Below, in pieces: positions 1 to 64,000 of a DNA stretch of 64,000 nt. Source of the stretch: Ulota crispa (Eukaryota > Streptophyta > Bryopsida > Orthotrichales > Orthotrichaceae). The stretch spans positions 6,076,001 to 6,140,000 of the forward strand of contig OY987250.1 in assembly GCA_963920765.1 (NCBI GenBank), in the 5' to 3' direction. Positions within the stretch are counted from its first letter, which is position 1; every line of letters begins with the position of its first letter. The position numbers and the translations under genes were made by a program. The notes beneath the pieces were generated by a model that saw only the letters and a list, made by a program, of their open reading frames with translations, was not told the DNA's origin and searched no databases.

Positions 1-3000
1 TGATTTCAAGATGAGAGTTAAAAGGGAAGAACAATCTATTATTAAGAGGGGTCTTTGAAGCACTGGTGCAAGCATACGATTAGGATATTTGTCTGTCTAC
101 AAAGTTTCTAAGCACGCTAAAAACTTGTCAAAGAAGTTGCGGCTAGAGAAGTTGCACTATTGGCATGCTAGGACACGCATTGCACAATTGAAAGCACAAA
201 GGCCTACTCTTCGTGAAAGTGCCTTGAATGCCTCTTCAGATAATAGTCTAATTAAATTTTGTAACAATATTATCAATGCGCACAAAATAGGAGCCTTTGG
301 AGGGAAGCATGCACTTTGGGACTTTATGAAGGATGTTGTTGCTAATTTGAACCGTAAGGATTTAGGGAATTGGTATAGTGAAAATACCAAGTGTTTTTCA
401 CAGGCAATGAGGATCTATGGGGGGCGACGTCTTCGTGATTTGTTTTCTCTTAATTTTGCTGGTCCTAGTTATGATAGTGTTTGTTGTGAATCTTGAAAGG
501 GAGTCACATTTATTTCAGGGGAGCATGATTAGATTTTCTAGTCAGTTGCTAGCATCTACATCGATGCTAAAGCTGCACATGGAATTAGTGATCCTGTCCT
601 TGTCATTCTAGCTAAAGATGAAACCAAGGTGAGAGGGTGAGTTGCATGGGAAGCCTAGACAGATACGCTTGTAGGTTTTTGTGGGCCAAAGGAAAATCAT
701 TGTTGCATAACAAATTACAAACCCGTTGTTGGAGTCGGTGAGGTAGGTCATAACAAAATGGTGGATTCTTTTAAATTGGACAAGGTGGGGGGGTTTGCAA
801 GAGTCATTGTTGTGAATCCTTTGCACCCTAAACTCCCTTGATTGGTGTTGGTTGCTTGTTGTACTTGTGGTTGTTTTGATTCGGGGTGGGTAAACAGTGG
901 AACAGAATTGAGAGGTTGTGGACAAAGCATTGCTACGCTGCTGTGGGTCCAATTATTGGACACGCTAGCAATGGAGACTCTCGAAGGCAACAATTGATGT
1001 TGTCTGATTATTGGAGCTCAAAGGGGTGTAGGCTAAGTGTGGATTGGGAGGGATGGGTTTTTAGCTCAACAATGAATGCTGTTGGGGATGCTGTTGGTTT
1101 GCATGACTAAGACTACATTCATAATGGGAAGAAATTACTAAATCCACTTGATAGTAATGTCAAAACTCTTTGGTTAGGTGTTGATATGGCACTTCATCAA
1201 CATATTTGCCAAGTTTTTAACCGGTTTACAGTAGATGAGCATGGTTTACTACAAGAAGACTATGACAAGAGTGATAGATAGAATTGGAGGAGTGCGCAAT
1301 GGTTATGTTCAGAGAAAGTTTGCTCTTGTTTATGTTCTCTTTGCGACTGCAATGATTTGCATTGGGAGCAAACTCTAGGTACAGAAATGTACCTAGAAAT
1401 TTGTGCAGAGTACATCAATATATTCCTATCTCCATGTCATGACCTATGTGCCCGGATTGTGAAAGCAAGTAAAGTGTCTTTTTTTTTTCAGACTTTGGAA
1501 GTTGTGGATGAGTCATGGGAATCATGGGGTTAGTGGAAATACAGAAGCTATAAATCCTAACTTGCATTGTGTTAGTCAACAATGTTTTTTGGATGTTCAA
1601 TTGTCTTGTCATTTTGTTGTTTTGCTTATTTGTCATTTTTGTGACATGTACCTGCACCTAGCTATGCCATTACACCTAATCGGCAGTGATTCTTGTGAGG
1701 TTTTTTTCTCCAAGGTAGGGGGGATGGTAGGAATGGAGAGGGCGTATGATTTCCAAGAATTGCTTGGTGCTGCAAACACAATTAACCACTTGTCGCAAAT
1801 TGAATTTGGAGAGAATGGTCTGAAATTTGGGAGGGCACACAATAAAACGAACAACATTTGGGGCAAGTTGCACAAATTAGAAAATGACAAGGTTGAACCT
1901 AATCTAGGAGATTATAACACAATTTCTTCTAATGAGGACATTGTCATTGCATTGAAAGAAGGTTTGAAGGAGGCTCAAAGGATGATTAACAGTTTGAATA
2001 TGGCACCAAATCCTCAAGCCACGGCAAAAAGCAAGCTTTGGTTTCAAAAACCATGGGTTGAAGAACTAGCGGAGAAGCAGTCCTTTGTTTATGCTACAGG
2101 TTCTAAACCGGTTTGTGGCAAAGACGGCGACATGGAAGTTTTACAAGAGGATATGCACCAGAACAAAGAGGATTGGCAACGACATGCAGATCTTGGTGAA
2201 GGTGAACCAGTAACGGCTGACAACGTCAAAGACAATGTATTTGATGATGGCATACCAGCACTCATAGTTTTGGAGAGTGAAACATGTGATCTTATCTTGG
2301 AGATGCTTTCCCATCACAAAGAACATGTTTCTGCAATCCCTATTCTAGCTAAAGTGGAAGCCTTTGTCCAATTTGATGAGAACAGAATTTTCAAATCAAC
2401 TCTTGCAGGACAACTAAATGGTAACCCTTTCTTGTCCAAAGATAGGCTAACTAGAGTGCACAAGTCATTGTATTTTAATAATAGTGAGGAGTACCTCAAT
2501 GCAATAGAGAGCTCCAATACATGTTTTGTTGGGATTGGGTCGGATGTGGGTGTTTATTTTTTGCAGCGTTCCATAGTTAGTAGGGCCTCCACGATGACTG
2601 CAGCAAAAAAGAGGGGAAAATCTTGAGCTAGGAAGGCTGGCATACCGGTATCTACCAATTCTGGTGTGGATGAGGGTACTTGGTGGATTGGTAGAATTCA
2701 AAAGATGCGAAGGCGAGCTGGCGCAAACTCTTGGAGGTCATTGAAGCAACCCATAGATCTTGCAAAGTGGGTGGTAAGTGCAGGTAAGAAAGGTGTCCTA
2801 GTCATGAACATTGAAGTCATACTCCATTATTATACTAGTGTGGTTGGGCAATACAAATTCAAGTATGACTTAACAAATTCTAAGTGGATTAGTCTAGATG
2901 CAATAATCACTAATGTTAGTCTTTTGTATAATTTTGAGAGTGGAGTGTATACATTGGATTGTGAGGATGCACAAAACTTGAATGAGTATGTTTCAAACAA

Positions 3001-3013
3001 TTTTGTTGGATAA
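1..3013 (+). pseudogene. Transposase-like gene, left copy, 5'-truncated by window and decayed
   Basis: Conceptual translation across several frames gives a continuous protein-like signal interrupted by stop codons. One block lies at about 89-496, with WHARTRIAQLKA and a GGKHALWDFMKD segment. A second lies at about 570-1500, with AKDETKV, CCTCGCFDSGW, RRQQLMLSDYW and LGVDMALHQHI. The long frame at 1502-2626 follows, then a last block at 2666-3013 (EGTWWIGRIQKMRRR). Acidic residues in the second block (AKDE, LSDYW, GVDMALHQ) are spaced in a way compatible with an RNase H-like DDE/D transposase fold; that is inference, not a demonstrated family match. Several in-frame stops make it non-functional as read. 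It is identical to the inner part of the right copy. Confidence 0.6.
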
Positions 3014-3374
3014 CAACATTTTCCAGTAATATTTTGCCAAGTCTCTTTGTTTCTATAGAATCTTATAAAACGAATCTTTTACCCTAACTATTTTGTGCTA
3101 AACAGCATTCTAGACTTGCTTTTTGCATAGATCTTGTACAATTTTGCCCGACACGGCAAGCTCTGGTAGTCAAGGTGCTTGCTTCCTTGTAAGCTTATGC
3201 CCTGCGCGGGCTTAGAAGCTCTGTTCCTGCACCTTGCCTTCTTTTTGGCTGCCAGTGTTTTGAGTTCTTCCCTTTTGCCCAACTTGGATTTGTGTATGCT
3301 CACACCCCATCCCCCTCTTTCTCCACTTCTCCCTCTATCGCAATGGGTTTGGCTATTGTCAGTTTGTTTGTTTG

Positions 3375-6255
3375 AACAAGTGGTGCTCCAGGATGCAAGT
3401 GTATGGGTTGAATGCAAAGGTTGCGGACCTGGAGAGCGAGATGCACAACATGGTTTGCTGGTCCAAAAAAATCTAGACGTTTAGAACATCAAGATGAGTC
3501 TCTCAACGTGCTCTGCAAGCTGTCTACCGTGAGTGGTGTATTGTCGACTTGAGTACACCGTGGTAGCTATTCTAACTTTTGTGTGTCTAGCGTAAGCAAT
3601 TGGACCATCCAAAGATCGTGGCCACCAGTCAGCGACAAAGTATTGAGAACCTAAGAGTGGTGAATGACGGCCAAGTATGTTTGCTATAGCTGAATGTGCA
3701 GTGGTTGGTTTTGGCAGAACATAAGCTTTGCTTCATCGTATTATCTGCGCAACGCTTTGCTGGTGGCTACTTTTCGATTCTTTTAGAATTCTTTTGGAAT
3801 TGTTTTGGAGGTTTTTTTGGAGGTTTTGGTTGGAGCTTGAACAATCATGCATCCAAGTAAGCTCCGCGTTTGTGCACTAAGCTTGACATCAAGCGCACCT
3901 CATATTTTTGGCTGATCAATTCTCAATTTGAATTTCTCACAATCAAAGGCAAATTCTGGTCGATTTTACTAATTTTGGTGGCAATTTGACGAGGTTTAAT
4001 GGCATAGTGTGAAATTGCATGGGATGTCGCAAATTTTGTTGAGAGAAGGTTTTTCCAGAGTTGTGATGTGATGACTTTTGTCATAGAAACAATGCAGTTG
4101 ATAGACTTGGTGTGTTAAGTTAATTAGCTCGCTTGATTGATGCCTTGTGGGGTTTGTTTACAGAGGCATGCGTTGCAATAGTTTTTCCAGCTCTTTGGTG
4201 GTGTGCAAAGTCATTGTGTTTATCTTTCTGAGGGGCAATATTCTGCGGTCACGTTTTGGGACACTGCCTGGGATGCTGAAGTGGAAAGATTGTGGAAGAA
4301 GCTGAGCAATAAGATTTGAAGGTCTAGAGCTTTCACGGCAGAAATTGGAGGCCGTATGTGGTATTACAAAATAGTACATGATGGACTGAACAAAGAACAA
4401 TTAACTTGAACAATGTAAAGCCCCTTCTAATCATCTTCTTGTGCCATCTATTGCTTTCAGCCAGGCGATTCTAAGCCACTTTAGGATTTTGCAATGGCAA
4501 AACACTACTATGATGACAAAGCAGAGGAGGTCAACAAGGAAGAGGCAAAGTTGGAGGAGGTAGAAGAGGAGGAAGAGCCAAGTTTAGCCATGGAAGCCAA
4601 CGAGGGAGTCAAGGAGCCCGTGGAGCCGAAGGCACCTTGCCTGTCGTCAATGCTTTGGATGGAGCAGCTCTGCAAGTATGTTGGATCTAGCAATGGGCTC
4701 GGCTCTGAGGCTGCTACAGGTTGGAATCGTATTCCAGAGCAGTAACATTGGTTGTACGTGTTCAGTGATTTGAGCTTTCTCTTGCCAAATTTTGTTGAAG
4801 TTTTACATTGTTAGGATTGATGGCACAATTATGGAAAACATATTTTCTAGTTTGATAATAATTATAACTTTTGTATTTTTTTTTGAATTGCGTTGTATTT
4901 ACTTATAGCTTAAGAACAAAGTTTTCAAAAAATTGAATCCTAAAGAGTATATTTCAAGGCAAAGAGCTCGGGTCTAAGGTTGCAACTAGTTAGAATATTC
5001 CAAAGCAATGATTGTTTAGGAGGGATGTAGCATTAGTTGTATTTGGTAGTTTTAGCTTATAAAACATTCTCTTACAAGTTTATTGTTCTTTGAAAAAAAT
5101 GCTTTGTCAGAGTTTAGTTTGAGAGATTTGATGGCAGGGTGATTAGAAATATGGAGTAAAGCCATTTTAGTTGTTTTTGTTCAGTAATAATTTGAACTTT
5201 TTCGCATTATTCAACCTCGCTTTGTCAAAATATATCTTAAGAATTGATTCTAAAAAAAATAGAACTTTAACTAAAATAATCTAAGGGTATGTTCACACTT
5301 GAAGTTAAGAGGGGTATTAGCAATATGAATGCAGTTTAAAGGTGTGTTCAAATGCATCTAATTTTCCTTTGCTATTACCACTCTTAACACCAAGTGTGAA
5401 CATATCCTAAGACAGTTGAACTAGCAATTACAAAATGGAATGAAACAAAAGATAATTGTATTTGATAGGAGCTGTGGTAGGGGAATACAACACTAGACAA
5501 ATCCTTGCAAATTTGGTTTTGCCAAGCTTTTGACGGATGTTCACATTTTCTTGTTAATGACTACCTCTCCTCTCTGTTTTTTGTTTTGGTAGAGATGGAG
5601 ACAAAGAAAATTTTGCTTGAGAGGAAGAAGAGGAGGAGCAGGGTCGGAAGCGGAAGTACAAGGTCTACTCTCTCAAACAGAGCATTTTTACTGACATAGC
5701 TGTTTTCATCATCAATTAGGATTTCTATCTCATTTTGAGTCTATGTGTTACTTCTCACTAAAATTGTTAGCAGCGCTCCTGTTGTCGAGAGGTTCTTATG
5801 CATTGACAAGTAGTCAAAGTATTTGCAATTTGGTACTGTTGGAAAATCTTCTATGTTAATATCCATGGTATTGCATTACATTGTTCACAATATGTGCTAG
5901 TGGTCTTACAAACGGGTTATTTAATTGTTAACCTAGCTAGATCACTTGTTTTTGTCTTGCAATTTGAGTATCACTTTATTTGTGAATACACGTTGATTGA
6001 AGTTCCGTCAAAGATTGCTTTATTTGATGATTGTAATCAGCAATGTAATCACATTATAAATATTATCAATCAAGTTTTTGACTTCAACTTGGAAGGGCGG
6101 TTTGTAGCAGTGCATTGATTTGTTGATTTGCCTACTTAATTGTGTATATTCAAGGTTTGCAATTCATAGACAATGTTGCGGAGGAAGACGATGACAAGAA
6201 AGACGTAGCGCCAAGGAAGCGGCGTCAACAGCAACAAGATCTAGAGTTTAGATGA
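3375..6255 (+). pseudogene. Second element-borne gene, Lys/Glu-rich, multi-exon, left copy
   Basis: Downstream of the transposase-like gene and in the same orientation are short protein-like segments bounded by splice-like sites. They are a helical piece at about 3375-3465 (VADLESEMHN), an exon at about 3590-3674 ending in a GTATGT donor, a block at about 4165-4410 (AVTFWDTAWDAEVERLWKKL), an acidic exon at about 4494-4745 (MAKHYYDDKAEE), a basic piece near 5595-5660 (EMETKKILLERKKRRSR) and a terminal piece at about 6170-6255 ending PRKRRQQQQDLEFR then stop. The order acid-rich, basic, nuclear-localisation-like suggests a nuclear accessory protein of the element. The 4165-4410 block has in-frame stops, so the gene is probably dead. 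I do not recognise the family. Confidence 0.4.
5280..5411. mobile_element. Short hairpin MITE in left arm
   Basis: The two ends are complementary: left CTAAGGGTATGTTCACACTT, right end AAGTGTGAACATATCCTAAG. About 40 bases at each end pair with a few mismatches, in an element of about 130 bp. It has no coding potential. An exact copy sits at 14982-15112 because it was duplicated with the arm. Confidence 0.7.
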
Positions 6256-7724
6256 TACTGCAGCTGTGGAAATTGGTTGTAAGACCAATTACCACTATAA
6301 ATTGTAGTCATGTTATGCATGTAAATGCCTTTGTATTGTGTTTTTAAACACATGCATATTTTGAAAAGCACCTATTGCAAAGTTCATGTCCATTCTATGT
6401 CTTCATCTAAGCTCATTTCTTCATGCTAGTGCAATACAAAAACAATATCGGTAGGTTTTGTGATTTGGTTAGACATATGCTAGGGTTAAAAGGGGTTTGT
6501 GGTTGAAGTGGAATGGATTTCACTACTTTTTCCTTCATCCTATATAGAATTTACAAATATGCTTTTAGGTATACTATATGCTTTTCCATGAATTCTATTT
6601 TCTCTTGTTTGAAGTATTATGTGATTGGTTAAAATTTATGTTTTGAAGTGTTTGGTCTTTCATTACATGTATGTAAATTTTATTTGTGTCATTGTGTATT
6701 TATAATGAACATAGGGTATACAAAAATATCACAAAAACTTAATTCAAATGAAGTCTAGGGTACATGAAATTGTCACAATTTAGAAATTTAGGTAAATATA
6801 ACCCTACAGAAATCAATTTTTTTACCTACATAGCCCCCATCTTATACAGGCTTGAATGCACGTTATCCACTAACAACATGTATAGTGCATTCCCTGTGAT
6901 AAAAACTCACTAGTGAACTGGTTGACACTAGTATGTGACAAATAATAACATCACCTCATAGATGCCTAGAATGGAGTTAGGGGCAACTTGTGTACTCTAA
7001 TTATCCACAATACTATTGACAATGATGCAAAATAACTCCTTATCCAACTAATGTGTGACTTTGACAGATCTACTATCCTAAATATTACCAATGTCGCATT
7101 CCAAGGATTTTTATCTCGACGTATTTGTGGTTCAAGAATTGTAGAACCTGGTATTTAACTCCCCCTCTTGATGGTGCCTTGGATAACATTATAAAGGCCA
7201 AAAAGGTTGGTAGGAGGGATTAACCCCTGAGTCCCCAATACAAGTTCACACAAATTCAAACCCTTTGGAACTCATTCCAATCAAACTATCACTTAAACGA
7301 GATCCTCAAAAATTGACCGTACCGATTAGTAGTGAACATAAGCTCAAAACTTCAAGGAAAAAGACACGTCCTTTCACCATAACATTGAAAAGATTATAAC
7401 TGTCAAACAAGAAAAAATTTCAAAACTAAGAGGCCATATTTTGGCCCCTTGGGCGCTTAGGGGTTAAGGTTTCCCCCACTTCACTTTGCTTTTTGATTTA
7501 ATAATAGTGAGAAAACCCGTGCCAAGTGTCTGCCACGTCGGATTGGAAGGGACCGACAGGGGCCTACGAGCCTAGATCAGAGTGGCGCGGCCGGGGGGCG
7601 AGCCAGGTGCTGCCGGGTATCAGCCGAGGGCTGCTGGGTATCAGCCAGAAGCTGTCGGGTCCTGGCCAGTGGTTGCGCTTCGGAGACGGGGGAATCAATG
7701 GAGGGCCGAATGTGAGAGGGCAGA

Positions 7725-8520
7725 GGCAAGTCCTCGCCGAAGTTGCAGTAGCTGCTCTCGGGAGTGAGGAATTGACTACATGATGCTCTCGAACGAGGTT
7801 GCAGCAGCTGCTCTTGGAGGTGAGGAGACTGACTACATGATCGCTCTCCACGAGTGCTACGGCAGCTTGGCTCTCGAAGGCAGGGAAGGTGATTCAAGCT
7901 GATATGTGGGATGCAGAGGGAGGATGCGGCAGTCTAGCTCTTGGAGGTGAGGAATTGACTACAGGATGACTCTCGGATAAGGCTGTAGCAGCTGCTCTCG
8001 GAGGTGAGGGGATTGACTGTAGGATCGCTCTCAGCGAGTGCTGCGGCGGCTAGCTCTCAAAGGCAAGGGGAATGTGACTCAAGTTGACATGTGGGATGCA
8101 GCGGGTGAGGCTGTGGCAGTCTAGCTCTTGGAGGTGAGAAAATTGACTACAGGATCGCTCTTGACAAGGCTGCAGCAGCTAGCTCTCAGAGGTGAGGAAT
8201 TGACTACAGGGTCGCTCTCAACAAGTACTGCGGCAGCTAGCTTTTGAAGGCAAGGGGAAGGTGAATCAAGCTGATGTGTGGAATGCAGCGGGTGAGGCTG
8301 CGGCAGCTAGCTCTAAGAGGCAAGGGGAATGTGACATGTGGGGTGCAGAGGGAGGTTGCGGCATTTTAGTTCTCAAAGGTGAGGATTGACTACAGGATCG
8401 CTCTCAATGAGGCTGCGGCAGCTAGCTCTCGGAAGTGAGAAAATTGATTACATGGTCGCTCTCAACGAGTGTTGCGGCAGTATAGCTCTCGGAGGCAGGG
8501 AATGTGATTGAAGCTGATGT
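7725..8520 (+). repeat. GC-rich degenerate minisatellite
   Basis: A unit of roughly 55-60 bp is repeated many times. It contains GCTGCGGCAGCTAGCTCTC, GAGGTGAGGAATTGACTACA and GGATCGCTCTCAACGAG in that order. Some units carry an alternative block ending in AAGCTGATGTGTGGGATGCA, which recurs about every 190-200 bp and suggests a higher-order repeat. Copies differ by point changes and small indels, so the array is not freshly expanded. Overlapping frames on both strands here arise from the GC content, not from genes. Confidence 0.75.
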
Positions 8521-8899
8521 GTGGGCGATTGCAGGCAGGTTCTTGAGGGCAGGTAAGGGAGTGTTGAATCTCTGAAGAGGCCCAATGCTGCTGGAGGTAT
8601 ATCACAAGCTAAGAAATCCCGGGAGCAGGGCAATGCCACTGGCTGGGAGAGATCGAATGTTGGTGACTTCTCAAAGAGTTCTAAGAGAATTGAGAGAGCT
8701 AGTGAAAGCTGAGCTCAAAGGATTCTAGAGTAGGTGCTAGGAGGGCTTGTTTTTATAAGGTGGTGTAGTTCTGATAACGGAGTGGTAAGGTAAGATTCTA
8801 TAACAAAGACTAAGGGAGTACTAGGACTTCTAAGAAGTATGGAAAAGCGGCATCGCCAATCATAATCTAATTTTCTAGTGGTTAGTAAGAACAAATGCA

Positions 8900-9130
8900 A
8901 ATGATAGCCCACTTTTGACTCCTACCACTAACTTGAGGGATCCAACATCCTCTAAGCTCAAGAGACTCTCTAACACAATGCAAGAAGAAGAAGCTCTACT
9001 AAGGCAAGACTCAAATGGAGGACAATTGTGGTGGTAGTGAGGAAAGTGATGAGTGATGTATTACAATAAGAAAGTGATGGGTTACAAAGAGGTGGGCCTC
9101 CCTTTATATATTTTTGGGAGGGCCCTTTGG
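8900..9130 (-). other. Possible LTR-like promoter and leader on minus strand
   Basis: Read on the minus strand there is a TATATAAAGGGAGG box near 9110, then GTAACCCATCAC, then a transcribed-looking tract that passes through ATTGTGTTAGAGAGTCTCTTG and ends with AGTGGTAGGAGTC near 8915. That order (TATA box, R-like region, then a sequence resembling the AGTGGTATCAGAG of plant retrotransposon leaders) recalls an LTR. I find no matching second LTR and no gag or pol signal, so this is weak. Confidence 0.2.
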
Positions 9131-12100
9131 CCTTCTATCTAAGAGATCCATAGATCCCTTGAAATCTACCTAAAATCTAAGAAAACCTCAAAATAGATGA
9201 AATCTGAATGAAATCCGTCTAACTTTTGGAGCGTAGCTCCAAACAACAAAAAGATGGCGCCATTGGATTCCTTGGCCCCAAAATAGTTGGCTTTGGTTAT
9301 TCACACTTTCAATTTCGGGTTACAAGGCATTGGGAATCTTCAAAGAAGGGTTAAGGGTGGATGGATGAAAAATTCAAAATTGGGAGTTCATCCCAATTTG
9401 TGAAATTGACTTCCCGAGGTCTTCTAAAGTTGTTGGAGGAGTTGAGAAGCACTCCTTGCTTCTGTCAATTGGATTCTAGATGGTTAATTTCTTGCAATTT
9501 GTTGTTACTTTAATTTTTGATGTCAGTTGGCGGTTGTTGTTCAGGGCCTTGCTGCTATCAAAATAACTTCAAACTTGGGGAAGTGTCTTGAATCCTTGAG
9601 AAAATTTTCCATAAATTTTGGTGGCATTTTACTGCCATTTGTCAACCCTCTTAACCGAGGTTGACTAGTATCCTAGCAAAGTTGACTACTTGGAATTGCG
9701 CCTTCCGAGAAGCGAAAGGTATTGGGGACCTTGGGTATTGACGCACTAAATGATGTTGTTGTGGTTGTTGAGTTGCAAATGGGTGATATGACAGTTGGCC
9801 ATGGTGTAACTAAGTTAACTCTAAACTAACCTTCTCTAATCAAGTTAGTGAGGACTTTTGGAGGGGATCCCAAACCCCATGTATGTGTGTCACTAGAATT
9901 ACTTAAAAGTACTAAACCTTGCTAAATTACTCTCTAATGACTATCAAATGGAGTAGGGTAAATAGTGTACCTCTAACCAATTGGTCTAACTACTCTAAAC
10001 CAACAAAAATGACTATTCCACTTATATTGATGCAATTTCAAAACTAAGTAAAATGAAAAATAAATTCAAGACTCCTAGTGTTGAATCTGGAACTCACAAC
10101 AACCCACAAAAAAAGGCAGTGGCCAGAAAATGGTCAATTAGGCGTTTAGGGGTTAAAATTTTAAAAAAAATTATTACTTTTATATTCTTTAACACAAGTT
10201 TACTCCTACCCTTGATTTTTATCAAATTTGAAAAGAGAATACCCACTCACAAGTAGCCATATTAACACATTAAACTTTGCCCAATTTAGCCAACACAAGG
10301 AGATCAAAATAGCATGTTTGAAGATTATGTGGCTCAAAATCATGCCTAGCAAATCCCTAAAGCTTTTTTCAAGACACTTTAGGTCACATAAAGCTTAAAG
10401 CCAAAAAGTTTGTGCTGGATAACAAAGATATTCACAAAAAAAAGAATATGTTTTACCTTTAAACTTCCTCTTTTGCCTACGATGAGCAACTAATTGATTT
10501 AATTCTCTACAACCCAAATTTTTAAGCCCACTTACTTGCTTGGCATGTTGAAGGGATTGATTTATCTAAATACCATTAGTTGCTAGGGTTTTTTTGAGAA
10601 ATAAAGGTTGTATCAACATATGCGTTTAATTTCTTGGCAAAATTTTGCCCAAATCTTACCTCGCAAGTCCGCTGGCAATTGTTACACTAAGAAAGCATTA
10701 TGAAAAACTGGATGAAATTGTCAGATCCTTCCGGAGCAAAATCCCAATTTGCCAAAGTTTGGATGAAAGTAGCTTATATCAACAATTTTTTCGATGAACT
10801 TTTGATATCATTCATTTGCTCCAATTTTAGCCAAGTTTTCCTTACCTGCTTGCATCCTAGGGTGCTAGTCGCTCTACCCTGGCAACCAAAAATTAAACCC
10901 TGGTCAACACCACTATGGATGAACGTGTTTTTATTATAACTCAAAAAACCAAGGTTTGTTTTCCTCAGATGCTCATAAGACTGCTGATTTTATTAAAAGG
11001 GTTTGAAAAAATTCCTTACCATGAACAAGTTCATAGGTTGATTTTCAACATTTTTAACTCTGTTAGCCCATTTCTTCGTCTTCAGGTACAAGTTTGGTAA
11101 TTGTCTTTGCAAAATTAGGTCCTAACTCCTAAGACAATAGATTCCCCCAAACCATACTATCACAATGAGAAGTGCATTTGCCATCTTTTGTTCTCTTTAA
11201 CCATTTAGAGACCACCAAACCATATTTTGGTTCAGGAGAGTGGTGTTTGGCCTATAGAGTAAAATTACCTAACAATTTGGAAATTAGTCTTGAAGAACGC
11301 TTGTGATCACAAGAATTTTGTATCCAACCAAAAAATAACAATGGAATTGGGTATTTGAGTTGATACATAACCCCTAAAGGACCAAAGTCCTCTCAAGGGA
11401 CAAATGGGATTTTGGGCATGTACCTATGGCTAATCTACTTTTTGTGATTTTCTAAAACTTTTATTGAAGGTGAGGAATTCAAAGATCTACGTGGGCATCT
11501 AATTTTCCTTCATTCTAACATTTGATGAAGAAGTTATGCATGAATTTATGAAAAATAGTGTTTGAGGGGCAGTCAAAAACTTCTTTAAAAATTTTAGTTT
11601 TTTCAAATAAAAATCTGAAATAGGTTCTTTAGACTTATATAGACGTGGGGAGCTTTGAATCATTCAATTTTGATACATGAGATGAAAGTTATGAGGAGTT
11701 TTTGTTTGCGGGCAGTTCTAGATTTTCTACTCTAAAATAAACTTTGAAGTCCTTTATTTTACTCAATTTTCAATATTTTGAAAAAAAACAAAACCAAAGG
11801 ATGTAGATTGTTTATCACAACATTACAACTATTGGGATTTGCATTTTTCATTTTTATAATTAAATTCTTAATAATTTAGTGTTTTGACTCATTCTCTACT
11901 TTTTACTTACTATTTTTTCCTATGTGTTGTATAGTTCCAATTGATTTGAAAATTCTTCCACACATACCTAACTTGGTCTCCTACATGGGAAAAATAAACC
12001 TCAACTTTGTGTAGAGTAATTTTTCTGATCCAAGAGTGGTCAAAGCCTTCTGAAATTTCTGGGCAGCAGCAAAAAAAAACTCATTTCCGCAATTTAGATG

Positions 12101-14137
12101 TAAATATCTCACTCGTTTTTGTGTAGATTGAGCTGAATTTTTTACTGTGTGTACCTATTGTAGTCTACTGTAAGATCTTATGGTTGAATTCTTGTAAAAA
12201 ACTTCAATTCTTACCTTTGTACTTGCTTCCCCAAAAGTGGCAGTTTTCTATGTTTTTCACAAAAAAATGGCTTGGTCCTTTAGGGGATAATGGTGTTTAT
12301 ACATCATGGTCTCAAAATATGTATCCATATTTGGTAAAAAAAAAGGATCAAAGCAACAACACAATACATCAAACATACAAGAAGAATGCCAAATTTCAAT
12401 TGTGAAATCCTAAAAAATTCAAATTGCTTAAGAAATATGCTTGTATTGATCTCCTATACGGTAGCAATATAATTGTTGTATTTGGAAATCTATCAGTGAA
12501 ATGGAGCTATCATTTCAATTTTAAAATTTGTTATCCTATAATTAAGGCCAATTCTTGATTGTTTTCATTGGTTGGATTTTTCGTAGAATTTTTCAAATTT
12601 CTTGTAGAACTATTTTAGGGAAGCAAATAAAATGGGTTTTTCTACCCTTGTTGACCACTTAGCTACACCTTGTAATTGGTATTTTTATTCATTTTGAGTG
12701 AAACTAGTATTCTTGGAAAGGTGGGAGAGCTAGCTTTCTACAAATATAAGGCTCTTCTCAAGCAAAGCTTGTATGAAGCATAAAATCCAAAACCACAAAA
12801 GCATGAAAAACTAGAAATTTCCCACCTACAACTCACTCAATCATTATAATATTTCACCTCCACCGGTAAATTTGGTTGAAATTTTGACATTTTACAACAA
12901 TTAAGGTGTTCTTCCCATTTGTACGGTTAGATTATGCAAAGTGGACTCACATTTGATTCACCTACACATTTAAGTTTACTGACAAGGCTTCTTATAGGCT
13001 TTGTGAAAATGTGAGTGGATTTTCAAGGTTTAACCCTTAAACGCCTAGGCAGACAGGTTTGTATGATGAATGGCAAAAAAAAACACTTTGTAGAATAGGA
13101 AAAATTCTTTTTCATTTGATTTTTCTAGAAGTGATCATGGAAATATGATCCATCATGGAAAGAAAACTAAAATCTTACTTAAAGCACTCATGTTTTTAAG
13201 TAACCCAAATTGTGAGAAGATTCACAAACATGGTGTTAGGTCCCATGTTATCATTTTTGCAATTTTCATGAGGACAACATGCATTACTAACTTTTGCAAT
13301 TTTTGGAAACAATATTATAATATGTGGACACTTGCCACATTAGTAAATTGCTACTATAGAAGGCAGTCAAAGCTCAACGTTTAAAGGTTAACTCTTAAAC
13401 GTCAAAAGAGAACAAAAAATGTCCCTTTGTCACTACAAACACTTTAAACTACATAAAAAGTTGAATTTTACTTCAAAATTTTTACAAGTGCTCACACAAG
13501 GAGTGCACTATACATGTTGTTAGTGGATAACGTGCATTCAAGCCTGTATAAGATGGGGGCTATGTAGGTAAAAAAATTGATTTCTGTAGGGTTATATTTA
13601 CCTAAATTTCTAAATTGTGACAATTTCATGTACCCTAGACTTCATTTGAATTAAGTTTTTGTGATATTTTTGTATACCCTATGTTCATTATAAATACACA
13701 ATGACACAAATAAAATTTACATACATGTAATGAAAGACCAAACACTTCAAAACATAAATTTTAACCAATCACATAATACTTCAAACAAGAGAAAATAGAA
13801 TTCATGGAAAAGCATATAGTATACCTAAAAGCATATTTGTAAATTCTATATAGGATGAAGGAAAAAGTAGTGAAATCCATTCCACTTCAACCACAAACCC
13901 CTTTTAACCCTAGCATATGTCTAACCAAATCACAAAACCTACCGATATTGTTTTTGTATTGCACTAGCATGAAGAAATGAGCTTAGATGAAGACATAGAA
14001 TGGACATGAACTTTGCAATAGGTGCTTTTCAAAATATGCATGTGTTTAAAAACACAATACAAAGGCATTTACATGCATAACATGACTACAATTTATAGTG
14101 GTAATTGGTCTTACAACCAATTTCCACAGCTGCAGTA

Positions 14138-17018
14138 TCATCTAAACTCTAGATCTTGTTGCTGTTGACGCCGCTTCCTTGGCGCTACGTCTTTCTTGTC
14201 ATCGTCTTCCTCCGCAACATTGTCTATGAATTGCAAACCTTGAATATACACAATTAAGTAGGCAAATCAACAAATCAATGCACTGCTACAAACCGCCCTT
14301 CCAAGTTGAAGTCAAAAACTTGATTGATAATATTTATAATGTGATTACATTGCTGATTACAATCATCAAATAAAGCAATCTTTGACGGAACTTCAATCAA
14401 CGTGTATTCACAAATAAAGTGATACTCAAATTGCAAGACAAAAACAAGTGATCTAGCTAGGTTAACAATTAAATAACCCGTTTGTAAGACCACTAGCACA
14501 TATTGTGAACAATGTAATGCAATACCATGGATATTAACATAGAAGATTTTCCAACAGTACCAAATTGCAAATACTTTGACTACTTGTCAATGCATAAGAA
14601 CCTCTCGACAACAGGAGCGCTGCTAACAATTTTAGTGAGAAGTAACACATAGACTCAAAATGAGATAGAAATCCTAATTGATGATGAAAACAGCTATGTC
14701 AGTAAAAATGCTCTGTTTGAGAGAGTAGACCTTGTACTTCCGCTTCCGACCCTGCTCCTCCTCTTCTTCCTCTCAAGCAAAATTTTCTTTGTCTCCATCT
14801 CTACCAAAACAAAAAACAGAGAGGAGAGGTAGTCATTAACAAGAAAATGTGAACATCCGTCAAAAGCTTGGCAAAACCAAATTTGCAAGGATTTGTCTAG
14901 TGTTGTATTCCCCTACCACAGCTCCTATCAAATACAATTATCTTTTGTTTCATTCCATTTTGTAATTGCTAGTTCAACTGTCTTAGGATATGTTCACACT
15001 TGGTGTTAAGAGTGGTAATAGCAAAGGAAAATTAGATGCATTTGAACACACCTTTAAACTGCATTCATATTGCTAATACCCCTCTTAACTTCAAGTGTGA
15101 ACATACCCTTAGATTATTTTAGTTAAAGTTCTATTTTTTTTAGAATCAATTCTTAAGATATATTTTGACAAAGCGAGGTTGAATAATGCGAAAAAGTTCA
15201 AATTATTACTGAACAAAAACAACTAAAATGGCTTTACTCCATATTTCTAATCACCCTGCCATCAAATCTCTCAAACTAAACTCTGACAAAGCATTTTTTT
15301 CAAAGAACAATAAACTTGTAAGAGAATGTTTTATAAGCTAAAACTACCAAATACAACTAATGCTACATCCCTCCTAAACGATCATTGCTTTGGAATATTC
15401 TAACTAGTTGCAACCTTAGACCCGAGCTCTTTGCCTTGAAATATACTCTTTAGGATTCAATTTTTTGAAAACTTTGTTCTTAAGCTATAAGTAAATACAA
15501 CGCAATTCAAAAAAAAATACAAAAGTTATAATTATTATCAAACTAGAAAATATGTTTTCCATAATTGTGCCATCAATCCTAACAATGTAAAACTTCAACA
15601 AAATTTGGCAAGAGAAAGCTCAAATCACTGAACACGTACAACCAATGTTACTGCTCTGGAATACGATTCCAACCTGTAGCAGCCTCAGAGCCGAGCCCAT
15701 TGCTAGATCCAACATACTTGCAGAGCTGCTCCATCCAAAGCATTGACGACAGGCAAGGTGCCTTCGGCTCCACGGGCTCCTTGACTCCCTCGTTGGCTTC
15801 CATGGCTAAACTTGGCTCTTCCTCCTCTTCTACCTCCTCCAACTTTGCCTCTTCCTTGTTGACCTCCTCTGCTTTGTCATCATAGTAGTGTTTTGCCATT
15901 GCAAAATCCTAAAGTGGCTTAGAATCGCCTGGCTGAAAGCAATAGATGGCACAAGAAGATGATTAGAAGGGGCTTTACATTGTTCAAGTTAATTGTTCTT
16001 TGTTCAGTCCATCATGTACTATTTTGTAATACCACATACGGCCTCCAATTTCTGCCGTGAAAGCTCTAGACCTTCAAATCTTATTGCTCAGCTTCTTCCA
16101 CAATCTTTCCACTTCAGCATCCCAGGCAGTGTCCCAAAACGTGACCGCAGAATATTGCCCCTCAGAAAGATAAACACAATGACTTTGCACACCACCAAAG
16201 AGCTGGAAAAACTATTGCAACGCATGCCTCTGTAAACAAACCCCACAAGGCATCAATCAAGCGAGCTAATTAACTTAACACACCAAGTCTATCAACTGCA
16301 TTGTTTCTATGACAAAAGTCATCACATCACAACTCTGGAAAAACCTTCTCTCAACAAAATTTGCGACATCCCATGCAATTTCACACTATGCCATTAAACC
16401 TCGTCAAATTGCCACCAAAATTAGTAAAATCGACCAGAATTTGCCTTTGATTGTGAGAAATTCAAATTGAGAATTGATCAGCCAAAAATATGAGGTGCGC
16501 TTGATGTCAAGCTTAGTGCACAAACGCGGAGCTTACTTGGATGCATGATTGTTCAAGCTCCAACCAAAACCTCCAAAAAAACCTCCAAAACAATTCCAAA
16601 AGAATTCTAAAAGAATCGAAAAGTAGCCACCAGCAAAGCGTTGCGCAGATAATACGATGAAGCAAAGCTTATGTTCTGCCAAAACCAACCACTGCACATT
16701 CAGCTATAGCAAACATACTTGGCCGTCATTCACCACTCTTAGGTTCTCAATACTTTGTCGCTGACTGGTGGCCACGATCTTTGGATGGTCCAATTGCTTA
16801 CGCTAGACACACAAAAGTTAGAATAGCTACCACGGTGTACTCAAGTCGACAATACACCACTCACGGTAGACAGCTTGCAGAGCACGTTGAGAGACTCATC
16901 TTGATGTTCTAAACGTCTAGATTTTTTTGGACCAGCAAACCATGTTGTGCATCTCGCTCTCCAGGTCCGCAACCTTTGCATTCAACCCATACACTTGCAT
17001 CCTGGAGCACCACTTGTT
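14138..17018 (-). pseudogene. Second element-borne gene, Lys/Glu-rich, right copy
   Basis: Mirror image of the gene at 3375-6255, with the same exon-like blocks, the same acidic exon (15648-15899), the same basic piece (near 14750) and the same terminal PRKRRQQQQ block (about 14138-14224). It lies downstream of, and in the same direction as, the right transposase-like gene. Keeping the same order and orientation in both copies supports one two-gene element. Confidence 0.4.
14982..15112. mobile_element. Short hairpin MITE in right arm
   Basis: Exact inverted copy of the hairpin MITE at 5280-5411, carried along with the arm duplication. It shows that the MITE inserted before the arms were duplicated. 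Confidence 0.7.
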
Positions 17019-17379
17019 CAAACAAACAAACTGACAATAGCCAAACCCATTGCGATAGAGGGAGAAGTGGAGAAAGAGGGGGATGGGGTGTGAGCATACA
17101 CAAATCCAAGTTGGGCAAAAGGGAAGAACTCAAAACACTGGCAGCCAAAAAGAAGGCAAGGTGCAGGAACAGAGCTTCTAAGCCCGCGCAGGGCATAAGC
17201 TTACAAGGAAGCAAGCACCTTGACTACCAGAGCTTGCCGTGTCGGGCAAAATTGTACAAGATCTATGCAAAAAGCAAGTCTAGAATGCTGTTTAGCACAA
17301 AATAGTTAGGGTAAAAGATTCGTTTTATAAGATTCTATAGAAACAAAGAGACTTGGCAAAATATTACTGGAAAATGTTG

Positions 17380-20300
17380 TTATCCAACAAAATTGTTTGA
17401 AACATACTCATTCAAGTTTTGTGCATCCTCACAATCCAATGTATACACTCCACTCTCAAAATTATACAAAAGACTAACATTAGTGATTATTGCATCTAGA
17501 CTAATCCACTTAGAATTTGTTAAGTCATACTTGAATTTGTATTGCCCAACCACACTAGTATAATAATGGAGTATGACTTCAATGTTCATGACTAGGACAC
17601 CTTTCTTACCTGCACTTACCACCCACTTTGCAAGATCTATGGGTTGCTTCAATGACCTCCAAGAGTTTGCGCCAGCTCGCCTTCGCATCTTTTGAATTCT
17701 ACCAATCCACCAAGTACCCTCATCCACACCAGAATTGGTAGATACCGGTATGCCAGCCTTCCTAGCTCAAGATTTTCCCCTCTTTTTTGCTGCAGTCATC
17801 GTGGAGGCCCTACTAACTATGGAACGCTGCAAAAAATAAACACCCACATCCGACCCAATCCCAACAAAACATGTATTGGAGCTCTCTATTGCATTGAGGT
17901 ACTCCTCACTATTATTAAAATACAATGACTTGTGCACTCTAGTTAGCCTATCTTTGGACAAGAAAGGGTTACCATTTAGTTGTCCTGCAAGAGTTGATTT
18001 GAAAATTCTGTTCTCATCAAATTGGACAAAGGCTTCCACTTTAGCTAGAATAGGGATTGCAGAAACATGTTCTTTGTGATGGGAAAGCATCTCCAAGATA
18101 AGATCACATGTTTCACTCTCCAAAACTATGAGTGCTGGTATGCCATCATCAAATACATTGTCTTTGACGTTGTCAGCCGTTACTGGTTCACCTTCACCAA
18201 GATCTGCATGTCGTTGCCAATCCTCTTTGTTCTGGTGCATATCCTCTTGTAAAACTTCCATGTCGCCGTCTTTGCCACAAACCGGTTTAGAACCTGTAGC
18301 ATAAACAAAGGACTGCTTCTCCGCTAGTTCTTCAACCCATGGTTTTTGAAACCAAAGCTTGCTTTTTGCCGTGGCTTGAGGATTTGGTGCCATATTCAAA
18401 CTGTTAATCATCCTTTGAGCCTCCTTCAAACCTTCTTTCAATGCAATGACAATGTCCTCATTAGAAGAAATTGTGTTATAATCTCCTAGATTAGGTTCAA
18501 CCTTGTCATTTTCTAATTTGTGCAACTTGCCCCAAATGTTGTTCGTTTTATTGTGTGCCCTCCCAAATTTCAGACCATTCTCTCCAAATTCAATTTGCGA
18601 CAAGTGGTTAATTGTGTTTGCAGCACCAAGCAATTCTTGGAAATCATACGCCCTCTCCATTCCTACCATCCCCCCTACCTTGGAGAAAAAAACCTCACAA
18701 GAATCACTGCCGATTAGGTGTAATGGCATAGCTAGGTGCAGGTACATGTCACAAAAATGACAAATAAGCAAAACAACAAAATGACAAGACAATTGAACAT
18801 CCAAAAAACATTGTTGACTAACACAATGCAAGTTAGGATTTATAGCTTCTGTATTTCCACTAACCCCATGATTCCCATGACTCATCCACAACTTCCAAAG
18901 TCTGAAAAAAAAAAGACACTTTACTTGCTTTCACAATCCGGGCACATAGGTCATGACATGGAGATAGGAATATATTGATGTACTCTGCACAAATTTCTAG
19001 GTACATTTCTGTACCTAGAGTTTGCTCCCAATGCAAATCATTGCAGTCGCAAAGAGAACATAAACAAGAGCAAACTTTCTCTGAACATAACCATTGCGCA
19101 CTCCTCCAATTCTATCTATCACTCTTGTCATAGTCTTCTTGTAGTAAACCATGCTCATCTACTGTAAACCGGTTAAAAACTTGGCAAATATGTTGATGAA
19201 GTGCCATATCAACACCTAACCAAAGAGTTTTGACATTACTATCAAGTGGATTTAGTAATTTCTTCCCATTATGAATGTAGTCTTAGTCATGCAAACCAAC
19301 AGCATCCCCAACAGCATTCATTGTTGAGCTAAAAACCCATCCCTCCCAATCCACACTTAGCCTACACCCCTTTGAGCTCCAATAATCAGACAACATCAAT
19401 TGTTGCCTTCGAGAGTCTCCATTGCTAGCGTGTCCAATAATTGGACCCACAGCAGCGTAGCAATGCTTTGTCCACAACCTCTCAATTCTGTTCCACTGTT
19501 TACCCACCCCGAATCAAAACAACCACAAGTACAACAAGCAACCAACACCAATCAAGGGAGTTTAGGGTGCAAAGGATTCACAACAATGACTCTTGCAAAC
19601 CCCCCCACCTTGTCCAATTTAAAAGAATCCACCATTTTGTTATGACCTACCTCACCGACTCCAACAACGGGTTTGTAATTTGTTATGCAACAATGATTTT
19701 CCTTTGGCCCACAAAAACCTACAAGCGTATCTGTCTAGGCTTCCCATGCAACTCACCCTCTCACCTTGGTTTCATCTTTAGCTAGAATGACAAGGACAGG
19801 ATCACTAATTCCATGTGCAGCTTTAGCATCGATGTAGATGCTAGCAACTGACTAGAAAATCTAATCATGCTCCCCTGAAATAAATGTGACTCCCTTTCAA
19901 GATTCACAACAAACACTATCATAACTAGGACCAGCAAAATTAAGAGAAAACAAATCACGAAGACGTCGCCCCCCATAGATCCTCATTGCCTGTGAAAAAC
20001 ACTTGGTATTTTCACTATACCAATTCCCTAAATCCTTACGGTTCAAATTAGCAACAACATCCTTCATAAAGTCCCAAAGTGCATGCTTCCCTCCAAAGGC
20101 TCCTATTTTGTGCGCATTGATAATATTGTTACAAAATTTAATTAGACTATTATCTGAAGAGGCATTCAAGGCACTTTCACGAAGAGTAGGCCTTTGTGCT
20201 TTCAATTGTGCAATGCGTGTCCTAGCATGCCAATAGTGCAACTTCTCTAGCCGCAACTTCTTTGACAAGTTTTTAGCGTGCTTAGAAACTTTGTAGACAG

Positions 20301-23300
20301 ACAAATATCCTAATCGTATGCTTGCACCAGTGCTTCAAAGACCCCTCTTAATAATAGATTGTTCTTCCCTTTTAACTCTCATCTTGAAATCATTTTTGAG
20401 GGGTATGGAGGCACACTTAGGGCAAGTCAGATTTGGAAAAGGGTCTCCACACAATGTTAAACGACAGCACTTCCTATGACAAAATGCACCATTCACCTCA
20501 ACAGCAAACCCCTGAACTAAAAATTGAATGAACAAGATGTGGTTTAGGGTACCACTCCACACCACAGTGGCGGTCATTTAACAAAGCATTGATAGGATAA
20601 TGTAAACCACTGTACTCAACAATTGGACCCCTAAATCCATAACACATGAAATTAGTAATGGCAGCTTTATCAATAGAGTTAGGGTTACTTGGCAAATTGG
20701 CTGATGGAATTGGTAAGAACCACGAGTAGAGGGCACCTTGAGTTTACAAAGAACTGCTTGTGGCAAACTTGCTTGGGCGCCCAGGTCGGCCAGTCCTTGC
20801 CGGCACTTTTGCTGCTTGTTGTGAATCCTCCACCGCCTTTTGATGTCTCAATCCACTCAGATGATTTTGTAGATTCACCTCCAACGTCTTTCGTGGGGGG
20901 CAAAGGCTCATCATGTCCCTACAATATGGGCACCTCACTTTGAATCAGTAGCACCTGGTATTCTTAGCAGTCAAGTTTCCAAGCACCTTCAATTTTAGAT
21001 GCCCTTCCAGAATAGTGGAATTCACACTCTCCAAGATATCCACCCCCTCCAAAATCAAGCCCTTGTGGTCCTCGGGAGTCAAGGTAATTGAACTACCATT
21101 TCTGGCCTGCGATTGTGGGTGGTCTTCAAAGTTGATACTCTTTGAAGCCTAGTGATTTTGAACATGCGCCGTGCTTACAATATGCGACCTCCAAAAGTTG
21201 TTGAAAAGATTGTCGATTTGAGCTTTGGTGTGGTCTTTTGTGCCACCACCGCAATCTTTCTTGCATTCAGCACACCATAATTTCACCATGCCACAGCCAT
21301 TCAAGTCGAATGACTTCAGCCACCAATTGTGATTGTCCAAGGCAACCCGTCTCAATTATGCCCTCATCTTCTTAGCATGCTCCAAGTAACGGTCCATAAT
21401 TTCAGTGGATAGAAGCTGAGACTTTAAGGGGCGCTCCTCAACCTTGGCTATGTCTGGACTACCGCTCACCCTTGAAGAAGCAACAAGCACATCTTTGGCA
21501 TCTTCCATGTCACCGTGAACATCAAAGGCTGAAACTCCTTCCGGAGTATCTATGTCAAGTTAAACCAAAACATTAAACATATGACATATTTAATGCCATA
21601 AAAATAGATCAACAATAGTATTTAAGATGTCATGGCATGCTCTCTTATTGGACGTTTGCACTGGTAGGTGAAAGTCCAGCAATAATAGATACATCTTTCA
21701 ATGATGTGATTTTTTCCAATGACAAATGAAATCTACCTCACCATTCAGTCCATCAAGTAGCAATAACAAAACAAGTGAAAATTATAACACAACAGAGCAG
21801 AGAGACTTGATCATGCATAAGGGCAATTACATGTCCCATACCAAGATACAAAAGACAAACAATGGACCCGTATTGAAAAGAGAGGTAGGAAAAATGAGTA
21901 AGTCTGGGCACTACATAACATGCTAGAGCTAGTTGGAGCATCGTATGTTTGTCTTGAAATAAGTACAGAATTTTATTTGAACATAGAAACACTTAGAAGA
22001 GAATGCATAGGTGTTCCATCAGTTAAGTTAACCCTTAAACGTCTGAATGTGCCACTCTGACCAATACAATACAAGGTGTTTTCTTGTATTTAGAATGGAT
22101 TCACACCTTTACTACATTTCAAATCAACAAAGAATTTGGAGAATAGATCAATAAAACTCTAATGAGATATTTGAGATCTCAAATTAAAACTTCTTGTTGG
22201 TAGCAAATGCCAATTATACGGCAGCGTACGTACTATGCCATATGGTCATTTAAAGGTTAAGAGAGAAAGGAGGGCATTTAAGCAACAAAATGAAATCTAA
22301 GGGGCCAAAAATATTACATTGGAGGAACATTATGGGGATGGATATAGGCTTTCTAGAATTTGAAATTGAAATTCCAAGTACCTCGAACTATTAAAATTGG
22401 AAATTTACAAAATTAGCATGCCTAAATAAAAAGCAAGGTCACATCTATAAATGCTGGTTTTTCTAGGAATACTCAAAAGTTCAAGGTACCTTCAACCGGA
22501 TCTGGAGATGCTCTTTTAAATTCTGCAATACTCCCTTTATCCTTGCTATTTAGGATTTCAGATCCAAAGAATCTCAATATTGATTCTTGTCATTGACAAT
22601 TAGGATTTTCTCAAAACCTGCACTTTGAACATGTGGCAATGGGCTTTTTCAGAAGTACTATGCCTCCAAGTTGTTTGCTTGTGCAAATTCTAGCAAGTTT
22701 AGTAAGTTTGGATTTTCTATAAGGAAGAAAGATTCTCTGTGTCAAGGGTTCTCACCTCTACGTTTGATCATTTTAAGCTCATGTGCGTATTTTCTATAAA
22801 GGAAATTTATTTGTTCTTGTTAGTAAATGAATGAGGATCTTAAAGCATTGAAGAATTTTGTATTATAGATACTATATGAAAGAATTATGAAGTAATAAAG
22901 TTTTTTTAGCAAAATATTCAAAGTTCTAAATTGCTGTCATTAGGTACACTATATATTTATTAAGGAATGCTTGCTGAAGTGGTGATTTTTTTTATTTTGA
23001 ATATTTCTATTTTACCAACCAACCAAGCAATGAAAACTTAGGCTTAGTTTGACTTCCTGGAGAGTTTCAACGATTGTTGGCACAAGGGTCCGCAATTATA
23101 ATTTCAATTACGTCTTGGTTTTAGGATTTGGTCTGGATAGTACATCTCGTTGAGAGCCCTAGGGCATCCAATCTTATATTGACCGTTTGAGATCACCAAG
23201 TAGACAAAGGTCCAATTCATCAATGAGTACTTAAGAAAGAACCAAAAAATCGCTACTCCAACAAAACAAAAAAATCTTTAAAAGACTTTACCTTGATCTC

Positions 23301-23634
23301 CCATAGCAAGGGCAACCTTGACAGCAGCTGCAGTGAAAACCCCATCTCCAACTCGTCGCCGTTTTTGTGCATCCAAATTCTCTTTAGCAGAGGGGATAAC
23401 ATGAACTGATGCAGAAAAACCATTCAACCGCTCCAACTTCTTCCTCACGCGATGCTCATCTTCTGCATCCTAGAAATTGAACGGCCAATCTAGAATATCA
23501 TTGCTCTCCAACGTGAATCGCAATGCCTCAAGCATACAAGCGCCTCCCACATCAACCTCTCCAAAGTACTCCGGATCTACACCATCTGCCTCTAAGGTCC
23601 ACAACGTGACCTTGTCTGGGACAATTGAAGCCAT
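17380..23634 (-). pseudogene. Transposase-like gene with zinc-finger domains, right copy, near full length, decayed
   Basis: Exon 1 runs 23634 to 23292, starting MASIVPDKVTLW and ending in an AAG/GTAAAG donor. It has one in-frame TAG after ILDWPFNF. Exon 2 begins at 21550 after an ATAG acceptor, and the phases match (a split Asp codon). It encodes a first Cys/His cluster (LWCAECKKDCGG, then NLFNNF and HIVSTAH) and a second one (CPYCRDM, then LQNHLSGLRHQ). The body then continues through the inverted-repeat arm to a conserved-looking end (EGTWWIGRIQKMRRR) that stops at 17380. Exon 2 and the body contain several stops. The order is N-terminal domain, two BED- or C2H2-like DNA-binding fingers, catalytic-type region, basic C-terminal domain; that order fits a cut-and-paste transposase. 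The superfamily is not identified. Confidence 0.6.
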
Positions 23635-23699
23635 ACCATCAACCCTAAATATAAAAAAACACACCCGCAAACTCTGCTCAAAAACACACCAAACTTGTT

Positions 23700-26570
23700 A
23701 GTAGAAAGCTACATTCTCTCACTTTGCAAGAACAAGTGCAGAACCTCAAGCAAACACCAAGATGAATCTCTCAAACTAAGAACTTTTGAACTTCTACATT
23801 CCACAAGATACTTACCAAGCGACAATTAACTCAATATCCACCACACCCATTCACAAAAAAATCCACTTAACATTCATTAACATGACAATATCAACTCAAT
23901 AGATAGAGCAAATGATGACAACCTCACCATATTAACACATCTGGTGCAACTTTAGAGCCATTTCCAAAAAACATTACATTGAGAGCTAATGTGGTACTTA
24001 GTCGTAGACTGCTATAGGTGACAAAACTAAAAACACTCTAGCTCTAATCTCTCAAATATAAGAGCAACAAAAACATATCCCAAAACACACTCTTTAATCC
24101 ATCAATTAATAAAAACAATCACACTTAGAGTTCTTCTAATCAAAGGACTAACAAACACTAGAAAAGAAGTTTCACCAAACCAAAAACAACTAAATAGCAA
24201 TTTCCACCCTCAAATCTACCTGAGTCCTACTATTTAGAGATCTTTACATTTGTAAAGTCACACTCCAACACTCTGAGTATCAGTATTTCAACAAATGTGA
24301 CCATAAGCCTCCAACATGGGTGACAAACATACACATGTTCTCTCCTTCCCAAATCATCCAAGCATTTCATAAACAACAAAGCCAATATGGGTTTAACATA
24401 AACTATGGAGAAAGAAGAGTTGATGGTGTGTACCTGCAACAGCTCGGCAGTAGGAAAAAAGATATCAAAACTTACACCCTGATATAAGTAAGCCAAATTA
24501 CCAAGCCCCAAGGATTGCTGCTCTGGAACTAGCCAAATTACCTGAGCACATGGTTCACCAGCAATGTGAGTCAGCAGCTGGTCGTCTTTGTTTTAAACCC
24601 TAAAAAAGCAGTATGTAGCAAATCCGGTTCCCAAGGCAAGGGAGTAAGTTGACATATCTCCTCCGAAGCTACTTCATGCCTCTGGCACCAGTGCTGCAAA
24701 TTCATTAGTTACCGTATCAATGTTTGAGTAAAAGATACGTTTTTAGTTTTGTTACTTCAAAAAGAGAAAAATAATAAAAGAGAAAAAAAGAATACTACTA
24801 TTATATGGAATTCTTGTGGGCAGCGTGATGTAGTCGTCTAGCCACAATCCCTTCAAAATTGGGCTAAAACCCTATCCCAGGTTCCAACTACAAGTGTACT
24901 CCAAGTCTATAAAACACAATCTTGCATCGCGGTCCACATTTGCACAAATCCGTGGCTACAACAAGGTTCAGACAGATCCCGAGCTTGATCATCTTAGATT
25001 GCAAGGATTTGAGTCTAATAACATACGGACTTTTGTGCCATGTAACCACTTGCTCACCTTGTGTAAGGCTCAAAGGAGGTCTTTGATAAAACTGACTAGG
25101 TCCCGCAAAGAATGACCCCCTCAACATTAGCAGATTTAGGTCATATGTGTTGCGACTAAAGCTTCCAGTGAAGCTATAGAGAGAAGCAAAGAAGGAGCTG
25201 TTGGAAGTTATGATTAATTCTTTGATCCGTCAGTACACTCATACTATGAAACAAACATGGTCTTTTGTAGCAACTGCATTACTAACCTTTGGAATGTATA
25301 TGACAACCGCATTGTCTTTGTTCCTCAAGATTGCATCGCAATCAATGAACCTGTGCACAAACGCGCGTTAGAAAACATTTGTTGCAAAATCACCGTGCAA
25401 TCAGAAAATGTTGTTGTAGAATGTCCATGCAATTAAAATCGCAAGAATACAAGCAAGGGTTGCTGAAGCACGACCCAACTCTCAAACCCCACGCTAACCC
25501 TAAAACCAGGCCACAAGCAGCAATGAGACCTTCATCCATGTATCCAACCTTAGCTACTGCTGAAAATAGCTGACATTGGATACTCGGACAAGGATCAAAC
25601 ATGAGATACTTTGTCATACTCAAAACATAGGATACTTTAGCTAACCATTAAATAATTAAAATATGTCCAATAAAAGTGTAGATTTTGTTTTTTGTATATT
25701 GGCAAGGCTAGTGTACAACTAAAAAATTTATAATTCTCATTAATATGCCCTACCCTTCATTATTTATAAAGAGCCCACACCCATTTCAATGATGCTTACT
25801 TTTTATAAAGCCATTTCAAAAATTTAGGACCAAGGCAATTATAATAACCCTTCATTCGATTGCACGTGTACAATAAAAAAAATGGAGTGCACTCCCCGTG
25901 AAAAAATCATACAGAGTAGTTTAGGCATGGGTACATGCCTAGAATCCCATTAGTCCCCCAAATGGACAATGGTCCTTTTGGGGTTATATACAACTTTACC
26001 AATTTACTATTTTTAGTAGTTTATATTTTTTGAAATTTTTTTTTAAAGTTTAGTTTTAGCTTCAACAATTTGATTTTGCAAATGATTAGTTATGATCATC
26101 CTATTCAAGTTATTGTGCACATTTGTCCATTGCAATCTTGACTTTTTGTAGTGTTGAAGGCTCTTGGAAATGAGCCTTAGATACACTAGATCTTTGAGAA
26201 AAAATTACATCAAAAATTCATTAAAATAAATTGTATAGTAGATTTTGAGAAGTCATAATTTGATTGGGATTATGCATAATAGGCCATGTAACCTCATTTT
26301 TTTTTGGTGACCAACTTTTTAATTTGACATGTGAAAAGAAGATTGAAAGACTTCAAATCACTTTCACTATTTTAACACCCTTATGATCAAAAATTATAAT
26401 CTTTCAATCCATAGGAGATATTTTTGTGTTTTTTTTTCTAATGACATCTCTAACATGTCTAGATTAATTTTATATGGTTAGAATTCAAAAAGAATTGATA
26501 TAACTTATCAAAAAGGTTGGCTTTTTATTCAAATTAGAGAAAATCCCTAGAGGCTTAGGAATTTCAAGGG
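23700..26570. other. Non-coding AT-rich stretch
   Basis: It contains upstream sequence of the transposase-like gene and further AT-rich DNA. A minus-strand open frame at 24230-24511 (with GLGNLAYLYQG) has some coding flavour but no splice support that I can see. Nothing else is convincing. Confidence 0.5.
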
Positions 26571-26576
26571 TTGTTT

Positions 26577-26990
26577 GGGGTTAAGGGGTAGTTTGCCTTT
26601 TCATGAGCTTTTTAAGATAGAAATTTTTTTGTCTAATTTTTAGGCAAAGAGAATTATAGATGTTAAATGTCACACAATTTTCTTTGTGTTTTTTGAAGCA
26701 TTATTGAAAATTGTTGTTGAATTTTCAAAGTTTTTTGTAGTAGACTTGTAGGGACCTATTTGTGACTCTAGGTCTCCCATAAATCGTTCCCTTGCAACTT
26801 TTAAGGAGATGAGGTGAAATTGAGAATATAATTGGCCATTGCAATAGAACAAAAAATTTCTTCTATGATTAAAGAGGTCCATTCAAGAACCACTTTGTGG
26901 GTAGTTGCAAGAATGACCTGTCCTACATTGTGTCCCCTTTCCTTGTTGCGGTCACATTTTGCTTCATAACTTTTGCATACAAACACTTCT
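26577..26990 (+). repeat. Dispersed repeat family, copy A
   Basis: Shares long stretches with 60777-61180: TTTTCATGAGCTTTTTAAGAT against TTTTCATGGGCTTTTCAAGAT, then AAAGAGAATTATAGATG, GAAGCATTATTGAA, GACTCTAGGTCTCCC and GAGATGAGGTGAAATTGA. The related copies at 39777-40150 (inverted) and 49242-49617 share the same order of motifs. No ORF is conserved among the copies, so it is probably an old non-autonomous element. Confidence 0.65.
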
Positions 26991-26999
26991 TTACTTGAT

Positions 27000-28700
27000 A
27001 TCTTAGAATAAGGTGAACATGGAAGTTACTAGCGTTGTCTAGTTTTTTCAATTTTTGTTTTTTTGTTTTACTATTTTTGAGGATTTACCGATCAAGTGTC
27101 TACCCTTGTGATTTTGGTGGTTTACAGTACTATTTTGGAACCAAAAATCGAATTTTGAAGCCAAAACTCAGGGAAGTGGTTCATTAGACACAATTACATG
27201 CATTTGTAGTAGCATTTAACTAAATGATTAATTGCATGTCCTCTACATTGCCTAAAAGTGGGTTTTTTATCTCCCTTGATTGGAGAAAGACAAAAAATTT
27301 CCTCAATAATTTACTGGCATCAGGTTCATGTGTTCATGGAGTTCTCACATGGCTAATTTTTAATTCAAATTTTTAGTGTTTTTTGTATTTACTAAAATCA
27401 AAACTTAGAAGTCTACAAAATCTTGTAATTTCTAGACCAGAGGCCTCGATGGTACTCCTCTAGTGTTTAGCATACTATGTAATACCACTATTGGATGAAA
27501 ACTTATAAACTAATGGTGCTACTTTTCATCCATTCATCAATTTATAGTTATTTATAGTTAGGATTTAGTCGCCATCTTCCTTCAGGGGTAGTAAAGTCCA
27601 GCGACTTAAGCTCATCTCACCCTTTGGGGATGGTTTTTTACTTTGTTTTGGAGGTCACCAATTCATATGCATTTTCTTTGCATTTCAACTAGATCTGTGT
27701 AGGATGGGAGAGTAGAACTCCATGCCATGTTTGTCGCAATGAAGGTATGTCGCCAACAAGGGAGAGGCGCCACGGGCCACACACATGGCAAGACAAAGAA
27801 CGCCTATCTAATGATGCACGGAGAAGGAGATGGAGGGACAAGAAGCATAGGTATCGTCATCAAGTGTGTGAGAGACGACATGGGGTGAAGGAGGAGGGCT
27901 AGATAGGCCCATCTTGTGCCACTTGCCATCGACGTGCGACGGAATTGTCTTGAGACCTGATCTACCACTTGGAGCAATTATCGGATGCGGACTTTAGGGC
28001 CGCCGTCATGGATATAGTTTTCAAAAACCAAACAGTCAGAATGCTGATTCCAAACTATTACCCCACTCCTGAGGACGCAAGAGCTGAGCACAATATATTG
28101 TAGAACATTTGGCTGGATTTGCAGGCAATGAAGATCCCCCAATCCTCTAGGATGTTGGCCAAGAAGCACTTTGTTCAAGAAGTAGTTGTGTCGGACTGGG
28201 ATTGCGACTCAAGCAGATTTCACAAGCTCTTAGGCACTCACAAACACAATGTGAACTCTACAACACGTAGGGTACACAATGCTAAACTAGATCCGGCATT
28301 CCGTTTCAATTTATCTTGCAGGAAAAAGAGTGATGGCAAAGTTGCCAAAGAAGTTTGAGCCGCTGTCACCGTGTGCTGGACAGACGAGACAAGGGTCAGT
28401 TCCAACGGCAAGCAAGTTCAAAAGAAGCAACTTGGACAAAACGAGTATGAATGACATGCTGAAAATTATGGACCAAGGGTGTTTGTGTAATTTCTGAAAA
28501 CCAAGGGGTATCTATCTAAATATGGCAAACTTTAGGGGTATCCATGAAACTTTCCTTGTAATCTACACATGGAACACTTGTGAAAAAACTCACATTGCAC
28601 TCCACATATTAAATGGAAGAAAAGTATTAAGTGGAAAAATGTGTAGTTTCGTATAAGTACGTCTCATATAATTTGTCAAGCTTTGACATTACAATGCATG
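27000..28700. other. Intergenic stretch with a short foldback-element remnant
   Basis: 27.0-27.65 kb is AT-rich. 27.7-28.45 kb is richer in GC and carries open frames on both strands (27978-28178 minus, 28119-28358 plus) that I cannot assign. 28497-28557 matches one end of the foldback element at 55247-55583 (AAGGGGTATC, ACTTTAGGGGTATCCATGAA). Confidence 0.4.
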
Positions 28701-28720
28701 TGAAAACTTGCTGAAAAAAT

Positions 28721-28984
28721 GGCACTGTGGTTGGGGCTAGTGTAGGGGTGAATTTGTCGCTGCTGTCCAAAGTGATGTTGTCCAAGTTGTCACGAGGCAC
28801 CTACAACGGAGGGTTGCTGTCCACAGAGGCCAACACCTTAGCCCGGGTGATTGCTGACTGCGCCATCACGTTTATCGGCTACCTGGGTCAAGACAAACTC
28901 TTGAACGCCACCATGGCTCCCACCTTGCTCATCGCCATTCTCAGCGTCCTCGGCACTTTCTACACCTACAACTCCATGTTCTAA
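28721..28984 (+). pseudogene. Orphan last exon of an SPX-MFS vacuolar phosphate transporter (VPT/PHT5-like)
   Basis: The frame reads [36 protein letters not shown] and ends [10 protein letters not shown] then stop. This matches what I know of the extreme C-terminus of plant SPX-MFS transporters, which export phosphate into the vacuole: a [15 protein letters not shown] segment followed by the last two membrane helices and a YNSL/M end. There is no ATG; a stop (TGA) lies just upstream at 28715, and I find no other exon of this protein in the window. It is therefore an exon fragment, either captured by a mobile element or left by gene loss. About 100 bases of possible native 3' UTR follow. Confidence 0.75.
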
Positions 28985-28999
28985 CTAAGCTCTCCCCTC

Positions 29000-30400
29000 T
29001 TGCTCTTCTCCCATGCATTTGCACTCTTGTCCTTTTTACCCAACGCCCTTGACAGATTTTTAAAACTCCTTAAAAGGATGGAAGCGAGCATATACATTAT
29101 TCACTTCTAGACTGGGGTGTTTTTTTGACTCCATGTAAAGAATAAACAGTTCAAAGGTCTTCTTTTTGTCTTTTATGACAATTATTTTCTTGTTGAAGTT
29201 TTTTCTTCTGACATAACCAGTCAGTCTTCTTTTGGGAATTTAGATGGATTTAGTGTGGGAAACTTTTAGCTTTAGGGAATGATGTTATGATGGTTTCCAT
29301 CTTATCAAGAGTAGATACAATAGCCTTGTTTATTTCAATCATAAGAACAAAGTTTTGTTTGTAGGTTTAGCAAAACTAGTTTGATAGAATAAATTCATAA
29401 AACTAGACTAATGTATATCTCAAATTTTAAATAGAATTGAAACAACATTAAATCAATAGAAAAACAATATCTAATGCCATACAATCTTGTTTCAATGCCA
29501 TATTGAAACAATGATCTTTGGAACAATTGAAAAACAATGCAAAATCCGTACATTCTTGTATCATCCTAAAAACAATTGTTTATTATTACAATATTGAAAC
29601 AATGGCTCTCTTGTATCATCTTAAAAGCAATTGTCACATATAGCAAGCCACAAACTATCCACATCTAAACACACCAAAAACAAATAAGAGTTGAAGACAC
29701 CAAACTAATTTAGAAAACAGTAGACACACTCACAAATCTAAATGAACAAAAAATTGCATCACAATACTTTTGTCACAAATAACCAGTCTAAAAGCTAGCA
29801 CTCCTTAGCAAGTCAGCATTGCACTAACTGCTTGGCCCCTTGCAATTTTGTGTATTTTGGTATATATTGACATACCTAGCATATGAAAGAGGGAACAAAT
29901 CATCAAAACTAAAACATGTAAAAATCATGAAACACCTAAAAACTACAACCCCTAGCAGGTGGAAATTGAATGGCTTTTCCTTTTTCTTGTCAAAACCACA
30001 ATGGTATCAAAGCACATACCCTTGTATTTACAGCAATAGTTTCTTCAACTCTCACGCAATGGTACAACAATATCCTTCACCTAAACCATCTAGTATAATC
30101 ATATGTAAAGATGAACATGGACATTGAGCTACATGCTAACTCTAATCATGATAATTTGATGAATGCGGAAACGTTTAAGATGGAAAGAAGTCAGCATTAC
30201 CATCACAATTGGCACACAACATTGCAATCTCTATTTGCAAAAACTTCTCTAGTATTTTCCTTTCCCCTTTCATCTGCACAATACATACGATTTTCATTAC
30301 TATTTTCAATATTGTTTTTCTAAGACCATTTTCTGAACCGCAATGTCTAGAGAACGTACAATTGTGTATACAGTAAAGTCATGGCAAGGATTTTTGTTCA
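29000..30400. other. AT-rich intergenic stretch with short internal repeats
   Basis: Around 29440-29640 the phrase TTGTATCATC(C/T)TAAAA(A/G)CAATTG appears twice, in a run of AACAATATTGAAACAATG-like words. Similar wording recurs at 37.80-38.05 kb (AACAATG, CCATTG, TTGAAACAA). It may be one degraded element family. No gene is supported; the frames at 29840-30127 and 30111-30323 look like chance. Confidence 0.4.
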
Positions 30401-30406
30401 CTTACA

Positions 30407-32875
30407 AAATTCTCAAACACAAAGTTTGGAGTCACTTTGCCGATGACATCTCCATGATACCCGTCTTGTGGAGGGCCACACCTAAGAACACAAAATGCAA
30501 TGTAGAAACTAAATCCCTAAGTGCCCAAGTTTAAACTTAAAAAAAAAGTCTACTTTAGAAGCTGATAGTTCTAACTTTCAAAACATGTATTTTTCCTTCA
30601 AAAGTGTAGGGTATAAACTCTTCTCTTCATATCAATACGTTTTTGTTTTGAAGTCTTGTAAATAATATATTTCAACTCTTATAGAACTAGCAACTTTAAA
30701 GACACGGCCTCAACAAGAATTTTAGAGATACTTATAAAAACATCAAGAGATAAATTTAAAGTCAAATGAGTTGCAAAACTCTGGGAAAAAAACATGTAAA
30801 ATAATGAAACATCTACAGTATTTAGGTAATAGAAAGTTCATAATTACATGAATAGTCCGTGTTTCTAGCTAAATGTTGAACCTAAGCTTAGAGGCATAAA
30901 AACATAAGCCCATGTTTTCTCAAAACACGTACAATCTTTACCTTTGAGGCTTGATTATTCCATTCACGTTGTGAAGAATGTTGAGGATTGTTTTCTTGGT
31001 TGTTGATATCCTGATTGTATTGAGGCATTGCTGCAAAATTCAAAGGAAACCAAGGAAATGCTCAGATCCAAGCTCTTGTCACTGTTGCAACACATACAGC
31101 ACTTGAGAGAAAGGTTTAGCTTTACCTTTCCAACCCTAATTGCATACACGGTCAACAATACTCACACAAATTTCTATAAGAATCGTGTAGAAATTCTTAA
31201 CCCTAAAACTCCCAAGAGGACGATTTTCATCCTCTGGATAACAAAAAAAATCTATATACCTCAACTTGAGGAGGTGAAGAGCTACATGAATGAATTAGAA
31301 AGCTATAGTGACAAACTTTCTGGGATGACCTCATCATCATCATTATCATGTGTACCCTTCTCAACAAAATGGATTCTACTCATATTGTGTATGTTTCTTT
31401 TTATACTTTCTTCTTTTAGCTTCATCAAATAAATTTGTGATGTCATGGATCCTTCCAATAAGGTCTTGAAATTCAATGCCAATTCCATTTGCGGAAAAAT
31501 CTTGTGTTAGTGAGAATCAAGAGTGAGAAAACTATACTAATAAAAATTAAGTAAAAACGTACAAATATGAACTAGTCAAAAAAATTCAAAAACTAGTGAG
31601 AACCAAGTGACAACATACCACATGGAGAAAGAAGCCGACCTGTTCAAGGGTTACTCAAACCGGTTTGTCGATTGCATAACACCTTCCGAGCATGACGTAA
31701 GAAATTGCTCCATGCACCGCTATAGACCCGTACGGATCCACAACACTTGTGTCATTTGATGTACGCCACTTCTCTCCCAATTTCACTTCCTCCACCTTTC
31801 TTTTCCACTCTTCTTGTGCTTCTTCACCACTTTGTGGCGAGGGTTTTGAAAGCCCTAACAAAGAAAAGAGGTGATTCTTCAAGTCCCAAGTCATGTTACC
31901 TTGGCGTAAGACAATGTTGTCAGAAACAACACCTTTCAAACCTGTTTCTCATTTCTTGCAAATTGTCCATTCCTTCAAAAACATTGATGTTGTAGCTTGG
32001 TCTTCAATTGGTACTTGAAACGATGCCAATAGGCATTCAATCATGGTGTCTTCAGAAGGATAAATGCTAGAAAACTTATAATGACCAATTAATAACTTAC
32101 AGGCTACATTGGTCATCATTTTCTGCAAAATAATACACAAAAGTGAATGTTAGAATGAATGAGGTAGGTGGATCAAGGTTATAAAAAATTTAAGTCATAA
32201 TTTTTTGTACAAAACAAACATAAATGAAAGAGACAAATCGATCAAGGTTTTAAGAAAGAAATTCATTGACCAAATTCTAAAAATAAAACTAACCTTTACA
32301 TATGGAATTTGGCAGCATCTTGGCTTCTTTTGGTCCTCTTGAAATTTTTGAACAACTTTTGTAAGAACTGATACTTGTTCTTTTTGTTTTGCTATAAACT
32401 TCACAAGGTAAGCATTTTTTAGCTTAATAGATGCATTGTCAAGAACCTCATTACTGTCTGGAACAGCAACATTTGGGAGGTGAATGGCAGGGACATCATG
32501 AACATTGATAGGTGCATCAAGACTTGAAGAGTTTGCAACCATTCAACATTGTTGTGGTAGATGTATTGGAACTTTGGAATTTGACATGCCATTGAGTTGT
32601 GTTGATGTAGGAGGGATTAATTGCCCTATTCTCTTCTTACTCATCCCTTTCAAGAAAGCTGCTGCATAGTCCGACATTGGTAAAGCTGCCACCAATTATT
32701 AAAAACATAATTTCAATAATACAATTTCATTAGTATGCCAAATTATCCTTTGTTGGTCAATTAATTCTAACAAAAAAATTATAAGAATAAAATTTTAGAT
32801 TCAATGAAAAAACAAGATCAAAACAATTGTAACCTCCACTAAGCCATGGAATCTTTTGAGCTTTCTTTGTCATTG
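30407..32875 (-). pseudogene. Decayed multi-exon gene of unknown function
   Basis: Protein-like blocks on the minus strand, several bounded by splice consensus: a possible start (MTKKAQKIPWLSG) near 32865 followed by a GT; a block at about 32690-32290 (ALPMSDYAAAFLKGMSKKR, later VSVLTKVVQKFQED); a block at about 32120-31640 (NVACKLLIGHYKFSSIYPSE and DNIVLRQGNMTWDLKNHLF); a helical basic block at about 31500-31380 (FQDLIGRIHDITNLFDEAKR); a Gln/Asn-rich exon at 31031-30946 with a TGCAG acceptor and AAG/GTAAAG donor; and a piece at 30481-30407 (PPQDGYHGDVIGKVTP). At least two in-frame stops interrupt the longer blocks. The family is unknown; it may belong to another mobile element. Confidence 0.4.
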
Positions 32876-32899
32876 TCACTGCTCATTAATTACCATCTC

Positions 32900-34240
32900 A
32901 ACTTCTTTGCTCTTTAATTGGATCACCCTACCTACAAGGATTCATACAACAAACCTAAGTTAATATGTAGTACACAGCATAAAACCATCCTAATCAAATT
33001 TTCCATTCAACATTACGTGATTTACAGACACTAAGCATAGGTTTTTGTACTCTCAAGACTCAACCATGAAAACAAATATCACAAAAAATCAACACTTCCG
33101 GTTAATTGCCATCCTTGTGAAGCCGTATAATCAATTGCATTTGAATGGAAGGAAAAAAAAGACAAATTCACAGCCCTTGCCTTCAAGCTCAATTTCAAAA
33201 CAGCCTAATACGTGAATTGCAAGATATGCACACCTACTTACTCAATTCTTGCAAACTTACACGCTTATTATGATAGGAAGTCCATCCTATTGGATCCATA
33301 ATGGAAAGCTACAAAATAGATTAGACATCAAAAGTTACAAAAATTGATTCTAATAAAGAACATCCGTATATGCCATGATTAAGGATTGTAGTTCATTTTT
33401 CATATTTGTATGATGTATAGTTTGACCCTGCAGAAATTGACGAACACAATATAATAGCAATAGTTGCCAATCCAGTGATAAACAAATTTCAAGCTCTCGA
33501 TAACATTCTTCTAGCCAGAAATTACAGCAAAACAAACATCACTACTTCTACTGTAACTATGTAGAAAACTATTCAAGTTTCAATACTTACAGCCAAAATT
33601 TTCATGCAGCCTTTGGCGTAAAGCTCAGAAAACCTAGCTAAATATGAAGAGGAATGACACAAACGACAATAACAAAGAGAGAATCAACTTGTTGCTGTTT
33701 GTCAAGGATTCAACCTACCGCTGAGATTGCTTTAGATTGTAGAGATAACAAAATAGTCATAGGCCCTAGGATTTATTCTTAATGATATTGGTAGCAAGTA
33801 GCAACAACATTTGCGAAGAGTGAAAGAAAAGTCAGCAAGTGTACTTGAAACGTGCTCTGGTTTCATTTTGGCTCGCAAATGATATGGAGTCTGCAAGGTA
33901 GATCAGCAAGGCTAAGTCAAATACTTCATGCGCAACGTATTCATTTTGCTGCAATCCTAAAGCATTGCATCAAAAATTTATAGAAAAAAGCTCCACTCTC
34001 TAGGAGTAAAAACCTAAAGAAAGAGGTGCACTGTAGCAACAAGCTCAAGTAAGGAGATACAATACACCACTTCATTTCATTTGCGCAATTTGAATTGAGC
34101 TCGGAGCAGGACATGGCAAAAAGGGAGAAAAACAATTCTCAAAAGCTTCGGCAAAGCAAGAAGCAACATACTGAAAGGCTCTTCAAAATTTGAAACACCT
34201 TCTTCCAGATGAATGGCCTGTATGATACCTACTTACTTTC
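32900..34240. other. AT-rich stretch, no gene seen
   Basis: Open frames at 33350-33535 and 33941-34135 on the minus strand show neither splice support nor recognisable motifs. Confidence 0.4.
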
Positions 34241-34244
34241 ATCC

Positions 34245-34427
34245 TTGAAAGCACTGGAACTAGACAGCCATGATTGCACGAAGTGCTGAGTGCTCAACTT
34301 GGCTATTGAAAGCACTGGAACTAGACAGCCATGATTGCACGAAGTGCTGAGTGCTCAACTTGGCTATTGAAAGCACTGGAACTAGACAGCCATGATTGCA
34401 CAAAGTGCTGAGTGCTCAACTTGGCTA
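34245..34427. repeat. Three tandem copies of a 61-bp unit
   Basis: Each copy begins TTGAAAGCACTGGAACTAGA and contains AAGTGCTGAGTGCTCAACTT. The copies start at 34245, 34306 and 34367. The only difference I see is one base in copy 3 (CACAAAG instead of CACGAAG). The near-identity points to recent slippage or unequal crossing over. Confidence 0.95.
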
Positions 34428-35282
34428 TTCATGTCACAGATTATCATCCATCCATGGAATCTTTTTCATCCGTTTGTCCAACCACAAGCTTGACGCCATG
34501 GCTATGGCAATCAGCTCTGCTGCGTGAAGTGCAACTTGAGCTTAGAGCAACTCACGGGCCTTGTCGCTAGAACACCTATGTTTGTAGAAGCTCTCTTTTG
34601 TTTTGCAAAGTTTGGAGTTTGAGCTCAATGTAAGCCTCACGTCTTCTCTAGTCATTGCAGGTACTTCTTGTTGTTTTCTAGAACATTTGTTTCATGTATG
34701 GCACGGTATTCAATCACTCTTGAGCTTGTTGTATTGGCTCTATGTTTGCAAGTGTAATTTTAAAATTTGTCATGCTTGTGGTTGCTTTTGCTTGCTTTTG
34801 ATTTGCCTGGAGATGTTCATTGGTATGGCAGTCATGGTGTAGCTTACTAAACCGAGAGAGTCACTTGTAATTGCAAGTCTTGAATTCCTCTCCATTGTTT
34901 TGAATGATTTATCCTGCCATGTGATTTGAACTGTATGATTTTTAGAAATAGCATATAAAAATGCTTGTGCTTTCAAAATATTTGGATTTCTTGAGTAATT
35001 TCAAACTTAGATATTCACAACTTTTGATTTTTTGGATGTTGAGCAGGTATTCTAGAGTAAGCCAAAGCCAAGATTCTGGTGGCTTTTTTTATATGAAACT
35101 GTCATGAGGTCAATAATCGGCCTAAGAGTTCAATTCTGGAGGAGTTTGTTGCCAAAAGCAAAGTGGAATTTGCGTGTGCAGAGAAGGAGTTTGGTCTCTT
35201 AAAGAAATAGTTGTTGAAGAGATTGTTGGATTAGGGCTTTTTTCTTCTAGAAGGGTTTGTTCATGATTGGAGCAATATATAG

Positions 35283-35428
35283 GTACAAGCGCAGTGGGCT
35301 TTTGCAAATGTTGAAACGGAATTCTGGCGTGAAGGACTTTCTCCAGCGATGGCAAGACAATGCAGCAGATGGTGCTTTTGATGTGGTCTTCACCTTTGAG
35401 GAAAGAATTTTTGACATGGTGATTGAAG
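35283..35428 (+). pseudogene. SSU72: Orphan exon of SSU72-like RNA polymerase II CTD phosphatase
   Basis: The exon lies between an ATATAG acceptor and a GAAG/GTAACT donor. It reads YKRSGLLQMLKRN, then QRWQDNAADGAFDVVFTFEE, then RIFDMVIE. That is the central segment typical of plant SSU72, the phosphatase that removes Ser5 phosphate from the polymerase II tail. The N-terminal catalytic Cys exon (C-X5-R) and the C-terminal exons are not visible nearby, although a chance-length frame at 35109-35211 precedes it. It is therefore most likely a fragment from gene duplication or transposon capture, with intact splice sites. Confidence 0.7.
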
Positions 35429-36467
35429 GTAACTACGCTCATTCTCAATTTCTCACTTACGCATTTGTTATGCCTTTTCAAGGCATTTACGTCAAAACGT
35501 GTCTAAGCTAAATATGTGTAAATTAACAACCTCTCTAAGTTGAATAAATTGAATAGTAATCATGACCTTGACTTTATTAGAACCTCTGCACTGGATTATT
35601 GTTTGAAACTCCTCACTTGACCTCTCTAATTGCACACTTTGTCTTTTCATATTCTCTACTTATAACAAGAAGCTCGACAATTTCCACACATTGAGTTGCA
35701 AATATGGTGCAAGTCAACATAAATCAACAAACACATTTGACCAGAAAATGTCAAATAGTGGTTGACATCATAAGTAAAGAACTTTTCTTTTGCAAACAAT
35801 AACTACATTTGGTTTTCACAACTCTTTTCCTTAGGTTTAAGACATTCAGAATTATGGCAAAGATTATGTGTTTTTTGCAAAAAGCATTCTTTTATTTGCT
35901 GATTGTAAAAAAGAATAATGAAAAAAATGTTGGTAGTGTCGATGCAGACAAGGAATAGGATGGTGCTACTCCAAGAAGCGGTAAGATTTTTTTTCGGAAG
36001 ATGCAAACAATAAAAATTAATTTATTTTTTTGTAACTTTTCATCCTAAAACCTTCTTGTTTATAGTTACAAAGAGTTTCAACTTATTGAGGGGTGTAATG
36101 AATAGCTCTTATGGTAAGGTCTTCGCTGGTTTATGCTGTCTTCCACCGTATATTCTTCATGACAGTACATTACTACAGTATTCTTGTGGCTTAGCTTGGA
36201 AGAAAAATCTCTAAACAAACACACGAGTTTCTATTATAATACTAGAGATATATTTGCAAGTCGAGGTAATCTTGCGTGTCTTTTACAAGGTTTATTGATC
36301 TTTTTTTATTTATTTATTTGTTAAATATGAAGCAGCTTCGACTCAATCCCCTTTGTTAGAAAATTTGGACTCTTGTGCTGGCTTCGTCCTTTGTCATATT
36401 TAGAAGTCATATTGTATTACATGGTTGTATCTAATGGTATGTCTGTTTGCGTCAAACAAAAGTGCAG

Positions 36468-37346
36468 GTAGCATGCATGGAGCATTTCTGCAGTGAACTT
36501 TTGAGTTTCGTGAGCCAGTGGCTTTTGAAGAGCTCTTCTCAGGTCCTTTAGTTACCAGATCCTCTTAATAAACTACGCGTAGTTGAGGGAGAGAACTTAA
36601 GGGATCTCTACGGCTTCAGCTATGGTCTATGTTTTTGAGAAATCAAGTTCGACCTCATGATCGGGTTTTTATTGAAATGAGTGATATCAGACAATTCAAT
36701 GGGGCTTCTTGATTACTTAGTTGTCAAATTATGGTGCAGGTTGACTTGGAGTGGCAATGTGCTGCTTTGCCGGTTGAATTACTGGAAATTGCAGCAAGAC
36801 TTTCGTCTGCTGAAAGGTTTGTGATGATTAGAGAACCTTGACCATTGAGAAGCTTGGGTAAATTTTTCAATTAAATGATGTAGACGAGCAATTGGATACT
36901 CCTTGAATGATGTGCTCTGATTGCGATATCTAACCGTTTGAGGTTTGAGCAAAAATAATTTCTTAGTGACTGAAACTGCACCTTGTGGTAGTTCCTTTCT
37001 GCATCATATTTTTCATTTGCAAAGCTATTGTAGTTTGTGACATTTGCTTGAGAACTTACTTATTGATGGTATTTTGACTTTTCAGCGCAAATGTGAGCCT
37101 TGAAAATATGAGCAAGCATATTGCAAGCAGTCTTTGGCGCATCATAGAGCAGAAGCAGCAGTGGAAGGTTGCTCTATTGGTACATATTTCATTGTTATAG
37201 CATTTTGTTTCATGCAAATGTTCCTTGTGGAAATATTCTTTCTACTTGTAGATACATAATTAATCACTTTTGCAGCCACAATGCTCTTTCACTAAATCAA
37301 TTATAACTTTCCCTTTCTCTTTGTGTAGGACAAAAGGAAGTTGTAA
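36468..37346 (+). CDS. C-terminal four exons of an unidentified helical protein
   Basis: The exons are 36468-36542, 36740-36816, 37086-37179 and 37329-37346. All have AG acceptors and GT donors, and their phases agree throughout (0, 0, 2, 0). The protein runs MEHFCSELLSFVSQWLL, then DLEWQCAALPVELLEIAARL, then SLENMSKHIASSLWRIIEQ, and ends WKVALLDKRKL then stop. It is amphipathic helix with Trp, Leu and Gln content and no motif I recognise. Upstream exons are not identified, and the SSU72-like exon at 35.3 kb does not connect by an obvious reading frame. Either a real gene tail with distant upstream exons or a fragment. Confidence 0.45.
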
Positions 37347-37349
37347 CTG

Positions 37350-38320
37350 TAGCAACAGTGTGTGCAGTTCAACTTTGGCTAACCTTGGACCATAATTTTC
37401 AACGTTTGTTTTGTTATGCATGCCACTTCCTTCTTCTTTTGTGTATACATTGCTTCTTTTTTTGTTCCATTGCACTTCTTTCTTCAACATTCAGTTGGTC
37501 ATGAAGGAATTGACAAGCACAACATGTAAATACCTAAAAAAGAGCAATCTGAAGCAATTCCAGGCTTTTTTGAAAAAATTCAAAGTTTGACAATGTTTCC
37601 TACTTTGACTGAGATTATATGATGGATTTAGTTCAAGTCTTGGGTTTGTTGGATTTTCCAAGCTGTTGTGGACTAAACTTGTGGGAATGCGTGATGTTCT
37701 CAACAAAGAAATCTTTATCGTTGCATTCGTGCGTAAGATAGAGGATACTATTTATGTCTCTTTAAGCATCTTAACTTATGTGTGAAAGATGTATATTTAA
37801 AAAATGTATAAGTATAATGGCAATTGCAAAAGTACAATAACAATAGCCATTGAAAATGCATAATTACAATAAGATATTGCAAACTTCTATATATTGTAAT
37901 GAAACAATAGGATATTGAAATTGCATAATTACAATGATCCATAGAAACAATGGCCATTGTAATCACATTGTTTCTTTCTTGTTCTTGTTAGTTGAAACAA
38001 TCTAAAAACAATGACATGTTGTAACAATGCAAAATCAATGCCCTTTCTAATTTGAGATGTAGTGTATAACAAAATTACTACCTAGGGTATTTAGAATATG
38101 CAATTTGAACGTGTGTGAGATTGTAGAGCACCTATAATGATATTTGTCAATTTTATTTCCATTCAAAAGTCATCATTTAACCAAATCATGCATGTAATAC
38201 TTGCTAAGAAATCCAATCAATGGATGAATAGACAAGATGTTGATATTGGGGTTACTGAGTTGAAAGTTCTTGACATTTCTAAGTATCTTCTATCACCGAT
38301 TTTAACTTGAACATTTTTCT
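37350..38320. other. AT-rich stretch with degenerate AACAATGGCCATT-like words
   Basis: From about 37800 to 38050 the words ACAATGGCCATTG, CATAATTACAAT and GAAACAATG recur in both orientations. This looks like a degraded element or simple-sequence expansion. No gene is seen. Confidence 0.35.
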
Positions 38321-38330
38321 AACATCCTCC

Positions 38331-38540
38331 CTCTTTAATATCACACCAAACATCTTTAATATCACATCCTACTTTTTTAATATCATACCCTAACTCTTTA
38401 ATATCACATCCTACCTCTTCAATATCACACCCTACCTCTTTAATATCACATCTCCATTCTTTGTGGTGTTATGGATACAGTCACAATAACCTTTGTAATA
38501 TCACATATGTTCCTTTATAATATCACACATCAATCTTTGT
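38331..38540 (+). repeat. About 20-bp degenerate minisatellite
   Basis: A unit of the type CCTCTTTAATATCACACCCTA is repeated about seven times with period close to 20 bp, followed by looser TTTGTAATATCACA-type copies to about 38540. Copies vary by a few bases. Confidence 0.8.
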
Positions 38541-39776
38541 GACACTATCCCATACATAAGTTACAAAGACTTCTTGAAATTTTTATCAAGTAGTTTGTGA
38601 AGCTTTGCAAAGGTGATAACTTTGCAAATTGTGGTTCAGCCACCACCTTGCAACTTTATGAAAATTTCTTGATAGAGTTATCCCAAAACCATAAAAAGTC
38701 TAAGGTTTGACACCCACTATTGTAGAGAGGCAATTACAATGACTAGCCAAGCATTCAAGGGATAAGGTTGCCAAAGATGTCATACTAAAGTAGGAGAACA
38801 ACGTATACCAACTACCTAGCCAAGTCCAAGGAATCACAATATTTAGGACTTGCAAGTGACTCTTGTCATGTTTTGTGTGGTAGGATTTTTTCCAAACAAA
38901 GGTAATAATAATAATTTGCCCCTTACTCTTTTTTTTTAGTTGTGTTTTCATGCAGGGTTTCTAATCCAAAGCAAGGTCTTCAAGTCCAAATCTAAATTCA
39001 AAATTCCCAAGTTCAAGCTCTCTATTGTAAAAATCTGAACTCTCACATTTTTTGGCAGGTGAAGAAACAATAGGGATAGTCACACTTTCTCCAAGAATCA
39101 AATTTCTATGAAGAATGAGAAGTGGAGGGAAAATAGGAGTCAATGCAAGTAGTTCTTCATGGAAGAAGGTGAGACTCCTCTAGCTTTTGTGGGTGGTAGA
39201 TAACATCTAATGGATAATGGTAAAAATAGACATATCTACCGTGAAAGCAAGAGAACTAATTACTAAAAATAGATAGAGATATACAAGGGTAAATGCAAGG
39301 TTAAAAACAAGATGACAATGAGATTCAAACTCCACACCCAAAGACTTTTCCACCCAATTCTTCACCTCTTGTGGGGAGAAGAGAAATTCTTCTCACCCTT
39401 TGGAGAATGGGGCTCCTATCAACTGCAAACAGCTTGCCACATCCCCATTTAAAGATTGAGAATGGGATGGAGAAGGTGTGACTACCCCTACATTGAATAT
39501 TGCATTTAGGTTGCCTTATCTTGTTAAGTTACCACATGACTCATCAGCTAGCCACTTGGAGGCGCATGCAACTCTTTGAATACTTGGACTTCACATGGTC
39601 TCTGACTTGGAAGCCGCAAGTTTCTTTTTATCAGCTTCATTATTGTTGACATGCCCTTTAAAAACCATTTGTTGCAATAATTTTTGATGTAAACCACTGG
39701 AATAGGAAGTAAATATTAATATAGTGTGAAATGTCTAGAAATCAGTGTGGGGGCAACCCAAACATAATATTCAGTG

Positions 39777-40150
39777 TAAGGTAGTACACTCAAAAACCAT
39801 TCACTCATTTTGAACCATCTAGTAGCTTGTTCTGAAATGGTGCATTGGTGGTTCTTATATTAGCCTCTTACAACTCATTGAATGCTTGGAAGAAAATTTG
39901 TTTTTAATTGCAAGAGTCAATCATTCTCCTTGCTTCCTCAAATCTTTTCACAACTTGCAAGTGAACGGTTCTTGGAAGGTCTAAGGTTAATAGTAGGGAC
40001 CTATGATACACGCACTTTGAAAATTCATAAGTAACTCAAAAATGCTTCAAAAATTATGAAACAACTTATATTACATTCAGCATTTATTTCTCTTTGTCTG
40101 AAAAATGAACTAAAAATCCTTCCATCCACGGAAGACCATGAAAAAGAGGG
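39777..40150 (-). repeat. Dispersed repeat family, copy B (inverted)
   Basis: The reverse complement matches 49242-49617 along nearly its whole length. Shared words include GAACCGTTCACTT, AGCAAGGAGAATGATTG, GGTTCAAAATGAGTGA and TTTGAG with ACTACCTTA at the end. It is also related to copies A and D over the AAAGAGAAATA and GAAGCATT segments. Confidence 0.75.
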
Positions 40151-40436
40151 ATGAGCCCTTACATGGGCGGTTTTCGAGCTACTACCTTAGTTCTTATCTG
40201 CCCTGGCCCCCATCTCGAAAACAGGGCGAGAAACGGTCGCAGGCCCTGAATATTGCTCTCCGAATTTAAGGGCTGAAATTTTTCCGGACAGTCGGCAAGG
40301 CGTGCACAGTATTATACAGACAACAGAGGTATAGATTTTTCCAGTTCCTAATATTTCTCCCCAATCTAATGGAGCGGATTCAATGCGCTCCCAAAGCAGA
40401 GTACTCCGCTATGGTCTTAAGTGGACGGAGCTCACC

Positions 40437-40455
40437 GCTCTCTCTCTCTCTCGCA
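40437..40455 (+). promoter_or_regulatory. CT-rich tract upstream of the lectin-TIR gene
   Basis: A CTCTCTCTCTCTC run lies in a GC-richer zone (40.36-40.58 kb) about 1.6 kb upstream of the receptor's first ATG. Y-patches of this kind are common near plant transcription starts. The start site itself cannot be fixed from sequence. Confidence 0.3.
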
Positions 40456-40705
40456 TCGAAGCATGAGCTGCGCGCGCGGCTGTTTTCATCTGACCCGGAG
40501 TGTACTACAGTACTGCAATACACTTCCTCTGTTTGCCATTATCGAGCACCTTTCGACGATCTTTGAGGCAGACATGGGCATCAGGCAAGTCCCTAACTTT
40601 TGATCTTTCCCATTTGAAGCACAATCATGTTCGTGTTGGTTAGTGTTGTTCCACTTGTTTGACGATTTTGATCTGTTTTGCTACCTTCTGGAAACCTCGA
40701 AGCGC

Positions 40706-41946
40706 ATGCAGATGTATGGTACCCACTCCCGTATCGACATAGGTCTTCCACTGAGGTTTCAAAGTATTGTTTTTAGAGCATCAACTGAAGCCTGGCTGCA
40801 AGTTGTACCACAGCAGATTCAGGCTGCTGCTGTTCATATGGTGGCACTTGTAAGTCTTGGTTAATAGCTGTTTGTTGGAGCTAGTTTTGGGTGCGTGAAC
40901 TAGCTAGCGAAAGGTTTTTTTGTCGGTAGAGTCGTTCAGATGCGTTAGGAGAGTTTTGGCAGCCGATATGAATTAACGTGTTATTCATTAATTTGAGAAA
41001 ACGATGGGTACCATTTTGTACCTCACCTTAATCCAAAATAGCCACCTGAATTTGAATTAAGGAGGTCACCTGCATCCTAGTTAATGAACTCTGTCCAAAA
41101 TTTCAGAAGAATGAACTTTCTGTCCAAAAAGAGCGGAATTTTGGAAGATATATATCTCGTTTCATTGGAAAGCAGTCAACGGATTCCCAATTCAATGAAT
41201 ATGGCGTTCTCTGGAGAAATTTTAAAAAAAAACAGAAGTCTCACTGTGTACGCTTTTTCCCAAATTAATGAATAGCGCGTTAATCGGTTAATTGCTTCAG
41301 TATTCTCTAATCCAGTTAATTACTAACACTGAGCGATTCTTGACAGAAAGGGGCGAGTATGAGCAGTGTAGTCCTTGAACTTTAATATTATTATATTCGT
41401 TATTCCGGCAGTTTTTAAGTCCAGATGCCCTTTGAGGCCCTGATCCCCTGAATTCTATTCCAGTCTCACTTTTCGGAGTTTGTGTGTTGCGTGCACTTGA
41501 GTGTCAAGATTTTGGCGTTTTACAAGTAGCAATTGTAACGATTAAGACCATTTGCACAAAAGCTGATGAGTAAATCTCGGGAGTCATAAATGACACTGGC
41601 AGAATTTATTTATAACACTGCCGATTTGACATGCACAGCTGGTTGTTGTGCTGCACTCGTAATTATGCTTCCCTTCATGTCTGCACGGATTTCCAGGAAG
41701 CGGAGCTCGAGATTCTGGAATTGAAAGATTTTTTTAGCTTAAAATTTTAGTCTCAAGCTTTAGCTGCATCATGACAAGGCTGAGTCCGGCTGACTACTGA
41801 CGAGCCAGTTTTTCTGCTATTTGGTGCAGGACTTGCTGGCAGTGCAAGTAAGCTTAATTGGGGTCTATGCCTTTGATTCTCAGACAGATAATTGTGTCTT
41901 GAGAAATTCTACGGCAGTCGCCCTTACATCTGTAGAACCGCACTGA
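40706..41946 (+). CDS. Possible two-exon small ORF in the leader of the lectin-TIR gene
   Basis: Exon 1 (40706-40849) starts ATG CAG ATG, encodes 48 codons including IVFRASTEAWLQVVPQQIQ and ends at a GTAAGT donor. Exon 2 (41830-41946) starts after a TGGTGCAG acceptor, is in phase 0, encodes 38 codons (LIGVYAFDSQTDNC) and stops 62 bases before the receptor ATG. The intron would contain the MITE at 40975-41281. This could be an upstream ORF in a spliced 5' leader, a separate small gene, or chance. I recognise no family. Confidence 0.3.
40975..41281. mobile_element. MITE, diverged member of the ACACCATATT family
   Basis: The ends are AACGTGTTATTCATTAATTTG and, reverse-complemented from the right, AACGCGCTATTCATTAATTTG. 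The interior shares TTTTGTACCTCACCTTAAT, AAAATTTCAGAAG, GATATATATCTC, TTTCATTGGAAA and AATTCAATGAATATGGCG with the copy at 53815-54060. It is 307 bp with no ORF, in the leader region of the receptor gene. Confidence 0.8.
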
Positions 41947-42008
41947 ATTGCGTATGCAAGTGACCATTTACCAGGTTGTCTAGTCGGTAATTACACGTGA
42001 ACTGCATC

Positions 42009-45000
42009 ATGGGCTCCACAGCCTTGGAAGACACTGAAGTGGGCCATGACCAAGTTCACCCGGTTGCCAGCCCGGACTACCCGGTTGCTAGGAGATTGAA
42101 TTTGAATTCCGAATGCTCCTCCCTGGTCAGATTCTCAGGATTCTCTTCCGTTCTAGCAAGGACTCGCATGTTCAGCTTGGTTATGCTGGCACTCATTCTC
42201 ACATGGCCATGTGATTTCGGTGTTGACGCTGTCAACTTTACCTTCAATGGCTTCAAAGAGACTGACGTTTATTTAGAGGCTAGTAGCAGCTGGATTTTGG
42301 ATTCCAACACCAGTTGTATCTACTTCGACCCCCCAAATGCAAGTGGATCGATCAGCGTTGCTGGTCGATTTCTGAATCAGGGCCTGGTGCAAATGAGAGA
42401 TCCAGTCTCAAAGAAGGTCAAATCTTTCAGTACCACATTCATTTACCAGATACGGATCCCACCTGGTAATAATGCGACAAGTCCTGGTATGGCTTTCATT
42501 ATAGTTCCAGACAACGTCACAGTGGGAGCTCCGGGAGACTACATGGGACTTCTTACGGCTACCCCAAAGAATTACGAGTCTGATAATCATACATTTGGCG
42601 TGGAGTTGGACACTTACATGAACTCGGAGTTCAACGATCCTAGTGATAATCACATTGGTATTAATTTGGCAAGCATGAATTCTACTTACACTTGCAAGCC
42701 TGACTACAATTTTTCCTCAAAGAGTAAGGACATATACCAGCAGATCTGGATTGACTATTTCGAAGTTAATTCCCGCATGGATATCTCCTATGCATTGTCT
42801 GGGCAAGGTAAGCCTCGAATGCCGCAAGGATCTCAGAGAGGGTTGGATTTGTCGTTATTCAATGAGAACATGTACATCGGTTTCTCCTCTGCGAAGGGGA
42901 AGGAGAGTGATAATGTACCCTACGTTTGTGGGTGGAGCTTCAGCAACGATGGCCCTCCGACTCCTCCAATTTTTATTGGCTTGGATGTCCTTCAGGCATC
43001 TCCTCCATCCTCACCCAGACTACAGCCTCCAGCTCCAGCTCCAGTGCCTCCACGTCTTACTAAAGGAAGGAAGACACTCATTATTTCCTTGGGATCTCTT
43101 TTCACTGTCATATTCATATTCGTATTCGTAAGTTTGTTTTGTTGGTGGAAATTTATTCGACCTCCTTTTCGTATTCTCATATCTTATGCAGCCGCAGGAG
43201 GTGAAGATGGATCCAGGGAAGACTTTATAAGGCACCTAAATCAAAGAATTATGAAGAAGAGGTGGTTGAAGCCAGTGTTTCGTGTTAAAACCTTTAAAAT
43301 TGATCAGAGGCATTCAGGTGATTCAGATCTCAATCCTTTTGAGCACCTAATCTATAAGGGATTGGCGAGATACGATGTTGAGATCGTGGTAGTAACTAGG
43401 GATTTTTTTGAATGCGAATGGACTATGCTAGAGCTGATAACATTAGCCGAAGTCTCATGGAAAGAGCTCGGGAAAAGCTGTCGAATATTACCCTTGTTCT
43501 ACAAACTCACACCAGAGGAAATAAGTCGTTATCTGGCATCAGGATATTGGGAAGCTCATTGGGAAAATATGACCAAAGGAAATCTATTTCTCTCTGATAG
43601 GGCGAATGAAATTGAAAAAGCAGTGAAGTGGCTTACTACACAGCCGGGCATTATATACTATTCTTCAATTCATAGTGGTGAAAAAGAGTACATAGAAGAC
43701 GTTGTTAAGGCAGTCTATAAGATTTTGTACGAAGAAAGGTGGTACCCATTTTTTTCATCATGTCTTGGAGGGGCTATGACTGCAACCGCAAAACGGGGAA
43801 GTAAACGGCTTTTGGCTGGTGTTGGAAAGAGATGGAATCGTGCAAGAGCTCCTCTGAGAGCTGCAAAGGATATTGGCGTGATGACTTACGTCCAGAAGTT
43901 GTTGCATCTATTGTTTGCACTGTCTGGGCTGCTGATGATATTCTCCTCTGTCATCCTGGACAATTCCTTCAATCACCAACCTCAACGGTTTATAGCTTTT
44001 GCAATATTAGCTCCTGTTTTGATATTTTTGGGAATTCTAGCCTCTGGATGGTTTCCGCGCATCCCTTTACGGGTCATTGCATATTTGAAACGACGTGGCT
44101 TTCTTAAGCATGTATCAGCTTGTAGCCCTTGGCATGACAATGTCGTAACCGATTTCTGTGGTGAGATCTGCACTCTGGAATCCTTGGAGCAAGTCGAAGG
44201 CACAGAATTTCTTGAGCTCCACCAGCCGCTTCGAAGATTTCTCCACGGTAGCTCGATTTCTCCGGAAGGAATTACATTGGATCCGGAAAGTCAAGACTTT
44301 CAAGGAGCAGCTTCTACTTTGGAGCTAGAAGGTGAATGCCTTCACCAGATATCTACATTGCAGCCACAAAATGAAAACTCGTCGAGTTCCTGTAGTAGTC
44401 AAGATTACAAGGATGCGGGTATGAGTGAAATGATCGAAATTCCCCCTACAACCATGGTACCAGGCCAAGCATCATTGCCAAAATTTCAGGAAGCACCTTT
44501 TCCCCGTGAAGATATTGTTGTCTCAACTGATCATTCTTCCAAGTTTTATGTTTTGGATAAAGCTCGTGGACCCACGCTGACAATTGAAGGTCCAATGATA
44601 AACCTCCGTAGACTGGAAGTGCAAGTTTGGAAGGATACATCGTCCAGAGATCCCACTTTTGACTTGACTTGTACCTTCAGAAACAAAATGACAACGAAGA
44701 AGTTCTTGACTACCCAAAGATTACAAAACTTGGCTCAAAATATGTACCGATGGGTGGACATTCCTCACCCAATTGGAATCAACGAATCGAGTGACATATT
44801 ACACTGCCTGGCAATCCAAGATATTCTTTCGGAGTTTACAAAAGATGTCTTTTCATTCAAACCCTTTCATGTTCAACACCGTTATTTAGCAGGTTTGTGG
44901 ACGGTCAGCCCCTGGATCGTATTCTCATATGTTGCTGTTTGGAGTTTTTTGAGTTTATTTCCTCTTCTCTCTGACAGAAAAAGCTACTTCTTCCTGGTAT

Positions 45001-45239
45001 CCTTGGTTGTCCTAGTACCCTATCTGTTCACCTCAAAGGATACAAATCCTCTTAATTTTTATAATTTTCGAGAACTCTTTTGTCCAGTTTTCATACACGT
45101 ACGTGGTTTTAGTAGGCTGTACTTGTCTAGGTCTTTGTTTATATGGTGCAACGAGTTCCGGAAGCAAAGAGTTGTCAACCCCGAAATCTTTTGGATTGAT
45201 GAAGAGTATTCAAACAACTTCTCGGATAGGTTGCTTTGA
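42009..45239 (+). CDS. L-type lectin - transmembrane - TIR receptor-like protein
   Basis: A single open frame of 1076 codons from the first ATG (MGSTALED). A second ATG at 42168 (residue 54) begins directly with a hydrophobic signal peptide (MFSLVMLALILTW) and is the likelier start for a secreted ectodomain. Residues about 77-325 are a legume-lectin domain: it starts VNFTFNGF and carries the metal-site segment VELDTYMNSEFNDPSDNH (residues 198-215) with conserved Glu, Asp, Asn, Asp and His, plus about eight N-glycosylation sequons. A Pro-rich stalk precedes a membrane helix at about 355-379. Residues about 386-540 are a TIR-like domain: FRILISY at the start and ECEWTMLEL with Glu475 in the position of the catalytic Glu of TIR NADases. 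The tail has helix pairs at about 629-682 and 960-1010. By family knowledge the lectin binds a glycan outside and TIR signals inside; the combination is unusual, since plant L-type lectin receptors normally carry a kinase. Confidence 0.85.
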   Translation: MGSTALEDTEVGHDQVHPVASPDYPVARRLNLNSECSSLVRFSGFSSVLARTRMFSLVMLALILTWPCDFGVDAVNFTFNGFKETDVYLEASSSWILDSNTSCIYFDPPNASGSISVAGRFLNQGLVQMRDPVSKKVKSFSTTFIYQIRIPPGNNATSPGMAFIIVPDNVTVGAPGDYMGLLTATPKNYESDNHTFGVELDTYMNSEFNDPSDNHIGINLASMNSTYTCKPDYNFSSKSKDIYQQIWIDYFEVNSRMDISYALSGQGKPRMPQGSQRGLDLSLFNENMYIGFSSAKGKESDNVPYVCGWSFSNDGPPTPPIFIGLDVLQASPPSSPRLQPPAPAPVPPRLTKGRKTLIISLGSLFTVIFIFVFVSLFCWWKFIRPPFRILISYAAAGGEDGSREDFIRHLNQRIMKKRWLKPVFRVKTFKIDQRHSGDSDLNPFEHLIYKGLARYDVEIVVVTRDFFECEWTMLELITLAEVSWKELGKSCRILPLFYKLTPEEISRYLASGYWEAHWENMTKGNLFLSDRANEIEKAVKWLTTQPGIIYYSSIHSGEKEYIEDVVKAVYKILYEERWYPFFSSCLGGAMTATAKRGSKRLLAGVGKRWNRARAPLRAAKDIGVMTYVQKLLHLLFALSGLLMIFSSVILDNSFNHQPQRFIAFAILAPVLIFLGILASGWFPRIPLRVIAYLKRRGFLKHVSACSPWHDNVVTDFCGEICTLESLEQVEGTEFLELHQPLRRFLHGSSISPEGITLDPESQDFQGAASTLELEGECLHQISTLQPQNENSSSSCSSQDYKDAGMSEMIEIPPTTMVPGQASLPKFQEAPFPREDIVVSTDHSSKFYVLDKARGPTLTIEGPMINLRRLEVQVWKDTSSRDPTFDLTCTFRNKMTTKKFLTTQRLQNLAQNMYRWVDIPHPIGINESSDILHCLAIQDILSEFTKDVFSFKPFHVQHRYLAGLWTVSPWIVFSYVAVWSFLSLFPLLSDRKSYFFLVSLVVLVPYLFTSKDTNPLNFYNFRELFCPVFIHVRGFSRLYLSRSLFIWCNEFRKQRVVNPEIFWIDEEYSNNFSDRLL

Positions 45240-45717
45240 TGTTTATGGACATGTTGATATACCGGCTACTCCAATTATCCAGAGTTTCCTCATGAACTGT
45301 CGAGGTCGGGTAGACCCACGTGACCCAACGAACCGCCTACAACAGCATAATTATAAACTCAGAGTAGGATTTGACAACGCTATAAAGGATACCTACACCA
45401 ATGTAGTGTTGTCTTTCTACGAGAACGATGATCTACTTGATAGAAAACACTACTCTTCGGTAAACATCAGGCGACTGTATTTGGTCGAGCAGCTATTTCA
45501 CTGTTACTCAGATTCATTTTTTGGTGGATATGTGGAGAGAATATGCCCTGGTTTTTGGTCTAGGACCTACCTAGCTCATTGCCCTAGGTTTCTAGACATC
45601 TGCCACAGAATTATCAGTGCGGATTCGGATCCAAAATTAGTGAGAGCTAGAAGAGCGTGTTCCTCCAAGTTTATCATTGGCGTACCTTTTTGGTTTTCAA
45701 ATCCTGAAGTTCAATGA
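45240..45717 (+). pseudogene. Out-of-frame C-terminal continuation of the lectin-TIR gene
   Basis: Just where the receptor frame stops (45237-45239), the +1 frame reads on for about 158 codons: CFDVYGHVDIPATP, then LRVGFDNAIKDTYTNVVLSF, then LVEQLFHCYSDSFFGGY, ending FSNPEVQ then stop. Its composition looks coding and its length is unlikely by chance. The simplest reading is a one-base frameshift (mutation or sequencing error) near 45225-45240, so the intact protein would be about 1.23 thousand residues. An intron bridging the two frames is possible, but I see no convincing donor and acceptor pair. Confidence 0.5.
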
Positions 45718-47232
45718 GGTGAAGGCTGTGTTCACCAAATCAAGTTTTAGAGGATGGGCGACCTGGAAGTAGGGGAGTAGTATGCAAGTGCAAAAGTGAT
45801 CAGGGTTAAGGGAGTGCAGGTGCAGAAAGCAGCATCTTGACCCGGAGAAGCTTAGGTATCTTTTCAATACAAATCTGCAGTTGCAGAAGCTCTTCCGAGA
45901 AGTTGGGATGACAGGGGAGCCCTCCAATGAAAGGACATTTCAGTGCACCAATATGCTGAAGTATTGTGCAGTCCGGTACTTTGAAATAAAGTTTGTAGCA
46001 ACCAATGGAGCCAAATATCAGTCTGTTATATATTATTGCTCTGGAATGACAATGAATTCGCCTACTTGCAAAAAGTAGATTTGAACAGCCTAATGAAAGA
46101 TAGATCGAGCACTCGGCTTCACCTCCTTCCAGAGTTTCTTTATACAATTTTGGTTTACTGCATGGGTGCACCTGGAGGTATGTAATGTCGTGCATGTATC
46201 TTGCAAGCTGCTGTTGTAAATTTGGTAAAGAGATTAATGTTTGCGATGCGTTGAGAGGATGAGGATTGCGTGGAGATGGTAAGGTTTGTTATCTTCGATT
46301 TTATTTGCTCAATTCTATCTGGTCCAGTTTGACAAGCATTCAATATGAGCAAAATGCACAAATATGTTGTATATTTCCACAAACTTTGTAATTCAAATTT
46401 TATAGAAGCTCTAGGGTTGTTGGGTATTGTATGTTCTATATCAAGCAGAGTCAAAGTTACTTCTTAAGCTTATAACTCCGGTGTCTTATCTTGAAAGATT
46501 ACAAACAAATTGTGAGCTTTACCTTCACATGCCTATCTCACTACAGTTTTTTATGCCGAGTTGAAACTTTTTTCCTGATTAGGAGTGAGGTTCCAACGGT
46601 AGTACCTACCAGATTCATGAAGAAAGAAAATGATAGGAAATTGAAGGGTGAGACTACTATGGCTTGTAATTGGGTTTATTTATAGCAAATCAGAACTTAC
46701 CATGTCATAATACAAAATACAACCACTAAGAAACAATGTGATTTGTACTGACAGGCATGTTCTTAAATAGCTAGATCAATACTTAGACTCATGGCCTTCC
46801 AATCATTAGGGAGCTTGTACTTAAGCAAGGGACTCCGGCATAATTTTTGAGTTTCAACTACCTTTTTGGCCCTTTTGATTTCATAGCTGCACGGACCACG
46901 CATGGCATGAATAAGAATTTGGGGACCTTGGAAAAGTCACATCCGTCCCTTTGTCTATCATTTTCAGTGTTCCCTTTTGTTCTTCCACTAGTGGAATGGT
47001 AGGGCACAGCCTCGCAGTGACTCCACAGTCTGGGAAGTTTTTCAGCTTAACCGGCCAATATCCTACATTCTCTTGGGCCAACCGGTTATGTAGAGTATAC
47101 TCCCATATAGAAAATAAAGAATATTCTTTAATTTTCCTCTAAGATGGTCGATTTTTTTCCTAAATTTTTAAATTCAATTCAACAATTCTCGCTAGCTTGT
47201 AACTAAATGCCGGTACTCCCCGACCGTCACTG
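45718..47232. other. 3' flank of the receptor gene, no further gene
   Basis: 45.72-46.20 kb is probably 3' UTR: several AATAAA-like words and short frames only. 46.2-47.2 kb is AT-rich with a moderately open stretch near 46.9-47.1 kb that has no motif. No gene is supported. Confidence 0.4.
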
Positions 47233-47364
47233 TGACACCCCAAAAATGACACCAAATAGATAAATGACTCGTAAGGTGCCATTTAGCTCACGAAAATGAC
47301 TCATTGAAAAGCTTTGGTGTCATCCTTAGGGTTTCATTATTGATGTGTCATTCTTGGGGTGTCA
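47233..47364. mobile_element. MITE with TGACACCCC termini
   Basis: The left end TGACACCCCAAAAATGACAC (47233-47252) and the right end GTGTCATTCTTGGGGTGTCA (47345-47364) are inverted repeats with one mismatch. The element is 132 bp with AT-rich interior and no ORF. The direct TGACAC-type words inside suggest it could fold as a hairpin. No clear target duplication was found. Confidence 0.75.
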
Positions 47365-49118
47365 TTACACCCCACCTTTCTACTAATGTAAGTGTCCATG
47401 CTTTTCCTGCCATTTTTCAAACCATTCAAATCTAAAAGGCTCGTGTGTTTCTAGTTTATTGACAGAGGAGGCCTATTATGTCATCAGAAACGCACTTTCA
47501 AGAGCTTTTAAAGAATATTTACTTGTTAGTTACTATGGAGAACAACTTGTTCAAAGTTTGAGGGTTTAGCAGCTAGCAGACCAGGTCCAGTTTCGGCCTG
47601 CTCAGCACCCTCAACTTCTTTCTGAAGGTTTGAAGGGCAAATGAGAGTGCTCACAAAAGACATAAAAGACCTAATTCATTGAGAAGGGCCCAACTGCAAT
47701 AAAACTAGAGTGGAATTTGTTGTCCTGAGAACTTGAACGTCATCTATATGATGTTGTGCTAGTCCAGTGACATGAACTGGGTTTGGTGAATACGAATCGA
47801 GTAAGGCGATGACTAAGTCTTGGCTTTAGCATAAACCCTGTGAGTGACAAATTGCTTGCAAAGCGCATACCAGTGCGGTCTAAATTCTCAGTACGGTCTG
47901 AAAAATGATAGAATAGGTCCTAGTTTGAGATCAGAATTTATCTTGTGAAAATGAACCTAAATCAACATAAGTTTCATGTCACGAACAATTAAAGGATTGC
48001 AAAACGGGCCTAAATCACTAAATTCGAACAATGATTGATTGCTAATTGCATGGTCGACATATCCCTTGAAATTCAGTACTGATAGTTTAAAAAACTAAAT
48101 TTGTGTCACTTATGCAACATCTCACATGCGTAAAATTGGCGCGCCTCATAGCCTCATAGATTTGGTCTGCCAAAGTTATGAGGAATTATTCATAGTTGTT
48201 GAAATAGCAAGTTTCAGAGTGCCATAACAGGGCATTCGAGTGCCGGGAATTCCAAAATCTACGAGGCTATGGGAGCTAAAATATAACTAGGCAACTCAGA
48301 ATTACTCCAGTTTTGTACTACATTACACTATACCATTCACAACCGACATACATCCTCGCACATCCTGAACATCCGATCCGTCTGAACAAACGTCTCCTAA
48401 GTCCTGAGTGCTGTTGGCGTTATACACTCACTCCTCCACGTCAGCCCTTTGTTCATTCCCGTATATAGTCTAGATTATTTCATTCATCCGCTGTTCATTC
48501 CTTGATGTAATTATACTTAAAGCCCTCAAACAAGACTGTAATACTCTCGCACAGTGTTTTTTTTTTGGGCAATTTAAGGCCCAATGGCCTCAAAAAAAAA
48601 GGCTAGCTTCAAGCCTATAGGAAAAAAAGGGTGACTTTTTTTTTTTAAATGCCAGATTGCAATAATGAAAATAGCTTTGCAGCCTAGGTTTTCATAAAAT
48701 CCTTATCAAATTGAAAATTGATGCCATCATTTTAAAATCATTTGAGTATTTTAATTTTTTTGAGATGTTGTCTATTCCAATTCGAAACAATATTGAAGTA
48801 ATGACAATGGTTATAAGGATGTTTTCAAAAAATGACCAATGAATATTTTTTACCTACAAAAAAAACCCCATGATGCTCCAAAAATCCATGAGTTGGGGCC
48901 ACCTTCAACTCCAACCAAAATAGGGATGGAGCCAGCGAGCTACAAACCATTTTCAAAAAATGCCACCCAAGCATCGGTGAGAAAACCAAAAAAAAACCCT
49001 GCTCTCGCAGTTATATTTCAATACAAGCAGCCTTGTTGTACCACTTAGTCGTGTATCAACAATCCTTGAGTAAGGGTAGCCGTGTGCTCATAAACCGTCC
49101 ATCTAAGGGCTCATCCAA
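47365..49118. other. Non-coding stretch with homopolymer runs
   Basis: Mixed sequence with poly-T and poly-A runs near 48555-48640. No gene or clear repeat is seen. Confidence 0.4.
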
Positions 49119-49236
49119 ACACCATATTCATTAAATTGGGAATTTTGTAACATTTTGGGATTAAGTTGACCAACTAAAACCTACCATTAGAGTACAACTT
49201 GGGAATTTGGTTTTCCCAATTTAATGAATATGGTGT
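49119..49236. mobile_element. Short MITE, ACACCATATT family
   Basis: The termini ACACCATATTCATTAAATTG and CAATTTAATGAATATGGTGT are perfect inverted repeats. 118 bp long, it is the most compact family member in the window. It ends six bases before dispersed repeat copy C. Confidence 0.85.
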
Positions 49237-49241
49237 CTCCA

Positions 49242-49617
49242 CCTTTTTCATGGTTTTCATTGTGGATGGGAAGATTTTTTGTTCTTTCTTCAAACAAAGA
49301 GAAATAGATGCAAAATGTAACACAAGTTGTTTCATATTTGTTGAAGCATTTTTGAATTACTTATGAATTTTCAAAGTGCATGTGTCATAGATCCCTATTT
49401 ATGATCCCAAACTTTCCAAGAACCGTTCACTTACAAGTTGTGAAGAGATTTAGAAAAGCAAGGAGAATGATTGGCTCTTGCAATTACAAACACCTTTTCT
49501 TTCATGCATTCAATGACTATAAGAAGTCAATTTAAGAACTAACCACTGCACCATTTCACTACAAGCTACCCGAGCGGTTCAAAATGAGTGAGCGCTTTTT
49601 GAGCAAACTACCTTATT
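49242..49617 (+). repeat. Dispersed repeat family, copy C
   Basis: Matches copy B (39777-40150) in inverted orientation over its whole length and copies A and D over the 5' half (AAAGAGAAATAGATGCAAAATG, GAAGCATTTTTGAA, TTTTCAAAG). No ORF. Confidence 0.75.
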
Positions 49618-49960
49618 ATTGTCACAAGTGCTAAGGTAGGAACACCCATAAGCGTTAGTGTCCACATAACCATCACCTCTAAAATCTTGAAAAATCTGTG
49701 GAAATAAATAGATGTAATGACAAGGATGTACAACATGTGAACATGAAATCTTAATATTGGTTATGAGTGCAATGGCAGTTTGGCCTTTAAAAATTCACAA
49801 CTTATTCTTCTCACCGTATCCAAATAATACATTCGGCAGTACAAACTCATTTTTTGGGATCCTGTAATTTGCTAGTTGTTTATTAATAGTCATCATAATC
49901 AAAACGCTTAGTTTGACGTTTATAGGTACTCCTACCTTATTCATATGAGTCCCACCCTTG

Positions 49961-50020
49961 GCGTACCAAGTTATAATGAAGCATACCAAGTTATAATGAA
50001 GCATACCAAGTTATAATGAA
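49961..50020. repeat. Three tandem copies of a 20-bp unit overlapping the M6 peptidase stop codon
   Basis: The unit GCATACCAAGTTATAATGAA is present at 49961 (GCG variant), 49981 and 50001. The minus-strand stop codon TAA of the M6 gene (50013-50011) lies in the last unit, so the repeat array forms the start of its 3' UTR and supplies its last codons. Confidence 0.95.
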
Positions 50021-53000
50021 GCAGCACTAGAAGCAGCGATAGGAAGAGCCTTAGAGCGCAGCTGATCAGGAGAGCGCTTGCTGTCACTGACGCTCACAGT
50101 GAACGTCATGACGTCCATGGGGTTACTGATCTGCGTGATGGCCACACCGGTGGGGGCGCCGTTGTTGGCCTTGGTGGACGGATTGCTAGTGGAGTTCACT
50201 AGACGCACGATTTTGGTGCCGGGAAACGGGTCGCCAGCGTCGCCGCGATCCCTGTCGCTCTCGAGGTCGCGGGCGCCGTCGCTCTGCAAAAGCGCCACCT
50301 TGTAGCCCAGAGTCTCGTCGGTGTTGTCGTCCTTGGTCTCGTCGATGTGCCACACCAGTAATCCTCCCGCGGGCAAGTCGGCGTCGCGCCCCTTCTTCTG
50401 CCGGTTCTCCACCAGAAAGTACTCCGACTGCGGCGCTCCGTCCTTCCACAGCTTCACCACTCTGTCCTCAGCAAACCACAATTTTGCTTGCATTTTAGCT
50501 ACAGGGCGTAGAAAAACAAAACATTCCTCGCAAACCTTCAAATTTTGTTAAAATTTGTTAGTATTTGCCTCACCTGCGTGCATTCCAAGGTGCACGACCT
50601 TTAACCTTTGAGAATCGAGACCACCCATAAAAAACCTAATCGAGTTTGCATTTGGGAGTTTATAAAGTTTCACTCTTACACCATATTAGGTAAATTGGGA
50701 AAAATGGAGGGTGCTCCACCTTATTGCATGCAGTAAATGTAGGCATAACTAACGTCATATTAGGTAAATTGGGAAAAATGGAGGTATCATTTTGTACTCC
50801 ACCTTAAACTCAAAAAGTTACCTTAAACAAGATTCAAGGATATTATATTCAATCTAAACCACTATAATTTTTTCCCTCTCAAATTTCTCCTCTCAAGTGA
50901 GGACACGTGTGCCAAAATAACACTGGAGCTCGGTTTGAGGGGATCACCTCAAACCTTCAGGAAACCCTTCAGAAGTCCCAAAATGTGCTCTTTTGCCCAC
51001 TTTATCTAATATGGTGTTAACTATAACTCAAAGTTGTAATTATTTGAAATTCTTGAAGGTAATCACCAAGACTTCAATATTGTACAAGAAAGTGGACGCT
51101 TGTTTTTTGTAATATGCTAAATTATACATAATGACAAAAACAGTAAAAATCCTAAAATGTACTGTTTTTCCCAATTTACCTAATATGGTGTCTACCGTAC
51201 CGTATACATAATAACAATAATGATTTTTTTGAGCATTTGAACAATTTTTATCTTGTGGCTTCATAGTTAGCCCATTTTTGTTTTTTTTTCATTTTCACTT
51301 GTTCACAATTCACTGAGTGAGTGAGTGCCGGTTCTTCCCAATCACAGGGCCTTAGAACGACGAGTGGACACCTAAACCGCTGGTATTTGAAGAACTGCAT
51401 GCACTAGATTTATGCACTCCCATTATATTTTCAAAATCCCTTAACATAAGCAAGCCAACAGTTCCTTCTGGTGGTCCTTTGTTGTTTTTATCATTTTGGG
51501 GATTTTTCCCAAGACCTTGTGGAACAAATTTCCACGGTAGGCTTGCTAGCCGCTGAATTGAAAAACTCCCAAGCAACGAACAATTCAAACTTGGTTGTTG
51601 TTTTTGAGTTAACTTTTGCAATTCCGGGCTAAGGGCCAACTTCCATGGGCAATCCGAATTGGACAAAGGGAAGGAACAACAAACAGGTTGGAAGACCACA
51701 GCATAGGAAAAAGGAAGTGGTCTTCAGGCAAGTTTCTAGCGAGAAGCACCAGAATCTCAGGAGCCGCACTTTTCTGGTACGGCTTCTCTGATAGTGGAAC
51801 ATGGTGGAAAATGATGATGACGGTGCCGATTCCGATTGGCCCTAAATTTGCTGTTACTAGAGTTTCGTAACTGCGCAGGTAGACTGACGTTTCGTAAATT
51901 TTCTTGGCGAACATTTGCCTAAATCTTACCTTGAAACCGGCTTGGTGACTTGAACACTAGAAAAAATCTCTGAAAAAATGGATGAATTTGTTGAAACCCT
52001 TCCCAAGTTTTAGTAGAATCGTCAGATTGTGGATGAAAGTTACTAAAATTAGTAGATTGTATGGATGAACATGTAAACATTGATGATTCTATTCAATTCT
52101 ATCCAAATTTTCCTTACTTGCTCACATGGTGGGGTGTGTGTTGCTCAAGGTTTGAGGAAAAAATTTAGCTTCACCGGCTGAAATCTGATATTTCCTAGTG
52201 TCAACCGGATTTACATTGAAATGCACCAATTATTTTCTGTAAAATTTCTAAATTTCTACTATAAACATACTATATTTAGATTTTTTGGAAAAATGGACCA
52301 ATTTTGTAGCTAATTTTTTAGCCAGTAGTTTCAAATTTCAACAAAATTTTTTGCAATTTCAACCGGTTGCCAGCCTGCCAGCCTGCCACTACACTAACCG
52401 CCTGTTCTCCCCGATCTCCCCGATCTCCCCGATCACTGGTGTCGCTCTACCAACGAAAATCCAAGAAAAAATACGCTGGACTGACCGACTAATAATAAAA
52501 GCGACGAACGAAACCAACGAACGAAAGCGAAGTACGGAGAGAGCTGAGTGGACGTGCTTGCCTGTGCTGGGTTTTGACGTCCGGGAGCGAGACTTTAGTG
52601 GTAGCGGAGGGGGTGACCACGTCCACCCAGCCCTGGTTCACCTTGCACCAGGCGCACGGCACCGACGGGTTGTCCTCGTTACCGTTGTAGCTGCCGGCCG
52701 CCATGAGGCACCACACTCCGATGCCCTCGGACGTGTAGTCGGCGTCGTAGAGGTCGGGCCACCCGAAGGCCAGGTGCCCCAGCTCGTGCGCGCACACCCC
52801 CAGCTTGCAGTCCCCCGGCACCGTCAGGTACGAGTACACCTGCGCAATGTACGGAGGAGAGCCGAAAAACAATAGAAAGTCAGCCAAATGAAATGGGAAT
52901 GGGAAAATCCAAGTAAAATTTACAAAAAAACTGTTAAAAACACTAATTTTTTGAATCTTTTTAAAGTATATAGGTAATACAGTAGAACTCTTCTAAATTG

Positions 53001-56000
53001 ATATGGTGTGGATCCCAAGAACTAGACTAGTTTAAGTAAGTTATTAGTTAATTTTATGAAAGTGTAAATGAAGTGACCTTGAGATTAGAGCCAGGATAGC
53101 ATTAAGGAGTACTATTACTATTGAATTAATTGTTTTGGTTTATGACTACCGTATGGTCTGACAGTGAGATTTGTGTTATCTATTAGATTATAGAGGATAT
53201 CAGTTTAGAGAAATTCTACTGTAACCGATGTATGCACTAAAAAACAAGTTGAAAATGAGAAATGTAGGATTTTTGCAGTACGAGCTCAAAATCTCCCAGC
53301 ACACTGCACCTGCGTGCCGTCGGCGTTGTAGGGGCCGCCCGCCAGCAGCCACTTGTGCGACCAGATGTCGGTGACGTTGTTGGTGCGCTCGGCGCCCATG
53401 CCCGCGTGCACCACCACGAACGCCTCCACGTACCCGTCCCCGTCGTTGTCGTACTTTTTGAAGTCCACCTTCGGGTTGGCCAGCACCGCCGCGTCGCGCG
53501 CCATCACTGGCGCGTTCGGCGTATCATCCCCCGTGCCGTACTGTCCATTGGCGTAGTACGTCATCGGATGCGGCATCCGATACGGCCCCACGACTTCGCC
53601 CTGCATGCGACGTCACCGACCGTGACCGTTCAGCTCGTTTATATATGGATCGAGTACCGACACTGACATACATGTATGCGTCATCAAACGGTGACCGGTA
53701 CAGAGATTTTAGAATGGAAATGAGCAAGCTTGATAGATGTGTTGCGGATATGTCAGCATGCCTTATAGTGCACTACATAGTTCATGATACTACACTGATG
53801 ATAATTATGATACAACACCATATTCGTTAAAAGGAAAACCATAGGTGCCATTTGTTTTTCACCTTAATCTAGGAAGTCCCCTTAATTTATTAAAGAGGTC
53901 ACTTGAAACCTGCTTAATGGAACTTTTGTCCAAAATTCGGGACTTTTTCTCCAAAAAGAACACATTTTTGGATGATATATATCTCATTTCATTGGAAAAC
54001 AATCAACGAATTCCCAATTCAATGATTATGGCATTTTCAAAAAAAAAAAGCGAGAAGTTCCAATTTGTAAGAATAGTACCTCTTTAAAAAGTATGATATT
54101 ATACTAAATGTCAATAAACGACTAAGTCACAACAATTTTACAATTATACAACTACTATGCATTATAGTCATGTAGTTGTTGTGTGGTTGTCGTGCAATTA
54201 TAATTGTAACCTTATAATTGTAACCTTGTTGTTTATTGCATGTTTTTCTTCCAATGGTGGTAGGCTGGTTAGCGGACTGGTGACCTTTTCTGAGGTACAA
54301 GTCGAGACTTCCATTACGGGTGGGACGCGGGAGGCATCAAAGTGTCATCGCAAGATGCAAGAGCTTGGCAAGGATCAAGTCCAATGAAAGTGGAGTCCTG
54401 GTATGAGAGACACGAGTTTTGACCACGGAAGTGGCCATGGATCTTATTTCCAATTTAAGCTTGGAACACCATATATATTTGTTAAATTGGAAAAATTGGA
54501 AAAAAGAGTACATTTTGGGACTTTGAGGTGACCACCACTGACTGAGTTCGCAGCGTTTTTTCGGTACACGTGCCCTCCGGTGAGAGAAGGAATTTGAGGG
54601 ACAAAATCTTTGAGGGACAAAATCTTTGAGGGACAAAATCTTAGTGATACCTTTGAATATGGTAAGTTAAAGTAACTTTTTAGGTTTGAGGTGGAGTACA
54701 AAGTGGTACCTTCGTTTTTCTCAATTTAACGAACATGGTGTTTTGGAGATGATGATTCTTTCAACTAACTTGTGTACTTTATATGTGCTTACAGGTTATA
54801 GTTTTGGAATTGGTCTCTGGAGGAGGTTTAGCGTACACAACTTCGAACTGGGAGGCTAAGACACATGCACGGTATGGACATTAGTGGGCATTTAGAAAGT
54901 AGAAACTTGTAGACTGGCCATTTCCAACAAGGGGTTACTGACTTACTGTACGTGTGGCCACTGCCATTTCGCTTCAAATTCTTTATCTAAAGGCAGTATA
55001 GTAAATACTGAAAGCAAACAGGTGCAACATGCTAAGCTAAAGAACAAGGCAAATTTCCATTGGAGAATACCGGCCCAAACAATGTCGCTCGATCCTTTGC
55101 TGAGCATGTGGCACCCTAAGACGGGGCATATGGCGAAGTACAGTGCATTGTGAACCGTGAGCAGGGCACTTAGTCGTGTCCTCGCTGTGGTGGGATTTTG
55201 GCAAAGACCAACGGTTGGAGAGCACCAAAACTTAGGGGTAAAACTAAGGGAAAATTTCATGGATACCCCTGAAGTTTGCAATATTTACATAGACACCTCT
55301 GCCTTTTCAGAAATTACTCAAAAACCTTTCGACCATAATTTTGGCATTTATTTGTTGTGCTTGTACTTCCTTCATGACCAATTCCTTCATGACCAATGTT
55401 GAAGAAGGAAATGTGATGAAACAAAAATAAAGAAACAATGTGTACACAAAGGAGAAGGGAAGTAGCATACACAACAAACAAATGCTTGAAAATTTTGGTG
55501 GTCAAAAGGTGTGTGTATTTTCTGAAAAAGCAGGGGTATCTATGCAAATGTTGCAAAGTTCAGGGGTATCCATGAAATTTCCCATAAAACTAAAAGCATT
55601 ATATACCGTGGGGTACTGACCTGGATAGTGACGGCGCCGTTGGAGACATCGCTGTAGTAATCATGCACGCTGTTCGTGTTCTCCTCGAACCACAGCTTCG
55701 CAAAATGCTCCTTCGTCTGCGTCGCCTCGAATTTCTGGTCGGAGAAGTCCACCAGTACCACGATCACGTTCACCACCCCTCGCACCGGCGCCCTCTCCGC
55801 CAGTTGCGCCGCCAGGGAGGCGCCTGGATGGAACGTCCTCGACGGGCGCACCACGCCATCGTTGAACCCCGAGCGACGGTGCTCGATGGGCCGGATCACG
55901 GATTGCAGCAACGAGTTCTCCGGGGCTTCGGACAAGGACTGCTTCAGTTCGTGGAAGCGCCGAACCAGTTGCTTCCGAACCTCCGGCGCCGGGGCTACGA

Positions 56001-56055
56001 GACATCTCTCGGAGTAATGAGCCACGATGTTGTTTGGCATGCGAGGCTCCGCCAT
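50011..56055 (-). CDS. M6-type (immune inhibitor A-like) zinc metallopeptidase, four exons
   Basis: The exons are 56055-55621, 53600-53310, 52839-52562 and 50461-50011. Phases agree and give 484 codons. The start chosen is the ATG of MAEPRMPNN; an in-frame ATG at 56106 would add 17 residues. The propeptide-like first exon ends in VVLVDFSDQKF and YYSDVSNGAVTIQ. Exon 2 has the KKYDNDGDGYVEAFVVVHAG segment typical of M6 enzymes. Exon 3 carries the zinc motif HELGHLAFGWPD (residues 260-271) and a Met-turn (WCLMAAGSYNG, Met288). Exon 4 has SEYFLVENRQ and GGLLVWHID. All expected catalytic residues are present. No signal peptide is visible, which is odd for a family usually secreted. Exons are GC-rich and introns AT-rich and MITE-filled. 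The family is mainly bacterial, so an ancient transfer is likely. Confidence 0.85.
50678..51191. mobile_element. Nested ACACCATATT-family MITEs in the third M6 intron
   Basis: The outer element has its left end ACACCATATTAGGTAAATTG at 50678 and right end CAATTTACCTAATATGGTGT at 51191. A second complete element, about 50753-51016, lies inside it (left CATATTAGGTAAATTGGGAA, right CTAATATGGTGT). TAAC flanks the inner copy on both sides, consistent with a short target duplication. Confidence 0.75.
53815..54065. mobile_element. MITE, ACACCATATT family, in first M6 intron
   Basis: The left end ACACCATATTCGTTAAAAG is clear. The interior matches the copy at 40975-41281 (AAAATTC, GATATATATCTCATTTCATT, AATTCAATGATTATGGC). 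The right terminus is decayed and its position approximate. Confidence 0.7.
54466..54741. mobile_element. MITE, ACACCATATT family, with internal 16-bp triplicate
   Basis: Left end ACACCATATATATTTGTTAA, right end AATTTAACGAACATGGTGT. It shares ACATTTTGGGACTTT, TTTTTCGGTACACGTG and GAGGTGGAGTACAAAGTGG with the copy at 57651-57902. Inside, TTTGAGGGACAAAATC is repeated three times in tandem (54591-54642). It lies in the first M6 intron. Confidence 0.8.
55247..55583. mobile_element. Foldback MITE, GGGGTATCCATGAAA type
   Basis: Left arm GGGAAAATTTCATGGATACC and the reverse complement of the right arm GGGAAATTTCATGGATACCC continue to pair for about 70 bases (CCTGAA, TTTGCAA, TTTCAGAAA). The element is about 337 bp, lies in the first M6 intron close to exon 1, and has an internal duplicate of CCTTCATGACCAAT. 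A fragment of the same family is at 28497-28557. Confidence 0.8.
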
Positions 56056-56106
56056 GGCTTCAGATAGTGCTCTGTCACAAGTCAACACACCCAACAATCG
56101 GTTCAT

Positions 56107-56968
56107 GATAGATATCAGAAAACACGGTGTGGGAATTATTTCTATATGAAACTGTTAAATCTGAACCGCAGATGGTGAAAAAGGACCAACAAACAAATCA
56201 AGGAAGCCACTGACAAAAAAACGCTCCCAAACATTATAATCTGGAACGAAACCGAACTATGTATATCCTTGGTGACGTTGGATATTAGGATTGAAGAGGG
56301 TCTCTTTATCACTATTAAATGCTAGAGATGAATACCAAAATCGGAGGTCAACTGTTTCGTTCAGTATCCGTTAAAACACTCACTGTTAGAAATACTGAAT
56401 TCTAGATGTGATGAGGGAATGGAAATCTTGATGAACGAAGTACCGACAGTTCGGTAAGTGGAAGGCTCCAGTGGTTGTCACGACCGATCAACTACTGGCT
56501 AATAAACTAGTGTATTCCTGAGCTTTGCCAAACTCGAACTTTTTCTCAATCTCCAGTATTCAATCAGTGCCTGAAGTTTTCTCCGTTTCAAAAATTGTGC
56601 CTAACTAAGAACCTCGGCAGCATAAATCTAATACTTACTAGTCTCCCTCGCACGGATTACGAAGAGTTTCAACTTCAACAAGCTATTGAGGAACCTTCAA
56701 GTCACTGGTGAATCTAATAATGCATTCAAGGTTTGAGAAAGTCAGGCTTTGTAAGGAGTTGGAAAACCAGAGCAAAATCGCGGTTTTTCAGTATTTCTGC
56801 AACATGGACGGAGTGGGGAGTGACAAGAGGTGCTAACTTAGATGAGGAGGGTGAAGCGTAGAAGTCTCATACCGTTCTGGCACTCGAAAGAAATGTTGGT
56901 TGTGACTACTGACTAGGCTTGGCGTTGAGAGCTTTCGTAAGTACACTGACAGTGATGCAATATGTAAA

Positions 56969-57027
<59 letters not shown>

Positions 57028-57355
57028 GATGTTTGTGGATTACGTGTCACTGTTTGATGACTCAGGAATCGTTTGAGTGTGCAGGAGTACTCAGTCTGCT
57101 TTTCCCAACAATCAATCATTTCTCTTTGCCCACGTTTCACTCCAATTGTCGCCGTTGCTTTTTGCTTCCCATCAGTCCAGCAATACTGCGGCAAACACAA
57201 CATCAATAAAATCGAGGTTAACCAAGAGATTATAGTTTGATAATGATCTTTTTGGTTGATCGTTTTGTTGCTATGCATATCGCATGCGAGCCCTAATTCT
57301 AGTGAATCGCTAGAATCAGTGGAGCGTTGCTTTGTTCCTTTTGACAAAACATAAA
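56107..57355. other. Upstream region of the M6 peptidase with a dinucleotide repeat
   Basis: A (TA)n tract of about 45 bases (56972-57016) followed by (TG)n to about 57027 lies some 0.9 kb upstream of the M6 start. I find no confident TATA box or upstream exon; an AG acceptor just before residue 1 (GACAG) leaves a 5' leader intron possible. Confidence 0.5.
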
Positions 57356-57357
57356 AA

Positions 57358-57492
57358 CCAGTTATTCATTAAATTGGGAAAAAGTGACATTTTGGGACTT
57401 TTGGACTTTATGTTTGTTAAAGAGTATTCATTGAGTACTCTTTAAAATATATATCCAAAAGTCCCAAAATCCCACTTATCTAACGTGTTTTA
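57358..57492. mobile_element. Short MITE, ACACCATATT family, diverged
   Basis: Left end ACCAGTTATTCATTAAATTG and AAGTGACATTTTGGGACTTT pair with the right part TCCAAAAGTCCCAAAATCCC and CTTATCTAACGTGTT. 135 bp, hairpin-like, no ORF. Confidence 0.7.
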
Positions 57493-57650
57493 AAAAACAT
57501 TGAACAAAGAGAATGTCCAGCCTCTGTTTTTCCTCAATTTTTTTCATAAATGACTTATCATCACATTATTGATCCAAACGTCTTTGGTGCACTGTATAAT
57601 TGAGATAAGTATCACTTGTTAAATACAACTTGCCTTGCTTAAAGTAAACA

Positions 57651-57902
57651 ACACCATATTAGGTAAATTGGGTAAAAGAGTACTTTTTGGGACTTTTGAA
57701 GGTTTTAGGTGATCACCTAAAATCAAGCTCAGTTTTTTTTGGGTACACGTGTCGGCACCTAAGAGGAGGAATTTGTGAGAGAAAAAATCATAGTGGCTCA
57801 AACTAAATCTGATACCTTCAAATCTAGTTTAAGGTGACTTTTCTGGATCTAGGTGACATACAAATTGGGACCCCCGTTTTCCCAATTCACCTAATATGGT
57901 GT
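57651..57902. mobile_element. Complete MITE, ACACCATATT family
   Basis: Left end ACACCATATTAGGTAAATTG and right end CAATTCACCTAATATGGTGT, 252 bp. Both flanks carry AAAC (57646-57649 and 57904-57907), a possible target duplication. It is the best preserved full-length member and a good family reference. Confidence 0.9.
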
Positions 57903-58382
57903 TAAACAGCCGATGGTTACAGCTTAAAGTCATTCATTGTGAGACAATGTTTAGACTCTATACTTATTAAGTAGTATCCTGAGCAAAAAAATTTGCCATA
58001 TTTCAATACCCTGAAGTTTCAACAAACCAAAAGTCCAAAAATAAGAACCATGTCAACAATGCCACAGAGTGATAGTGGAGGAGTTGGGACTAGCTTTTGT
58101 CAATCTTTGGTCCATGTAAATTCCATTGGGAAATCCTTGGATAATGAGCCCAATTCATTTAGGCATTTTGGGGAGATTATTCCAAAAGGATATTAATCAC
58201 AGTCAGTCAATTACCATGGCCACCCACATACAAAGCTAATTTGCTTTCATTGCCCATAATTGGAAAATTTTATTTTCAGGAACCTACATGGTTTAGAATT
58301 GCATGAATGATCCAAAACTTTCTATGCGAATCTTGTTTGGCCTTCACAGAGTGAGATTGATTGTGGAATAAGTTTTTTTTTT

Positions 58383-58811
58383 TGGGTAAATTACAAATAG
58401 GGGCACAAAAATGTAAAATATTACAAATAGGGGTGCAATTTCAAAACAATTACAAATAGGGGCACAATTTTAAATTGTAATTTTTTGTAATTTTTTTGGT
58501 TTGGACATTGGTTGATTTAGACACATCACATTAAAAGTTAGTTGATTTCCAAAAAATTTAAGAGTCTCTCCAAATCAAGCCTAAATAAAGAAATTTTAGT
58601 ATAGGGGATGACAATTTTTGAAAACTTTAAATTTTTTTGGAAGTTAGCTAAAATTTAATGTGATGTATCTAAATCAACCTACATCCAAATCAAAAAAAAT
58701 TACAAAAAATTACAACTTTTTTTGAGATCGTGCCCCTATTTGTAATTATTTTGAAACTGCGCCCCTATTTGTAATATTTTACGTTTTTGTGCCCCTATTT
58801 GTAATTTCCCC
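58383..58811. mobile_element. Long foldback element built of ATTACAAATAGGGGCAC repeats
   Basis: The left arm contains ATTACAAATAGGGGCAC-type words three times and the right arm GTGCCCCTATTTGTAAT-type words three times. The interior is also complementary (TTGATTTAGACACATCACAT against ATGTGATGTATCTAAATCAA). Nearly the whole 430 bp can fold into one hairpin. No ORF. Confidence 0.9.
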
Positions 58812-59740
58812 TTCTTCTTTTTTGCAATGGAAAGTGTTTTTCATATATGTCATATTTTCAACGCACACCATTATTTTTATTTTTTAATTGGCACACTGAG
58901 AAGTGTTTTTGCAACTTGAGCAAAGTATGGAAATCATACATGGGATCACTGGCAAATGATGCACCATGTGAACCGGGGCTACAGGGAATGAGATTCCTGG
59001 GCCCATAAGAAATTAATTTTAAAGCGGAAGAAAGGCTGACAAGCAGTACTACTGAACAGTACGATTGAGTACACTTAGCTGGCAGGGCGTTCAAAACGAG
59101 ATTCATTTTAGCGAGGCTCACTCATGGAGATTTCAAATCTACTCCACCGGCGCACTCTCTGATGCATCACCACCTCAGTAGTCAGTATCATACCGATCCC
59201 ACCATCCCCGGACAGCTTTCTCCATGGGGTTCTAAATCTTTACATTTTTTATATATTCCGTGCAGAGTACAGACACAAAGGTGGAGTAAGGTAGAACCAC
59301 CCATTCCCGATCATTTAAGCTTTTTGCAGGACAGCACATTAAGGTAGCCGCCCCCATAACCGTGAGTTTATGCACTTTAGTTTGGTTGGGGTAGTTGGAC
59401 AAGGGCAAAAATTATATCATTAGATTGAAAACAAAAAACAAACAATATTATTTTAGTTTGGGGAGTTATCCACATAGTCATGTGTGCGTGGGTATTTTTC
59501 AAAGTGCTAAATCACTGAAATTGTAAGAACCATGTATAAGAGTTGCTAAAAACAAGGCTTGTTGGTTCTTAAATAGTGAGATGGGTACTCAAAACCGTCA
59601 TGCGAGTCACCCTAAACCATCATTTTGTCACCCATAACCATCACTTAGTTCACTCATAAGTATTTGCTTTTTTAATTATGATGTCAGTGACGCCCATGGG
59701 GATAGTCACACTGATGGGTGCGGCTACCTTAGAGCAACAA

Positions 59741-59830
59741 TGTGGCACAAATTTTTCTTTGGTGGCTTCATATGAAATATTGCGGCACAAATTTTTCTTT
59801 GGTGGCTTCATATGAAATATTGCGGCACAA
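59741..59830. repeat. Tandem 40-bp duplication
   Basis: The unit, starting TGYGGCACAAATTTTTCTTT and ending CATATGAAATAT, occurs at 59741-59780 and 59781-59820, with a 10-base start of a third copy. It lies just left of the Stowaway-like element. Confidence 0.95.
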
Positions 59831-59868
59831 AAAATTTCAGAATTTTTCACCCAAAACTAAATTATATA

Positions 59869-60422
59869 CTCCCTCCATCCCAAAAAGAAACCCGATTTTT
59901 AGAATTTGTTGAGGATTAAGAAAATACAACATTGAATTTCAATTCAAAGGTGGGAAATAGTAAGGTTAGGTTGTTTCTAATCTGGTGTGAGATTTCTAAG
60001 GTTAGGGCTCTTTGGGAAGTGAGGAAGAGTGGCGCCCATAATTTGACTTTTTGTCTTCTTTTTAAATGGTTGCCAATGCTTAAAGAATGGCATTGAGAAG
60101 GCATTTCTGGTTGTGAAGGGTGTTCATGCAATTGTACTTGAAAGACTAGTACGTGTAATTGGTTGCTTTGAGGACTTGAGGTGTCTTGTGTGCTTACGTA
60201 GAATAAGTTGCTTGAGGACTTGAGGTGGCTGGTTTGCTTCTATAGAGTTGTTTGAGGACATGTTTGAGGAGAATGTGAAATGCCCAGAAGGTACTATTGA
60301 GCGTGCCAGGCAATTCATTTCTATTGATGATTAGTTGTAGCAAGAGAAGCAAGCATATGTTTGTTTTAGACACAAAAAATCAATAAAAGGCAAACACGGG
60401 TTTTTTTTTGGGACAGAGGGAG
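59869..60422. mobile_element. Stowaway-like (Tc1/mariner) non-autonomous element
   Basis: Terminal inverted repeats are CTCCCTCCATCCCAAAAAGA on the left and TTTTTGGGACAGAGGGAG on the right, flanked by TA at 59867-59868 and 60423-60424. Those ends and the TA duplication are the hallmark of plant Stowaway MITEs. At 554 bp it is longer than most. Its interior has a duplicated GCTTGAGGACTTGAGGTG phrase and a short open stretch, so it may be an internally deleted autonomous element. Confidence 0.92.
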
Positions 60423-60776
60423 TACAATTTTTGAAGTGCATAAAGTGTTCAAAACCCATATCCAATCACTAAACTCTCCTAATCCCGATCATAACCAAAT
60501 CACTTCTCACTCACTACTTCCTACTTTCTTTTGGGATACATGTCATGCCCTCATTCATCTTAATCTTGAAAAGAGAAAATATACTCATTCCAAGGCTTGG
60601 AAATAGGTATTAGAAATAGCACACCCTAGATTGGTTGGAAATGGGTGGTTCTACCTTAGTATCAATTGTGATGAAGGTACGGTTGTGTGCTCTAAAAGCG
60701 ACATTTTAACCCTTTAGGGCCTAAGTGCCCTGGATCATGTCGTTGGATGAACTAAAATTGGCTCCCTCAGCCCAAA

Positions 60777-61180
60777 AGGGTTAAGAGCTGGTTTGCATTT
60801 TCATGGGCTTTTCAAGATAGGAATTTTTTTGTCTAGTTTATAGACAAAGAGAAATAGATGTCAAATGTAAAACAATTTTTTTCATGTTTTTGAAGCATTA
60901 TTGAATTGTTGTTGGATTTTCAAAAAAATTTGTAGTAGGCACCCGCAACAAACTTTTGTAAATTTTCTTGTGTTATATCAAGGATTCTTCACATTTCCCT
61001 ATGAGTTGTTAAACATTTCAGTCTATTTCTTTGGTGATTTTTTCCTGTATCACATTTCCCTGTAAAGAAACATGAAATTTATATGCAAATCCCTTGACAA
61101 GAGTTTGCTGTGCTATTTGTTACTCTAGGTCTCTCACGAATTGTTCCCTTGCAACTTGTAAAGAGATGAGGTGAAATTGA
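60777..61180 (+). repeat. Dispersed repeat family, copy D
   Basis: Matches copy A (26577-26990) in order: GCATTTTCATGGGCTTTTCA, TTTTTTTGTCTAGTTTATAG, GAAGCATTATTGAATTGTTG, then after an insertion of about 150 bases CTCTAGGTCTCTCACGAATT and GAGATGAGGTGAAATTGA. Confidence 0.7.
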
Positions 61181-61199
61181 TGGTTATTTTTTGCATAGA

Positions 61200-64000
61200 A
61201 AATGTGCTTAGGGATGTTTCCTACATACCCATGCAATCAAATCTCAAAAATTCATCACCAAATTTTTTCAAATCAATCATCATGTAAAACCAAGAATTTA
61301 ATACAAAACAATTCACCATAAATGTGGTTTTGATTTTGAGGAATCAATTTTTGGTATGCTTGATCGAGATTGCATAAGAATCAAATTTATATGATTAAAA
61401 ACCAAAAAAAGACCAATAATGTTCCATATTAGGAAAGTTCTTTGAATGGCAAAAAGAGGTGTATCAAGACTTGTTGGAGGCCACTATACAAAGTACAGCA
61501 ACTTCTTCAAATAAATTTTTTAAACTCAACATTCTACTTTCACTAAGCTTTCCGAGTTTCCTCAACTCCAAATTTTGGTGCCTCAAACATTTAGGGGTTA
61601 ATACTTTCAATATGCTCTACAATGCTTGATTAGCCATTAAAAGTATTCTTATACAAAAGGCACCACAACTTTTTCATTTCACTCATGCATGGTGAAGTAG
61701 CACTTGCTAACACATAACAAGCACACATCAACATCCCCTATTAAATTATCAATGATAAGAAGTAGTATGTATTTCAAATAAAATTCAAAACTCATTCAAT
61801 ATCTATAAGGAGCTTTGAATCTAGCCTCTTAGAATGAAAGTTCAAGGATGAATGTTTATGAATATATAATAATTCTCATTTGTGTTCATTTATATTCATA
61901 TGATTAATGGCTAATTTTCAAAGAATTGTTATGTCACTGATAACAAGTGTCTTCATTTAAATAGTCAAAATTTGCTAGAACAATATTTTTAAATACCAAA
62001 ATATCAATTGCTAAGTAACTATTGGCTGCCAATATATTTATTTATTTTTCAATTGTACAATAATATTAATGAAATATCATTTTCCAAATAAATTTTTTTA
62101 CAATTTGAGAGGCATTGACAACAATGAACTAAGGTAAGTGGCTTGTAAATCGGCCATCTAAGAGCTGAAAGTGAATTTTGGGGAGGTGGAACTTCTTGAT
62201 ATATTTTTTAGTAAATTTTCCTTGAAAGAGAAGAGGAATTGGCATCTAATTAAATCAAGTTATTTTATGATTTTCAGAGCAATGTGGAATTAGTTATGAA
62301 ATTTTGAAGTGGAAGGATCATAGGGCTCTAAAATGGATCACTTCCTCAAATGTATGCCCATTGTACATTTCTGAAAGGCTATGAATAAGGCATGTACTTA
62401 TGGAGTTCATTTGGGGAGGTGAGCGGTATTATTGCCCTCACGGAATTCAAGCCTCTTACCTTATCATGAGCCATATTACTACACCATAATTACATGAAAC
62501 AAACATCTAATTTACATTAATATTTGCTCCAAATGGCAACCTAAAATTTGCCAATGTTCATAAGCATTCTACTTGAGTTAAAAATATAAAGTTGAGTACA
62601 ATTATACTCATTTGTCTTATTTCTATAATAGAAGACAATCTCTATAAGTTAGGTAGTTGGGCAAACAAAGTATGATATAAAATTCATGATTGGCCAAGGG
62701 CCAAGATGCAAAGTGAAGAGATGAACATGGACGTTGCGTGTGAAAAGGACATCTTTGGTGGAACCCATTGAATCATTTTCCAACTTGAATTTGAAATTCA
62801 CATATAAGGGGGTGGGAAGAGAGATGAAGAGGCAAATTGATTTGAATCTAAAATTGAATTTGTTTGAGTTCATATTATCCCATGAAATATTTTTTGTGAA
62901 CAAGGGGTGGCATGAGAGGATGGCATGGCGGATAGCATGGGGCCATGAATCCGTTGGTACAACGGGCACATAGGGTGTGCTAGTATTCTAATAAAAGGCA
63001 TCAAATTGAGTTTGTCTCAGAAATTGTCGTTGTTTTGTGAAACGTGCTAGGATGTACATAATCCATGGTTGGAGTTCTTCCAAATTATAGTATGCATTTC
63101 AATTAATAGTTGCGAACAATTATGACAAAGCTTCGATTCATAACAAAGGTTGGTATATTGACTGAACGTTCAAAGGTCAACAACTGAAACAAGGACTGAA
63201 ACTTCAATAATGAATCGACTCGGCAAATGACTGACCAATTTGTTCAAGGTTGCTTAACCTCGCAGATAAGTAAAGGTCTCGCTTGTGTGAAAACATGCCT
63301 ACCCAATTCTGCAAGTGCTGAATCCTTCTTTGTTGCCTTCATAGTCTCCCAATCAACCAGGGATCTCTGCGCGTTCCTCCCGTCAAAAACAAACAGCGGA
63401 TGTCTCCTGTACCAACTTGTACCAAAATGTAAAGCGACCTCGGAAGCAAATTACTCGAACTTCCTCTCTTTCACTCGCTCTAGACGTAGCATTTGCCACT
63501 AAAAAGCCTCCTCTTCGGTCCAGAACCACTAAATGACCACAGATATGAATGTGATTCCAATTTGAATTTCCAAATCTGCAAATGGAACCGATTTTCTATT
63601 CTGTCACGTCCATTTGTACCTACATTCTGAACAATGGTCAAAGTAGAGTTTCTCAGCTCCCTTCTGTAGAGACATGTGAATCAAGAGCACGGCACACGGG
63701 ACGATCGGGGAAGGATTAGAATCATTTAGTGATTAGAGTTTCTCAGAAACATTCTCGGGTGTTTCTACAACTTGCCTTCTCCAACCAGCTTCTGATATTG
63801 CCTCCAGCCAGCCCGTGTAACAGGCATTACGTGAATGCCAGCCACTCCTACGCACAATCCAATCAACAGACCATGGATAGATGGTTTAAGTTCGAAAGAT
63901 GTATCCAGCACACAGCAGCAACCTCAGGAAGGACAACTTCAACCGAGAAATGCTTTCAGTCATTAGCTTCAAGGAAAAAATGTAATATCCAGTCCAAATT
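61200..64000. other. AT-rich terminal stretch, no gene seen
   Basis: Open frames at 62649-62969 (minus), 62734-62973 and 63227-63502 (plus) have no motif and no splice support. Composition rises slightly in GC after 63.2 kb, which may be the flank of a gene beyond the window. Confidence 0.4.

Follow-up and report, generated by a model that had tools for sequence, protein, structure and literature searches.

A predicted lectin–membrane–TIR receptor gene of Ulota crispa and two relatives with the same domain order

Plant surface receptors signal mainly via kinases, and plant TIR domains act mostly in cytosolic receptors; a conserved chain with the TIR placed directly behind a surface lectin would unite both layers in one protein. 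Animal Toll/Toll-like receptors consist of an ectodomain, a membrane helix and an inner TIR. The gene described here, located in a stretch of 64,000 nt of Ulota crispa DNA (the window), resembles them in layout only, no common descent being claimed, and differs in the ectodomain, which is LRR in the animal receptors and Lectin_legB in the window gene; a lectin-TIR chain would be their convergent counterpart. With the TNLs (TIR-NB-ARC-LRR) and the TIR-only proteins of plants the window protein has in common a homologous TIR with a catalytic-type Glu, whereas it is predicted to sit in the membrane and to bear an ectodomain, and gave no Pfam match to NB-ARC or LRR in its 1076 aa or in the post-TIR stretch. 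The LecRKs (e.g. LecRK-I.9/DORN1) are alike in signal segment, Lectin_legB ectodomain, membrane helix and poorly conserved sugar residues (PMC5560540); in the window protein, however, a TIR stands in the place of the kinase, and protein kinase families were absent among the Pfam matches to the 1076 aa up to E 1.

Combinations of TIR and lectin have been described in other groups. The Arabidopsis TIR-Nictaba proteins PP2-A5 and PP2-A8 share this feature with the window protein and are ascribed a role in defence, the catalytic and sugar-binding functions of PP2-A5 being described as yet to be characterised (PMC12355970, PMC10329053, PMC5485960); in contrast to the window protein, in which no Nictaba/PP2 domain was matched by Pfam, their lectin has the Nictaba/PP2 fold and the TIR comes first. 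A TIR-NBS-Lectin_legB-Pkinase class, termed species-specific in an NBS survey of 34 species, likewise combines TIR with Lectin_legB within a single gene model, whereas it includes NBS and kinase and starts with the TIR (PMC11126693). No description of a legume lectin-membrane-TIR receptor was recognised in the titles, abstracts and passages of the open-access papers searched (supplements, e.g. the lectin domain tables of PMC6362431 and the list of 26 Lectin_legB combinations of PMC11096116, subscription journals and InterPro lie outside this scope), which, within these bounds, agrees with the statement of a preceding sequence-only reading that no described plant family has this order. We propose, with a probability of roughly 0.6, that the window gene is a member of a small family of plant genes for putative surface receptors, in which an L-type lectin outside the cell is linked through a membrane helix to a TIR in the cytosol, and that these receptors would signal by NAD cleavage on clustering.

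Reading frame of the window gene and its relatives

The window gene consists of a single stop-free ORF of 1076 aa (42009–45239, + strand), predicted to start at 42009 or, alternatively, at Met54. Chance was rejected as the origin of this frame: in 1000 mononucleotide shuffles of the ORF, the longest in-frame open run reached 79 codons on average and 192 at most. The runner-up stop-free runs of the window comprise 387 codons each, one in either arm of an inverted repeat. The following features were assigned:

42009–45239, +: complete ORF with N-terminal stretch, signal segment, L-type lectin, linker, membrane helix, TIR and post-TIR membrane module
42168–42230, +: putative hydrophobic signal segment, residues 54–74 (hydropathy peak at 54–75)
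42231–42959, +: legume (L-type) lectin domain, residues 75–317 (Lectin_legB match, PDB lectin alignment, motifs)
42960–43073, +: Pro-rich linker, residues 318–355 (sequence reading)
43074–43130, +: membrane helix, residues 356–374 (hydropathy 2.62)
43158–43733, +: TIR domain, residues ~384–575, with the Glu475 codon at 43431–43433 (profile comparisons)
43803–45236, +: post-TIR module, residues 599–1076, with hydrophobic helices at 628–649, 661–679 and 966–988 (identity to the predicted protein P0009, hydropathy)
45219–45228, +: frame switch in the homology to P0009 (tblastn pieces stop at 45218 and restart at 45229)
45229–45717, +: C-terminal tail of the conserved module in a frame differing from that of the ORF (48% identity to P0009 residues 568–735)

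The uninterrupted succession of signal segment, legume lectin, membrane helix and TIR, as claimed by the sequence-only reading, was thus borne out by the ORF, Pfam, hydropathy and family profile; its extent of 42009–45717 stands in so far as homologous coding continues up to 45717, whereas the ORF itself ends at 45239 and the remainder lies in another frame. The TIR would be situated on the cytosolic side of helix 356–374; as a point against the receptor reading, four N-glycosylation sequons also fall within parts interpreted as cytosolic or membrane. The Rfam scan of the whole window gave nothing at gathering cut-offs. A pattern search yielded 8 stretches in prokaryotic genome contigs and 34 in viral contigs, none of them being confirmed.

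A second gene of the same genome (C2, named after its contig, in the region 19819775–19822339; 641 aa across one predicted intron that separates the lectin exon from the helix-TIR exon) is 40% identical to the window protein and collinear with its residues 5–598 (E 2e-131); there is no Met close to its signal segment. P0010, a single predicted protein of 538 aa from another source, is 49% identical to the window protein and is annotated with both Pfam domains in the protein database, so that automatic listings of such proteins may exist. The order lectin-helix-TIR is common to the three genes from two sources, and its recurrence in C2 and P0010 argues for a real small gene family and not an accident. 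The Pro-rich linker is longer in C2 and missing from P0010.

Lectin and TIR domains

Residues 75–317 matched Lectin_legB with an E of 6.6e-44 (Pfam), and the closest database matches of the lectin part were LecRKs throughout (8/8). In the PDB lectin alignment, E199, D201, N205, D210 and H215 align to the metal site of legume lectins; the impression of an intact metal site was therefore justified for the window copy, while in C2 the metal-site N is replaced by D. The loop-A Asp, the sugar contact of the legume-lectin monosaccharide site, is substituted by Pro159 in the window lectin and likewise by Pro in C2 and P0010. In consequence, the residues lend no support to the earlier designation of the protein as a glycan sensor. 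Pro at loop A in the three lectins is in line with the poor conservation of carbohydrate-binding residues in LecRKs (PMC5560540).

The window TIR stays below the Pfam cut-off (TIR_2: 13.7 bits for the whole protein and 18.1 bits for the piece, versus 28), whereas that of C2 lies above it (PF01582: 23.8 versus 21.3) and P0010 exceeds the cut-offs of both TIR models (33.1 versus 28; 30.8 versus 21.3) as well as that of Lectin_legB. A profile built from the three members found TIR chains in the PDB with E values as low as 3e-11, the value for the plant TIR 3jrn being 4e-8; by name, 22 of the 24 PDB matches are TIR proteins, one is unnamed and one is a nucleoporin. Compared with a profile of three other TIRs from the same genome, the family profile reached a probability of 99.6 (E 4.5e-24). 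Glu475 and Trp471 are invariant across the window protein, C2 and P0010. The family match to solved TIRs, the Pfam scores of C2 and P0010 and the invariant Glu together uphold the assignment of a TIR with Glu475 at the catalytic position. In the window copy itself, the first strand is followed by two additional residues and the second by a divergent loop.

The AlphaFold model of the window TIR, calculated from a 2-row alignment, is poor (pLDDT 40.7): it shows strand, helix, strand, two helices, strand, helix, strand and then helices only, an element order that suits a TIR apart from the missing last strand. The PDB fold search with this model gave no match at E <= 0.001 and no entry described as TIR among 50 of the 731 rows; the search was treated as uninformative and not counted in favour of a TIR.

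Post-TIR module and state of the window copy

Window residues 599–1070 are 48% identical to P0009, a JGI metagenome protein of 736 aa that starts with a membrane helix; outside the window copy, the module was met only there, and P0009 differs from the window protein in that the predicted protein carries neither lectin nor TIR. No Pfam family was matched by residues 582–1076 up to E 10, and sub-threshold whole-protein matches were Ni_hydr_CYTB for the window protein (10.8 bits) and Tetraspanin and DUF3614 for P0009 (16.4 and 12 bits). NCBIfam gave no match for the module or P0009, no repeat was found between the halves of the module, and its AlphaFold model had a pLDDT of 34.8.

The window copy shows a net frame change at 45219–45228, close to 45.22 kb. 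The final ~165 residues of the module fall beyond it, so that the conserved tail, which runs to 45717, is not part of the ORF of this copy. Faulty assembly or a short splice may account for the change. Module and frame change, neither of which was mentioned in the sequence-only reading, make the window copy more derived than the plain Toll-like plan put forward there. This plan fits C2 and P0010 better than the window copy, which would be a derived member whose TIR evolves faster and is fused to an additional membrane module.

Whether this copy is decaying or re-purposed has to be considered, i.e. its TIR relaxed, the module captured by fusion and the product truncated by the frame change, with only the C2/P0010 type at work. 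Besides the frame change, with its tail still 48% identical to P0009, the divergent TIR with its longer branch (0.91 versus 0.36 and 0.42 in the other two members) would suit such a course. However, 1076 codons are still open, neither Glu475 nor any of the metal-site residues has been lost, and the frame change could be an artefact of assembly or a short splice. Moreover, the comparison of the window gene with C2 shows amino-acid constraint on both the lectin (dN/dS 0.31/1.52, ~0.2) and the TIR (0.50/1.28), at dS values near saturation, and the lectin ratio speaks against decay. We consider a decaying or re-purposed copy only somewhat unlikely.

Proposed signalling and origin of the fusion

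According to the proposed receptor function, the lectin ectodomain would bind a ligand in the apoplast, whether a sugar or not, the ligand-bound receptors would cluster at the cell surface, and their TIRs would meet under the membrane and cleave NAD(P)+, the product serving as a nucleotide-derived immune or stress signal; neither a LecRK kinase nor an NLR NB-ARC would be involved. About 90% of plant TIRs retain the catalytic Glu, those retaining it are generally enzymes, and the NADase activity of plant TIRs needs self-association, as stated in PMC7282519. With Glu475 and Trp471 retained, a direct coupling of the lectin to TIR enzymatic signalling is plausible.

A further-reaching version, held only tentatively and at slightly less than even odds, would make these genes a novel type of immune receptor whose Toll-like layout arose independently in plants: recognition of an apoplastic ligand by the lectin would directly activate a membrane-tethered TIR enzyme without an intervening kinase or NLR; the post-TIR module of the window copy could be a built-in membrane effector. 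Seed-free plants are said to lack EDS1 (PMC11218826), and a fern survey reports it from some ferns (PMC12512272); the lectin-TIR genes could serve to study how TIR products are perceived in plants lacking EDS1, and with three of them at hand the role of the Glu can be probed by mutation.

Alternatively, the TIR might act as a scaffold, the role it has in most animal Toll-like receptors, recruiting other TIR proteins or partners without being a working enzyme itself. The divergence and faster evolution of the window TIR would suit this role, as would a layout nearer to that of Toll receptors than to that of the plant TIR proteins known so far, and the same genome contains further TIR proteins as possible partners (NB-ARC-like frames by eye); nevertheless, the scaffold role appears rather improbable, for none of the three members has lost the Glu or the Trp close to it, and plant TIRs with this Glu are generally enzymes (PMC7282519).

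In the trees, the lectins of the window protein, C2 and P0010 fall on one side of a branch, as do their TIRs (support 100/99), which fits a single origin of the lectin-TIR fusion. The inner orders conflict, C2 and P0010 being joined in the TIR tree (93/88) and the window protein and C2 in the lectin tree (87/86), with neither support reaching the starred level of the tree tool. In C2 the lectin is connected to the TIR through the splice predicted across the intron, which would suit separate genes wrongly joined in the gene reading. This alternative is highly improbable and was set aside on the uninterrupted frame of the window gene, the single predicted protein P0010, the order recurring in three genes and the clustering of lectins and TIRs in the trees.

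Domain architecture of the window gene

The window gene consists of a frame of 1076 codons without a stop; in 1000 shuffles of its own bases the longest open run averaged 79 codons and reached 192 at most. The sequence-only reading of a signal segment, a legume-lectin domain, a membrane helix and a TIR domain in one open frame was borne out, except that the frame stops at 45239 and not at 45717:

42009-45239, forward strand: lectin-TIR frame
Residues 54-75: signal segment (hydropathy)
Residues 75-317: Lectin_legB (Pfam, E 6.6e-44)
Residues 356-374: membrane helix (hydropathy)
Residues 628-649, 661-679, 966-988: hydrophobic helices of the post-TIR module (hydropathy)

The best solved legume lectin matched residues 56-312 (E 9.2e-16); Lectin_L-type_dom stayed under its Pfam cut-off, as did TIR_2 (cut-off 28) in the whole protein (13.7 bits) and again in the TIR piece alone (18.1 bits). 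Against the PDB at E <= 10, this piece matched 12 distinct sequences, 11 of them TIR proteins by name; the twelfth, an unnamed protein, aligned across the same stretch. A profile of the three family TIRs (window protein, a second gene on contig C2 and P0010, a third member from elsewhere) aligned with a profile of three other TIRs of the genome in hhalign over 166 columns (probability 99.6, E 4.5e-24). At E <= 1 the family profile gave 24 PDB hits, including the plant TIR 3jrn at 4e-8: 22 were TIR proteins by name, and the remaining two were the unnamed protein already mentioned and a nucleoporin (E 0.38). Within its own genome the window TIR had 11 matches at E <= 0.01, itself and the C2 gene among them; the best outside the family (E 1.1e-9) lay in locus L010 and is a Pfam TIR (TIR_2 2.8e-17). 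The predicted TIR structure reached a pLDDT of 40.7, the alignment being too shallow, and a PDB search with this low-confidence model returned no TIR among the 50 matches listed.

Further members, probable shared origin and constraint

In the assembly (274.8 Mb, 157 contigs; the window is C9:6076001-6140000) the window protein found 20 matches out of 27 candidates, all 27 scored, and besides the window gene only C2 had adjoining lectin and TIR matches. On the minus strand of C2, identity was 53% at residues 33-349 and 38% at residues 333-615; a predicted GT-AG intron of 639 bp inside the Pro-rich linker joins the two pieces in phase. The protein joined by this predicted splice (641 aa) ends shortly past the TIR and is 40% identical to window residues 5-598 (E 2e-131). 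Its TIR scored 23.8 bits in the whole chain and 26.2 in the exon piece for PF01582 (cut-off 21.3), and 27.1 and 30.5 bits, respectively, for TIR_2 (cut-off 28).

With the C2 TIR region, P0010 was the sole hit at E <= 1 among 559 database candidates scored. This protein of 538 aa (ENA; contig of 57,296 bases) passes the Pfam cut-offs for Lectin_legB (1.4e-42), TIR_2 (33.1 bits) and TIR (30.8 bits), is laid out as signal segment, lectin, helix and TIR without the Pro-rich linker, and was not seen in the Ulota genome in the search with the window protein. Earlier database searches gave 8 matches among 8000 candidates scored, all lectin kinases or kinase-annotated, and one hit, the metagenome protein P0009, among 6376 candidates. 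Since the search needs shared 5-residue words, that it hit no other protein argues only weakly for rarity.

Trees were calculated from hand-picked rows: ten TIR sequences (3 family, 7 from the genome) and twelve lectins (3 family, 5 from the genome, 4 lectin receptor kinases (LecRKs) picked from the 8 database hits), leaving aside TIR loci L014 and L024 and seven further genome lectin matches; L019-L023 are second copies of TIR loci in the tree or of L014. In both trees a branch with support 100/99 separated the three members from all other sequences, a pattern that fits a single origin of the fusion. Lectin identity was 55-58% in every pair; TIR identity was 57% between C2 and P0010 and 40-42% between the window protein and either. 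The inner order, starred by the tool in neither tree, paired C2 with P0010 for the TIR (93/88) and the window protein with C2 for the lectin (87/86). Between window and C2, dN was 0.31 and dS 1.52 for the lectin, 0.50 and 1.28 for the TIR, both dS values being near saturation; at the level of sequence comparison, both domains are under amino-acid constraint.

Ligand, proposed signalling and nearest known proteins

Residues E199, D201, N205, D210 and H215 aligned to the legume-lectin metal site; C2 departs from the window protein at the Y203 and N205 positions. The proposal of a glycan sensor was weakened by the sugar site, as its loop-A Asp is replaced by Pro in all three members (Pro159 in the window protein); by eye, two lectin kinases of the genome (L005, L006) retain the Asp. 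Given this Pro, the poor conservation of carbohydrate residues across LecRKs and ATP as the reported ligand of one LecRK (both PMC5560540), the family ligand may be other than a glycan. The window protein carries 12 N-glycosylation sequons, eight up to residue 234 and four in regions interpreted as cytosolic or membrane; the three of C2 and the two of P0010 all lie within the lectin part. This distribution agrees with an outside lectin and proves nothing.

The mechanism proposed here extends from the domain order, homology, conserved Glu and constraint established for the family to a predicted topology, clustering, NAD cleavage and immune output: The lectin part would be exported, a basic stretch behind the membrane helix would hold the TIR inside the cell, and ligand-driven receptor clustering would bring TIRs together. 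NADase activity of plant TIRs requires self-association, and about 90% of them retain the catalytic Glu (PMC7282519); Glu475, in the catalytic position, and Trp471 are conserved in all three members. Non-flowering-plant TIRs act in N. benthamiana through enzymatic activity, 11 of the 20 tested causing moderate-to-strong cell death (PMC11218826). EDS1 is said to be missing from seed-free plants (PMC11218826); a fern survey records it in some ferns (PMC12512272).

The open-access literature searched yielded no description of a legume lectin-helix-TIR family, and within it the claim that no plant family with this order had been described held. Among the nearest in print are the Arabidopsis TIR-Nictaba proteins (PMC12355970, PMC5485960, PMC10329053), four of which appear in the table of PMC5485960, where the legume-lectin rows covered, for five genomes, are Legume and Legume/PK only; a TIR-NBS-Lectin_legB-Pkinase class (PMC11126693); and one soybean protein combining GNA, TIR, NB-ARC and LRR (PMC6272470). 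The receptor survey PMC10834447 sorts receptors according to whether they have a kinase, and lectin-TIR proteins would therefore rank there as L-lectin RLPs. We rate the domains as known but the receptor plan as new for plants within the literature searched.

Elsewhere in the genome, lectin frames run by eye into kinase motifs in one frame (L005, L006) or over two (L007), and NB-ARC-like stretches lie beside the TIR frames of L010, L011, L012, L013, L026 and L027 (by eye). In L011 (2935-4777) and on the minus strand of L012, a frame that by eye holds two Cys-rich, ZZ-like zinc-finger stretches lies directly upstream of a TIR frame; together they may form a ZZ-TIR-NB-ARC receptor. L010 contains a tandem repeat (6469-7463) with more than 300 codons open in all three forward frames.

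Post-TIR module and surroundings of the gene

P0009 (736 aa, JGI metagenome) matches window residues 599-1070 at 48% identity; it has a helix at its N-terminus and gave no lectin or TIR match. Searched as a piece, the module had no match in Pfam at E <= 10 and none in NCBIfam; in the genome it was found at this place only (2 matches, 4 candidates scored). The homology ends at 45218 and resumes at 45229 in a different frame, again with 48% identity, and the stop at 45237-45239 therefore removes a conserved tail. An assembly error, a short splice and a recent frame change are each possible explanations of the frame change near 45.22 kb.

A perfect inverted repeat of 6898 nt (1-6898/13495-20392, 100% complementary, 6596 nt apart), the product of either very recent duplication or misassembly, carries the same 372-aa frame in both arms (1508-2626, forward; 17767-18885, reverse). 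On the minus strand, 50011-56154 holds a Peptidase_M6 gene of the immune inhibitor A type, apparently split into several frames by introns, with an M6 match of 3.7e-11 at 52492-52992; the flanking frames 50011-50547 and 55540-56154 may, by eye, be part of it. The lectin-TIR gene itself is flanked by an inverted repeat of 255 nt (39875-40129/49262-49516, 85% complementary), possibly a dispersed mobile element.
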